A stretch of DNA of 64,000 nt from Hypomesus transpacificus (lineage: Eukaryota; Chordata; Actinopteri; Osmeriformes; Osmeridae). Numbering within the stretch: position 1 is the first letter of the stretch; every line of letters begins with the position of its first letter. Below the pieces are notes generated by a model. It ran no database searches. It had not been told where the DNA came from and saw nothing but the letters and a program-made list of their open reading frames with translations. The position numbers and the translations under genes are program-made. Shown here one piece after another: positions 1 to 64,000 of the stretch. The stretch is taken from the NCBI RefSeq assembly GCF_021917145.1, contig NC_061078.1, positions 6,045,386 through 6,109,385 on the forward strand. The letters run 5' to 3'.

Positions 1-1149
1 ATTATGGAGCTGATAGCTAAACCAGCCACCGCTTGTAATACTAATAAACCACTCTTCTTCCATCAGGCTACAAGCCAAACCAACTGCTCTGATGACAGCT
101 AGTAGATTTCATGAAACAGTTTGACACACTGACAATTTAGTACTCTGTCTCAGAGAATGACTTCTAACATCACTCAGATAAATGTACTATTCCTAAACTA
201 GATCCCAGGAAAACTTTTAATGCTCTTATGGAAATGCCCTTCAGAACCCCTTTCCACTCTTTTGCCTTTCCATTTAGAAACAGTTCCAGTTAAAGCATTT
301 CTAATCTAATGTCAACATATCTAAATTAATAAGCTTTACAAAAATGCATGCTGGGTGGGTGCTGAAGTAAGAAGGTGCTGAAGTTATTTACATCAAATTC
401 ATATCCTGATTGATGCTGAGGGCAAAGGTTTTCTCTAATATCTCAGTGGTTTTAAAGTTGGCTTTTTTAGAGTTCATGTTTGACACACAAATCTTGTGAT
501 AGTTGGTTGGTTTTCATCATTTACTGAATGCACACTTTATATGAAGTCATGAGCATATCAATCAGTGTTTAAACATTTATGAACGCTCATGTCAATATTC
601 AATATTTAAGTGACATATCAGATTACTAACGTTCTGCATTTTCCTCGTATACTGTTAAACACTGTATTTGATAACGACCATTGACCAACAACGGTGACAC
701 CTTAACCTCGACTGAACCCCAACTGAAGCTCTCAGGAGACTTATGAAATCTGTAGATCGTTAATACTGATTATACTGGGCCAAAATGTACTGTTCATACT
801 GGGCCAAAATGTCATTTGGAGAGAGAACAAACACAACTCTGCTAAAGTGCTATATGATTCACAATAACATAATAAATTCCTGTAAGATTACATTGCCAAT
901 CACATTCAATCTAATTTCCACATGTGAAGTGTTGTAGGGAAAAGATAAGCAGAACACCATTTAAAACTCTACTCCCCACTCTACTCCCCACATTCTATTT
1001 TAATTCAGCCAGGTGCAAATGAAGGGTTATAAATGTATCGCTGTATTGTTTTAAAAACCCTGAGGTCCATCTGACCCGCGAACATTGGGTGTGTAACACA
1101 ACTATGAACACAAGGGTCAACCAGGCCTGCATGATCTTCTCCCTCCTGC
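1..1149. other. Intergenic, no gene seen
   Basis: AT-rich sequence without a credible exon. No open frame here resembles a protein family I recognise. A short duplicated phrase (ACTGGGCCAAAATGT near 775 and 799) is the only internal repeat noticed. Confidence 0.5.
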
Positions 1150-3145
1150 CCGTGGCTCATGGATGTTATTCGTGAAGAACGGTCCATCCTTCGGGCAGCT
1201 GAGGGGAAATGGCGCAAGTCCAAAGACTGTCTGGACCTTGATAAGTATCACTCCCTCCCTGCATCCTTCTCTGCTGGTAATAACTGGTGCTAAAACCCAC
1301 TACCTCCTGAACAAAATTTACTCTGCCTCAAACCCCCACAAACTTTTCTCTACCTTCTCCACCCTTCTTAACCCACCTCCCCCCCCCTTCCACCCTAACA
1401 GCAGATGACTTCTCCTTCTTTGAGAAAGAAGTCACTGACATTAGCAGTCGGTTCCCTGAACCCACCTTTCCTACCCACTCACCCTCTATGACTGACCCAA
1501 CTAAATGTCTAAACTCTTTCTCTCCCCTGTCCGAGTCAGAGGTCTCTGACCTCATTCTCTCTCATCGCCCCACCTCCTGTCCCCTTGATCCAGTCCCCTC
1601 TCTTTCAAACCATCTCTCCCTCCATCATAACTTATATTCTTATTATTCTTATGTTCTCAACTCTTCTCGTCGCCGTCCTCCAGAACTACAGACCAGTATC
1701 ACTGCTACCCTTCTTTTAAAAAACAATTGAACGAGCTGTATCTAACCAACTGGCAAACTTTCTCTCTCAGTACAACCTGCTTGACCCCAACCAAACGAGC
1801 TTCAAGACTGGCCACTCCACAGACACTGCCCTCCTGTTAGTCACCACTGCCTTCCAGTCTGCCAGAGCGGCTTCAAGGTCATCCGTCATCATTCTGCTGG
1901 ACTTTTCTGCAGCGTTTGATGCGGTTAACCATCAAATCCTGTTTGCTAGACTTTCTGAAATGGGCATCACTGGCACTGCACTTCAGTGGATCTCATCCTA
2001 TCTGTCGGGAAGATCCTACCAGGTCTCCTGGGGAGGCAAAGTGTTGGGCCCCCACCAGCTCTGCACTGGTGTCTCCCTGTACAGGGAGAAGAGGAGGGGT
2101 TCTCATCATCCCGGCCAAGCCCTCCATCTCCCACGATCTCTCAATCACCCTGGGATCTGCGACGGTGACCCCTTCATCCTCTGCCAGGAACCTCAGGGTT
2201 CCCATGGATGACAAGCTTTCCCTCACAGCCCACATTGCTGCAGTCTCCCGGTCGTGTAGATTCACCCTCTACAACATCCGGAAGATCAGGAAATACCTGT
2301 CAGAGCATTCCACCCAGCTGCTAGTCCAAGCACTTGTCCTCTCCAAGTTAGACTACTGCAACCCGCTGCTCACCCGTCTCCCAGCATGCGCAACCCGCCC
2401 TCTCCAGGGGATTCCAAACGAAGCAGTCCGTCTGGTCTTCAACCTTCCCAGACACTCCCATGTTACCCCGCTCCTCATCTCCCTTCACTGGCTACCCATC
2501 ACGGCCCGTATCAGATTCAAGACCCTGGTACTGACCTTCTGAGCGGTGAACGGGACTGCACCCGACCACATCAAGTCTCTCCTCCAGCCTTACACCACCA
2601 CCCGCCACCTACGGTCTTCTTCTGACAACCATCCAGTGGTCCCACCGCTCAAGAGCACCCGGTCCCAACACAAGCTCTTCTTCCCAACTTCAACAAAAGG
2701 CTTGAGACGCACTTGTTCCAGGAGTACAATGGTACTTAAGAATGATTTGCTGGACCTGATGCTAGTTTCCTACAGGAACACAATGACTCTTATTGAAAGA
2801 CTTGTTGCTCTTGTTGGTTAGATGTAACAGATTTCAATTATTGTACTCCCTGTGAAATATTTAACTGTTGATTACTTTTCTACAGGTACACTCTTGCACT
2901 TTTTGAGGTTAATGTTGTTTAATTGTAACTTGTTTAACTACATGCTCTTATGGTTCTTCTCTTTGGCACTTGTTTGGTTTTTCACAATGTATGCTTCATG
3001 TTTTGGCTGCCCGCAATGTTTGGGGCTATCTAGTTGTTATGATCAGTGACCTATGCACTTTTGAAAAGCTCTCTCTTGGAAGTTGCTTTGGATAAAAGCA
3101 TCTGCTAAATGAATAAATGTTAATGTAATGTAATGTAATGTTAAA
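1150..3145 (+). mobile_element. Decayed L2-clade non-LTR retrotransposon (LINE)
   Basis: This is a 5'-truncated, frameshifted LINE. Around 1160-1370 the broken frames give the linker between endonuclease and reverse transcriptase (AKTHYLLNKIYSASNPHKLF). Around 1890-2040 there is a reverse transcriptase core including LLDFSAAFDAVNH and ALQWISSYLSGRSYQ. Around 2130-2545 the C-terminal part of the polyprotein can be read (DYCNPLL, LHWLPI). The catalytic YxDD block appears to be lost, because the frame jumps from the GGK region at about 2040 straight to the downstream part. The 3' end carries the typical fish L2 tail (GGATAAAAGCATCTGCTAAATG) followed by a TGTAATG microsatellite at about 3120-3140. 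Frameshifts and stops make it inactive. Clade assignment rests on motif recognition only. Confidence 0.85.
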
Positions 3146-3239
3146 AGTAGCCTGAATAACCTGATGCCTCATCAAAGCTGTAACATCCTGATGCTTCCAC
3201 TAGCAAGCTACCATGTCAGGTTACATCCTCCATGACAGC

Positions 3240-3475
3240 TGACAGCTCAACCCTACCCTGCCTGCTGCTTCTCCTGGGGTCTGGTCCAGGCCTCGACTGG
3301 TCCTCTCTCTCACCCTAACCCACCCTGCCTGCTACTGCTGCTGCTGCTTCTGGGGTCTGGTCCAGGTCTGGACTGGTCCTGTCTCTCACCCTAACCCACC
3401 CTGCCTGCTGCTGCTACTGCTACTGCTGCTTCTGGGGTCTGGTCCAGGTCTGGTCCTCTGTGCTCTGAGTGGGTC
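3240..3475. repeat. Three-copy tandem repeat, about 95 bp unit
   Basis: A phrase containing TTCTGGGGTCTGGTCCAGG, then a GGTCCT/CTCTC block, then CACCCTAACCCACCCTGCC and a variable (CTG/CTA)n stretch, occurs three times in a row. The copies differ mainly in the number of CTG/CTA triplets. Confidence 0.7.
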
Positions 3476-3982
3476 TGACCCCAGGAGGCATTCAGACGTC
3501 GTAATGGGCTTGTTTGGTCTTCACCCTGTCCTGGCTAATGCATCACCACAGGGCCTCACTTCACTCTTCATTTTGCTTTTATACCCCCCCCCCCCTCTCT
3601 GTCTCTCTCTCACACTCCACTTTCTCCTTTGTGTATAAAATGTCTGCTAGCGGCTAAAGTCCTTTAATAGTGTCTCCTTTTCACAACAGTCGTTTGAATT
3701 TTTTTATGAGTTAACTTGTTTTTGCGTCGGTATATGAATACCATGTCCTGCTCCCTAACCATGTCCCTGCATCAGTGGACATATTAATGGGGGAATTACA
3801 ACTGTGGATCATTATTACATAGAAGCATAATTCACACGCCCGCTGTTCAGGACAGAAGACTTCAGTAGCTGTGAGGCCGTCAAGCAGAAACTAAACTGGT
3901 AATGTTCCAAGGTTCCAGAATATCCAGAGATGTAAATAAACAAGCAATTACACACAGCCTTGATTTACCTGCAGAAGTTATT
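3476..3982. other. Intergenic, no gene seen
   Basis: Contains a C-run followed by CTCT microsatellite (about 3585-3610) but no exon-like sequence. Confidence 0.4.
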
Positions 3983-4126
3983 GGCCGGGTTTCCCAGATT
4001 CGTTAAGAAGCTCTTAACGCCAAGAGCGTCTTAAAAACGTTCTAAGGGCGCTCTCGAACGCTCTTAGAACGTTCTTAAGAAGATCTTAGCGTTAAGAGCT
4101 TCTTAACGAATCTGGGAAACCCGGCC
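3983..4126. mobile_element. Palindromic MITE, about 144 bp
   Basis: The first about 60 bases, beginning GGCCGGGTTTCCCAGATTCG, are matched by their reverse complement at the other end, so the whole element can fold into one hairpin. Inner arms are made of AAGAGCGTCTT- and CGTTCTAAG-like words. ATT directly flanks both ends and could be a 3-bp target-site duplication. A non-autonomous DNA transposon is the likeliest identity. The superfamily is not certain; the 3-bp duplication would fit Harbinger-type elements. Confidence 0.75.
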
Positions 4127-5930
4127 ATTATCATTAAGAGTCTTGAGTCGGTGAAAAGAAAATTATTTATAATTCTGAAAATGCATTTGAATGATTTTAA
4201 ACAGGAGTGGGTGCTGGATAAAATGAAATATTTCCAACACCAACTTGCTAATCGCAGAAAGGACTCGAACCCCCTCTTGAAAAATAAACGGCACTATTGA
4301 AGAGCTTCACAGTCATCCATACCCGAGTCACTATGACTGCATACAGAACCGACCTTCCTTCACTGCATAGCAAACTCAAACGCGCTAATCTGTCCTCGCT
4401 TTAGCGTTTATTCATAATTCTCTGGCCAACATATCCATCTAGCGGCGAAGTTATCAGTTTGATACCATGCAACAACAACTTTTTTTTAACAAACCAGGGT
4501 CCTTAAATGCCGCCGGCCAGACGCAACAACGGCCACAGAATCAATACCAATTCCATTCTTGTAAACAATGTGCCTTATCCACGCTGAAGTGGGTCAGAAG
4601 CACAAACAATAACGATGACTATCAAATGTAGCCTAATTAACAGCAAATCCCCTTGTAGCTTCCGGGCAGGTCACCCACATATTGGCGAGTGATTTCCCAC
4701 AGTAAAAATAAACACATTTGGTCACACAAGCTAGACCAAAAGTACCATAACACCAAAATATCAATTTGTTAAAGTAAGTGATTACAGCGTTGAACTGTAG
4801 CCTACATTTAAGTATTGTAAATAATGTATGACTAACAACGCATGATTTGCAATCTTACTCATCTAACCAAATAAGTAGCCTAATAAGAAAAATAAATGTT
4901 AAGTTATTTCAGTTATGATCATATGATGAACACTGTAATAGGTCCCCATACAAAACACTACAGAGAATGATTCTATAGAATTCGTAATTTCATGTTGGGT
5001 TCAATATCATGATTTTAGAGTTTCAGCTAATTAATGAAATTAATACTACATAAATACCGCAGTGTTAACAGGTTAATTATAATGTAAAACAAAACATTTT
5101 GCAGTAAAAGAAATGTAGGCTTCGTGAATGCTTGCCTATACCTGTTCGGGACACTCTTCAGTCCAGCCTGGCCACACTTCTCTCCACGGTGTCTGGAATC
5201 AAAGACTGGTCTTGGTTTCAAAAGTTAGTTGACCTATGTTTCTATGCTATAGAGAACGGGACATTTATTATTAAACAAAAATCATAATCGTTGCTCGTCG
5301 GTCTTGTTCACTCCTCTGTCCGCGCGGTCAGTGTTTATGAACACTCACGCGCGGCTGGTTAAAGAAGGCAACTCCTGACGTCATGAGCGCTCATAACTAG
5401 CAGATTTTCAGAAGGCACCTCTCGCACCAAAGGCGTATTGGTCGATTTCCCCACGGCGCTCACTTTCTACTAACGCTGTATGTCACTCAATATTCCGTTT
5501 CTGCCCGTTTTTAACTGTGCGCTTATATGCAATCCCTTTATGCATGTGCTTGATGCTACATGGAAATAATGCCAATGTGAGGAACCATGCATAATAGTTT
5601 GTGTAAGTGATTTTCTCATATTCATAGAATAACTAAGACTGTTTCATATGACAAAAACGTCACAAAAAAAGTTTTGATATGTTTCTCTTCTGTTTGTATT
5701 CATGTTTAAATGCATACGTTTTCACTTGTACATATTTGTTGTAGATGTTTGTGTTTCACATATATTGGGTGAAGTCAATGTATGCGAAAATCTCAGGAGC
5801 TTGAAAGGCATCAGGACGTAGATTGCGCCATCGAATGGACTCTGGCACATGATCGGCAATGCTCTTATTTTGAAGGCAAGTTCACCAAACCGGATGTATA
5901 TCGAGAACTATCGAATTTCGCGGTACTGGC
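4127..5930. other. Region upstream of tipin, no coding gene seen
   Basis: No convincing exon. A CpG-richer patch at about 5290-5480 contains an imperfect inverted repeat (CCGCGCGGTCAGTG / CACTCACGCGCGG, 5318-5352) and a consensus CRE, TGACGTCA, at 5376-5383. It may be regulatory sequence for tipin or for an unseen upstream gene. That is inference. Confidence 0.35.
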
Positions 5931-5939
5931 AAAATATAT

Positions 5940-5988
5940 TGTCAGCGGAAGTTCTTATTTTTCGAGCAGACTGTTGTGAGAGCAGCAG
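5940..5988 (+). other. tipin: Possible 5' non-coding exon of tipin
   Basis: The sequence AGCAGCAG followed by GTAACC gives a good 5' splice site after 5988. The acceptor CCCTGCAG ends at 6285, 14 bases before the tipin ATG. A spliced leader of this kind is common for vertebrate tipin-like genes. The transcription start cannot be placed, and no TATA box is seen. Confidence 0.35.
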
Positions 5989-6299
5989 GTAACCAGTTGA
6001 AATAATAATAGTGGTAAGTTACCAGATACCTAATTATACTGGTTAGTAATGTTATGACCAAAATGTATATAGACGGCAACTACATTGTTGCACAAATCAT
6101 GGCTGTACATTACCGTACAGCAACATTTTGGAGCGGACAAAAGCCCAAATGTACTCGGAAGCTCAGACAGTATAAACATTTAGTGAGGCGCTCCGTGATC
6201 TACTGACGGGTTCCTGGCTATCTGGTTCCTCGCTGCGTAACGTTGATGTTGCAAATTGAAATTATAATATCAATCTTCCCTGCAGGAGATTAATGCAGC

Positions 6300-8068
6300 A
6301 TGAATGATCCAGTGGACAATGACCTGTTTGACATTCCAGACTTTGAGCAAATAGAGGATGAGTCCTTTCCTCCGCTCCCTCCACCCTTCTCTCCTGGAAA
6401 CGCAGAAGACCCTTTTGCTAACGGTGAGTCAGTCTACCTGTGCAGATCTGCCATGCCAGCTTCAGTGCCCAGGATTGGTCAGGAAAACACGATGGATGGA
6501 TGTTGTTGGAGACTGTCTGGTAATCAAGGCGTGTCCGTCGTTGGTTTTGGCTTATTATGTTCAGGAGAGCAGGACGTGGACACGTCCAAGCTGGCGGAGG
6601 TTCCTGCTGCCAGACGGAGAGGCGTTAAGAGGCCCCAGCCCAAACTAGATTCTCAGAGGTAGAAATACACCACAACACGATCTCTAAGTTAACCACCTTT
6701 GACTAAGAGTTGCTTTTACTCTTTAGGACGCTTGTGGAGGAGAAATTTAAAACTTCTTTTTAGAATACCTTTTACATACAGGCTACAGCTCTTTCTGCTT
6801 CTTTAACTCAAATGAAATATATTTACAGATGTAAAAAAATGCTGAAAATAACATTATTTGCTTCCAGACTGACATCTGAAAGAGGCCTTCCGGCTCTACG
6901 CAACTTGTTCAACAACATTCACTTCAGAGGCAAAGGACATGAGGTGAGAACATACCTGGTTACCACTGCTGCAGGACCCAGACATACCTTCAGTACTTTC
7001 TGTATTTGCACTGTTTATGTTAAATGAAAGTGTGAGCTACATGAAGGCATGTGGGATGTTGAGGTGTTGATGGTGCTAGTGTTGCAGGCAGAGGACCTGC
7101 ACACGCTCATGCAGCGCATGGAGAACTGGGCCCACAGGCTGTACCCCAAGCTGCCCTTCCCAGACTTCATAGACAAGCTGGAGACACTAGGGAGCAAGAA
7201 GGACGTGCAGGTGAGCTGGAGTATTTATTACAGGAAGACTTAATATGGTCTGTTAGAGGGGTACACAATGTAACTATTTGTGACCTTCTAATTCCCCAGA
7301 CCTGTCTCAAGCGAATACGATTGGACATGCCAATCACTCATGAAGATTTCATTGGTAAAGACATACAAACGCCATTCCAAATAGAATAAATGGATTCTAG
7401 TTAATACTGCACATGTTTACAGTTCTGAGCATGAGCAGTATGTACTAGTAACAATAATCCGGATAGTTGTGTAACAGCTCATGTCGTCCTCGTCCAGGTG
7501 ATCAGGAAAAGGCAGGGCTGGATCAAGAGGATCGTATCCACAACAACATGGATCCTTTTGAACGTTTTCCTGAAGATGCCCTGGAACAGGTCCCTTCTAC
7601 CCCCGCCCTCTCCTCTACCCCCGCCCTCTCCTCTACTCCTATCCCCGCGCTCTCCTCCACTCCCGCCCTAACAGAGGAACAGCAACAACGCATCAGGCAC
7701 AACAAGCAGCTGGCTCTGGAAAAAAGACTGGCCCTCATGCAGCAGAAAACAAGTAGGTATCTCTATAGGAGTAATTTGGAGACATCTATAGGAGTAATCT
7801 CTATAGGAGTAATATGGAGAAATCCCAATAGGAGTAATATGTAGGCTCATGCTGTCAGCAGGGGGTGCAGCAGCACCCTCAGCAAACCTAACACTAGTTC
7901 CCCTGGCCATGACCGTAGGTATCTGTAGGAGTACTACGTAGGTATCTCTATAAACTACTGTGAGAACCTGACCTCTCGGCCCCTGACCTCTCACCCCCAG
8001 ACTCCCCCACAGGATCCCAGGTTGTCTCCAGTCAGCAGCAGCAGCACGGCGGAGAGGATCAAGAGTGA
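6300..8068 (+). CDS. tipin: TIMELESS-interacting protein (Tipin), Swi3 family
   Basis: Tipin pairs with Timeless in the nuclear fork-protection complex, which stabilises stalled replication forks and helps activate Chk1 (family knowledge). Seven coding exons join in frame to 264 aa: 6300-6423, 6565-6658, 6868-6943, 7088-7210, 7300-7354, 7498-7752 and 8001-8068, all with GT/AG junctions. The start is the first ATG after the acceptor at 6285 and gives the acidic N-terminus [17 protein letters not shown] typical of the family. The Swi3 domain spans about residues 65-155 ([64 protein letters not shown]). The C-terminal part holds a low-complexity STPALS repeat (about residues 190-210) and a basic stretch ([20 protein letters not shown]). 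It is shorter than the human protein of about 300 aa. It is convergent with dis3l. The last exon is inferred from frame and acceptor. Confidence 0.95.
7753..7950 (+). repeat. Short degenerate repeat in tipin intron 6
   Basis: Directly after the exon-6 donor, phrases such as TCTATAGGAGTAAT recur about four times. The donor-like word GTAGGTATCT reappears at about 7915 and 7938. It is a weak, degenerate array touching a splice junction, similar in style to those in dis3l. Confidence 0.5.
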
Positions 8069-8225
8069 TGAGTCATCAGCTGGACCTTGGGGCTGGGGGC
8101 GCTACACTCGGTGCTGCTGGGGTTAGGGTTGGTGTGTTCAGGACTGTTCTTAGGACAAGATCTGACAGTCCAGTTAGGGCTGCTCAAGAACCATTTTATT
8201 TAGTAGGTTTCACCATGTTATTTTC

Positions 8226-8231
8226 TTTATT
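8226..8231 (-). terminator. dis3l: Possible poly(A) signal for dis3l
   Basis: TTTATT on the plus strand reads AATAAA on the minus strand, about 390 bases after the dis3l stop. A second copy is at 8195-8200. If either is used, the dis3l 3' UTR overlaps that of tipin. A closer signal was not found. Confidence 0.4.
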
Positions 8232-8356
8232 CTGAACACATCTTACCTCTCAAGATTTGTGTCAAGTGCTTTTTTATCATACCACAGTTTTTTTGGGGGG
8301 GGGGGTTAAAATGTTTTAACTTGTTAATGCAAATGAAATCAGACTTAAATGCCTTT

Positions 8357-8362
8357 AATAAA
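8357..8362 (+). terminator. tipin: Poly(A) signal for tipin
   Basis: AATAAA lies 289 bases past the tipin stop and about 20 bases before a T/G-rich stretch. It is the only good hexamer downstream on this strand before dis3l begins. Confidence 0.65.
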
Positions 8363-8580
8363 GTCATATGTATTTACTTTGCCAGCAGTGTACTTGGGTG
8401 CATGGTTAACTTGACTGAGTGGTAGAAAGCTAAAACTGGTCTGACTCAACTATCAAACTGTACATTTCAAAACCCTATCCTAGAAAATTGTCCACACATT
8501 TTACAAAAATTATTATATTAAAACTCTGTGCAAGATAAAGTCTCCCCCACCTTGCAGAAAGTTTGAATGTTCAACCTGGG

Positions 8581-8632
8581 CCCCCCAGGCTACAGGGCCC
8601 CCCAGGCTACAGGGCCCCCCAGGCTACAGGGC
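8581..8632. repeat. Triplicated stop-codon region of dis3l, 17-bp unit
   Basis: Three tandem copies of a 17-bp unit. On the minus strand each copy reads CCCTGTAG followed by CCTGGGGGG, so the terminal codons and the TAG stop of dis3l are repeated twice more just downstream. Confidence 0.85.
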
Positions 8633-11600
8633 GAGTGCCTGCAGAGCCAGCTCCCGGACCTCCTCCAGGACAGAGTAGAGGCTGGGACGGGCCGTCTGGC
8701 AGAACTGCCTCTCATCCCTGGAGAGCCGAGGGCCCTTGGCCTGCTCGTCCTGGGCCCGCTGGGACGCCTCTGCCTGGAGGAGCACCTCCTGGACCAGCTG
8801 GGAGCGCCCCTTTGGCTGGGGCTGGAAGGGCTGGGGCTGGGAGGGCTGGTGGGGCTTATTGCTAACCACTTCCAGGTGGAGGCTGTCTGAGTGGCAGCGT
8901 GAAGCCTGGACAGAGATGCGGACCTGGGAAACACAAACGATCATGCTCATCAGTCACTGGACTGGGTTAGGGTTAGGTACCCCTATATGGATGAGTAAGG
9001 ACAGCTGGGGATGGGTGTAACTCATTACTTAACTGCAGATCAAGAGGTCAAAGATTCAAACCCCTCCCCATCACTTTGGATAAAAGCATCTGCTAAATAA
9101 CCATGTTATTCTTGCGTGACTAGTGAGGTTAGGGTTCGAAGATAAAAGGTGACTCACGGTGATGTGGTTAAACAGCTGGAAAGTGGAGGTACCAGAGGAG
9201 GTGGAGGTGGAGATGTGGTCAGGGTAGCGGTGGACCGAGCCGCTGTCCCACTCACAGCCTCCATCTCTCCTCAGCCTCAACACCAGGCCCTCGCGGCTCC
9301 TCACGTACACCGCCCCCTTCAGGCCATATCTGGGAACAACAGGCTGTTAGCATTGTAACTGTAATAATAACAATAATAATGTGTTAAAATGCTCAAATTT
9401 AAAGCAACGTTCAGGAGAGGATTTGTGACCTTCTGATCCTGAGTCAAATTTTCTACATGACACTATGTAGAGGTAACAAACTACTACTCATATTATTGTT
9501 TTTATTGATTTTATGTAAAGCACCTTGAGCTGCAATTCTTGTATGAAATTTGCTTTATAAATAAAGTCTTATTATCCCCACCCATGTGTCTGTTGAATGT
9601 AGCAGCAGATGTGTGGTGCTTACTGGGGCACGAAGACCAGCATGCCGTTGGCTCTGATGGCGTAGACGATGGCATCGGAGAGGCAGTCTGGGTCTGTCTG
9701 AGGGTCCTTGTCTCTGAAGTACAGACTCTGGAACAGCTCTGTGGACTGCTTCTGGGCCCGCTGTGCTGCCTTGAGACACAGGGACACATCAGTGGGTGGG
9801 GTATAAAGGGATATAAAGATATGTAGAATAGTTTTGAATTATTTCAGAAGCCTGGAAACAGTCGGCCTGGGCAGCTTCCTGGCCAATTAGACAAGACTTT
9901 CACATTCTTCATTAAGCACATACTGGAATCCAAATTAATATACAGATTAATAGAAAGTATAGCAGAAGGTCAAGGAACAAGGGTTACAGCAACCTAACCC
10001 TAAGTGCAACAATAACATCTCAGCTACAATTAATATCCCATAGAGGGCAGCCTAAACAAGGTCATACAACATTAGTATGCGTCAGTATGACTCCTCCTCA
10101 CTCTGTTCTTGTTGTTGATTTGATGAGCCACTTCCTCCAGCTCCTTGTTATTGGCCCGGGGTTTGACAGGCCCCACCCCCTTGTCCTGACTGATTGCAGC
10201 GATAAGCAATCGGTGGACAATTATGTCGGCATAACGACGGATAGGGGAGGTGAAGTGGGTGTACCGGTCCAAAGCAAGACCTGAAGGAGACATGGTACTG
10301 GTGTTACTGTAGTGATAGTACTGGTGTTACCGTAGTGATAGTACTGGTGTTCCCGTAGTGATAGCACTAGTGTTCCTGTAGTGATAGTACTGGTGTTACT
10401 GTAGTAATAGTACTGGTGTTCCCGTAATGATAGCACTACTGTTACCGTAGTGATAGTACTTGCGTTCCTGTAGTGATAGTACTGGTGTTACTGTAGTGAT
10501 AGTACTGGTGTTCCCGTAGTGATAGCACTAGTGTTACCGTAGTGATAGTACTGGTGTTCCTGTAGTCATAGTACTGGTGTTCCCGTAGTGATAGCACTGG
10601 TGTTACCGTATTAATAGTAGAGGTGTTCCCGTAGTGATAGCACTAGTGTTACCATAGTAATAGCACTAGTGTTCCCGTAGTGATAGCACTAGTGTTACCG
10701 TAGTGATAGTACTGGTGTTCCCGTAGTGATAGCACTAGTGTTACCATAGTGATAGCATTAGTGTTCCCGTAGTGATAGCACTAGTGTTACCGTAGTGATA
10801 GTACTGGTCCTGAGGGCAGGTTCCGGTGCAGAAGTACAGAGCGTTGGACATGGCTTGCGTGGCCATCATCCTCAGCAGGCGGTTGAACTGAGGGTCCTGG
10901 GGGTCCTGGGCCAGGGTTAGGGACTCAGCCAGGCTCTGGTTGGACCTGAGGGACAGCTACTGTTACACCATGGTACTGCTGCAGGACAGCTACTGTTACA
11001 CCATGGTACTGCTGCAGGACAGCTACTGTTACACCATGGTACTGCTGCAGGACAGCTACTGTTACACCATGTTACTGCTGCAGGACAGCTACTGTTACAC
11101 CATGTTACTGCTGCAGGACAGCTACTGTTACACCATGTTACTGCTGCAGGACAGCTACTGTTACACCATGGTACTGCTGCAGGACAGCTACTGTTACACC
11201 ATGTTACTGCTGCAGGACAGCTACTGTTACACCATGGTACTGCTGCAGGACAGCTACTGTTACACCATGGTACTGCTGCAGGACAGCTACTGTTACACCA
11301 TGGTACTGCTGCAGGACAGCTACTGTTACACCATGGTACTGCTGCAGGACAGCTACTGTTACACCATGGTACTGCTGCAGGACAGCTACTGTTACACCAT
11401 GGTACTGCTGCAGGACAGCTACTGTTACACCATGGTACTGCTGCAGGACAGCTACTGTTACACCATGGTACTGCTGCAGGACAGCTACTGTTACACCATG
11501 GTACTGCTGCAGGACAGCTACTGTTACACCATGGTACTGCTGCAGGACAGCTACTGTTACACCATGGTACTGCTGCAGGACAGCTACTGTTACACCATGG

Positions 11601-14600
11601 TACTGCTGCAGGACAGCTACTGTTACACCATGTTACTGCTGCAGGACAGCTACTGTTACACCATGTTACTGCTGCAGGACAGCTACTGTTACACCATGTT
11701 ACTGCTGCAGGACAGCTACTGTTACACCATGGTACTGCTGCAGGACAGCTACTGTTACACCATGTTACTGCTGCAGGACAGCTACTGTTACACCATGGTA
11801 CTGCTGCAGGACAGCTACTGTTACACCATGTTACTGCTGCAGGACAGCTACTGTTACACCATGGTACTGCTGCAGGACAGCTACTGTTACACCATGGTAC
11901 TGCTGCAGGACAGCTACTGTTACACCATGGTACTGCTGCAGGACAGCTACTGTTACACCATGGTACTGCTGCAGGACAGCTACTGTTACACCATGGTACT
12001 GCTGCAGGACAGCTACTGTTACACCATGGTACTGCTGCAGGACAGCTACTGTTACACCATGGTACTGCTGCAGGACAGCTACTGTTACACCATGGTACTG
12101 CTGCAGGACAGCTACTGTTACACCATGGTACTGCTGCAGGACAGCTACTGTTACACCATGGTACTGCTGCAGGACAGCTACTGTTACACCATGGTACTGC
12201 TGCAGGACAGCTACTGTTACACCATGGTACTGCTGCAGGACAGCTACTGTTACACCATGGTACTGCTGCAGGACAGCTACTGTTACACCATGTTACTGCT
12301 GCAGGACAGCTACTGTTACACCATGGTACTGCTGCAGGACAGCTACTGTTACACCATGTTACTGCTGCAGGACAGCTACTGTTACACCATGGTACTGCTG
12401 CAGGACAGCTACTGTTACACCATGTTACTGCTGCAGGACAGCTACTGTTACACCATGGTACTGCTGCAGGACAGCTACTGTTACACCATGGTACTGCTGC
12501 AGGACAGCTACTGTTACACCATGGTACTGCTGCAGGACAGCTACTGTTACACCATGGTACTGCTGCAGGACAGCTACTGTTACACCATGGTACTGCTGCA
12601 GGACAGCTACTGTTACACCATGGTACTGCTGCAGGACAGCTACTGTTACACCATGGTACTGCTGCAGGACAGCTACTGTTACACCATGTTACTGCTGCAG
12701 GACAGCCACTGTTACACCATGGTACTGCTGCAGGACAGCTACTGTTACACCATGTTACTGCTGCAGGACAGCTACTGTTACACCATGTTACTGCTGCAGG
12801 ACAGCTACTGTTACACCATGGTACTGCTGCAGGACAGCTACTGTTACACCATGGTACTGCTGCAGGACAGCTACTGTTACACCATGGTACTGCTGCAGGA
12901 CAGCTACTGTTACACCATGGTACTGCTGCAGGACAGCTACTGTTACACCATGGTACTGCTGCAGGACAGCTACTGTTACACCATGGTACTGCTGCAGGAC
13001 AGCTACTGTTACACCATGGTACTGCTGCAGGACAGCTACTGTTACACCATGTTACTGCTGCAGGACAGCCACTGTTACACCATGGTACTGCTGCAGGACA
13101 GCTACTGTTACACCATGTTACTGCTGCAGGACAGCCACTGTTACACCATGGTACTGCTGCAGGACAGCTACTGTTACACCATGTTACTGCTGCAGGACAG
13201 CCACTGTTACACTACGGTGCTCCTAAGTGCCAAGGCCTGCTGCACTGCGAACTGGCTGTGGATGTTCCCTGGAGGGAGGGGTTACCTGGTGTCGATGCTG
13301 AAGCCCCTGGCCTTGGCGCTGTCGATCAGCTGGCTGAAGGCCTGCTGGCGTGGGGGCGGGTGGTGCCGCAGCAGGGCCTGCTGGGGGAAGCTCTCCTGGA
13401 TCTTACGCGCCACCCAGTGGTTGGCGAAGATCATGCACTCAGCCACGGTCTCATGCACCTCGAGGGGCTGGCGGGGCACCAGGGAGGAGATGTTCCCCTC
13501 CTCGTCCAGCTGTGCCTTCACCTGCAGCACCAGGAAACCAGGTGATGTTATCTGATGCAGCACGCAGGTTAGGGTGGTACCCTGGTGATCAGGTTAGGGT
13601 GGTACCCTGGTGATCAGGTTAGGGTGGTACCCTGGTGATCAGGTTAGGGTGGTACCCTGGTGATCAGGTTAGGGTGGTACCCTGGTGATCAGGTTAGGGT
13701 GGTACCCTGGATGGTGATCATTAGAATTGTCTTTCTTTTCTTGCACAAACCATAACTCATAACCAGGCCCAAACAGAATGCCGGCGCAGAATTCAGACGA
13801 AAACTCGCAGATTTTCAAGTAGAATGCATTGGTCTGAGGCAAAATGTAAATACACTTTTCAACTCATATTACGTCTCTATTATAAATACCTTCAAACGTA
13901 TTATAAAAAAATTCTACAAATTGAAAAGGAAACATTTATCGACCCAAATTACAGCAAGAGACAGGGCCAGGGAGTTTTCAGTCGATCATTATGGGGATGG
14001 ATCAATACTTTTTTGCAAAGTCTGTCAACATTCAACCATATTTGCCGTCAAAATGTTGTGGAACATCTTCGGTCGCTCCGACATAAGAACAGGAAGGCTA
14101 GCGGAATTCTGCAGATTTCCGGTCTGAATAACCGCAGAAAATGTGAAAAAAAACGTATTATGTTTGGGCCTGCTCATAACTCATTTTGGTTTTGAATGGG
14201 TTAGGGATAGGTGCTGTCACCGCCTAAGACTTTTGGTCGTCACTGTAGCCAGAAACGCATTCCACAAACAAAACAGAATGAAACCTCGTACCCACCTCCA
14301 CCCCCTCCAGCTCAAGCGCCCCCCCTCTGTCCCTGCGAGCCCGCAGGTGCCTGGCTATGCGTGTCAGGGTCTCCAGGTCCTGGGTGAGCCGGGCTAGTCT
14401 GGTGTCCCTCTCTGAGGGCTCGATCTGGGCCAGCTCTAGTACCTGGCCCCCCTCCCCCTCCAGCAGGCTTTGGGCCAGCTCATAGTGGAGCTGGTAGCAG
14501 GAGCGGATGATGCTCCGGCCGTACCACACGCTCTGCACCTCCAGGGTGTGAGAGTCCAGCTCCCACAGCACGCTGACCGCATACCTGCACACAGGGTGAC

Positions 14601-17600
14601 ACCACTATGTATACCACATGTACCACCACATGCATTGTGCATGTGCATTATGGAAGTGACGTTAATTGGATACCCAACATCAGGGTGTTGTCATGGATAC
14701 CCGACAGCAGGGTTTGTAGAAGAGCTGGCTCACCTGTCAACCCCTCCCAGCAGGGAGCACAGGTCTGCACTCAGCACCGCAGGAAGCATGTCATACCTGC
14801 GGTCTGCCAGGTAGTAGGTGGTGGCTCTGGGGAGAGAGAGAGGGGTCAACGGGAGGAAAGAGGAGATGGGAATGACCACCCTCCTCCTCCTCCTGCCTGG
14901 GGCAGCCTCCTACCTGGGGCAGCCTCCTACTTGGGGCAGCCTCCTACCTGGGGCAGCCTCCTACTTGGGGCAGCCTCCTACCTGGGGCAGCCTCCTACCT
15001 GGGGCAGCCTCCTGCCTGGGGCAGCCTCCTACTTGGGGCAGCCTCCTACCTGGCGCAGCCTCCTACCTGGCGCATGCCTCCAGGTCGGTGAGGTACCCCT
15101 CGGGTACGAAGTGTGTGACATCAGCGATGTGGACCCCCAGCTCCAGCCTCTCTCCCCCCAGGCTGCGCACCGACAGAGTGTCGTCAACATCCTCGCAGCC
15201 CAGCGGGTCGATGCTGAACACCAGATGAGACTCCCGCAGGTCCCGCCTGGAAGCTTCCTGCTCTGGGTCCACCTGCCAGGGACGCTCCGGAGAACTGACC
15301 GGCATCTCCCGCAGCTGGACACACACACGCAAGGTTACACACACACATACACACATTCACACACACATACAGTGTTCCTCACTATGCAAACCTGACAGTT
15401 GTCTAGTTTAGGTTAGTTATGCTGATCTGTAGCTTGACAGTTCACCAGCCTCTGGTCCTGACCTGGGCATCAGAGAAGGGGGCCAGGTGGATGCCGTTCT
15501 CTATCAGGATGGTCTGAACTTCTGTCTCTAGCTCCCCCACTCGCCCCAGGACCCGCACCATGTGACCGCTGGGGTACAGGGATGTACTCTCCCACGAGTC
15601 CATACGCACCACCACCCTGTGGTCCTGGAGCCACAGGACAGGAGGAAGAGGAGCGGAGGAGGTTAGACAGGGCAGGAGAAGAAGAGGAAAAGGAGGTTGG
15701 ATGGAGCATGGGAGGAAGGAGCTTTACAGAGCCAGTGTTAGCCTGTTACTGAAGGTAGCAGGCTAGGCAGTGAGAAGGCTAGGTAGTGTTAGCCTGTTAC
15801 TGAAGGTAGCAGGCTAGGTAGTGAGAAGGCTAGGTAGTGTTAGCCTGTTACTGAAGGTAGCAGGCTAGGTAGTGAGAAGGCTAGGTAGTGTTAGCCTGTT
15901 ACTGAAGGTAGCAGGCTAGGTAGTGAGAAGGCTAGGTAGTGTTAGCCTGTTACTGAAGGTAGCAGGCTAGGTAGTGAGAAGGCTAGGTAGTGTTAGCCTG
16001 TTACTGAAGGTAGCAGGCTAGGTAGTGAGAAGGCTAGGTAGTGTTAGCCTGTTACTGAAGGTAGCAGGCTAGGTAGTGAGAAGGCTAGGTAGTGTTATCC
16101 TGTTACTGAAGGTAGCAGGCTAGGTAGTGAACTTGTGGGACCTGCAGTGTCTCGGCCTGCTGGGTGCTGATCCTGATCTTGGGGATGCGTTCGTCCCAAG
16201 GAATCGCCAGGATACGCTGGGAGGTCCTGCTCTGTGATTGGCTATCTTCCCGGGGGGGAAAGGTCACCACGTAGTCCCTCCAGTTTCTCTGGAGGACGCC
16301 CACCACTCTTCCTGCGGGAGAGGGGGGGACAGATTGAGAGGAACAACTCAACAGAATCTGTGTGTGTTCATGTTAGTTTTTGTCTGCACAGGTGTGTGTG
16401 TGTAGATGCTTGTGGGCTGCCATCGTACCTGTCGGCATGGGCTGGCTCTGGGCCTCTTCTCCGCTCCCCTCTTCCCCCTGCTGATCCGTCAGGGCAGTTG
16501 TCCTCCCCCTCCACTCACTCCTCGGCAACAGCTCCACAACGACCACGTCGTTATGCACACCTCGGTTACGGTTCTTAGCTCCACACACCAACATGTCCGT
16601 ATTCAGCTCTGGGATGGAGGGAGGGAGGAGAAGAGAGGAGAGGGGGAGAGAAGGAATGATGGATAAATTAGAGAAGGAGAGGATGAAAGAAGGAGAAAAG
16701 AGAAAGGTTAATGAACCACAAGATAACCCAACATTAAATTGTATTCATCTAGCAGGCGGTTTCATCCGAAGCATGACACCAGGTGAAGAGTTACCTGTGT
16801 TCTTGTTGGAGGCGTCCATCCTTAGGAAGGCCTCGTGCTGAGCTCTGTGCCGGTTCACGCTCAGCGTTCCCTAGGAGGCACCGGGAGAGCAGACGTCATA
16901 TACACGTGACTACGCCAACCCTGACCCCACGTCAGGTTTGAACTTCCTTTATCTGCCACTTAGCCTTGAATAAGGAAGTGTCTCAGCAAGTATTAATACT
17001 GACAACCAGGGCTCCAGGAAGAAGGTCAAATATAAGAGCTGCTTGTTTATCTACTTTCTAACTCTGGTTAAATACATTTAATGCTGGGTACACACCACAA
17101 GATAATCGGGCTGATTTTGGGTCGATTTCCCCCTTCCAACAATCCTAGGTTATATTATCTATCGGGACATTAACTACAGTGTATAGTGTAACTGAGACGA
17201 CACAGTAAATAATTCCTCTTTCAATAAACCCCTGTTCCAGTGTTGAGCGTTAAATTAGCTGCACGGTCTGTAGAGATCTTGGGACGAAGCCACCTTTTTG
17301 TTCTAAAACCGGGCTATACGCCGCTTCGAAATAGAAGCCGTACCACCACAAAATAAACTGTAAAATCAGGGTACAAGCCGCAATTTTATTTCCAAAAAAT
17401 ACAGTAGGTAATGAGTCACCACTGTTCCCATGAAATCAGAACTCCCAAGTTGGGATCACGTCGTCGTCTGAACCTTGATCTACTCTTTAGACGCACACCC
17501 GCTCTCTCCATCACACCAACCTGGAGGAATCTTCCGGACTTGATGCCAGCCTCCAGGATCTCGGCAGGCAGGTGGTCGACGTACTCCCTCTCAGAGCCCT

Positions 17601-19801
17601 CACCCCCTCTCTCCTGCAGAGCCTGGGCGATTGAGCTGTACAGCTCCTGGGCAGCCAGCAACTCCGGCCAGAAGGTCCTGAGGTAGTCCTGAGGAAGGAG
17701 TCAAATGCCGTTGTGTCCTTGGGCAAGGCACTTCACCCTACTTGCCTTGGGGGCAGTGGCGGTTCTGGCACATTGTGCGCCCAGGGCGAGTTGATACAAC
17801 CTGGCTACGGCAAAGGAAAATGAAACTCCTCCACGGCAAGCAGGGGTGCCTGCAGCTGCCTGAAAGGGGCGCCAATATGCCATTTCCCCACTAACTGAAA
17901 TGATCGATAAGAGAAAACCGCGCAGATATTTCGATTTTTTAATGCTCGTGCGCCCCCCACGTGACATGAAAAAATGCGGGCGGCTGCCCGGTCTGCCCGT
18001 GCCTACAACCGCCCCTGCTTGGGAGGAAGGTCCCTGTACTTACTGTAAGTCGCTCTGGATAAGAGCGTCTGCTAAATGACTAAATGTAAATGTAGAGGAT
18101 AGAGAATGTGTGGGTGTACCTGTGTGGAGAGGATAGAGGATGTGTGTGTGTGTTACCTGTGTGGAGAGGATAGAGGATGTGTGTGTGTTACCTGTGTGGA
18201 GAGAATAGAGGATGTGTGTGTGTGTTACCTGTGTGGAGAGGATGTGTGTGTGTTACCTGTGTGGAGAGGATGTGTGTGTGTTACCTGTGTGGAGAGGATG
18301 TGTGTGTGTTACCTGTGTGGAGAGGATGTGTGTGTGTTACCTGTGTGGAGAGGATGTGTGTGTGTTACCTGTGTGGAGAGAATAGAGGATGTGTGTGTGT
18401 GTTACCTGTGTGGAGAGGATGTGTGTGTGTTACCTGTGTGGAGAGAATAGAGGATGTGTGTGTGTGTTACCTGTGTGGAGAGGATAGAGGATGTGTGTGT
18501 GTTACCTGTGTGGAGAGGATAGAGGATGTGTGTGTGTGTTACCTGTGTGGAGAGGATGTGTGTGTGTTACCTGTGTGGAGAGGATAGAGGATGTGTGTGT
18601 GTTACCTGTGTGGAGAGGATAGAGGATGTGTGTGTGTGTGTTACCTGTGTGGAGAGGACATACACTCCACAGTGGAGGCTGCTGTACTCGGCCAGTGCAG
18701 CCTGGTCCTCAGTGATCATTACAACCGGCTTCAGACCAGCCAGGTGGTCATGGTACCACACCGCTGCATGGTACACGCACCTGCAGACACCCCCCCCCCC
18801 AAACACACACATGCAGCACACACACAAACACAGACAGCACCCAGAACCATATTACAGGGGGCAGAAAATCAACTGTGGCTGTACTAACCTCTCAATTACG
18901 TTTCATGTTGTGGTCTCAGTGTGAGTGAGATACAGTAGGCAGCAGGTAAAGTAGACAGGTATCACACCTGGTCTGCCACCTGTCCTGTGTCTCCCCCTTC
19001 TCCCTGGGGCAGTAGGAGTACTTCTGGAACTCGTTAGCAAACAGCACACAGTCGTAGCGGGGGTCCTTCAAGAGCCCGCGCAAGCGGTTGTACTGCCTGT
19101 TCAAAACATCAACCATCACTCTTACTTGTAAAAGTTAGGAGTGACATCACTGACACTTGTAACAGTTTAGGAAAGAACCAGCCAGGTGTAAAGATGTCAC
19201 TGTACCTGCGCCCGCGGCTGTGTTGTACCGAGTGACAGGCGGTTTGCGTGAGAACAATTCCCTGGAGCTCTCGAAACTCCAGGACCTCCAGATAATCACG
19301 CAAAACCCCCGCGTCAGGGACCACGTAGTGAGTGACTTCTCCAGAAAGCACCTTGCCATCTACTTGCACCAAAACAATAATGTTGATTGATAATCTTTAG
19401 TCACAAACCAATCAAATGCCAGGTATTTTCTCTTATTCGTTGGTTTTCTTACAGATTACTGTAAGATATTTGATGATTTTATTGTAATATTAGTACATTA
19501 GCTAGTTACAATAAGAATGTGAACAGCCATGAACACGCGAATAGTCTATATTTCAAAATGCATCTGGACATGTTGCTAGTCCTTGCTACCCCTGGTTGGA
19601 CCAACAAGCAAGCTATCTAGCAACGTTTAGTCAAGTAACGACAAATGTTTTAAGGATTAACGCTACGGTACCGTTGGCACAGCCTGCCTGACAGAGAGTG
19701 CTGTAGCAAGGAACATGCTCTCTCAGATAATGTTCTCTAACCACACGAACTTTCCTGCCTCGGGAACTCTTGAGATGCAAAATCTTTTCCGTCTTAATCA
19801 T
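8624..19801 (-). CDS. dis3l: DIS3-like exonuclease 1, cytoplasmic RNA exosome nuclease
   Basis: DIS3L is the 3'-5' hydrolytic exoribonuclease that joins the cytoplasmic exosome (family knowledge). Eighteen exons join in frame to 1040 aa (human about 1054): 19801-19672, 19359-19206, 19096-18968, 18780-18645, 17688-17521, 16870-16795, 16608-16429, 16311-16142, 15624-15463, 15314-15067, 14826-14734, 14584-14296, 13521-13286, 10945-10791, 10280-10102, 9769-9624, 9329-9158, 8923-8624. The order is PIN-like domain (exons 1-4), cold-shock domains (about 5-9), RNB (10-15) and S1 (16-18). RNB metal ligands are present in [10 protein letters not shown] (about residues 471-480), followed by [19 protein letters not shown]. 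The PIN domain is reported as inactive in this family. The start is the ATG giving [12 protein letters not shown]. The acceptor of exon 2 is TAG, as are those of a few other exons. Six introns hold minisatellites, several built from its own splice junctions. Confidence 0.96.
9020..9106 (+). mobile_element. SINE fragment in dis3l intron 17
   Basis: A tRNA-like stretch (ACTGCAGATCAAGAGGTCAA, then GATTCAAACCC, a B-box-like word) is followed by the L2-type tail GGATAAAAGCATCTGCTAAA. The 5' part is missing. Confidence 0.6.
10290..10803. repeat. 23-bp minisatellite built on the dis3l exon-14 donor
   Basis: About 22 copies of a 23-bp unit fill nearly all of intron 14 (10281-10790) and run into the last 13 coding bases of exon 14. 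On the minus strand the authentic junction is CTATCACTACG|GTAACACTAG, and the units repeat this word. Some units keep GT at the junction position; others read GG (CACTACGGGAACAC), which destroys the donor. Confidence 0.9.
10951..13216. repeat. 33-bp minisatellite, 68 intact units, at the dis3l exon-14 acceptor
   Basis: The word GGACAGCTACTG recurs every 33 bases from 10951. The start at 13195 is exactly 68 x 33 bases later, so there is no indel in the array; a degenerate 69th unit follows. Units differ at one position (ATGGTACTG or ATGTTACTG), plus a few GCCAC variants near the 13.2-kb end. The two types occur in patterned blocks, implying duplication of multi-unit segments. It fills most of intron 13 and ends 5 bases from the authentic acceptor. 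On the minus strand each unit ends GTAGCTGTCCTGCAG, against GTAGCTGTCCCTCAG at the real acceptor. Confidence 0.95.
13563..13712. repeat. 25-bp minisatellite in dis3l intron 12
   Basis: About six copies of a 25-bp unit containing CAGGTTAGGGTGGTACCCTG lie about 45 bases upstream (in transcript sense) of the exon-13 acceptor. The unit includes a telomere-like TTAGGG word. It is not an obvious copy of the junction itself. Confidence 0.85.
13764..14172. mobile_element. Non-autonomous hAT-type transposon with BED-finger remnant
   Basis: The 409-bp element begins CAGGCCCAAACAGAAT and ends with its near-perfect inverted copy (ATTATGTTTGGGCCTG). A perfect 8-bp target-site duplication, CTCATAAC, flanks it at 13756-13763 and 14173-14180; this is the hallmark of hAT insertions. 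Inside, plus-strand frames contain LFCKVCQHS and, after a frame change, [14 protein letters not shown]. This is the C-x2-C ... H-x4-H spacing of a BED zinc finger like that at the N-terminus of hAT transposases and CGGBP1-like proteins. It appears to be a deleted derivative of a coding copy. It sits in dis3l intron 12. Confidence 0.85.
14887..15075. repeat. 17-bp minisatellite built on the dis3l exon-10 donor
   Basis: Ten tandem copies of a 17-bp unit follow the authentic exon-10 end. On the minus strand the junction is GCGCCAG|GTAGGAGGCT, and the units repeat it as GCCCCAG GTAGGAGGCT. About half of the copies carry a change exactly at the splice position (CCAA|GT or CCAG|GC). The array occupies most of the 240-bp intron 10. 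Confidence 0.9.
15730..16136. repeat. 51-bp minisatellite in dis3l intron 8
   Basis: About eight copies of a 51-bp unit (contains GTGTTAGCCTGTTACTGAAG and GGCTAGGTAGTGAGAAGG; start-to-start spacing 51 at 15736, 15787, 15838) end a few bases from the exon-8 donor. Copies are almost identical. Confidence 0.9.
17697..18094 (+). mobile_element. tRNA-derived SINE split by a later insertion
   Basis: The left part (17708-17753, TGTGTCCTTGGGCAAGGCAC and CACCCTACTTGCC) and right part (18018-18094, ACTGTAAGTCGCTCTGGATA, then CTGCTAAATGACTAAATG) are the body and tail of the same SINE family seen at 35218-35403. They are separated by the hAT-type element at 17754-18017. It lies in dis3l intron 4. Confidence 0.8.
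17754..18017. mobile_element. hAT-type MITE nested in a SINE
   Basis: The 264-bp element begins CAGTGGCGGTTCTGGCAC and ends with the inverse (GTGCCTACAACCGCCCCTG). Flanking octamers are CTTGGGGG and CTTGGGAG, a 7/8-matching 8-bp target-site duplication. No coding sequence is seen. Confidence 0.82.
18107..18660. repeat. Minisatellite built on the dis3l exon-4 donor
   Basis: Sixteen copies of a 27-37-bp unit precede (on the plus strand) the authentic junction. On the minus strand the real site is CTCTCCACACAG|GTAACACACA, and all but the outermost copy keep CCACACAG|GTAAC intact. Length variation comes from an optional ATCCTCTAT block and a variable AC run. Confidence 0.92.
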
Positions 19802-20430
19802 TATCTTGTTTCATAAAAACAGTTGACGAGTGTAGGTTACTGGCACTGGCACTTCAGTCCAGTGTTTTCAAGCGGGTATCTAAAGATGCAAATATCTTGT
19901 TGCTGCCTTTTCGCAACACTGAGTTGAACTTCCGGTTGACGTGAAAACTTTTTTTTCAAAGTAAAGGTACACTAACGTTTTACAAACTGTCAATAATCCG
20001 TTCGCAGTTAAAAATGGTGAACAACACTGACATTCATATTTCTTTTTATTTTAGTGACACTGTCTTTGTATTTTGTAACGTAAATGTAATGTTAAAACGT
20101 AATTAAAATACACTCAAGTACACATTGTCATACAATGTATAAACTAGAGAGGGTAACATTTCTGGGGAAATTGTGAGGGGTAGCCTACTTGCGGCCGCCG
20201 CAGTCGGGGCAATTCCTATCCAAACCTATTAATTGAACTGAAAAAAGAGCATACAAAATACATTGGTTGCTGCTTATTTACTTATCAAAATACAAAGTGT
20301 TAAAGTGTAGAATGAAACAGGGTTCTCTTATTTTCCTTAGTGCAAGAGGTAGGCGAATGGTGATGTGGGAACCTCACATAGACTAGTTGCATCAAAACTA
20401 AGAAAAAGGGGCAATCCTGTGTGGTCCTAA
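19802..20430. other. dis3l upstream region
   Basis: This is the presumed 5' flank/UTR of dis3l on the minus strand. No TATA box is seen and no separate gene is recognised. Confidence 0.35.
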
Positions 20431-20436
20431 ACTATA

Positions 20437-20800
20437 GGGCAGGGTTCTCCAATCCTGGTCCTCGAGGGCCGCTGTCCTACATGTTATAAATGTTTCCCTA
20501 CTCCAGCACACCCTGCTATAGGCCTGTTATCAGAATTAATACTCCCGCCTACTGTTATTTTTAAGCGTTTCCTCATATAGCATTTTTTAAATAATTAAAC
20601 CCCTTTGAAACAAGCGTATTCAAACAACGTTGTCACCAGAGATGGCAAAAGAACCCACATCTTTCACTCAAGTAGAAGTACAGATACTCATGTTTAAAAA
20701 GACTCTGGTAAAAGTTGAAGAACTGAAGTCAAGTTAAAGTAAAGAAGTGTGGGCTCTGACATAAAAAGTAGCCATTAGGCTACCTATTTTAGTATGTAGC
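20437..20800. repeat. Two dispersed repeats, including an AGAGATGGC-family copy
   Basis: At 20437-20540 there is a phrase resembling widespread fish repeats (CAGGGTTCTCCAATCCTGGT). From about 20638, AGAGATGGCAAAAG, then CACTCAAGTAGAAGTACAGA, starts a repeat whose other copies are at about 35801, 36194 and 49958. Those copies share the order GATGGCAA, CAAGTAGAAGTACAGATA, CTCATGTTTAA, AAAGTAGAAG and GTGTGGGCTC. The family is not named here. Confidence 0.6.
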
Positions 20801-21695
20801 TGCTAACTGGATCTCACATCGTGCTAATACAAAAATACACTATATCATTTGCCAGGAATCATTTTTGACCCAGACAATTTCTCCCTCATATATGGCCACG
20901 GGGATCAGGACTGTCTCTATTCTCAGTCATGTCGATATTGTTAACTCCCTCTGTGTCATCAATAAAGTAGACTACCTTTTTTATAAACTTTTTTCCACAC
21001 ACACAGTGAATCTTTTTATTTAAACCTTTCCAAACTTTCTTTCCCAATTTCTTTTTCACATTTTCTTTTTTTTTCACCAAACTTTTGTTTCCAATTTATT
21101 TTTTCAACCTTTAGAAACGTTTTTGGTTTGAGGGTACGGAGCCTCTGAAGGGACTTGTGAAAAACTTTGTGCCCGCACGACCCGTTTCGTGATTTCACAG
21201 TTCCTTTCCTGTATACAAGTCTATGGTCCCTTCCTGTGTACCATATGAGTCACAAAGGGGATACACATTATATCAGGCCGTTTTTTCACCTGATATAATG
21301 TGTACCCCCTCTCCTAATATGCAATGGGTAGCCTACTACTTAGCATTAACATGTGTTTCATGGAGCGGAAGATATAGTTAGACTGATATAGACTAGTTGC
21401 CTGTAAGTATTGTAATGGTCAAACTTTAGAGGCATGTTATCAATAGCCTTTATTCAAATTAGACGGCGAGTGTTTGAAAGCCTAATGGCTCGTGGTACTT
21501 GGGTGTGCAGAGATTCGAAAGGAGTTGTTTTTGCATCCAACCATTTCAAAAAATTATTCTAAGTACGGCCGGGAATGTACATTACAAAAAGCAACCTATC
21601 AGCCTTTGTTTATTGTCGTCTTGGTCATGAGTCACAGACCAAAAACAGCAGCATTTGATTTGAATGTTTAGACAGTTTGTAGGTGCAGCAGGTTT
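20801..21695. other. Intergenic between dis3l and lctl
   Basis: T-rich sequence (21020-21130, with TTTTTTTCACC and TTCAACCTTT words also found near the other AGAGATGGC copies), a perfect short hairpin at 21257-21308, and the lctl 3' UTR near the end. No gene recognised. Confidence 0.4.
21257..21308. repeat. Short inverted repeat (hairpin)
   Basis: Arms of about 20 bases (GGGGATACACATTATATCAG and CTGATATAATGTGTACCCC) are separated by an 11-12-base loop containing TTTTTT. The arms differ by one base or indel. It could be a MITE remnant or a folded RNA. Confidence 0.6.
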
Positions 21696-25891
<4,196 letters not shown>

Positions 25892-27215
25892 GGTGGGTCT
25901 GGGAGCAACTAGCTCTCTCTGGTCACACAAACACAGCCTGCTATCAGAACCAACTCCTCACCCTAATGTCACCCTCAGGCCTGTCTCATCCTCTCATCTG
26001 TGTCTGTCCTAATGTCTTCATAAGCTATGTGTGTGGGATTGCACAGAGAGACTTGTAAAAGAAAACCACTGAATGTTTCATACTGTGAATGAAGCATATA
26101 GTGTCTATGTGCTTGCAAAATAAACGTATTTTCAACAACTTGAAATGTTCATGTTAACTGGTAATGACAGTGTTTAACTTTTCCCTCTGTATCATCAGAT
26201 ACCACAGATGAAATCCTTAGACTCACGTACAAGCAGTGCAGGTGTCCTGTGCGCTCCAACCCTAACCCTAACCCTGCAGGTGTCCTGTGCGCTTCAACCC
26301 TAACCCTGCAGGTGTCCTGTGCGCTCCAACCCTAACCCTAACCCTGCAGGTGTCCTGTGCGCGCCAACCCTAACCCTAACCCTAACAGCAGTGCAGGTGT
26401 CCTGTGCGCTCCAAACTCAACACCTCATCATGTGACTCTCCCACTCACGTGTCAGCATCATAAATACAGTTCAAAGTTCTAGCTTGAGATTCTAGTCTCA
26501 TTTCACCCACTTATAACCCACACTAACGCAGAACACAATGAGAGACAGAAAATACACAAACTTGTCCAACACAGTCAGTATGAGCGACATGGTAAACCCA
26601 AGTTGAGAGCCGTACAGAATTTCCAAATCCAAAATTAGAAAAATGAGAAAGTATAAACCAATCCCTCGTGATGAAGCTTGTTCCCCTTGCCAGCGTCTGT
26701 CCTCCTCTGTCTTTTTCTCCAGCGCCCGCCCTCCCACCACAAACACATGCATACCTAAACCATGTCCTGCGTTGGTCCACAATGAAACAACTGCAAAGCG
26801 TAGAGAAAGCTCTCCAAGGTTCTGGACCTAGTTCATTCTTACTCTGGGGCAGGTTGGCACTGACAACGAAGCATCCAATAGATTGTCTGCTATTCAGGGG
26901 CCCCGAGTGAACACATTGATCCAAACACTCTGCCATTCAAACCCAACTGAGTGGAAACGTAATCTGCGAAGGCAAACAGATCTTTTGGAAATGGGACAGG
27001 ATTCTGAAACTGTAAGCAAAGTTCATGTTAGTGATGTGTGTGTGGGGTAGGGTGGGGTGGGCATAAGTTGACTGTGTGTGTTTGGATGGGTTAACTGTAG
27101 GTGGGGGCAAAGGTAAAACATTTACATATGTATTTACATACCAATACATTTTGAAAACGATGTTGTAAAATGAGCTTTATCCCTTGTTTTTATTGTTTTA
27201 TTAATTTGTCTGTGA
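25892..27215. other. Intergenic between lctl and the crystallin
   Basis: Apart from the array at 26250-26412, the stretch shows no exon-like sequence. Open frames here match nothing I recognise. Confidence 0.4.
26250..26412. repeat. Minisatellite with telomere-like CCCTAA runs
   Basis: Four copies of CAGGTGTCCTGTGCGC followed by 2-4 CCCTAA hexamers. The number of hexamers varies between copies. Confidence 0.85.
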
Positions 27216-27395
27216 GGCTAGAGCCTCCTCCATGGTAGAGGCTGCTGTGAGGACAGTGAGGCTAGAGCCTCCTCCATGGTAGAGGCTGCTGTGAGGACAG
27301 TGAGGCTAGAGCCTCCTCCATGGTAGAGGCTGCTGTGAGGACAGTGAGGCTGGAGCCTCCTCCATGGTAGAGGCTGCTGTGAGGACAGTGAGGCT
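27216..27395. repeat. 44-bp minisatellite, four copies
   Basis: The unit contains GTGAGGCTAGAGCCTCCTCC and GGTAGAGGCTGCTGTGAGG; the copies are nearly identical. The unit is itself partly palindromic (GAGGCTAGAGCCTC). Confidence 0.88.
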
Positions 27396-27890
27396 CCTGC
27401 TCCCTCATCATATGGAGCATTAGACCTCAGGCGCCACAAACACTCTGGATCACAAGCTGCTGAACACTCTGGATCACAAGCTGCTGAACATTGTTTCAGA
27501 AAACGCTGAACTGCAGCGACCAGAACTGCTGGCACTGCAGTTTCTGTTTTCAGGCTGGTACGTGTGCATGTATTTTTGTGCACACGCATTCTTGTCTCTG
27601 TGTGGGTCTGTGTATGCACTCCTATTGTAGTTTGTGCGTGTGTTAGCATGTGCCCATGCATGTCTGTCACTGTGTGCATTTCATGCTGTGATCCCTCTAG
27701 GTGTTTTGTTCCTGCTGTGTTTCAGCCCTAGTAGGGCCTAGGAGGGGCCTGGGAGGGGGGGGGGGGGGGGGCCTGGGAGGGCCGGGGGGGGCTGAGGGGA
27801 TCTGTGTTTAGCATATGAAAGGGTCCTGGCGATAGTGGAACAGAAGCATATGAGTGTTCTAGCATGTCCCCAGCGCTTGGATCCCTGTCG

Positions 27891-27898
27891 TATTTAAG
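27891..27898 (+). promoter_or_regulatory. TATA-like box of the crystallin gene
   Basis: TATTTAAG lies 37 bases before the ATG at 27928. This is the short leader and close TATA box expected of a vertebrate lens crystallin gene. The start site is inferred. Confidence 0.6.
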
Positions 27899-27927
27899 GG
27901 ACAACTTCCTGTCCGGGCAGAGCTGAC

Positions 27928-30092
27928 ATGAACATCTTTGCTAAAGTCTCAGGATTAGCCCAACAAACCAGGTATGTGTGGAGCTCTGGAGGAACCAGGG
28001 GAGGAGGGGGGGTGGGGTGCAGGGGACGGGAGGGAGGGCGGCCCATTGCTGTGTGACGGGATGTGGTTAGGGTTAGGGTCATGTTTACCCTGTGACCCTA
28101 ATGGCACCATGGTGGCACCATCTGGACACCTTACCACTCACCTCACCCTTCTCTGTTCTCTAGTCTGACATTCTCCTCATTAACTCAGTCACTGCTGCTA
28201 CAACAGCCCAAACACACATCATTAAATATATCATCATTATATTTTCATTATAGGTAGATTAGTGACAAAAAATTCATTTTATTAGTCTTGGCAGAACAAA
28301 AGCAAAAGTTCAAAAAACATTTGTATTTATGACTCACACCATTGGTGTTGTGTTCAGGCTAATAATCTAAAGTTGATCATACATTTAATTTGTAGTAGTA
28401 CTTTGGACTTTGAATTTTGCTGGGCCAAGACACATTTTGTTACTACTACTAGTTGGACAATATCAAACAGGTGGTTTAAATGATCGTGGGAAGTATCCAT
28501 ATGGTTGTGTATCTAGTGCCTCCTCTATGTGCGTGTGTTTCATGAAGCCTTGTTCTCCTGTTGCAGCAAGCTGGGGTCTGTGCTCCAACGTGCCTTCTAC
28601 GGGTCCAGTGGCAAGGTGAGTCACGGTTAAGTAACCCTAACCCTCATAGGCTAGCCATCCAGGGGAAGTTACCTGAAACTACAGAGCAATCGATCCACTA
28701 CAATTTAAACTCCCATATTTTAATTGCAAAGAGCTATGGAATGTGTGTGTGTGACCCAGAGATTCATCCCCATGAGTGGTTACGTGGTGATGGGGTGATA
28801 TGATAATCGCTTGATTTGGTGATGTGGTGAGGGCTTGATTTGGTGATGTGGTGAGGGCTTGTGGAGTGTCTGATAACCAACATGGAAGCTGTCCTTGTCA
28901 GGTGACCCTGTTTGAACAGAGGAACTTTGCCGGCCGGCGCCTGGATCTGAGTTCTGACTGCCAGAAACTGAGCGAGAGGAACTTCCCAGAGAGATGCAAC
29001 TCTGTGCAGGTGGAGAGTGGAGCGTGAGTTTGCCCCCTGGCTGCAAACAACCAGCAGTGCAGTTTTTCTATAGAATTTAAACTTGGTGTAAAGAATATAA
29101 ATAAAAGCAGGATATCTACCCCTCCAGATGGGTGGGCTATGAACAAGACAGCTTCCGGGGCCGTCAGTACCTGTGGGACATGAACGACAGGGGCGAGTAC
29201 AACTGCTATGACAAGTGGTGTGCTCAGATGGACCATATCGCTTCTGTCCGTGCTGTGAAGCAGGTACGACACATACACACACACTACTCACACACTCACT
29301 CACTCATCATTGAAAAACTGTATTGAGGGAAAGAGGTTGAAGGTTGTAGCCTGGCCTCACCACTGTTTGTGTGTGTGGGTGTATGGGTTTGTGTGTTTGT
29401 GTGTGTGTTTGTGTGTATGGGCCTGTGTGTTTGTGTGTATGGGCCTGTGCGTTTGTGTGTATGGGCCTGTGTGTTTGTGTGTATGGGCCTGTGTGTTTGT
29501 GTGTATGGGCCTGTGTGTTTGTGTGTGTGTTTGTGTGTATGGGCCTGTGTGTTTGTGTGTGTGTTTGTGTGTATGGGCCTGTGTGTTTGTGTGTGTGTTT
29601 GTGTGTATGGGCCTGTGTGTTTGTGTGTGTGTTTGTGTGTATGGGCCTGTGTGTTTGTGTGTGTGTTTGTGTGTATGGGCCTGTGTGTTTGTGTGTGTGT
29701 GCCCCAGGACACCAACCCTCCCAAGGCCCAGCTGTTTGAGAGAGCCAGCTTCTCTGGTAAGAGGACAGACATCCAGGACGACATCCCCAACCTCATGACC
29801 CGACACAGCCTCAACAGAGCTGCTTCCATCAGGGTGCTGGGGGGAGCGTAAGTTTCACACACACATACCCTCATACACACATCACCACACACTCATACAT
29901 ACATACACAAATGCTCCTAACCCCTTTCCCTGTGTGTGTGTGTGTGTGTGTGTGAGCAGTTGGGTGGTGTACCAGGAGCCTAACTACAGAGGATCTCACT
30001 ACATCCTGGAGAAGCGTGACTATAACAGCTCCTCTGACTGGGGAGGCCAGGGCAGCACGGTGGGCTCCATACGCCGCATCCGCTTCACCTAG
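27928..30092 (+). CDS. Beta/gamma-crystallin, four Greek-key motifs
   Basis: A structural lens protein of the beta/gamma-crystallin superfamily. Six exons join in frame to 207 aa: 27928-27971, 28567-28615, 28902-29023, 29128-29263, 29708-29847 and 29960-30092. Exons 1-2 encode an N-terminal arm (MNIFAKVSGLAQQT, SKLGSVLQRAFYGSSGK). Each Greek-key motif then has its own exon: VTLFEQRNFAGRRLDL; WVGYEQDSFRGRQYLW; AQLFERASFSGKRTDI; WVVYQEPNYRGSHYIL. One motif per exon is the beta-crystallin arrangement. Motif 2 (MNDRGEYNCYDKWCAQMDHI) lacks the usual WGG/WDAW pattern, so it is not a standard A or B beta-crystallin. The fish crybgx lineage is a candidate, but I cannot confirm it and give no symbol. 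An AATAAA is at 30507-30512. Confidence 0.93.
29360..29700. repeat. GT-rich minisatellite in crystallin intron 4
   Basis: About ten to twelve copies of GTGTATGGGCCTGTGTGTTT, with variable GTGTGTTT insertions. It ends at the acceptor (GTGTGCCCCAG) of exon 5. It generates long but meaningless open frames on both strands. Confidence 0.9.
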
Positions 30093-30370
30093 CCCCACCC
30101 CTCGACCCTCTAGACCCGCCCCTCTACCCTCTAGCCCCACCCCTCGACCCTCTAGCCCCACCCCTCGACCCTCTAGACCCGCCCCTCTACCCTCTAGACC
30201 CACCCCCAGCCTTGCCCCTCACCCCCAGGCCTGCCCCTCACCCCCAGCCCTGACCCTCTAGCCCCCCCCGTCACACCCACCCCGCCCCTCACCCTATAGC
30301 CCCACCCTTCTACCACATAGCCCCACCCTTTTACCACCTAGCCCCAGCCCTCACCGGCTAGCCCCCCCTC
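30093..30370. repeat. C-rich tandem repeat in the crystallin 3' UTR
   Basis: Starting at the TAG, CTAGCCCCACCCCTCGACC-type units of about 21 bp repeat with decay to about 30370. The strand is strongly pyrimidine-biased. Confidence 0.8.
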
Positions 30371-30506
30371 CTCTCATTCGCTACCCCTTCTCTCGTCCTC
30401 ACCCTCCCTCTCATCTTTGACTCCGACCAGAGAACATCTCACACACACATCTTCTTAGCCAAATACACTCGCAAGCGTAACTCCACAACCAGAAACCTAT
30501 TTTAGT

Positions 30507-30512
30507 AATAAA
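30507..30512 (+). terminator. Poly(A) signal for the crystallin gene
   Basis: AATAAA, 415 bases after the stop. Confidence 0.6.
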
Positions 30513-30949
30513 CTGTGAAAAAAATAACCAAGGAAATTTTGTTTGTGAGTGATTATTGATGTGTTTACAGATTTCGATAAAGGGTGGGAAGGAGAGCGAG
30601 GTAAAGAGAGGGAGAGGGGGGGGAGAGGGTGATGTAGGAGGAGAACACGGGGAGCTTCTAGTACCTGTTAGGGTTACCTGTTCCAGAGCGGGGTTAGGGT
30701 TACCTGTTCCAGAGCAGCATCGCAGGATCTTGGGTATCAGGGTTCTTCTATGGTGCAATCCCCGGTAATGCTTATCTGACGTAGATACACAGTAATGTCA
30801 TTTGGATGCTTTTATCTCTGATCAGACCTGGTAATGTGCTATTCATTGTTCATGGGTGAGTGTTTTTGGAGGCACTTCTGACTACTCTATATTAAACACA
30901 GATAAAAACAAATTAAAGGGCAAAAATGTTTCATCTAACTTGACATACA

Positions 30950-31550
30950 AGTACATCGATTTTAGCTGCCTTTATAAGTCCACAGATAACCATCCTGCAT
31001 TTAGCTGCCTTTATAAGTTCACAGATAACCATCCTGCATTTAGCTACCTTTAAAACTCCAAAGATAACAATCCTGCATTTAGCTGCCTTTATAACTCCAC
31101 AGATAACCATCCTGCCAATTATGACAGTTTCCTGTTCTGTAGCTGTAATCTGAAGGTTTGTGCAGGCTTAATAAAACATCTTCTTGAATGAAGCTAACCC
31201 TAATATAACATCTTCATGAATGCCTTATAACCCCTGAATGCCTTATAACCCATGAATACCTTATAACCCCTGAATGGCTCTGAGGGGAGGCTGCCTGCTC
31301 TACAGTGCTATCTCACAGCTGGTCTAGTCCAGTCCAGGGCTATCTCACAGCTGGTCTAGTTCAGGGATACCAGTCAGCTGGTCTGCTCTAGTCCAAAGTT
31401 ATCACACACCTGGTATGGTACAGTCCAGTGTTATCAGTAAGCTGGTCTGGTCTTGTCCAAGGCTATCACACAGCTGGTCTGGTACAGTCCAGTGTTATCA
31501 GTAAGCTGGTCTGGTCTTGTCCAAGGCTATCACAAGAGGCTCCAACTCTC
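30950..31550. repeat. Three adjoining degenerate tandem repeats
   Basis: At 30960-31115, four copies of a roughly 40-bp unit (TTTAGCTGCCTTTATAA). At 31195-31275, three to four copies of GAATGCCTTATAACCC. At 31310-31530, about five copies of a CAGCTGGTCTGGTC/TATCACA unit. No gene seen. Confidence 0.7.
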
Positions 31551-32036
31551 ACCTGAAGACATCTGTTGGGTTAGGGTTATCATCTGTTGAGAAATACTTG
31601 GCACTGCCATAGGACACTGGTACTGCTTTGCATAATTAAAATACATCATTGATATAAACTGTTGGATTTATTAATGATTTGTCCTTAAATCATAGATTTT
31701 GTGCTCTTTCTAAATCAATAGAGAACTCAAGGATTTCTCACGTTTAGTGCAAATCTGAAAATATTGGTGATTACTTTGCAAAGTGACTCGGAAATAGAGT
31801 CTGTTTCTTGACTCTAATCTTTGAAATACTTTAAAACTCAAGATTTCTGATTCTAAGATCAGCTGCTGTATTTCTACATCGATCTGGATGTCGCTTTGGA
31901 TAAAAGCATCAGCTAAATCAACAAAATCTAAACTGTAAGAATGTAAAATAGACAAAGAAACACATTGAGTAGAAACTGTATAATTAAGGCAACATTTATA
32001 AATATATAAAAAATAGCAATCCAGAACTTTCTTTTG
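31551..32036. other. chst1 3' flank
   Basis: AT-rich sequence with an L2-type tail fragment at about 31890-31925 (GGATAAAAGCATCAGCTAAA). No gene recognised. Confidence 0.4.
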
Positions 32037-33320
32037 TTACAAAAAAGGTACAACACGTTTGTCCTGCACCAGTGAAACAGACAAGTTCCTGAGCTCCCCT
32101 GCTGTCCTAACAGCCCTGTATCCTAGCAGCTGCAGGGTCCTCTGGCACGCCGCCTGGGCGTGCTCCACCATGTCGTAGGACAGCTTCAGTCTCCAGCTCT
32201 CTGCGTTGGCCGCTGAGTCTCTCACAGTGCCATACTTGTGTTTGGCCGCCGCCGTCTCCTTGCTGCCTCTGGTGTTGGCTCTGATCCAGCCCTCCACCCT
32301 TTCGTCCATGGACAGTCCCAGGAACTCGTACATCTCACTGGTTTTTACCCCCGGGCTCCTGGCCAGGTCTTCGTAGCGCAGCAGCATGTACCTCCCTCTG
32401 AGCCAGGCAGGAGGGCTGAGTCCCGTGGATACGGAGCTGTAGAAGTCCTGGCAGACGACCGTCAGCTGACTGGCGTCCAGGTTGTAGGGCTTCCTCCCTG
32501 TGGCCCTCCAGACTCTCCACAGACGGTAGCTGTCCCTGAAGGTCTCCATCCGGGACGAGAGGATCCCCCGGGGGTCTCTCACCAGCTGCACCACCTTCAC
32601 GTTGAGCCGAGGGTCCTCTACCAGGCCGCGCAGGTCTCCCACCTCCGGCACACGGACGATCTTGATCGCCACGTGGTGTCGCTCCCGGCAGGCCTGGGCC
32701 GCGAGACTGATGTTGAGGGTGGAACATCTCTTCATGCAGTCGCCCTCCTCCACGTAGGCGGTGCTCTGCTGGAAGGCGTGGCAGACGGGAGGCGAGCACA
32801 GCGCTCGGCTCGCACCGCGCCGGAACAGCCGGTCCGTGGTGTGGTTGACCGGCAAGGGCTGGATGTAACTCTCCAGGAAGGCTAGGTCGCAGCCGTACAG
32901 GCTCTGCAGGAGGTCACGGCTGGCGCCCAGCATGACGCGGCGCTCTGCAGCGTAGCGGCCGTGGGAGAGGCGTGGGACGAGGGCCGTCTGGACGTGGTAG
33001 AGCGGCTCGAACAGGTAGAACACGTCCTGGTGCTGGTTGAGTAGCTGGCCCACGAAGGAGGAGCCACTCCGCGTGGTGGCCAGGACCAGTATGTGAGTCC
33101 TCCGGGAGGCGCTATGGGGGGAGGGGGGGTCCTCGCAGAGACTCCCAGCTCCTCGTTCGAAGGAGGGCTCCGTGTCCAAGCCCCCCTTCGGCCCACAGCT
33201 CTGGGAGCTGGGCGCTGGGCACAGCTGGAAGGGCCTGGAGGTGAGGGTGCGGATGGCGGTGTACTGGATGGCGATGGAGGCCAAGGCCAGAACGATCACT
33301 GCCTTCCAGGAACACTGCAT
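32037..33320 (-). CDS. chst1: Carbohydrate sulfotransferase 1 (keratan sulfate Gal-6-sulfotransferase)
   Basis: A Golgi type II membrane enzyme that moves sulphate from PAPS to C6 of galactose in keratan sulfate and sialyl-lactosamine glycans (family knowledge). The single coding exon gives 427 aa (human about 411). The N-terminus MQCSWKAVIVLALASIAIQY forms a short cytoplasmic tail and membrane anchor (about 7-23). The 5'-PAPS-binding loop is ATTRSGSSFVGQ (about 81-92), and the 3'-phosphate-binding motif is LVRDPRGILSSR (about 246-257). YLFEPLYHV and HTTDRLFRRGASRALCS are typical of the family. Sequons include NHT (159), NIS (203) and NLS near the C-terminus. The insertion relative to the human protein lies in the stem (about 40-70). 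An acceptor-like CTAGACCAG lies about 30 bases upstream of the ATG, so a 5' non-coding exon is likely. The opposite-strand open frame 32238-32885 is a GC-driven shadow. Confidence 0.95.
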   Translation of the reverse strand: MQCSWKAVIVLALASIAIQYTAIRTLTSRPFQLCPAPSSQSCGPKGGLDTEPSFERGAGSLCEDPPSPHSASRRTHILVLATTRSGSSFVGQLLNQHQDVFYLFEPLYHVQTALVPRLSHGRYAAERRVMLGASRDLLQSLYGCDLAFLESYIQPLPVNHTTDRLFRRGASRALCSPPVCHAFQQSTAYVEEGDCMKRCSTLNISLAAQACRERHHVAIKIVRVPEVGDLRGLVEDPRLNVKVVQLVRDPRGILSSRMETFRDSYRLWRVWRATGRKPYNLDASQLTVVCQDFYSSVSTGLSPPAWLRGRYMLLRYEDLARSPGVKTSEMYEFLGLSMDERVEGWIRANTRGSKETAAAKHKYGTVRDSAANAESWRLKLSYDMVEHAQAACQRTLQLLGYRAVRTAGELRNLSVSLVQDKRVVPFL

Positions 33321-34827
33321 GTCTGGTGCTCTTCATTTAGAGACTCTGGTCTAGACAGCTCCTGCCTGGAGTAAGTAGTACACAATATTATCCTAATTTT
33401 GAATATATTCTATGTTTTTTTTCCACTCAATAAACAGCGGATAGACGTCATAAATGTAGTCATTATACTACTAAGTAAGAAGGAGATAGAAAAGAGAAAT
33501 TAATTGTATGATGCTACATGACGTAAAAAAACATAATTTGGATTAAATGTATGGAGATCATCTCGAACACTCTGTCATACAAGTAGATTGTTTTTATTGA
33601 CTGAATGGGTTTGTCGTTTGATTCAGGTTGATTGTTACTAAAGCAGATTAGTTTGTCTAAAAGCCAGTCTGTCGCATATCTAGAGCAGTTTAAGTCATCA
33701 AGACTTCAGTAGAAGCTGTATGTTAAATTGATACATTAAACATGTATGTATTACCTTACACTGTGCACCGCTAACGATGTTGCACTTTAGATGTTATAGT
33801 TATTGCTGCACTTGTCTTATCAAAATGATGTAGGCTAATATTATAGTGGATGTGATGTCGTTGCACTGTGTCTGGTTAAAATACAAACCGTTCATTGGCA
33901 CTAACCTCTGAAATCCTGTTAGAACTGATCCTGTATTCTCTGATGTACTTGTGTGTCTGTGATAAAAGCGTCTGCTAGATAAATAGCATGTAAACAGTGA
34001 GACAGGACCACAGTGCGAGGGGGTTCTGTCCGCGCGTGTCCTTTCTCCTCTAATAAAGCTCCTACTGTCCGAGTTTGGGATCAAATACATTCTAGGGTAG
34101 CTGCTGTCGTCAATATAATATTCGGTGCATGAATTAGCCTACCTTTCGGTGCACCACATATTTTTCCTGAATAAACATTAAAACAATACTCTGTTTCAAA
34201 TGGGTACCAGAATAACATTAGTTCCCATATTTACCTTACTAACTAACGTAGCATTTCCATGATTCACGAAGGAGAGCTTCTAAGCCATGATTCACAAAGA
34301 TTAGATCCGAAATCCACCTTTCTCTCTCAGGCTTTGTCCCAGATTCTGCTATTTTGATCCTCAGATCCACGAGTTGTCCGGTTAAAAAAACAATACGCGC
34401 TAATTATATTTGTAAACAAAATATATCTATCTAAACGAAAAGAAGGGAAAAAAATAAGCGATAAATGAAATTTAAAGACGCTGAAAATTCGCGTCAGAGG
34501 CTTCGCTTAATGTTTTTTTCCTCGAATGAAAAGCGGAGGCTGAGCGTACGTGCGTGAGCGTATGCGAGATAGACGGGAATGTCTAGACCACCCCCAGACC
34601 CTCTCTCTCTCTTACAAACACACATCCTCCCTTTTTTTTTACTAGTTTGGGTTTATTTGGGCTAAATACTTTAGAATGTGGGCTATTACTAGTATATCCT
34701 GAGTGAATGTCATTATTTTTGCCATGCATCCCACTGTGATAACTGCCCAGAGCTTTGTGGGGAAGCAACCAGTTTGTGGATAAAACATGATTTCGCTACT
34801 GTAGTTCTATATGTAAAGTTATTAATA
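33321..34827. other. chst1 upstream region, no gene seen
   Basis: AT-rich, with a tail fragment (GATAAAAGCGTCTGCTAGAT) at 33960. No exon-like sequence. Confidence 0.4.
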
Positions 34828-34831
34828 TGAG

Positions 34832-35152
34832 TATGGAGTCAGATTATGGTCAATAATAATTAGCAGGAGCAGAAAACGATTAGCAGGAGCAGAAAACGAT
34901 TTGCAGGAGCAGAAATAGATTTGCATCCGTAAAAAAAGTGTTTTGTGAATTATTTTTGCCAAACACTTTTTTAACGGATGCTTATCTTTTTCTGCTCCTG
35001 CAAATCGTTTTCTGTTCCTGCAAATCGTGTTCTGCTCCTTCAAATCTTGTTCTGCTCCTGATGAACGTTTTCTGCTCCTGCTAATCTTGTTCTGCTCCTG
35101 CTAATCGTTTTCTGCTCCTGCTAATTATTATTGACCCTAATTTGACTCCATA
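34832..35152. mobile_element. Small fold-back element with tandem-repeat arms
   Basis: Outer ends are inverted copies: TATGGAGTCAGATTATGGTC at the left, and its inverse ending TTTGACTCCATA at the right. The arms are arrays of about 22-bp units (GCAGGAGCAGAAAACGATT and its complement, TCGTTTTCTGCTCCTGC). An inner palindrome (CATCCGTAAAAAAAGTGTTT / AAACACTTTTTTAACGGATG) surrounds a short loop. TGAG flanks both ends, within TATGAG on the left. Its ends match those of the larger element at 36854-37885. Confidence 0.82.
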
Positions 35153-35217
35153 TGAGGGGTTGGTCTGATAAACACGAACACTGTTGCTGAAACAGGTGGT
35201 GCTGAACCAGGTGCTGG

Positions 35218-35405
35218 AGTTAGATGGCTGAGCGGTGAGGGAGTCGGGCTAGTAATCAGAAAGTTGCCAGATCGATGCCATGCCACATGATGTTGTGTCC
35301 TTGGGCAAGGCACTTCACCCTACGTGCCTCGGGGGGAATGTCCCTGCAGTACTGTAAGTCGCTCTGGATAAGATCGTCTGCCGAATGACTACATTTAAAT
35401 GTAAA
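35218..35405 (+). mobile_element. tRNA-derived SINE
   Basis: A tRNA-like head (A-box-like TGGCTGAGCGGTGAGGG, B-box region near 35265) is followed by a body (GTCCTTGGGCAAGGCACTTC) and the tail CTCTGGATAAGATCGTCTGC with ATTTAAATGTAAA. It is the same family as the interrupted copy at 17697-18094 and the minus copy at 58419-58672. Confidence 0.85.
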
Positions 35406-35800
35406 ACAAGGCGACTCCCAAAAAACGACTATCCGCTTTGTTCTAACCTTATATTGAATCCTGTACAAGCTTATTTAACGTTTGTAAGAAAGAATGCACT
35501 GTTAAATGTTTTAATTGTAACGATCTCAGAATAATTGAAATATGAGGCGTTAACTTTGGCCACTGGTTAGTTCTGTCTAATATACGAACAGTTCATAGCG
35601 CGCATTATCGAGGCCAACAGCGGATTTCCCCTCATCCGACCTGCTATACTTATCTGCTGCTTCTCGTGGCTTCGTTGGCTGAAGTGATGTTTTATGAGAT
35701 GTTTGCGTGAGTCTGAGCCCCAGCAAGGACGCGTGAGGGACATCATGTACCTGTGACCGTTACTGCACGACAGTACGTCCTGTGTAAGTGCACCCACCAG

Positions 35801-36520
35801 AGATGGCAAAAGTACACACATCATTCACCCAAGTAGAAGTACAGATAGTTTACTCATGTTTAAAAAGACTGGTAAAAGTAGAAGCAGTGACTACACTTTT
35901 TCATTCAAGTTAAAGTAAATAATTGTGGGCTCCTACATAAAGCCGACCTAAGTAAACAAATGTAATAAATATATTGTTCTTGTCGCCTTCTACTTTGTTC
36001 CATGGTAACTTCGTGACAAGCTTACGTTTGTTGGGCTCCAGGAAATGAAGAAAGGCACACAATGCCAAGAAATTATATTGATCATGCCACCAAATGCAGA
36101 TTAAACTAATGTAACGAGTCTCTGTTTTACTTTTTTCAAAAATAGTTTTTCAACCTTTCAAATCTATTTAGTAAAACTGTATAACCAGGCAGCAGAGATG
36201 GCAAAAGTACACATCCTTCACTCAAGTATAGTACAGATACTCATGTTTAAAAAACTCTGGTAAAAGTTGAAGTACTGACTATTTCACTCAAGTTAAAGTA
36301 TGGTGTGGGCTCTGACGTCATAAGTAAAAATCAGCCATTACTACTACTATGTTTGTATGTTGTTTTGTAATCTATGAACTTAGTAAGTGTTCGAAATAAA
36401 GTTTATATATATATATATATATGTTTGCAACAAAACAAAATGATGGTGTTAGCAAAAGCTTTTTAATTTTTTTTTTTTCAACCTTTCAAAACTTTTTTCC
36501 AAAATACTGTTTCAACCATC
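35801..36520. repeat. Two AGAGATGGC-family copies
   Basis: Copies at about 35801-36000 and 36194-36340 share the word order described for 20638. Each is followed after some distance by TTTTTCAACCTTTCAAA, also found near the other copies, so the full element probably extends about 300 bp. A TA microsatellite is at 36405-36421. Confidence 0.65.
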
Positions 36521-36722
36521 ATATTAATATATGAATACAAGAATACACTGTAGACACGCAGCGCATTGGCCAGGAATCCTTTTTTTCTAAAGATCTAAGG
36601 GCAGCTGCAGTACTACCTACTAACAGTGAAAACTAAAGATCAGTATCTTCAATGCTGCGCAGGTGCCACACTTGTAGAGGTTCAAATCCCCAGACACAAC
36701 AAGCACAGCCTACAAGACATCT

Positions 36723-36790
36723 TACAGCCTCCAACAGCCTCCAACAGCCTCCAACAGCCTCCAACAGCCTCCAACAGCCTCCAACAGTCT
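36723..36790. repeat. 10-bp tandem repeat
   Basis: Seven copies of CAGCCTCCAA. Confidence 0.9.
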
Positions 36791-36853
36791 CCTCCTTCGA
36801 TTGACTAAATTCCTTCCTCCCAACACACGTCGTTGTCCCTGGGTGTCCTTTTA

Positions 36854-37885
36854 TATGGAGTTAGATTAGTTTCATAATTCAAACAAACAAACGCAACACG
36901 ATTCAAACAAACGCAACACGATTCAAACAAACTTAACACGATCCAAACAAACGTAACACGATTCATACAGACATAACACGATTCAAACAAACGTAACACG
37001 ATTCACAAATGTATTTCTTGATTCACAAATGTAACGCGATTCACAAATAAATGACCCTATTACATTCGTTTGCAACCTGACAAACACAAGTTACAAATCC
37101 CTGCATTCGTTGGTGTGAATCCTTGCATTCGTTCGTGTGGATTTTTGGAACTTTCCTGACGCGCTTTGATCCACAAATGCATTTTTTCTAAAAGATATCC
37201 TCTGCAGCCTATCAGATGTCTTCAATTTTAGCCAATCACCGGAGAATGTCTAATTGGGTAGACGGGCTCTGCGTTAGCCTAGGAAACACGGAAAATGACT
37301 AAACATGAATCCTGCCATTCTCAACAATATTTAATCAGGTGTGATCATCGGTTTAATAAGATTAACAAGCAATATTTCATCTACATGCTACCAGACGACA
37401 TTGCTCGTGATCTGAAGGAGACGATGTCCGTCATTATGGCAGGTTGTTGAAGTCCACATAGACACGTTAATGTGATTGGCTAAAATTGGAAGAGACGATC
37501 TGATAGGCTGCTGAGGATATCTTTTAGAAAAAATGCATTTGTGGATCAAAGCGCGTCAGGAAAGTTCCAAAAATCCACACGAACGAATGCAAGGATTCAC
37601 ACCAACGAATGCAGGGATTTGTAACTTGTGTTTGTCAGGTTGCAAACGAATGTAATAGGGTCATTTATTTGTGAATCGCGTTACATTTGTGAATCATGAA
37701 ATACATTTGTGAATCGTGTTACATTTGTTTGAATCGTGTTACATTTGTTTGTTTGAATCGTGTTGCGTTTGTTTGAATCGTGTTACGTTTGTTTGGATCG
37801 TGTTAAGTTTGTTTGAATCGTGTTGCGTTTGTTTGAATCGTGTTGCGTTTGTTTGTTTGAATTATGAAACTAATCTAACTCCATA
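36854..37885. mobile_element. Large fold-back element with about 400-bp inverted arms
   Basis: The ends are TATGGAGTTAGATTAGTTTC and its exact inverse. Each arm starts with 7-8 copies of a 20-21-bp unit (GATTCAAACAAACGTAACAC or complement). This continues as unique sequence (CAACCTGACAAACACAAG, CCTGACGCGCTTTGATCC, AAAAGATATCC) that is matched on the other arm through about 37250/37470. A central spacer of about 220 bases has no open frame. The hexamer CTTTTA directly flanks both ends (36848-36853 and 37886-37891), a perfect target-site duplication. The long composite arms resemble Foldback/Galileo-type elements. Confidence 0.88.
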
Positions 37886-37889
37886 CTTT

Positions 37890-38040
37890 TACCCCTCTCT
37901 CTCTTGTGATAAGGATCTCTCTCTCTCTCTCTGCGATAAGGATCTCTCTCTCTGCGAAAAGGATCTCTCTCTCTCTTGGATCTCTCTCTCTCTCTCTGGG
38001 AGAAGGATCTCTCTCTCTCTCTCTGGGATAAGGCCCCCTC
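37890..38040. repeat. GGATCTCTCTCTC repeats
   Basis: GATAAGGATCTCTCTCTCTC-like phrases repeat about six times with variable CT runs. Confidence 0.8.
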
Positions 38041-38284
38041 TCTTCTTTGTCTGAGTCTCCACGGGACCCTAGCACCATTGAGGGACACAATGGCTAAAGA
38101 TGAACGTCTGACAATAAACTGTGTTGAAAACCGCAACCCTTCTGCCCACTCACCTCTCCGTTCCCACACATGTAAATGATACACTCGAGGGGGGGGGGGG
38201 TTCTTTAGGATATGGAGCAGATGGATGTGTTTGCATTTTTAAAGGTGGAAGAGTTGCAAATGGAATGTGGTTGGGGTGAAAAGG

Positions 38285-38343
38285 ACCTGGTCTTGAGACA
38301 CGATGGGGGGAACCCATTATACTCCCTCCCTGGGTCCATGACC

Positions 38344-38379
<36 letters not shown>

Positions 38380-38450
38380 TGAGCCATTATACTCCCTCCC
38401 TGGGGCCCATGACCAACAGGGGGGGGGGGGGGGGGGGGGGGGTGAGAGCA
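38285..38450. repeat. Duplicated block with long poly-G tracts
   Basis: About 70-bp phrases (CATTATACTCCCTCCCTGG, then CATGACCAACAGG) occur twice, each followed by an uninterrupted G run of more than 20 bases. A shorter G run is at 38187-38200. Tract lengths may be affected by assembly. Confidence 0.85.
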
Positions 38451-39310
38451 GGACTGGTGCACGTGACTCTGTCAGGCTATTGCATTTTGTACTTCTGTCG
38501 ATCAATTTCTTATTTCTTGTTAGTTAGCCTACTGCATCCAATCAGCGCTAAAGTGTAGTACCTACCCTTTCCGTTCAGAGTTAATGTAATGTGTTTTTGA
38601 GATAATGTAATGTCGTTTTCCATTTGGGGGAGCGCGTTTTTGTATTGGGCGGAGGTGAACAAGTCACCGATTTGGGGGGAGTTGACTCGTATTGGGGGGG
38701 AGTATTTTCATTTGGGGGATGTACTCATATTAGGGGGTGTCATTTGCACTTCAGGGCCACCGTAGTAAAGGCCTTTATTTATATCTATGGTCATCGCATA
38801 GAGTTAATAGGTGCGTTCGACATGACCCGACTTCATGCGGCGCCGCAGCCGCCTGCAGGCGGCTGACTTGAAACAGTGAATTCTGGGTAGACTTTTTGTC
38901 CGACTTGAGACGGCGCCGAGGACATGTCACTGTGACGTCGCCATCAAAGTCCCGTGAGATCGATTCGAGAACTGCCGGCTGTGTAGCTGAGCGCATTTTC
39001 TCAAGAGCAACAGCACGGGTTCAAGTGACGACACAGCTATTTCATGATTGGCCAGACTCACACACAACAACTTTGACGCGTATTTTGTAATATTCGGACA
39101 CCTTCAGTTTCGCCAACGCTCAAAAAAGTTTAATTGAATTAAAAATGTGTTGAAGAAAGGGTTTTAGTCAGCCTCTTCACTTCCGGAAAGACTAAGTTAA
39201 ATTATAAATAAAGCAAAGTAAGCAAACAGCGCTTGATCGGCCATGACTGACATCAACGCAGCAAACCACGAGAAGCTGGAATGTCCGACTTCACAGAGCC
39301 GTTTTCAACT
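38451..39310. other. Intergenic, no gene seen
   Basis: Includes G-rich words (38628-38735) and a GC-rich block (38810-38960, CGGCGCCGCAGCC / GGCGGCTGAC). It may be an old dispersed repeat, but its ends could not be defined. Confidence 0.35.
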
Positions 39311-39311
39311 A

Positions 39312-39770
39312 GGTGTGACAGGATGGGAGAACAGGAGAACTCACTGCAGGTGACAGGATCTGAGAACAGGAGTACTCACTGCAGGTGTGACAGGATCTGA
39401 GAACAGGAGTACTCACTGCTGGTGTGACAGGATGGGAGAACAGGAGTACTCACTGCAGGTGTGACAGGATGGGAGAACAGGAGTACTCACTGCAGGTGTG
39501 ACAGGATCTGAGAACAGGAGTACTCACTGCAGGTGTGACAGGATGGGAGAACAGGAGTACTCACTGCTGGTGTGACAGGATCTGAGAACAGGAGTACTCA
39601 CTGCAGGTGTGACAGGATCTGAGAACAGGAGTACTCACTGCAGGTGTGACAGGATGGGAGAACAGGAGTACTCACTGCAGGTGTGACAGGATGGGAGAAC
39701 AGGAGTACTCACTGCAGGTGTGACAGGATGGGAGAACATGAGTACTCACTGCAGGTGAGTTAAAAGAAAA
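39312..39770. repeat. 37-bp minisatellite, 12 copies
   Basis: The unit contains GTGTGACAGGATGGGAGAAC and AGTACTCACTGCAG. Two unit types (GATGGGAG and GATCTGAG) are interspersed. It lies in the e2f8 downstream region. Confidence 0.92.
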
Positions 39771-39958
39771 GGTAGGTGTACCATCACACCTAGATAATTT
39801 TAATGGTCAAGTCAAACAATCAGATATTTTAGCTTGTAAGGCCCCTTCAGTCTTTCTCACTCCTTGCTTAGGATTGTACAGAGTGCCATTGTGGTTCATA
39901 CTGTGTTATAGCAGGTAAAACTGTTGTAAAACCATAGACATGTAAACAATATTAATAG

Positions 39959-39964
39959 TTTATT
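39959..39964 (-). terminator. e2f8: Probable poly(A) signal of e2f8
   Basis: TTTATT (AATAAA on the minus strand) lies about 800 bases after the stop. Confidence 0.45.
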
Positions 39965-40763
39965 TACTATTTCACATTCACAATGACATCTCAAAAAAAT
40001 GTAATGCTCAAAGTACAGTTCCTATAAATTAAAATGTCCAATCAACATTTCCTGATTAGCCCAAGAAGCCTTCCGTACATTCACATCAGCATTAAAAAAC
40101 AATTCCAACATTTTTTAAGGGTAACAGTTAACATGTACAATGTGCAAAAATTTAAAGTTTCTAGGTTTTACTGACATGAAATGCACATGAAAATATTAAT
40201 CTATAAAACATTCCAATCAAACATTTCTTACTCAGTCATCAAGTCTTGGAGGTAAATACTGTAGATTGAGGAGAAATGGCAATTATTTTCTATGGCAACT
40301 CAACCAAACTCAACCATAACCCAACTCTTGGAATCTGTTTCCATTTTGCAGAGCATGAAACATTTTGGCAGTTTGTGATTGATTTCATTTGAATTAATAT
40401 CAGACATGTATCCACTCCTTTGAACCACAGTCCACCACCAGATCCTATCACCCACTGGCATTACACACCCTTTACCAGTATCAAAAGTCAAGTTGTCGTA
40501 TTTAAACAGTAAGCTCCAGTCTATTGTGTTCCAGACCTCCAAGGTTAGCAGTTAGTCTGCTGTATCGGGGCAATATTTGGAGCTAGCAGAGTCAAACAGC
40601 TCCAAAATTTCCATAACATGTTCACATACAGATATGGAGGCCTTAGAGACTCCAGGATATTAAAACTAGACAGTCTTAACGTATACAGTACCCTTGTGAT
40701 ATAGTCAGATGGTTCCCACCCGGTGGAGCTGGAGCGTTTGTAAACAGGTCAGTAGCATCTCGC

Positions 40764-43700
40764 CTAGCTGTCCTCCACCTCCAGCCTCCTCTGGGGAACG
40801 TAAACGGTTTTAGCGGTGGTTACCACGGTGGCCAGCGGGGAGAGGGAGACGGGGGTGTGGAAGAAGCTGTGCTGAGGGAGGCTCCTCCCTTTGGGCGTGG
40901 TCAGCAGGGGCTGAGGGGGAGGAGGGAACGTTAACAACACGTTAACAACACGTTAACAACAGTGTTTCCTGTCAACATGGCCAGCTGCAGCCTCAGCCCT
41001 GGATGATGTCACCCACTACGGGCTGACGTCTTGCACACCCAGAAAGTGCTTGTGTGGGTGTGTTTGTTTTGAGTCAGCATGTACCACTGTTTAAGCCGGC
41101 CTTCTACATCCACATGATATTCATACAGCAGAACAGATGATTACTCCATTATCACTCAAAGACTACACTAAAACAAAGAAGCAAACAGCAGTCTTACTTG
41201 CTGGAGGCTGATGAAGGTGAGGGGCTGGCCTGGCATGGCATGCTGGACTGGCAGGGGGGACATGGGTCTCACAAATACCATGCCTCTCTGGGGGAGGCTC
41301 AGATGGGGGGGCAGGGGGCTAGGCAGGGAGGGGCCCAGGTGGGGGGGCCGGGGGCTGGACAGGGAGGGACCCCGCTCGGGGGTGAGTACCTGGGGGGGTC
41401 CGGGGATGAGACCCAGGTTCTGCAAGGTGAAGTTGAGGATTGCGGGGCTGGGAGTGTGGTGGCCCTGGGGGTGGAAGGGGGAGGCTGGGGGGGCCCTGGA
41501 GGGGGGCAGGCCTGTGGGGGTGAACTCCTGCATGGGAGGAGGCTGGGAGCCTGGTGTGGAGAAAGAACAATGTTTAGTCAAACTGAAACCATTACTGTCT
41601 CATTCATTCAGCAGACAAACAAATAGTAAATATAGAAAGTACAATGGGGGTTTGGTAGATGCTGTAGGTGTGTGTGGGTACCTGCGGTGGGGGTGTGGTA
41701 GATGCTGTAGGTGGGGGTGGAGGTCCTGCTACCCTCTGTGCTGCTGGGACAGCCTGCTTCTCTGGGGCTGAGGACAGCCTGCTGGCTGAGGGGGATCAGG
41801 TAGCCTGTAGGGACCAGAGTCTGGACACACACACACCACCATCAACACACGCCCTCACACACACCATGTTGGTGGATCAACATTCTGGTTAGGGTGTGGG
41901 TTTGTCTCCCTGTGTGTGTGTGTTAGTCTACCTCTGGGTGTATATTTCCGGTTGTCAGGGGAACAGCTCTGACAGGAGTGAGGCCCGCCTCGCTGTCAGA
42001 TGTCGCAACCTTCTCCTCCTTCTCCAGGAAGGTTTCCACACTCTGCACCAGCGCCTGATTGGCTGCAGCGCTGCCAGGGGTGTTGAGGAATTCAGGGTCG
42101 AGGTGGAGGGCACGGGGTGAGGGCCGACTGGGTAGGAGACCGCCACGTCGAGCCTTCAGACGAGCCTGTAGGATCTCACACAGCTTAGGAGACGCATCCT
42201 GCACCAGCAGAGGAGAGGATGACGGGGAAGAACAGAGGAGAAAGAAGCAAAAAGAGAGGAAGAGTTAAAGATCCTGTAGAGTTCTTCAGTCTCAGGTTAA
42301 GTTCAGGTTGGTTACTGGCCTCTGTGATAAAAAAACAATATCAGGACAAGATAACGCTGACATTATGATATAATATTATGATGTTCTTTGATATCACTGG
42401 GTGGAGGTCTCACCCTGCAGCTGGGGTCGACCCTCCTGGCCTTGCAGGGGCTGCAGGCCTTATCTCTGTCTGCACACGCCCGCTTCAGCGCCGCAGGGCT
42501 GCTGGGGTCATGACCCCTGGAGGGCTGGGGGGACACGGCTGGCGACTGGTGGGCGGGCGGGGCCTTCCCCGGGCTGCGTCCCAGCCTGTCCTCGAACGTC
42601 ATGGAGCGCACTGCCAGGCTGGTGGGCTGTGGCCGAGCCAGGGGGTGTGGCCGGAGGGAGGAGGGGTGCATGTACAGGGCATAGGAGGCTGGCCCCCCGT
42701 GCTGGGGCAGCAGGACGGGGATGAGGGGCGAGCACTGGTAAGACAGCGACCCCGCAGCCTGGGAGGGATACTGCACCCTCGGGGGGAGAGGGGCAGAGGG
42801 GGGCTCGGCAGGGATCAACGCTGGGGTCTTGGGGGCTGCAGGGGCCGACGAACACTTCCCCGGCTTTGGGGGGGGTGCTGTCGCCTTGGAGACGGTAGGC
42901 TTAGAGGTGTGCTGTCCCTCCCTGAAAAGAGACATAGTGTGTTCAGCAGAAGCTTTCATTCAAAGTGATGTACAGGGGCAGGGCTTGAAATTGCGACCAT
43001 TTTTCTCCTGAAATTGTGTCAAAATATATATAATATAGGGGAGCTAACTAAAGCTACATGAATCTATAACATCATTTTGTGTTGTTGTGGTGCTCCTTTA
43101 TTTTTCGTGGGTGCTCTTCACTGAGCACCAGTACCACCAAGTAAAACATTTATTTTTCTTTTTTTTGACCTGTGATCTCCTGATCTGCAGTCAAATGCTC
43201 TAACCACTAAGCTTTACCCCCAGCCTCTCCACCTCAGTGTTGGATCTCAAGGACAAGGACCAGGAAGTTGGCCAAAAAGACAAACAAGCACATAAAGACA
43301 GATGGACAGGTTAAAAAAGCAGTTCAGCATGACATACATAGACTGCTGGTCAAGCTGAATCTTGCAGATGGCGGCTAGCTGAGCCATTTTGCTGGGAAAG
43401 AACCCGCCTCCTGAGGAACCATCTGAAAATCAGAAGCAGGTTTTAGTTTTCAGCTACATCCTCCAGACACCACCAGCTCACAGTTGTACACCTCCAGGAC
43501 TGACCCAGGGGGCCTCTGACTGGACTTGTTGGGGCAGAGTTGATCTTTCGCCGGTCATCCTGGATGCTCTTGGCCAGTTTGATGAGGGAGGGGTGTCTGG
43601 TGAAGGTGCGCTTGGCCCCGGGAGAGGAGAACAGATTTTTGGTGCAGTTATCCACTGACGCACAAGACTCCAGGATCCGCTTTGTTGTTGAGGCGTTTGA

Positions 43701-45822
43701 TGAAGTGAGGTTTTCGACATCTGAAACACAACAGAACACGATAGTACCATTAATTAGCAGGGAGAGAAATTTCACAACTTTAACTGATGAAACATATTAT
43801 AGAACATTCACAGAGATTTTTTTTGGCAGTGTTTTGGGTCGGGTCAGTACACACCCTCAACGCTAGGGAAGTCTTCAGGGCCGGTCCACTTGTATGCCGT
43901 CTTCTTCCCCCTCTCCTCCGTCACATGAACCTTCTCTATCAACTTCAGGCTCCGCAGCACGTTGGCTATGTCATACAGCCTGCGCACCTTTGCTGTAAAC
44001 ACACAAATGTTAGAATCACAGCAGTCCATTTCTTTGACAAAAAATATGCACACAAACCTAGCCACACTAAATATCCTGTGAACATGTGCAACCAAGGTGA
44101 ATTGGATTGAAGTCTCTCCTCAGTATAAATACCACGACCCTTGCCATGTGATGGCTAGCTTTTAGTGGGAGTGGCTGGCTAAAGGAGTGTTTATGCCAGG
44201 TGCTAGTTGCCTGTGTGACCCTGGATGGAACCCCAGAGGGGCCAGTGAGGAGGAAGAGATCCAGATAAGCAAAGCCATGACACCTGTGTCACATGGAACT
44301 TCACACCCTGCAGTACAGTCCAGCATTCTGAGGTTCCGTATTCGAAGGTTCTTCTGAACAACATACTCACTCTTGAACTTGCTCTTGTCTTGGTCTGCGA
44401 CCTGGTCCTCCCCGATCAGGATCCTTCCGGCCACCTCCAGGCTGACAACCCGAGGCTGGGACACCAAGAACAGCATGACAAACTTCTGGCTCATCACCCT
44501 CAGAGACTTGTCCTTTCGGCTGTTCACTGAGGCTAGACATGAAGGGGGGGTGGGGGGGGGGGGGGTGACGCAAACCACAAAAAAGTCATCACAACTGGTC
44601 ATCCTTACTTCATATGAATGTATGACAAGTAGAGCAGGGCTTCAAATGTCTCACCTGCTCTGAACTCAACTCCAGGAAGCTCCACAAAGAACATTTCTTT
44701 CGGTCCCTGTTCTCCTTCCTCCAGGTCTGCCACCTCCTCATTCTCCTTCTCCTCGCCCTCTAAGTCAAACTCCTTGTCGTGGCAGTGCTGGCGGATGTGC
44801 TGCATCTGCTGGCCGTACCTGTGCTTCTCTCCCACCAGCCTTAGCCTGGCCAGTGTCTGAGGCAGGTCGGCGCGCCCACGCCACGTGTAACGGTTCTTGG
44901 CCAGCCGGCTGACCATGTGAAGGCTCTCCAGAACATTCATGATGTCATAGATCCTCCTGCGCTCCACGCCTGGCCCAAACCACACATTTACTCAGTAAGT
45001 CAGAGAAAGGCATTGTAGGTGTTTTGTCAATTGGAGGAAGTGGTAAAGTTAAGAGTTGTAAATTTAGGAGTAATAAGCAAAGACATATAAGACTCACTCA
45101 GTTCTGTGGCCACATCATCCAGACAAATGTCATTGTTGAGGGCAGGGTTGGGGTAATCAGGGTAACGAGCAAGAAACTTGTGACAGAGCAAACCCAAACT
45201 CTTCTCTTTCCTGCTAATCTGCTTCTCTACTTCCTCCCCTAGTTCTGCATCCTGACACAAAAACAAAGATGATTAAAATCAACTGACACATATGACATCT
45301 TGAACCACTCAAGTCAAATTATTTTGCCCATGTGAAACTAATTGTTTACCTTTGCTAATTCCATGGTTTCTTCTCCTTTGGGGTTGTCCACACACAGCTC
45401 CTTCTCCCTGTTTCTGATCTCAGGGCTGGCTGCACTGATTAGCATTTTCAAGTTTGATGTTGGAGTCCAGGGCTCACAAAGTCCTGCTTCTCTTCCTTTA
45501 GTGGGAGTGGTAAGGGAACCCATGTTTCCTTGGTATTCTGTAGATATTTTCCTTGGTGTTTTCGTCAGTGCGTGAGGTTCTATAAATACTTTACTCTGTT
45601 GAACATCATGTACAGAACATTTTATTTATTGACAATGGGATGATCAAAATGTACTCCATGCTGTGTAGTGTAGGGCCTAATTGTAAAATATAACATGAGC
45701 GTCTACTAGAAATATTTAGACTTAATTTAGGATTTGCCAGCTAACTAGACACTAACCTTGGAGTCAGATACAAGTTGATCTCCATGGCTCAGATTTTGGC
45801 ACTCAAGCAAAGCGCTTGACAT
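40764..45822 (-). CDS. e2f8: Atypical E2F transcription factor E2F8
   Basis: E2F8 represses E2F1-type S-phase genes and drives polyploidy programmes. It binds DNA through two tandem E2F domains without a DP partner (family knowledge). Thirteen coding exons join in frame to 931 aa (human 867): 45822-45757, 45595-45350, 45251-45098, 44969-44655, 44532-44371, 43992-43855, 43720-43505, 43422-43338, 42921-42414, 42198-41932, 41820-41682, 41550-41198, 40910-40764. DNA-binding domain 1 is about residues 118-188 ([38 protein letters not shown]). Domain 2 is about 265-358 ([42 protein letters not shown]). [10 protein letters not shown] and [10 protein letters not shown] favour E2F8 over E2F7. Later landmarks are [42 protein letters not shown] and C-terminal [11 protein letters not shown]. 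Exon 7 uses the donor CTGG|GTCAGT and exon 8 AT|GTATGT, chosen by phase. Confidence 0.95.
43160..43225 (-). mobile_element. SINE tRNA-like head fragment
   Basis: CCTGTGATCTCCTGATCTGC and TCTAACCACTAAGC read, in reverse, like the B- and A-box parts of a tRNA-derived SINE. It lies in e2f8 intron 8. Confidence 0.5.
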
Positions 45823-46267
45823 TTTCCACCTGTAGACCAATCCAAAAGAAAGGGTTGGTTTATGCTAGCTAGCAACATTACTGATCAAAGTGAAGAATGC
45901 GCCTAGTGAAATTATTATTATTATATTACACTGCTACTGTACATTGCTAGCCAAGTTCCTTCTTAAAAATACGTTCGCAAAATAATTCGCTTTGTAAAAT
46001 TACCTTTTCTTAACTGCATTATATTTACTGGGTGACAGCATTCTGACAAACACATACAAATTAAAGAGTTATCTTCCTTTTTCCTCTTAATGTAATCAAT
46101 ATTGAACACAAATCTAATCAAAACAGGTCCTGACGCTTGGCGGTAACTGACATAGATTCTATCGAATGGCCGAGTGCTCAAGAGCCTGTCGACCAATCAG
46201 AAGCAGCAGGAAGCGCCGCATGGGAAGCTCGCGCTGTCCCGCGCAGGTAAATACATTTTTTGAAATG

Positions 46268-46274
46268 TTGGCGC
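46268..46274. promoter_or_regulatory. e2f8: E2F-type site upstream of e2f8
   Basis: TTGGCGC (in ATGTTGGCGCGGCGG) matches the E2F core. It lies about 450 bases upstream of the e2f8 ATG in a GC-richer patch with a nearby CCAAT word (46193-46197). E2F8 genes are known E2F targets. The transcription start is not placed; an acceptor (TCTACAG) seven bases before the ATG shows that a 5' non-coding exon exists. Confidence 0.55.
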
Positions 46275-47790
46275 GGCGGACTGAAACATTACACTGAGGC
46301 AACCCCAACAATCAACGTTGTTAACATACATGCATGACACGACCAGCTGGTTAAATTCACCTTACCGTAAGTGTCTAAAACACGTCGGAAACAGGAAAAG
46401 CAGCTATAGCTACAACTTAGTTTGTCCACAATAGAAGGCTGACAGATGAGATACGACTACTAGCAAGCTAACTGGCCATTTGATAGCGCGCGGGTTCAAG
46501 CGTGGCTAGCTAATTACGTAATAGTAACGTTGTTACTCAATATTCACAAGATAAACCTTTTTAGTGTTAGATACACACTGCTGGATCATGTTTAAGGTAG
46601 GGTTATGGGATACAGCTAGCCATCTGAAGCCTATATACCTAGCCCATATAGAGACTTCAGTCGTAGTTCACTGATTCCATACCCAAGTGTGCGCGGGGAG
46701 CAAGTCAGCTAACTAGCTAGCTAACTAAACACATACGAACATTCTAGTCAGACATCAATAAATTGCATGCAAGTTACAGTATGAACTGGAAGCTAGATTA
46801 ACATACCACACACTCAATTCATTCATGGAAGACTTACCCAGAAGTATTTCAGGTCTGTTAAGTTGTGACCCGCTCAAAGTCGTCTTTGCGTCTCACTCTC
46901 TAAAAAAGTGGCAACAAGTAAAACATCGCTTACGTAAAATGAGAATATGTCCAGTATGTCAGTCAGTACACTGTCAACTGACAAGCTTTTCCATAGATTA
47001 GTTAGATAACTAAATATAAAAGACGAGTGAACATTCTGCTGTTGATACTGCCGCTGTTAGTAAGTAATAAGCTATCCACTTGTCCCGCCTAGTACCACTA
47101 TGCATGCAAGCAGCCCAACCCCCATGAACTCCACGCCTAGTCTGGTCGAGCTCTGGTCTGATCTTGCACTTCCCCCACCCGAGAGCCCACACCGGGGTGA
47201 AACTCTGGGAGGCCTTTAGTGTAATTAACACTCAAAGCTGATCAGGAGTAATGACTCAATAACTCAGTTCAGCAAATCAAAAACATTCTCTTTTTTTATA
47301 GAGGTATCTGTCTTATTTGATGTAATCTTTTTATTGTGTTTTCCTTCGTTTTGCTGTCATGTTTGAATGTGGTATTATTGTTGTCAGTTCAGTCAAGACA
47401 CTCATGTATGGATTTGACCAGTTATTAATAACCATAGACATGGACCTCCGACAGCAGAGACCCATAGCACACACCGGGGTGAGTATAGGGCTCTGTGTTA
47501 TCTGACAGGGCCCTGTGGGCTAGACACACCCTAAGGTGGAGTTGATGAATGAGATGACCCTCTGCCAGAGTGCTATGCCTGAACTATTCGTCAATTCACG
47601 GGTTTCAGAATGACGGGGAACTACCCCGTTTAAGTAAAAGTACACATATATACATAAAATATAAAATATGTATTCAAAATCAAGTGGACTCATTCCCTCT
47701 TCGTGTGTGCAGCTAGCAAGGTATGTCTGTTGTGACGTGTATGTTTTGTTGTTACGTATGTTTGTTGCTTGTATTTATGGTACAGTTTAT
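46275..47790. other. Intergenic beyond e2f8
   Basis: No coding exon seen. Possible e2f8 5' UTR and promoter near its left end. Confidence 0.35.
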
Positions 47791-47797
47791 GTTTGTA

Positions 47798-49800
47798 AAT
47801 TAATATGATATTACATGCTAATTCTATATATTGTGATGTATTTGTACAGTTTGACAATGTGTTTCATTCAAGGAAAGGTATAAATCCATCAAGAACCGGA
47901 GTTGTATGTTTCCTGGAGGGAGTGATACTTGTGAAGGAAGGAAATCACAAAGACTATCAAATGGAAATGAGACATGTCTACAGATGATCCAGTAAACCCA
48001 CTCTTCTCAGGCATCATGGTACGGACCACTCAAGGGCCTGGAATTATACTGTGTTGTTAACGACAGATGAAACCATTTGTTTGTGTCCAGAGTCAGACTG
48101 AGGGACACTGTGTGTTTCATGTTCTCATTCTGTTCAAAACAGTCGATATCAGCAAAGATAAGAACAAAGCTGTATTGAAATACATGTTCGCAAATGTCTT
48201 CAAAAGCAATATAGCCTACTGCACAAGTGTTTTCAGCGGGATACGCCCTCTGTAGAGAGGGGGCTGCAGAGCTGAAGAAGTGTATGGAGGAGAGGAGAAG
48301 GAGGAGGGATGAGGGGGGAAGCTGGGGTAGAGATTAAACTCATGACTGGCGAGTGATACCTGTGTCATCATGTGAATGTTAAGTGTGTATCTATTCTAAG
48401 TTTATACTTTCGGTTAGGTGTTAGGGCAAGAGAGTACCAGGGGTTAGGGTTAATGAGTCCCTAGTTTTGAAAGGTTAAAAAAATATCTTCAAAAAAATTA
48501 ATATGATATTACATGCTAATTCTATATATTGTGATGTATTTGTACAGTTTGACAATGTGTTTCATTCAAGGAAAGTGTGTTTCATTTCAGCGGGATACGC
48601 CCTCTGTAGAGAGGGGGCTGCAGAGCTGAAGAAGTGTATGGAGGAGAGGAGAAGGAGGAGGGATGAGGGGGGAAGCTGGGGTAGTGATTAAACTCATGAC
48701 TGGCGAGTGATACCTGTGTCATCATGTGAATGTTAAGTGTGTATCTATTCTAAGTTTATACTTTCGGTTAGGTGTTAGGGCAAGAGAGTACCAGGGGTTA
48801 GGGTTAATGAGTCCCTAGTTTTGAAAGGTTAAAAAAATATCTTCAAAAAAATTAATATGATATTACATGCTAATTCTATATATTGTGATGTATTTGTACA
48901 GTTTGACAATGTGTTTCATTCAAGGAAAGTGTGTTTCATTTCAGCGGGATACGCCCTCTGTAGAGAGGGGGCTGCAGAGCTGAAGAAGTGTATGGAGGAG
49001 AGGAGAAGGAGGAGGGATGAGGGGGGAAGCTGGGGTAGTGATTAAACTCATGACTGGCGAGTGATACCTGTGTCATCATGTGAATGTTAAGTGTGTATCT
49101 ATTCTAAGTTTATACTTTCGGTTAGGTGTTAGGGCAAGAGAGTACCAGGGGTTAGGGTTAATGAGTCCCTAGTTTTGAAAGGTTAAAAAAATATCTTCAA
49201 AAAAATTAATATGATATTACATGCTAATTCTATATATTGTGATGTATTTGTACAGTTTGACAATGTGTTTCATTCAAGGAAAGTGTGTTTCATTTCAGCG
49301 GGATACGCCCTCTGTAGAGAGGGGGCTGCAGAGCTGAAGAAGTGTATGGAGGAGAGGAGAAGGAGGAGGGATGAGGGGGGAAGCTGGGGTAGTGATTAAA
49401 CTCATGACTGGCGAGTGATACCTGTGTCATCATGTGAATGTTAAGTGTGTATCTATTCTAAGTTAATACTTTCGGTTAGGTGTTAGGGCAAGAGAGTTCC
49501 AGGGGTTAGGGTTAATGAGTCCCTAGTTTTGAAAGGTTAAAAAAATATCTTCAAAAAATTTAATATGATATTACATGCTAATTCTATATATTGTGATGTA
49601 TTTGTACAGTTTGACAATGTGTTTCATTCAAGGTATGAATGACACAGGTATTCAAGATACCTGTGTCATCATGTGAATGTTAAGTGTGTATCTATTCTAA
49701 GTTTATACTTTCGGTTAGGTGTTAGGGCAAGAGAGTTCCAGGGGTTAGGGTTAATGAGTCCCTAGTTTTGAAAGGTTAAAAAAATATCTTCAAAAAAATG
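47798..49800. repeat. 354-bp satellite: founder copy, three copies and a truncated copy
   Basis: The phrase TTAATATGATATTACATGCT starts units at about 47798, 48498, 48852, 49206 and 49559. The first unit is about 700 bp because it holds about 345 extra bases between CATTCAAGGAAAG and TTCAGCGGGATACGCC. The next three are 354 bp and almost identical; a few substitutions are confined to the last. The fifth is truncated and carries a new palindrome at 49639-49669. Each unit ends GGGTTAGGGTTAATGAGTCC. The 62-codon open frames inside look incidental. Confidence 0.93.
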
Positions 49801-49957
49801 TTTCGAAAAAATGTTTTTGAAAGGTTGACAAAAAAAATTCAAGATAAATTCAAGTATATGTGATGCTTTACGTAGGCTATTTGTCAACATTAGTACTTGT
49901 TTCGTACTTTCCATTTAATTACATTTCCCTTCTCCTTTTCTCCGTCACGGTAAAGCA

Positions 49958-50110
49958 GAGATGGCAATAGTACACACATGCTTCACTCAAGTAGAAGTAC
50001 AGATACCTACTCATGTTTAACGGTAGAAGTTCTGACTACACTTTTTCACTCAAGCTTTAAGTAGCCTAAAAAGTGTGGGCTCTGACATAGGCGAGCAGTA
50101 GTAGTAAAAT
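49958..50110. repeat. AGAGATGGC-family copy
   Basis: GAGATGGCAATAGTACACAC, CTCAAGTAGAAGTACAGATA and GTGTGGGCTCTGACATA match the copies at 20638, 35801 and 36194. Confidence 0.65.
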
Positions 50111-53100
50111 CAATGTCACCATGTTGTCGCTAGATGGCACCAAAATCTATGTTTCTGGCAAGTCTCCATGGAAACGGACAGTCTAGAAGATGGGGGGTGG
50201 GGAGGTGGGGGGGGAGGGGGAGTGGAGACACACCAGGCGCACGGTGTAGCTGACGTAATGTTATCGATTGAGGAGTGGATCTCGCGAAGCTGATGCACAG
50301 TAGAGAAGGCAGCGGCTGGCGCACGAGGCGAGGGAGGGTCTTGTCCTTGACGTGAGATCTGCTGCTGTTCATGGACTGGGTGAGCACTTCTATGTTTATA
50401 TCTTATATTATCGAGCGCTTGTTTTTCAACTAAAAGGGGAGGAATGTATAAGCTTGTGTTGTCTGCCTTTTTAAGAGTTGCAGACCCGCGTAAAATCACA
50501 GGCAGGGTTGTGATGCACCTGCCCTGTTTTCCGTCTTAAACGGGAACTCTCTAGCCTCCTGCATGAACGGAATGCTCCGATTTTTTTGGCAAGGATTACT
50601 GAAATTTTAAGAACCTTACTAATTTACCATAACACTTACAACACTTCGTGGTATTACGATTATACCCTGCATTCTATTTACATCACCTACTCACAATTTG
50701 GGAAATGTATTGCCCGGATTATTTCACATGGTTTTACGTTGTTAAACCCGTCATTACACTACATGGGTTTAACAGAAATAATACAATTTGTCATTAAACT
50801 TTTTTTCTATGCTTGTCCAGCAACTGACTATTGTTTTTACTGTGTTTTTCCTCCCCTGAACATGTGCATGTAGCTGTTCCTTGAGACTGAGTTTGTGAAC
50901 AGCATTAAGTAGCACATACTAGCTCAGACTGCACGCTGGGACCAGATGTCTTCTGGGATTCTCTAATGGAAAATCTTTGGTTCTTTGGGAACAAGGAGTC
51001 ATGTTGATCACATCTCCTCAGAGGATCCTGTGTTTGCTGTCAGGTTGAAGGCAGGGTTGCCATACCTCTGGAGGTCTGGATCTTAGGGCCTCCTCAACTT
51101 CTCTGATGCCCAGTCCAGGTCAGCCTCTGTGGGCTAAAAAGTACAGTCAACACCCATGGATGACCACATGCCTGGCTGGCTTCTCTGAGAGCACAGTGAT
51201 GGATGGATCTTGAATGAGAATGTCAGGGGTTTGAATGACACAGGAATCTCTGTTGCTTCCGAACGGATATCAGGTTGGATCTTGTTCGTCCAGAGAAGGA
51301 GCGGTGTAGCACTGGGGAGGGGAGGGAGGATGGAGGGAGCAGAGAACAGCCCTCAGCACAAGAGGAGGAGGCCAGTGTTGCACGGACTGGAAGACCAGAA
51401 GAGGGTGAGTTATCGTCCTGTTCTGCACGTTCAGAGTTATCGTCCTGTTCTGCTCCATCCCGTCATGTTCTGCTCCATCCCGTCATGTTCTGCTCCATCC
51501 CGTCATGTTCTGCTCCAACTATGAGACCTTCCTGGACGGGTCTACTGATCAGCCTCTTTTGGGGCAGAGTGCGTTATGATTGGCCATCAGTGCTGTGCAT
51601 TAGGATTGGCCATCAAAGCGGCAGACCCTTACCATCTGGTCGAGTAGCGTGGCATCAGGTGCTGTATTGTCCTGTGTGTGGACGCGTAGCGCGCCTGCCC
51701 TGTGTGTGGACGCGTAGGGTCCCTCTCTGAAATACACACAGGGACTACTAACGTTAAAAAGAACATTACGGGGAGAAAAGCAAAGTGTGACTGTAAACTG
51801 TAGTGAATGAATCACCAGGGGTCCTCCATCTGCATACATGCTTTCTGATGAGGGGAACCCTATTGTGTTGGGGATATTACTATGCAAAGGCTATATGCGG
51901 TGTGTGTGAGGAGGGGTGTGGAACAGGGAGTGTGGGAGTCAGTGTGTTCCCCCCTCCTCCCCCCTCCTCCCCCCTCCTCCTGGGATGTAGGATGTATGCA
52001 TGGGAGGCCTCCTGCCCCTCAAGGTGTGGCTGGGAAGCCCCCTGCTTCTGATCTGGGGATGATAAAAATGTGTTCTTTCTGTGTTAGCTTTGATCCAAAG
52101 CCATGTATAGAAGGATTAGAACCTGCCATCTCTTGGCCTGCAGTCCAGTGCTCTAACCGCTGAGCTCTTCCCGTCCGTATGATGGGAGGAGAGACCCTGT
52201 TTGTTGAGTTTCCCCCCTGTTTGATGCTCTGCTTCACTCTTTAACTCTTCAACAGGCCAGGGAGGAGTTGATGTTCTCCTCTTCACTCTCCTCTTCACTC
52301 TCCTCTTCACTCTCCTCTTCACTCTCCTCTTCACTCTCTCTTTCTCTCTCACTTTCCACCTCTCTCTCTTTCCCACTCCGTCTCTCTTTCTCTCACTCTC
52401 GCTACTAAATAATTGAATTGATCAGGTGTGTTAAATTGATCACCTGGGATTTTTAAAGAGCATGAATATTAATTGAAGGAAACAGCAATCCCAGCTGCTG
52501 TGTCTGACATGTGTTCCAGACTGCTGTCTCTCTGAGGAAGCTCAGTGCACAATGAAAGACAACACAACAACAACATCTCTCTTAGAGCTGATGGTCTGAA
52601 AGCATGAATTCACCTCGATAAACACAGGGGCTCTAATTGAATCACTTCAGTCAAGCGGGTGCTACAACTTTGCATCATTGCCATAGAAATACGCTCTGGT
52701 GCTGTTTTGTAGCTGTATTTGCCCAGTTCACCACGACGATGATATGATTGCATTATGTGACCATGTCTACAGAACCATTACTTCCTGAGGGAGAAGAGAG
52801 GAGGGGAGGATGGGGGGGAGGTAAACAGGGCCCTGCCAGACTGAGACTGTGGAACAGTCATGGACATCAGTCTTAGATGGACTGAAAGCATAGGGCAGTG
52901 ATGTGGGGTGTGTCATAGTGGTGGATATCCCCAGGTCTCCTCTCATGACACCTGATCTCTCCTGGAGACTCACCCAGGTCACACACACACACTCTGTATA
53001 TTACTGTTCATTGAGTGGTAACCATGGAGAACATGTCTGGTGCTGCAGGGAGGACGGGGGCTCCAGCGTTGCTCTGGGAGAGATCTGATGCTTCGATCAC

Positions 53101-53460
53101 CTGCTCTGGGAGAGATTTATATATAAAAAATTACCTACATTTGGGTATACTGTGCTAACCCTGAACACATCATCCTCTCAGCGTGGTGCTCAGTGTCACC
53201 TGATTGAAGTTTCAACCAGCAGAATGAAGCCCCGGTGACGACCGTCTTGATCCTGGCGCTGCCGAGACTTGGCACGACTCCCAGACATGGCGAAAGGATG
53301 AGTTGAGAGAGCTGTGATTGGTTGCTGACAAGCTGTGATGGATGGCCGGCGCTGCTGGTAACATCAGAGAGGCGGAGGAAGGATGGAGCCTTGACAAACG
53401 AGCATCTCTCCATGATTATTTAGAGCCCACTAAGGCAGCCATCCAGAGCTGTTACTTCGC
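50111..53460. other. No coding gene seen; small repeats
   Basis: Holds a short array at 51435-51520 (CATGTTCTGCTCCATCCCGT), a CCCCCTCCT run (51948-51978), and a SINE-like minus fragment at 52108-52166 (CTGCAGTCCAGTGCTCTAAC). It also has a CTCTTCACTCTC 15-bp array at 52275-52340. A GC-richer segment (50215-50375) could be a non-coding first exon, but nothing proves it. Confidence 0.4.
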
Positions 53461-53463
53461 CGC

Positions 53464-53930
53464 CCAGCCCTCTCAGCAGACAGTACAGGCGGGGCCCTCA
53501 GCAGACAGTACAGGCGGTGCCCTCAGCAGACAGTACAGGCGGGGCCCTCAGCAGACAGTAGAGGCGGGGCCCTCAGCAGACAGTACAGACGGGGCCCTCA
53601 GCAGACAGTACAGGCGGGGCCCTCAGCAGACAGTACAGGCGGGGCCCTCAGCAGACAGTACAGGCGGGGCCCTCAGCAGACAGTACAGACGGGGCCCTCA
53701 GCAGACAGTACAAGCGGGGCCCTCAGCAGACAGTACAAGCGGGGCCCTCAGCAGACAGTACAGGCGGGGCCCTCAGCAGACAGTACAGGCGGGGCCCTCA
53801 CCAGACAGTACAGACGGGGCCCTCAGCAGACAGTACAGACAGGGCCCTCAGCAGACAGTAGAGGCGGGGCCCTCAGCAGACAGCAGGCGGGGCCCTCAGC
53901 AGACAGTACAGGCGGGGCCCTCTCAGGCCA
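53464..53930. repeat. 25-bp minisatellite, about 18 copies
   Basis: The unit is GGGGCCCTCAGCAGACAGTA plus CAGGC. Because 25 is not a multiple of three and no stop occurs in any phase, it yields a spurious 224-codon open frame. Confidence 0.92.
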
Positions 53931-54485
53931 GGGGAGGGAGTAACGTGGTTCTCACTATCTCTCAGCAGTATGAAGAGTGGAGGAGCCAGAGAGGAGGAAC
54001 ACCTTTCACACAATAATCCTCTCCAAAAAATCTCAGAATCAGATAGAACAGACATTACTAATCAGATAGATCAGACATTACTTGACCATTCTCTTTACAA
54101 ACCATGACTAGACAGACCAGAGTGTTATAGAGGGTCTGGGTCTGGTGTGCCAGCAGAGCAGGCAGCTGTCTGGTCCTCAGACTGGCAGGATAGAGGAAGT
54201 CGTTCTGTGGAGGAACTGTGGTCGGCCAGTCATGCAGCACTGATGAGGGCTGGGGGGAGGTGGTTTTGGGGTGGGGGAGGTGGAGGCCAGGGCTGGGGGT
54301 GGGGGAGGTGCTCCAGTCTGGATGCTGCAAGGGCCCTTGGAGCCATCTGTCCCCACCCTCTCCCTGGTCCTGAGGGAGTGGGAAGGACAGGTGGCGGGGG
54401 CTGGCCTGGCTCATGATTGGCCTTCTCAAGGCCTCCTCCTCACACCCAACACAGGACAGCTCTCTGACAGGAAGGGCAGCTCTGA

Positions 54486-54730
54486 CAGGAAGTGGGTTGT
54501 GTAGCACACTGCAGAGTGTGTGTGAGGGTTGTGTCACACTGCAGAGTGTGTGTGAGGGTTGTGTCACATACTGCAGTGTGTGTGTGTGAGGGTTGTGTCA
54601 CACTGCAGAGTGTGTGTGAGGGTTGTGTCACACTGTAGAGTGTGTGTGAGGGTTGTTTAGCACACTGCAGAGTGTGTGTGAGGGTTGTGTCACACTGCAG
54701 AGTGTGTGTGAGGGTTGTGTCACACTGCCT
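54486..54730. repeat. 30-bp minisatellite
   Basis: About eight copies of CACACTGCAGAGTGTGTGTG plus AGGGTTGTGT. Confidence 0.9.
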
Positions 54731-55110
54731 TAGGTCAGACAGGGTCACACCTGAGGTCAGACAGCTTATCACCTGAGGTCAGACAGGGTCACACCTGAGG
54801 TCAGACAGCTTATCACCTGAGGTCAGACAGCTTATCACCTGAGGTCAGACAGGGTCACACCTGAGGTCAGACAGGTTCACACCTGAGGTCAGACAGCTTA
54901 TCACCTGAGGTCAGACAGTCACACCTGAGGTCAGACAGCTTATCACCTGAGGTCAGACAGGTTCACACCTGAGGTCAGACAGCTTATCACCTGAGGTCAG
55001 ACAGGGTCACACCTGAGGTCAGACAGGGTCACACCTGAGGTCAGACAGCTTATCACCTGAGGTCAGACAGGTTCACACCTGAGGTCATACAGGTTATCAC
55101 CTGAAACTGA
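54731..55110. repeat. 22-bp minisatellite
   Basis: About 17 copies of CACCTGAGGTCAGACAG followed by either GGTCA/GTTCA or CTTAT. The two end types alternate irregularly. Confidence 0.9.
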
Positions 55111-55309
55111 AACTGTCCTCACACCCGTAGACAAAAACAGACTAGTTCACACACGGATCCTCTCTTGTCGGAACTGTTGGTGAATCTGAAGCGTTTCTGG
55201 TCTCCAGGAATATAACTGGAAGCAGCATTGATATCTCACTGCATAATTAAGATATTTTTGGCGACATTTCTGCCTTTGAATGTTTTTATAGCGACTATAG
55301 AGAGACAGG

Positions 55310-55390
55310 AAAGGCAGGGAGAGAGGGAGGGGATGACATGTAGCAAAGGGTCCAGGCAGGATTCGAACCCTGCCTGCCACGGTAGGGTCC
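55310..55390 (-). mobile_element. tRNA-like SINE fragment
   Basis: GGCAGGATTCGAACCCTGCCTGCC contains a B-box in reverse orientation (GGTTCGAATCC on the minus strand), next to a GACATGTAGCAAAGGG word. Confidence 0.5.
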
Positions 55391-55427
55391 GCAGCCTTTG
55401 TGGTGCTGATCTGGTGAGCCCTGTGTT

Positions 55428-55850
55428 TCTGTTCTTCAGGCTGGTGTGTTTCTGTTCTTCAGGCTGGTGTGTGTTTCTGTTCTTCAGGCTGGTGTGTTTC
55501 TGTTCTTCAGGCTGGTGTGTTTCTGTTCTTCAGGCTGGTGTGTTTCTGTTCTTCAGGCTGGTGTGTTTCTGTTCTTCAGGCTGGTGTGTGTTTCTGTTCT
55601 TTAGGCTGGTGTGCTTCTGTTCTTCAGGCTGGTGTGTTTCTGTTCTTCAGGCTGGTGTGTGTTTCTGTTCTTCAGGCTGGTGTGTGTTTCTGTTCTTCAG
55701 GCTGGTGTGTTTCTGTTCTTCAGGCTGGTGTGTGTTTCTGTTCTTCAGGCTGGTGTGTGTTTCTGTTCTTCAGGCTGGTGTGTTTCTGTTCTTCAGGCTG
55801 GTGTGTGTTTCTGTTCTTCAGGCTGGTGTGTGTTTCTGTTCAGCCTGAAG
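55428..55850. repeat. 22/24-bp minisatellite
   Basis: About 18 copies of TGTTTCTGTTCTTCAGGCTG plus GTG or GTGTG. Confidence 0.92.
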
Positions 55851-56058
55851 AATTAAGAATTCCCGGGCCCTGCTCACATCCCCAGTTCTCTACCGGAGAA
55901 CCCACTCTGCCTGCTCACACAGAGCCTTGTTATGTCCTAGTCACCGAAAGAGAGAGAAAGAGAGAGGAGGGACAGATAGTGTGAGTTAAGAGTGACTGAG
56001 AGGGTGAGAGGGAGAGGAAAGAGAGAGAGAGGGGTGGAGAGAGAGGAGAGGCCTAACA

Positions 56059-57167
56059 CAGGGTTTTTCCTACACAGAGAAAATGTTGTCGCGCCAAAGC
56101 CGTTTTCCCAAGCGCCAATGACAAATCCCGAGCGCCAAAGGCAAAAAACCCTGTGTTCATCACGCGTGCAATGCATGTCAGCGAATATGTTCTCAATAGT
56201 ATGTTTTAAGTAGGCTACAGCCGAACCCTCGTTCTGTTTTGATCAATAATAATCAAGTTGATAAGCGTGTGTTCTTGTCTGATCAATACGCAACTGTGAG
56301 GTGCGCGAATGGACAGAGCGGCCACTAAACTGTCGTTCCGCTGCGAGGGCCAGCCCGACGTGCACGAATAGTACACCTGTAGCCTACAAATGCTAATTAC
56401 ATTTCCACTCAAAATGCTGACAAAAGTTTAATTTACGATTTCAAACGCAGCCTCCATTGGTATTCTTAACCTGGAATGATAACATATAGTGCTGTGTTTC
56501 CTCTATGACTACATTTCTGCCGTCACGGTATTAGAAGTCAGGCTGTACAAAAGTTTAGACCATATATCAGCAGTGAGTGCATGTCGGAGAATAGCACGGA
56601 CACGCGCTTCACACCGCAGTTGAGATTGCGCGTGTGCGTCCTTGAGAAACGTATAACTTATGTTGTCAGTTCTTAAGATCGTTATTGTATAAGTCTATAG
56701 TTCTTGCAAATTTAAATCAAGTTAACTGGTGATTTTCGTTGTTTGTATTCTTCCCCTGCCAGCTAAATTGCACATGTCTGTTGATTTGATAGCGATTGCT
56801 GCCCTTTCTCAGGTTTGTATTTTAGGTGCATTATTATGCTGAAGTAGTTTTAATTAATAAAAAGTGGGTATATTGTTAATATTTGCTACAGAATGCTTAG
56901 CCTATCAAGATCAAATGAAGCAGGCAGTGTACATGCTTCAGAGTGGCCTACCTTAATCGATAGGCCATGCTACTGACCATTTACAATAAGTTGTTACGTC
57001 AATTATTAATTGGCAGCATTTATGCCATTTAAAACATACTTTATAACTTTATTGCTTTAGGGGAAATAGGACGAAAATATGTGTGTGTTTGTGTGTGTGT
57101 GTGGGTGGGGGGGTGCAAAACACTTGGGAATAAATACATTGATTAGAAAAAAGAAAAAAAAGAATAG

Positions 57168-57204
<37 letters not shown>

Positions 57205-57250
57205 CTTTTTTGGAGCACCGAAGACCCATTTTGACCCAGGAAAAACCCTG
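56059..57250. mobile_element. 1.2-kb TIR element, non-autonomous
   Basis: It starts CAGGGTTTTTCCT and ends with the perfect inverse AGGAAAAACCCTG, a 13-bp terminal inverted repeat. The hexamer CTAACA flanks both ends directly (56053-56058 and 57251-57256). The interior has no transposase-like frame. It begins with GCGCCAA words repeated three times (56092-56140) and ends with a TA microsatellite. The superfamily is unresolved: a 6-bp duplication does not fit classical 8-bp hAT insertions. Confidence 0.8.
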
Positions 57251-57474
57251 CTAACAGCTTCTTTACATTACCATCACCATCTCCCATTCTCCTATTTATT
57301 CCTCCGGAACTGCGGAATTCAATTTTACACTTGAGGAGTTTCCCACTGATAAGAGGGATAAGGAGCTAAAGGGCGGCTTTTCTGTCTGGCCCCCTGGAGC
57401 TGGGGGTTCCCCGTGCCCGTGTAAACCCTCCCCAGGTTTTGAGGGGAATCCTAATCGTCAAGGCAGCAGACAGG

Positions 57475-57600
57475 GTCTGCAGGGGTGGAGGAGAGAGAGG
57501 GGTGGAGGAGAGAGAGGGAGAACATGGAGAGAGCAAGAGGGGTGGAGGAGAGAGAGGGAGAACATGGAGAGAGCAAGAGGGGTGGAGGAGAGAGAGAGGC
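57475..57600. repeat. Purine-rich tandem repeat
   Basis: Two to three copies of a roughly 51-bp unit containing GGGGTGGAGGAGAGAGAGGG and AACATGGAGAGAGCAAGAG. Confidence 0.8.
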
Positions 57601-58004
57601 TCCTTGTTCAGCTCAGGGCTTTGTGGGGATAAACATTCGGTCTGGTCACGTGAAATATTATAGGATGCCGTGGGGGTCCAGGAAATGGAATTGCCACGGT
57701 GACAATGAGCGATGGCTCTGAGAGAAGGTGTGTTTGTGTTTCTCTGCGCCTGTAGCTGGCTGAATGGAAATGGCTGCGTGGTGTTTTCCCTTCACATAAC
57801 ATACTATGGATTTTTCTGCGCTGCTCCCAACATCGATTGCTTGATCCAGTTGACTCATAAATCCACCATGTTTCTTTTTCATTCTCCTGTGAAAGGCTTT
57901 TTTTAACGTAACAGAACAACCTCTATACCTGTCAAACCTTTCAAATAAAGAGCTCAGAGTTGAACATGGTGCTGAAGAAAGAAAAGTTTGGCAAAACGGC
58001 ATCA

Positions 58005-58205
58005 AGGGCCACGCCCGCCCGAGGCCACGCCCGCCTAGGGCCACGCCCGCCCAGGGCCACGCCTACCCGGGGCCACACCCACTCGATGCCAGGCCCGCCC
58101 GAGGCCACGCCCACCCAAGGCCACGCCCATCTGAGGTCACGCCCACCCGGGGCCACGCCCACCCGAGGCCACGCACACCCGAGGCCACGCACACCCGAGG
58201 CCTCC
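58005..58205. repeat. 16-bp C-rich minisatellite
   Basis: About 12 copies of CCACGCCCGCCCGAGG with substitutions. Confidence 0.88.
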
Positions 58206-58418
58206 CTCTCTTTCATTATTGCTCCCCCCTGGTATCACTCACACATGATCAATACTCTGGCTCTCCAGCTATGGATCTAGGCAGCAGTGTTCACAGCTGT
58301 TCAGCCCAGACTAGAGGCTCCTGTCTGGGCTTGCCGCCCCACTGATCTCTCCTGGTTGAGGACCAGAACCTGGCTCTCCTCATGTGACCTCAGGAACAGG
58401 CAACCCTCCACACACACA

Positions 58419-58672
58419 CACATTTACATTTAGTCATTTAGCAGACGCTCTTATCCAGAGTGACTTACAGTAAGTACAGGGACATTCCCCTGAGGCAAGT
58501 AGGATGAAGTGCCGTGCCCAAGGACACAACGTAATTTGTGTAAAGCGACTTTGGGTATTTAGAAAAGCGCTATAAAAAAATGAATTATTATTATTATTAT
58601 TTGGCACAACCAGGGATCGAACCGGCAACCTTCTGATTAATAGCCAGATTCCCTAACCGCTCAGTCATCCTG
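58419..58672 (-). mobile_element. tRNA-derived SINE with an internal insertion
   Basis: Reading on the minus strand: a head (AGCGGTTAGGGAATCTGGCT), B-box region (GGTTCGATCCCTGG), body (TGTCCTTGGGCACGGCAC) and tail (AGAGCGTCTGCTAAATGACT). Between head and body lies about 70 bp containing AAGCGACTTTGGGTATTTAG and an ATT microsatellite, which looks like the tail of a different SINE inserted here. Confidence 0.8.
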
Positions 58673-58679
58673 ACATACA

Positions 58680-59384
58680 TTCACACGCACTCTACAGCCT
58701 CAGACAGGAGAATTTGTTTTCATTAATGCCTTGATATTTTGGAAACACGAAATTGATGTTTTTATTGTTTTAAGCAAATCTCAGGTGAAACATGAGCAAG
58801 ATCAAGAATTAAGTGTGATTAAGATTGTAAAACGTCTCATTTACAAAGATTAATTTTTTCCCTTCCTTCCTGTTCTCCCTGCATGAGGAGGGTTAGGTTA
58901 GGGCTAACCCTAATATAAGAGACAGTAGAGCATACCTGGACCAATGGCAGGGAATTAAATTACCCACAATGCTCTCCATTCACTCCTATTATCAACAGTC
59001 AGACCCCATCAGCATAATCAAATCAAATAATAATCACAGCTATTCAGCTCAGTTCACCACATCCTACGTTATCCAGTCGTTCTTCATTCAGTCATCAGCT
59101 GGAGAAGCCGTATGCAGGAGCTCAGCAGTGCTGGACTGATTGATTCTGTCGTTTCTCTTCAGCTTTTGTCGTTACTCCTGAAGCTGGCCTTGCTGACAGA
59201 GAACACCTTCTCCTGAAGCTGCCTTGCTGACAGAGAACACCTTCCTCTCTGTCCCTTCCACTGCTACATACAGTCAGACTGTCTTCTCTGATGCCTGGTC
59301 TGGCTACAACACTCCGGTGTCAAGCAGTAAAAGAGAAGAAATCAAATGTAAATGTGCTGAATGAGAGCTTGATCTGGTGGAGGT
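58680..59384. other. No gene seen
   Basis: One duplicated phrase (CTGACAGAGAACACCTTC at 59193 and 59228); otherwise unremarkable. Confidence 0.4.
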
Positions 59385-59832
59385 GAGCTGCTGTGGGTGT
59401 GGTGGAGAGAGCTGGTGGAGAGAGCTGGTGGAGAGAGCTGGTGGAGAGAGCAGGTGGAGAGAGCTGGTGGAGAGAGCTGGTGGAGAGAGCTGTTGGAGAG
59501 AGCTGGTGGAGAGAGCAGGTGGAGAGAGCTGGTGGAGGAGAGCTGGTGGAGAGAGCTGGTGGAGAGAACCGGTTGGAGGAGAGCTGGTGGAGAGAGCAGG
59601 TGGAGAGAGCTGGTGGAGGAGAGCTGGTGGAGGAGAGCTGGTGGAGGAGAGCTGGTGGAGAGAGCTGGTGGAGAGAGCAGGTGAAGAGAGCTGGTGGAGG
59701 AGAGCTGGTGAAGAGAGCTGGTGGAGAGAGCTGGTGGAGAGAGCTGGTGGAGGAGAGCTGGTGGAGGAGAGCTGGTGGAGAGAGCAGGTGGAGAGAGCTG
59801 GTGGAGAGAGCTGGTGGAGAGAGCTGGTGTGG
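59385..59832. repeat. 13-bp minisatellite
   Basis: About 33 copies of GCTGGTGGAGAGA, with variant units (GCAGGTGGAGAGA and GGAGGAGA insertions). Open in several frames, without biological meaning. Confidence 0.92.
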
Positions 59833-59944
59833 TTTCTGAGCCAGAGGTCATTCAGCAGTTGAAGGTTGCTGCTGTAATCTCAGCTGTCAGCAGCCTCAGA
59901 GGAGAGTCTGGTGGTGTAGGACTGGGCGAGGGCTGGAATCTGAC

Positions 59945-60011
59945 CCCCCCACACACACAGGGATTCACACATACACACACACACACACAGGGATTCACAC
60001 ATACAGTGATT

Positions 60012-60043
<32 letters not shown>

Positions 60044-60065
60044 CACAGTGATACACACACACGTT
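59945..60065. repeat. CA-rich microsatellite cluster
   Basis: (CA)n runs with GGGATTCACACATA interruptions. Confidence 0.85.
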
Positions 60066-60644
60066 CAGATGTGGACCATGCACTCACATGCAAACACACA
60101 CTGGGAACATGCAGCACAAACAAGTTAGATCTATATTCTTCTTTACTATCGCTACCAAATCATCAGAAATCCCATCAGAGAGTGACCAGAATGATTTGAC
60201 TGTGTTCCGCTTGCTTCTTGTGGTGTGTGTGTGTGTGTGTTTGTGTGTATGAGTGTGTGCGTGTAGTCAACCAGATGAACGGTGATCAACATTGGTCTGG
60301 ATCAATACTTAGTGGATAATGGTGCTGATCAATACCCATCAGTTCCGGTGATCAAATATTTATCCAGGAAGAGAATAACAGACACCCGATCTGTCTGCCT
60401 GTCTGTCTGCCTGTCTGCCTGCCCGTCTCTCTTCCTCCCTCTGTCTGTCTACCTGCCTGCATATCTGTCTGTCTATCTATTTACAAGTCTGTCAGTCAAT
60501 CTCTCTGTTAAACTGCCCCTCTCATAGAGACTAGAACCCTGCCGCAATGCTGCACAGTCTCAGGGATCAGATAACAAACCAACTCATTAACAAGCCTCCT
60601 TACAAACAAAATGGCTTTGGGTTAGGCCATTAACCCTCACGCCC

Positions 60645-61095
60645 CTCTCCCTGCCCCTACCTCCCTACCTCACAACCCCTCCTTGCCCCTACCTCACAAC
60701 CCCTCCCTGCCCCTACCTCCCTACCTCACGCCCCCCTCCCTGCCCTTACCTCCCTACCTCACAACCCCTCCCTGCCCCTACCTCCCTACCTCACGCCCCC
60801 CTCCCTGCCCTTACCTCCCTACCTCACAACCCCTCGCTGCCCCTACCTCCCTACCTCACGCCCCCCTCCCTGCCCCTACCTCCCTACCTTACGCCCCCCT
60901 CCCTGCCCCTACCTCCCTACCTCACAACCCCTCCCTGCCCCTACTTCTCTACCTCACAACCCCTCCCTGCCCCTACCTCAATACCTCACGCCCCCCTCCC
61001 TGCCCCTACCTCCCTACCTCACGCCCCCCTCCCTGCCCCTACCTCCCTACCTCACGCCCCCCTCCCTGCCCCTACCTCACGCCCCCCTCCCTGGC
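60645..61095. repeat. About 30-bp C-rich minisatellite
   Basis: CCCCTACCTCCCTACCTCAC plus GCCCCCCTCCCTG or AACCCCTCCCTG, about 14 copies with two end types. Confidence 0.9.
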
Positions 61096-61539
61096 TGTAT
61101 GAGAGGGTGTGGGAGGAGGCCTGGAGGAGAGGGGGGGGGCCTGGGGGGGAGTGGCCCTGTACTGCTGGTCACAGTGTGGAGAACCAGATAAGTCAGGTAT
61201 GCACACACACCTACACACACACACACACACCTACACACGCACCTACACACATACCTACACACAGCCTTTTATTCAGAGTCTCATGGACTGTAAATGTAAT
61301 TCCGTTAGTGTCTGAGTGTGTATGAAGGGAATAGAAATGTCAGCTATGTACTGTATTGTGACTGTATTAGTGTATGAGTGTGTTCATGTATGTGTGTATC
61401 TCTGTGTGTGTAGGTGAGTTTGTGTAAAGGGGGGTCACCTTCAAGCCTCTGCAGTGAAACAGCATGCAGCAGAGACACTCACCCTCCACCCCTCCATCCT
61501 CCTTTCAACAGAAAACACAGTTAACTTGTAGCACACTCT

Positions 61540-62035
61540 TTCTCCCCTCCTCTCCTCCCAGACTCTCTCCTCCCAGCCTCTCTCCTCCCAGACTCTCCTC
61601 CTCTCCTCCCCGCCCCTCTCCTCCCAGCCTCTCTCCTCCCAGCCTCTCTCCTCCCAGCCTCTCTCCTCCCAGCCTCTCTCCTCCCAGCCTCTCTCCCCTT
61701 TCCTCCTCCCAGCCTCTCTCCTCCCAGCCTCTCTCCTCCTAGCCTCTCTCCTCTGCTCCCAGAATCTCTCCCCTCTCCTCCTAGCCTCTCTCCTCCCAGC
61801 CTCTCTCCTCCCAGCCTCTCTCCCCTTTCCTCCTCCCAGCCTCTCTCCTCCCAGCCTCTCTCCTCCTAGCCTCTCTCCTCCCAGCCTCTCTCCTCCCAGC
61901 TTCTCTCCTCCTAGCCTCTCTCCTCCCAGCCTCTCTCCTCCCAGCCTCTTTCCTCCCAGCCTCTCTCATCTCCTCCCAGCCTCTCTCCTCCCAGCCTCTC
62001 TCCTCTGCTCCCAGACTCTCTCCCCTCTTCTCCTC
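61540..62035. repeat. 15-bp pyrimidine minisatellite
   Basis: About 30 copies of TCTCTCCTCCCAGCC with interspersed CCCTTTCCTC blocks. An internal segment of about 100 bp (61668-61750) recurs at about 61788-61870. Confidence 0.9.
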
Positions 62036-63304
62036 CCAGCAGTGTGTGAATTACTCAGTATGCCACCTCTCCTGTATTGACAGATGTTATTGAATGCCAG
62101 AGTCCTACAATGCAGCATCTGTGTCTCTCTATCCTGTCTGTCCCTCCTGTATGCCTCTCTCCTGTCTGTCTCTCCTGTCTACAGTGCAGTCTTTTATTTC
62201 TGTCAGTGTCACCATGGAATCCCACACAGTGTCTCTGTCTCTCTATTTCCCTCTCTCTTCTTCTTCCCTTGACTCATGTTTCAGTCGCTGGCAAGTGAGA
62301 GTTTAGAATCATAAACATCTCTCTCCCTCTCTCTTTCTTTCCTGCTCCCTCCACCCTTCCCTCTCTCCCTTCCCTCTCTTCCTCCCCCCCTCTCAGTGCC
62401 TACAGCGTGCAGAACAGCTACAAATCTTCCCAGATCTGACGATTCCAAAGCCTCTTTCCAGTCTGTCCTCTCCACACGACACCTCAGAACTCAGATTTGT
62501 TTACACGCACAATTTTATTGTCCAAATTCGTCTTGGCTAAGGTAGAATTTGCTAGAGGGCTTGTGTTGTCTGTGTGGAATTTGTGTGAGGAATATATTGT
62601 AAGCCTCTGGGGTTGTGTGTGTATATGAGTGTGAGTGTGTGTAAGTGTGAGACTGTGTGGTTTAGTATCTTTCATAGAAGCCTCCAGAAGGCGCAGAACG
62701 CTCTGTCAAGGTCAGACCTCCATTCTGCTGCAGACGCTAGAAACACCTAGAAGCTTCAACATGAATAAGCAGTCTGGCTGTTGGAGATCTTGATTTGAGC
62801 GCTTTTTCACAAGAGTTGAACACAGACGAGGAAACACCCTGCAGGGTGTGCGCTTTGCTCCTTTTCCCCCCCCGCTTTTTGTACATTTAAATAAGGTTGG
62901 GTTCAGACGGGATGTGGTGGGGATGTGTACGTTTGTGTGTGTGTTTTGTGTTCATGTCTGTCTGTGTGACAGAGAAAAAGAGCTAATTTATCACAACATG
63001 CTCTGGATCCTTCTTCAGGTCATCCCCCTGTCCTAGTGCTCTCTTATGAAGAGGGGCCAGCCAATCACAGGAAGATACCAGTGAAGCAGCTCTGACCGGC
63101 AGCAAATCACATGCCTTACCTACGATGTCAGAATTGATGAAGCGAGTAAGTCTTCCTGAAGGATCCTCATGAGCAGCTGGAAATAACATATATACAAGCA
63201 CACACACACACACATACATGCACACACATACATACATGGATATACACACACAGACACACAGTGCTAGTTTGTCTTTGTGGCCTGAAGGAGATCGGTGGGC
63301 GGAG
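62036..63304. other. No gene seen
   Basis: Contains CT-rich and CA-rich microsatellites. No exon could be supported. Confidence 0.4.
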
Positions 63305-63510
63305 TAGTCTGTGTTTAATGTAATGTGTGTGTTTGTAATGTGTGTGTGTGTGTGTGTGTAATGTGTGTGTGTGAGGGGGTAGTCTGTGTGTAATGTGTGT
63401 GTGAGGGGGTAGTCTGTGTGTAATGTGTGTGTGTGTAATGTGTGTGTGAGGGGGTAGTCTGTGTGTAATGTGTGTGTTTGTAATGTGTGTGTGAGGGGGT
63501 AGTCTGTGTT
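63305..63510. repeat. GT-rich minisatellite
   Basis: Units of GGGGGTAGTCTGTGTGTAAT plus variable GTGTGTG runs, about five copies. Confidence 0.85.
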
Positions 63511-63924
63511 GAAAGGGACCTCTCCTCTTGCACTGATGATATCGACTGGCCTCCTGATGATAAATGAGGGAACTCATCACGGATCAGCCAGATTACTCCT
63601 CCATGCCGGGACACTTTCCTCGGTCCATCATCCCTCTGCTCCAAGGATACATCATCCTCTCTCTCTCTGTGTGTGTCTGACGCAGGGACACTCGCTCCAA
63701 AGCTTACATTTGGGCGAGAGACAGTTTCCACTAGACGTGCATTTGCCCTCACTGGTCACCATAGCGTTTGTGCTCCTCTGCACCTGTTATTATGTCATCA
63801 CATTTACAACTGACACCAGTGGCGTACGGGATAATAACCTACTAAAAGCATCCAATGATCAGATTGACGTGAAATGACGAGATGGCGCTAAATATGAGGG
63901 ATGGGATTTGGTGAACCTGTGCTG

Positions 63925-64000
63925 TGGGTTAGGGTTAGAGTGTTCTGTCTCTGTGTTGGGTTAGAGTGTTCTGTCTCTGTGTTGGGTTAGAGTGTTCTGT
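63925..64000. repeat. 26-bp minisatellite running off the window
   Basis: GTTAGAGTGTTCTGTCTCTG plus TGTTGG repeats from about 63935 and continues past the window end. Confidence 0.8.

Follow-up and report, generated by a model that had tools for sequence, protein, structure and literature searches.

The minisatellites in introns 4, 10 and 14 of dis3l are built from a unit that joins the final 14-18 bp of the exon just upstream to the 5' splice site. The gene lies on the reverse strand (-) of the window, i.e., the whole stretch of 64,000 nucleotides of Hypomesus transpacificus DNA analyzed here, as do all repeats given by coordinates below. Its coding span (8624-19801) was modeled manually and comprises 18 exons encoding 1040 aa. 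The closest named DIS3L among the matches listed is that of Osmerus mordax (P0001), which shares 97% identity with the window protein without being identical to it. Spliced alignment of P0001 gave the same dis3l exon edges, with the exception of the stop codon.

Donor-crossing arrays in dis3l

The array of intron 4 (18094-18658) shows copy spacings of 28, 35, 37 and 39 bp, and its unit spans the exon 4 donor CAG|GTAACAC. It reaches 14 bp into the exon (18645-18658, exon edge at 18645) and holds 16 exact copies of CAG|GTAACAC, the real donor included. In intron 10, 11.3 copies of a 17-bp unit (14889-15081) span the exon 10 donor CAG|GTAGGAGG and cover the last 15 bp of the exon (15067-15081, exon edge at 15067). 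Six of these units read CAG|GTAGG, three CAA|GTAGG and two CAG|GC, i.e., 5 of 11 no longer carry CAG|GT. The intron 14 array (10295-10808) consists of 22.3 copies of a 23-bp unit, composed of the last 18 bp of exon 14 followed by GTAAC, and fills 97% of its intron (496 of 510 bp). Its first unit contains the exon 14 tail itself (10791-10808, 18 bp into the exon, exon edge at 10791), which encodes ..QYYHYG. Among the 22 full units, counting the exon's own, 11 carry GTAAC and 11 GGAAC, mostly in alternation. These three introns measure 240, 510 and 956 bp.

With their head-to-tail copies, a unit length within about 10-100 bp and an intronic location, these arrays are minisatellites, to which the three dis3l cases add 14-18 bp of exon. 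The crossing into the exons is only one unit deep or less. A duplicated segment that spans the exon-intron boundary was found in dis3l introns 4, 10 and 14 and also in e2f8 intron 11. When each exon tail was compared with the array of its own intron and ranked among 7679 exonic 24-mers, with arrays longer than 400 bp represented by 200 bp from each end, the tails at introns 4 and 14 ranked 1 and the tail at intron 10 ranked 34. When the tails were instead compared with the intron's first 150 bp, the scores obtained for introns 4, 10 and 14 exceeded those of all 173 control exon 20-mers. The original prediction had named four dis3l arrays built on the gene's own splice junctions; the donors of exons 4, 10 and 14 bear this out, but the fourth case, the exon 14 acceptor, does not.

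Neither 17 nor 23 bp, the unit lengths in introns 10 and 14, is divisible by three, and reading through past the donor hits a stop codon after 76 nt in intron 4, 2 nt in intron 10 and 48 nt in intron 14, which argues that the array copies are not coding additions. A possible exception is the second donor of intron 4, which, if used, would add 39 nt in frame. Judging from the spacings and stop positions, splicing at any other copy would cause a frameshift or run into a stop. P0001, a protein of another species, corresponds to use of the exon-most donor at the 4/5, 10/11 and 14/15 exon junctions.

The direction of copying was assessed by residue conservation in alignments of the best 120 of 1880 DIS3L matches and the best 120 of 2021 E2F8 matches. 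Within the exon 14 tail, H and G are identical in 120 of the 120 listed DIS3L homologues, the last Y in 116, Q and the second Y in 114 and the first Y in 88. For exon 10, the counts among the 120 listed DIS3L sequences are 116 for L, 119 each for E, the first A and R, 44 for the second A and 4 for C; for exon 4 they are 108 (Y), 116 (V), 97 (S), 106 (Q), 15 (L) and 43 (T). The tail of e2f8 exon 11 gave, among the 120 listed E2F8 sequences, 102 for Y, 106 for I, 104 for the second Y, 116 for T, 115 for P, 115 for the following T, 113 for A and 112 for G, next to 11 for S and 21 for H. Conserved tail residues suggest that the exon is probably the source and that the intron holds the copies. On these alignments, the exon most likely gave rise to the intronic copies, and the case is clearest for exon 14. 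The tails of exons 4 and 10 are only partly conserved, which counts to some extent against this view.

Repeats and splice junctions across five genes

All junction statistics cover the five genes modeled in the window, i.e., dis3l (18 exons), e2f8 (13), lctl (13), tipin (7) and a crystallin-like gene (4), with 50 introns in total. Among the matches listed, the E2F8 of Osmerus eperlanus is the closest named one, at 92% for a query that was itself approximate, and is not identical to the window protein. The models of tipin and the crystallin-like gene rest on proteins assembled from the window rather than on independent homologues, and the crystallin-like model lacks at least the first exon. We discarded a 2-bp tipin exon as spurious, left out an optional exon of lctl (22244-22288) and trimmed lctl exon 1. 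Between 46 and 64 kb, a codon-usage scan showed no clear multi-exon gene, and arrays in this part lie outside all tests.

Tandem Repeats Finder returned 137 rows, which at a period of at least 10 merged into 74 arrays occupying 22% of the window. Repeats of this period cover 39% of intron interior bp, in a pool dominated by dis3l, versus 3.1% of exon interior bp. Arrays make up 50.7% of intronic bp in dis3l, 15.2% in lctl, 6.6% in e2f8, 12.1% in tipin and 59.4% in the crystallin-like gene. Hence dis3l is rich in arrays but not unique among the five genes. Introns of lctl and e2f8 had earlier been said to mostly lack such arrays; in e2f8, a diverged repeat crosses the donor between exon 11 and intron 11 (41645-41720, exon edge at 41682). 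The tail of this exon ranks 19 of 7679 against the repeat, and 0 of 173 controls match its score. The repeat had been absent from the original prediction. At e2f8 intron 10, a further crossing is due to a weak repeat of 2.3 copies; the tail of the exon in question misses p < 0.05 in the comparison with the first 150 bp.

Exon tails were then compared with the first 150 bp and exon heads with the last 150 bp of the intron, using 173 control exon segments. At p < 0.01, copied exon ends were present at 4 of 50 donors (dis3l introns 4, 10 and 14, and e2f8 intron 11) and at 0 of 50 acceptors; at p < 0.05 the numbers were four donors and two acceptors of 50 each. Repeats cover 5 of 50 donors and 2 of 50 acceptors. 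Across the five genes, repeat cover showed no peak at the junctions and instead climbs from exon into intron. Summing the per-intron cover, i.e., treating each junction like the intron it belongs to, predicts 8.8 of 50 covered, compared to the five donors actually crossed.

Two placement models were applied to the arrays themselves. Random placement of the arrays as blocks within their introns, performed for the 19 arrays that are at least half intronic (e2f8 intron 11 is thereby excluded), gave an expectation of 0.11 for dis3l donors touched, versus 3 of 7 arrays observed. For all five genes, 4 of 19 arrays touch donors versus 0.23 expected, and 2 of 19 touch acceptors at gap 0 versus 0.23 (P 0.018); 6 of 19 lie within 10 bp of an acceptor versus 2.5 expected (P 0.02). 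This null forbids junction crossing and cannot generate crossings at all. A random-birth model with crossing allowed, covering 20 arrays, yielded 1.7-2.5 expected donor crossings of at least 8 bp versus five observed (P 0.02-0.08). For dis3l alone the numbers are 3 of 7 versus 0.9-1.3 (P 0.04-0.11), and restriction to arrays with a score of at least 100 resulted in P 0.02-0.15. All P values are post hoc from a small sample, since the window was chosen for its junction pattern, which flatters the claim. Junction-targeted seeding of arrays is thus weakly supported. The earlier proposal of a process that seeds arrays at junctions is favored by the block tests, in which contact exceeds chance, but it is set back by the missing cover peak and the P values of 0.02-0.08 under random birth.

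Origin of the arrays

The arrays are probably ordinary minisatellites, born without special targeting in a genome rich in repeats and tolerated where they straddle a donor. A short tandem duplication would arise by replication slippage or unequal exchange. If the duplication happened to span a 5' splice junction, the copy on the exon side would remain under selection as coding sequence and donor, and the downstream copies, being intronic, would be free to multiply and drift. The gene would survive as long as splicing used the exon-most donor always or often enough. Duplications over 3' splice sites or within exons would mostly be removed. Arrays may then expand until they take up most of the intron, as in introns 13 and 14 (97% each), and growth of this kind would explain arrays that end near a junction without containing it.

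Tolerance of duplications that preserve a usable splice site had been among the initial suggestions, and the data fit it: four of the 50 donors but none of the 50 acceptors carry copied ends, and repeats occupy only 3.1% of exon interior. The asymmetry of four to zero fits a lower tolerance of 3' splice site duplication, with too few cases for proof. On the other side, the copies of the donor counted in intron 4 do not differ from the real one, and competition among them might be expected to cause mis-splicing. Arrays also contact junctions more often than by chance in the block tests, with random-birth P values down to 0.02.

An alternative is that a process tied to transcription or splicing, e.g., R-loops at GT-rich donors, preferentially starts tandem duplications at 5' splice junctions. 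Five donor crossings in 20 arrays versus 1.7-2.5 expected (P 0.02-0.08), the far smaller P of block placement, copied exon ends at four donors versus no acceptor (p < 0.01) and the involvement of e2f8 as a second gene speak for such a process. It is nevertheless unlikely, as repeat cover has no peak at junctions, donors are crossed less often (5/50) than per-intron cover predicts (8.8/50), the crossing at e2f8 intron 10 is weak (2.3 copies, tail not at p < 0.05) and the sample is small and post hoc. Equally doubtful is a broader reading, according to which 5' splice junctions would be preferred minisatellite birthplaces in smelts, rows of identical donors would be tolerated with the spliceosome reliably taking the exon-most copy, and copies of exon ends would steadily turn into intron. 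That the repeated donors are functional, acting as tandem U1 binding sites or as recursive splice points that tune dis3l splicing or expression, is very improbable. A recursive splice site consists of AG directly followed by GT within an intron and is used in a stepwise manner. Copies of AG|GT are present within introns 4 and 10 and by sequence alone are candidates for such sites; the 16 CAG|GTAACAC of intron 4, the real one included, and the six CAG|GTAGG of intron 10 all have AG beside GT. Yet the junction of intron 14 is ACG|GT, with GG replacing GT in 11 of 22 units, 5 of 11 units in intron 10 have lost CAG|GT, and the introns are only 240, 510 and 956 bp in size.

We likewise give little credence to the idea that the arrays created introns 4, 10 and 14, i.e., that tandem duplication of an exon segment gave rise to new introns (Rogers model). 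Intron 14 is indeed nearly all array (496 of 510 bp), and the AGGT that this model calls for in the unit is found in introns 4 and 10 (CAG|GT) and not in intron 14 (ACG|GT). The units, however, are not wholly exonic, as intronic bases follow the donor. The intron 14 unit moreover contains GGTAAC, yet exon 15 begins with GTCTTGC. Unit sequence after the GT that is missing from the downstream exon indicates that the donor probably predates the array. Least probable of all is an assembly artefact: near-identity throughout some arrays (100% in intron 12, 99% in intron 8) could point to one, but the arrays of introns 10 and 14 contain substitutions between copies, with a patterned alternation in intron 14. 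Copy numbers in the assembled arrays may still be wrong.

The preferred explanation, tolerated minisatellite birth, can be set beside known systems, as far as the excerpted accounts of these describe them. In gilthead sea bream, minisatellites are located in GH introns 1 and 3 and in MSTN-2 intron 1 (PMC3045353). Tandem repeats in fish introns are thus shared, including an MSTN-2 repeat of ~150 bp at the 5' end of intron 1, but the excerpt does not describe exon sequence or a donor in the sea bream repeats, both of which the dis3l units contain (PMC3045353). In potato RdRp, as in dis3l, a duplicated segment crosses an exon-intron boundary and carries splice signals; there, however, duplication over intron 1/exon 2 led to a new intron, whereas dis3l has many copies at 5' junctions of introns that probably existed before (PMC4974935). 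Fission yeast introns with 24-nt repeats resemble dis3l in consisting of short units in tandem, with a match to the adjoining exon as well. They differ in being exon-derived with proto-splice sites and have been interpreted as a gain of introns in two orthologous genes, while the dis3l unit combines exon end and donor in three introns of one gene (PMC3629103). The tandem-repeat load of Nothobranchius furzeri, at 20.6%, is similarly high to the 22% of the window at a period of at least 10, but the abundant minisatellites there are centromeric families, in contrast to the many unrelated units inside genes here (PMC2688266). Titles and abstract beginnings of the open-licence literature contained no many-copy arrays on 5' junctions in several introns of one gene, nor did that literature yield rules of preference among duplicated 5' splice sites.

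With sixteen identical donors at one intron, nature has set up an experiment on spliceosomal choice between 5' splice sites of equal sequence. Arrays that cross donors in addition illustrate a way for copied coding sequence to turn into intron, and a donor bias, if upheld, would tell which splice signals tolerate duplication.

Unit relatedness and further arrays in dis3l

Under a dinucleotide-preserving null (100 shuffles), 0 of 21 pairs of dis3l units were similar at p ≤ 0.01 and 4 of 21 at p ≤ 0.05, compared to 16 of 609 other pairs at p ≤ 0.01; the mean z was 0.58 for dis3l pairs versus 0.17 for the others. A cruder mononucleotide null, applied to seven dis3l units, one lctl unit and one e2f8 segment, flagged 4 of 36 pairs at p = 0 of 300 shuffles, three of these within dis3l. 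Most dis3l units are therefore unrelated to one another, although similarity is slightly in excess. The earlier argument that the units differ and do not stem from one spreading repeat therefore stands at p ≤ 0.01 but is softened by the four pairs at p ≤ 0.05 and by those singled out under the mononucleotide null. Spread of a single repeat among dis3l introns is unsupported under the dinucleotide-preserving null (0/21 at p ≤ 0.01).

A further array lies in intron 13 (10951-13212), where 68.5 copies of a 33-bp unit fill 97% of the intron and stop 5 bp from the exon 14 acceptor (edge at 10945). In a 400-bp sample of this array, the exon 14 head found no match and ranked 1998 of 7679. Amplification of the exon 14 3' splice site, as initially proposed, was rejected on the 5-bp gap and the lack of a match in the 400 bp sampled.

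Introns 8, 11 and 12 hold further repeats. A 51-bp unit is repeated 7.8 times in intron 8 (15734-16130), 11 bp from the exon 8 donor and without crossing it. Intron 12 contains 5.8 identical copies of a 25-bp unit (13565-13710) located 43 bp from the exon 13 acceptor. Intron 11 holds 1.9 copies of a 27-bp unit (14667-14717) 16 bp from the exon 11 donor, again with no crossing. At the 3' end of the gene, 3.2 copies of a 17-bp unit with a 100% match (8578-8632) overlap the stop codon of dis3l together with the beginning of its 3' UTR. With the coding sequence ending at 8624, the stop-codon region is triplicated, as had been proposed.

Arrays with TTAGGG-like motifs and a large-unit array

Arrays carrying TTAGGG-like motifs were located at window positions 22029-22186, 26237-26414, 63932-64000 and 13565-13710. 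They sit both in introns and between genes, the array at 13565-13710 lying in dis3l intron 12. The unit of the array starting at 22029 was similar to the units of those starting at 26237, 63932 and 13565, and none of the 100 dinucleotide-preserving shuffles scored as high. Beyond the modelled genes, a 354-bp unit is present in four copies with 99% match (48231-49633).

A stretch with inverted repeated ends

Both ends of a 1-kb stretch at 36877-37855 consist of tandem repeats of ~20 bp, and the orientation of the repeats at one end is opposite to that at the other. The stretch encloses an inner inverted pair (37096-37139 and 37576-37619), and a similar inverted pair was found at 34859-34925 and 34979-35125. 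The 1-kb stretch resembles a mobile element whose inverted ends are made up of repeats.

Coding repeats and the DIS3L C-terminus

Within e2f8 exon 12, an in-frame repeat with a 36-bp period spans positions 41296-41382. As a side observation, E2F8 is 931 aa long in the window's model vs 919 aa in the Osmerus eperlanus record, a gap of 12 aa, or 36 bp, which can be set beside the period of this repeat. A second coding repeat (STPALS..) lies in tipin exon 6 (7596-7663). The C-terminal end of DIS3L reads ..LAL in the window's model (8624-8632) as well as in Osmerus mordax, and DIS3L with this end stops ~15-20 residues before the C-termini of the four other fish proteins compared.
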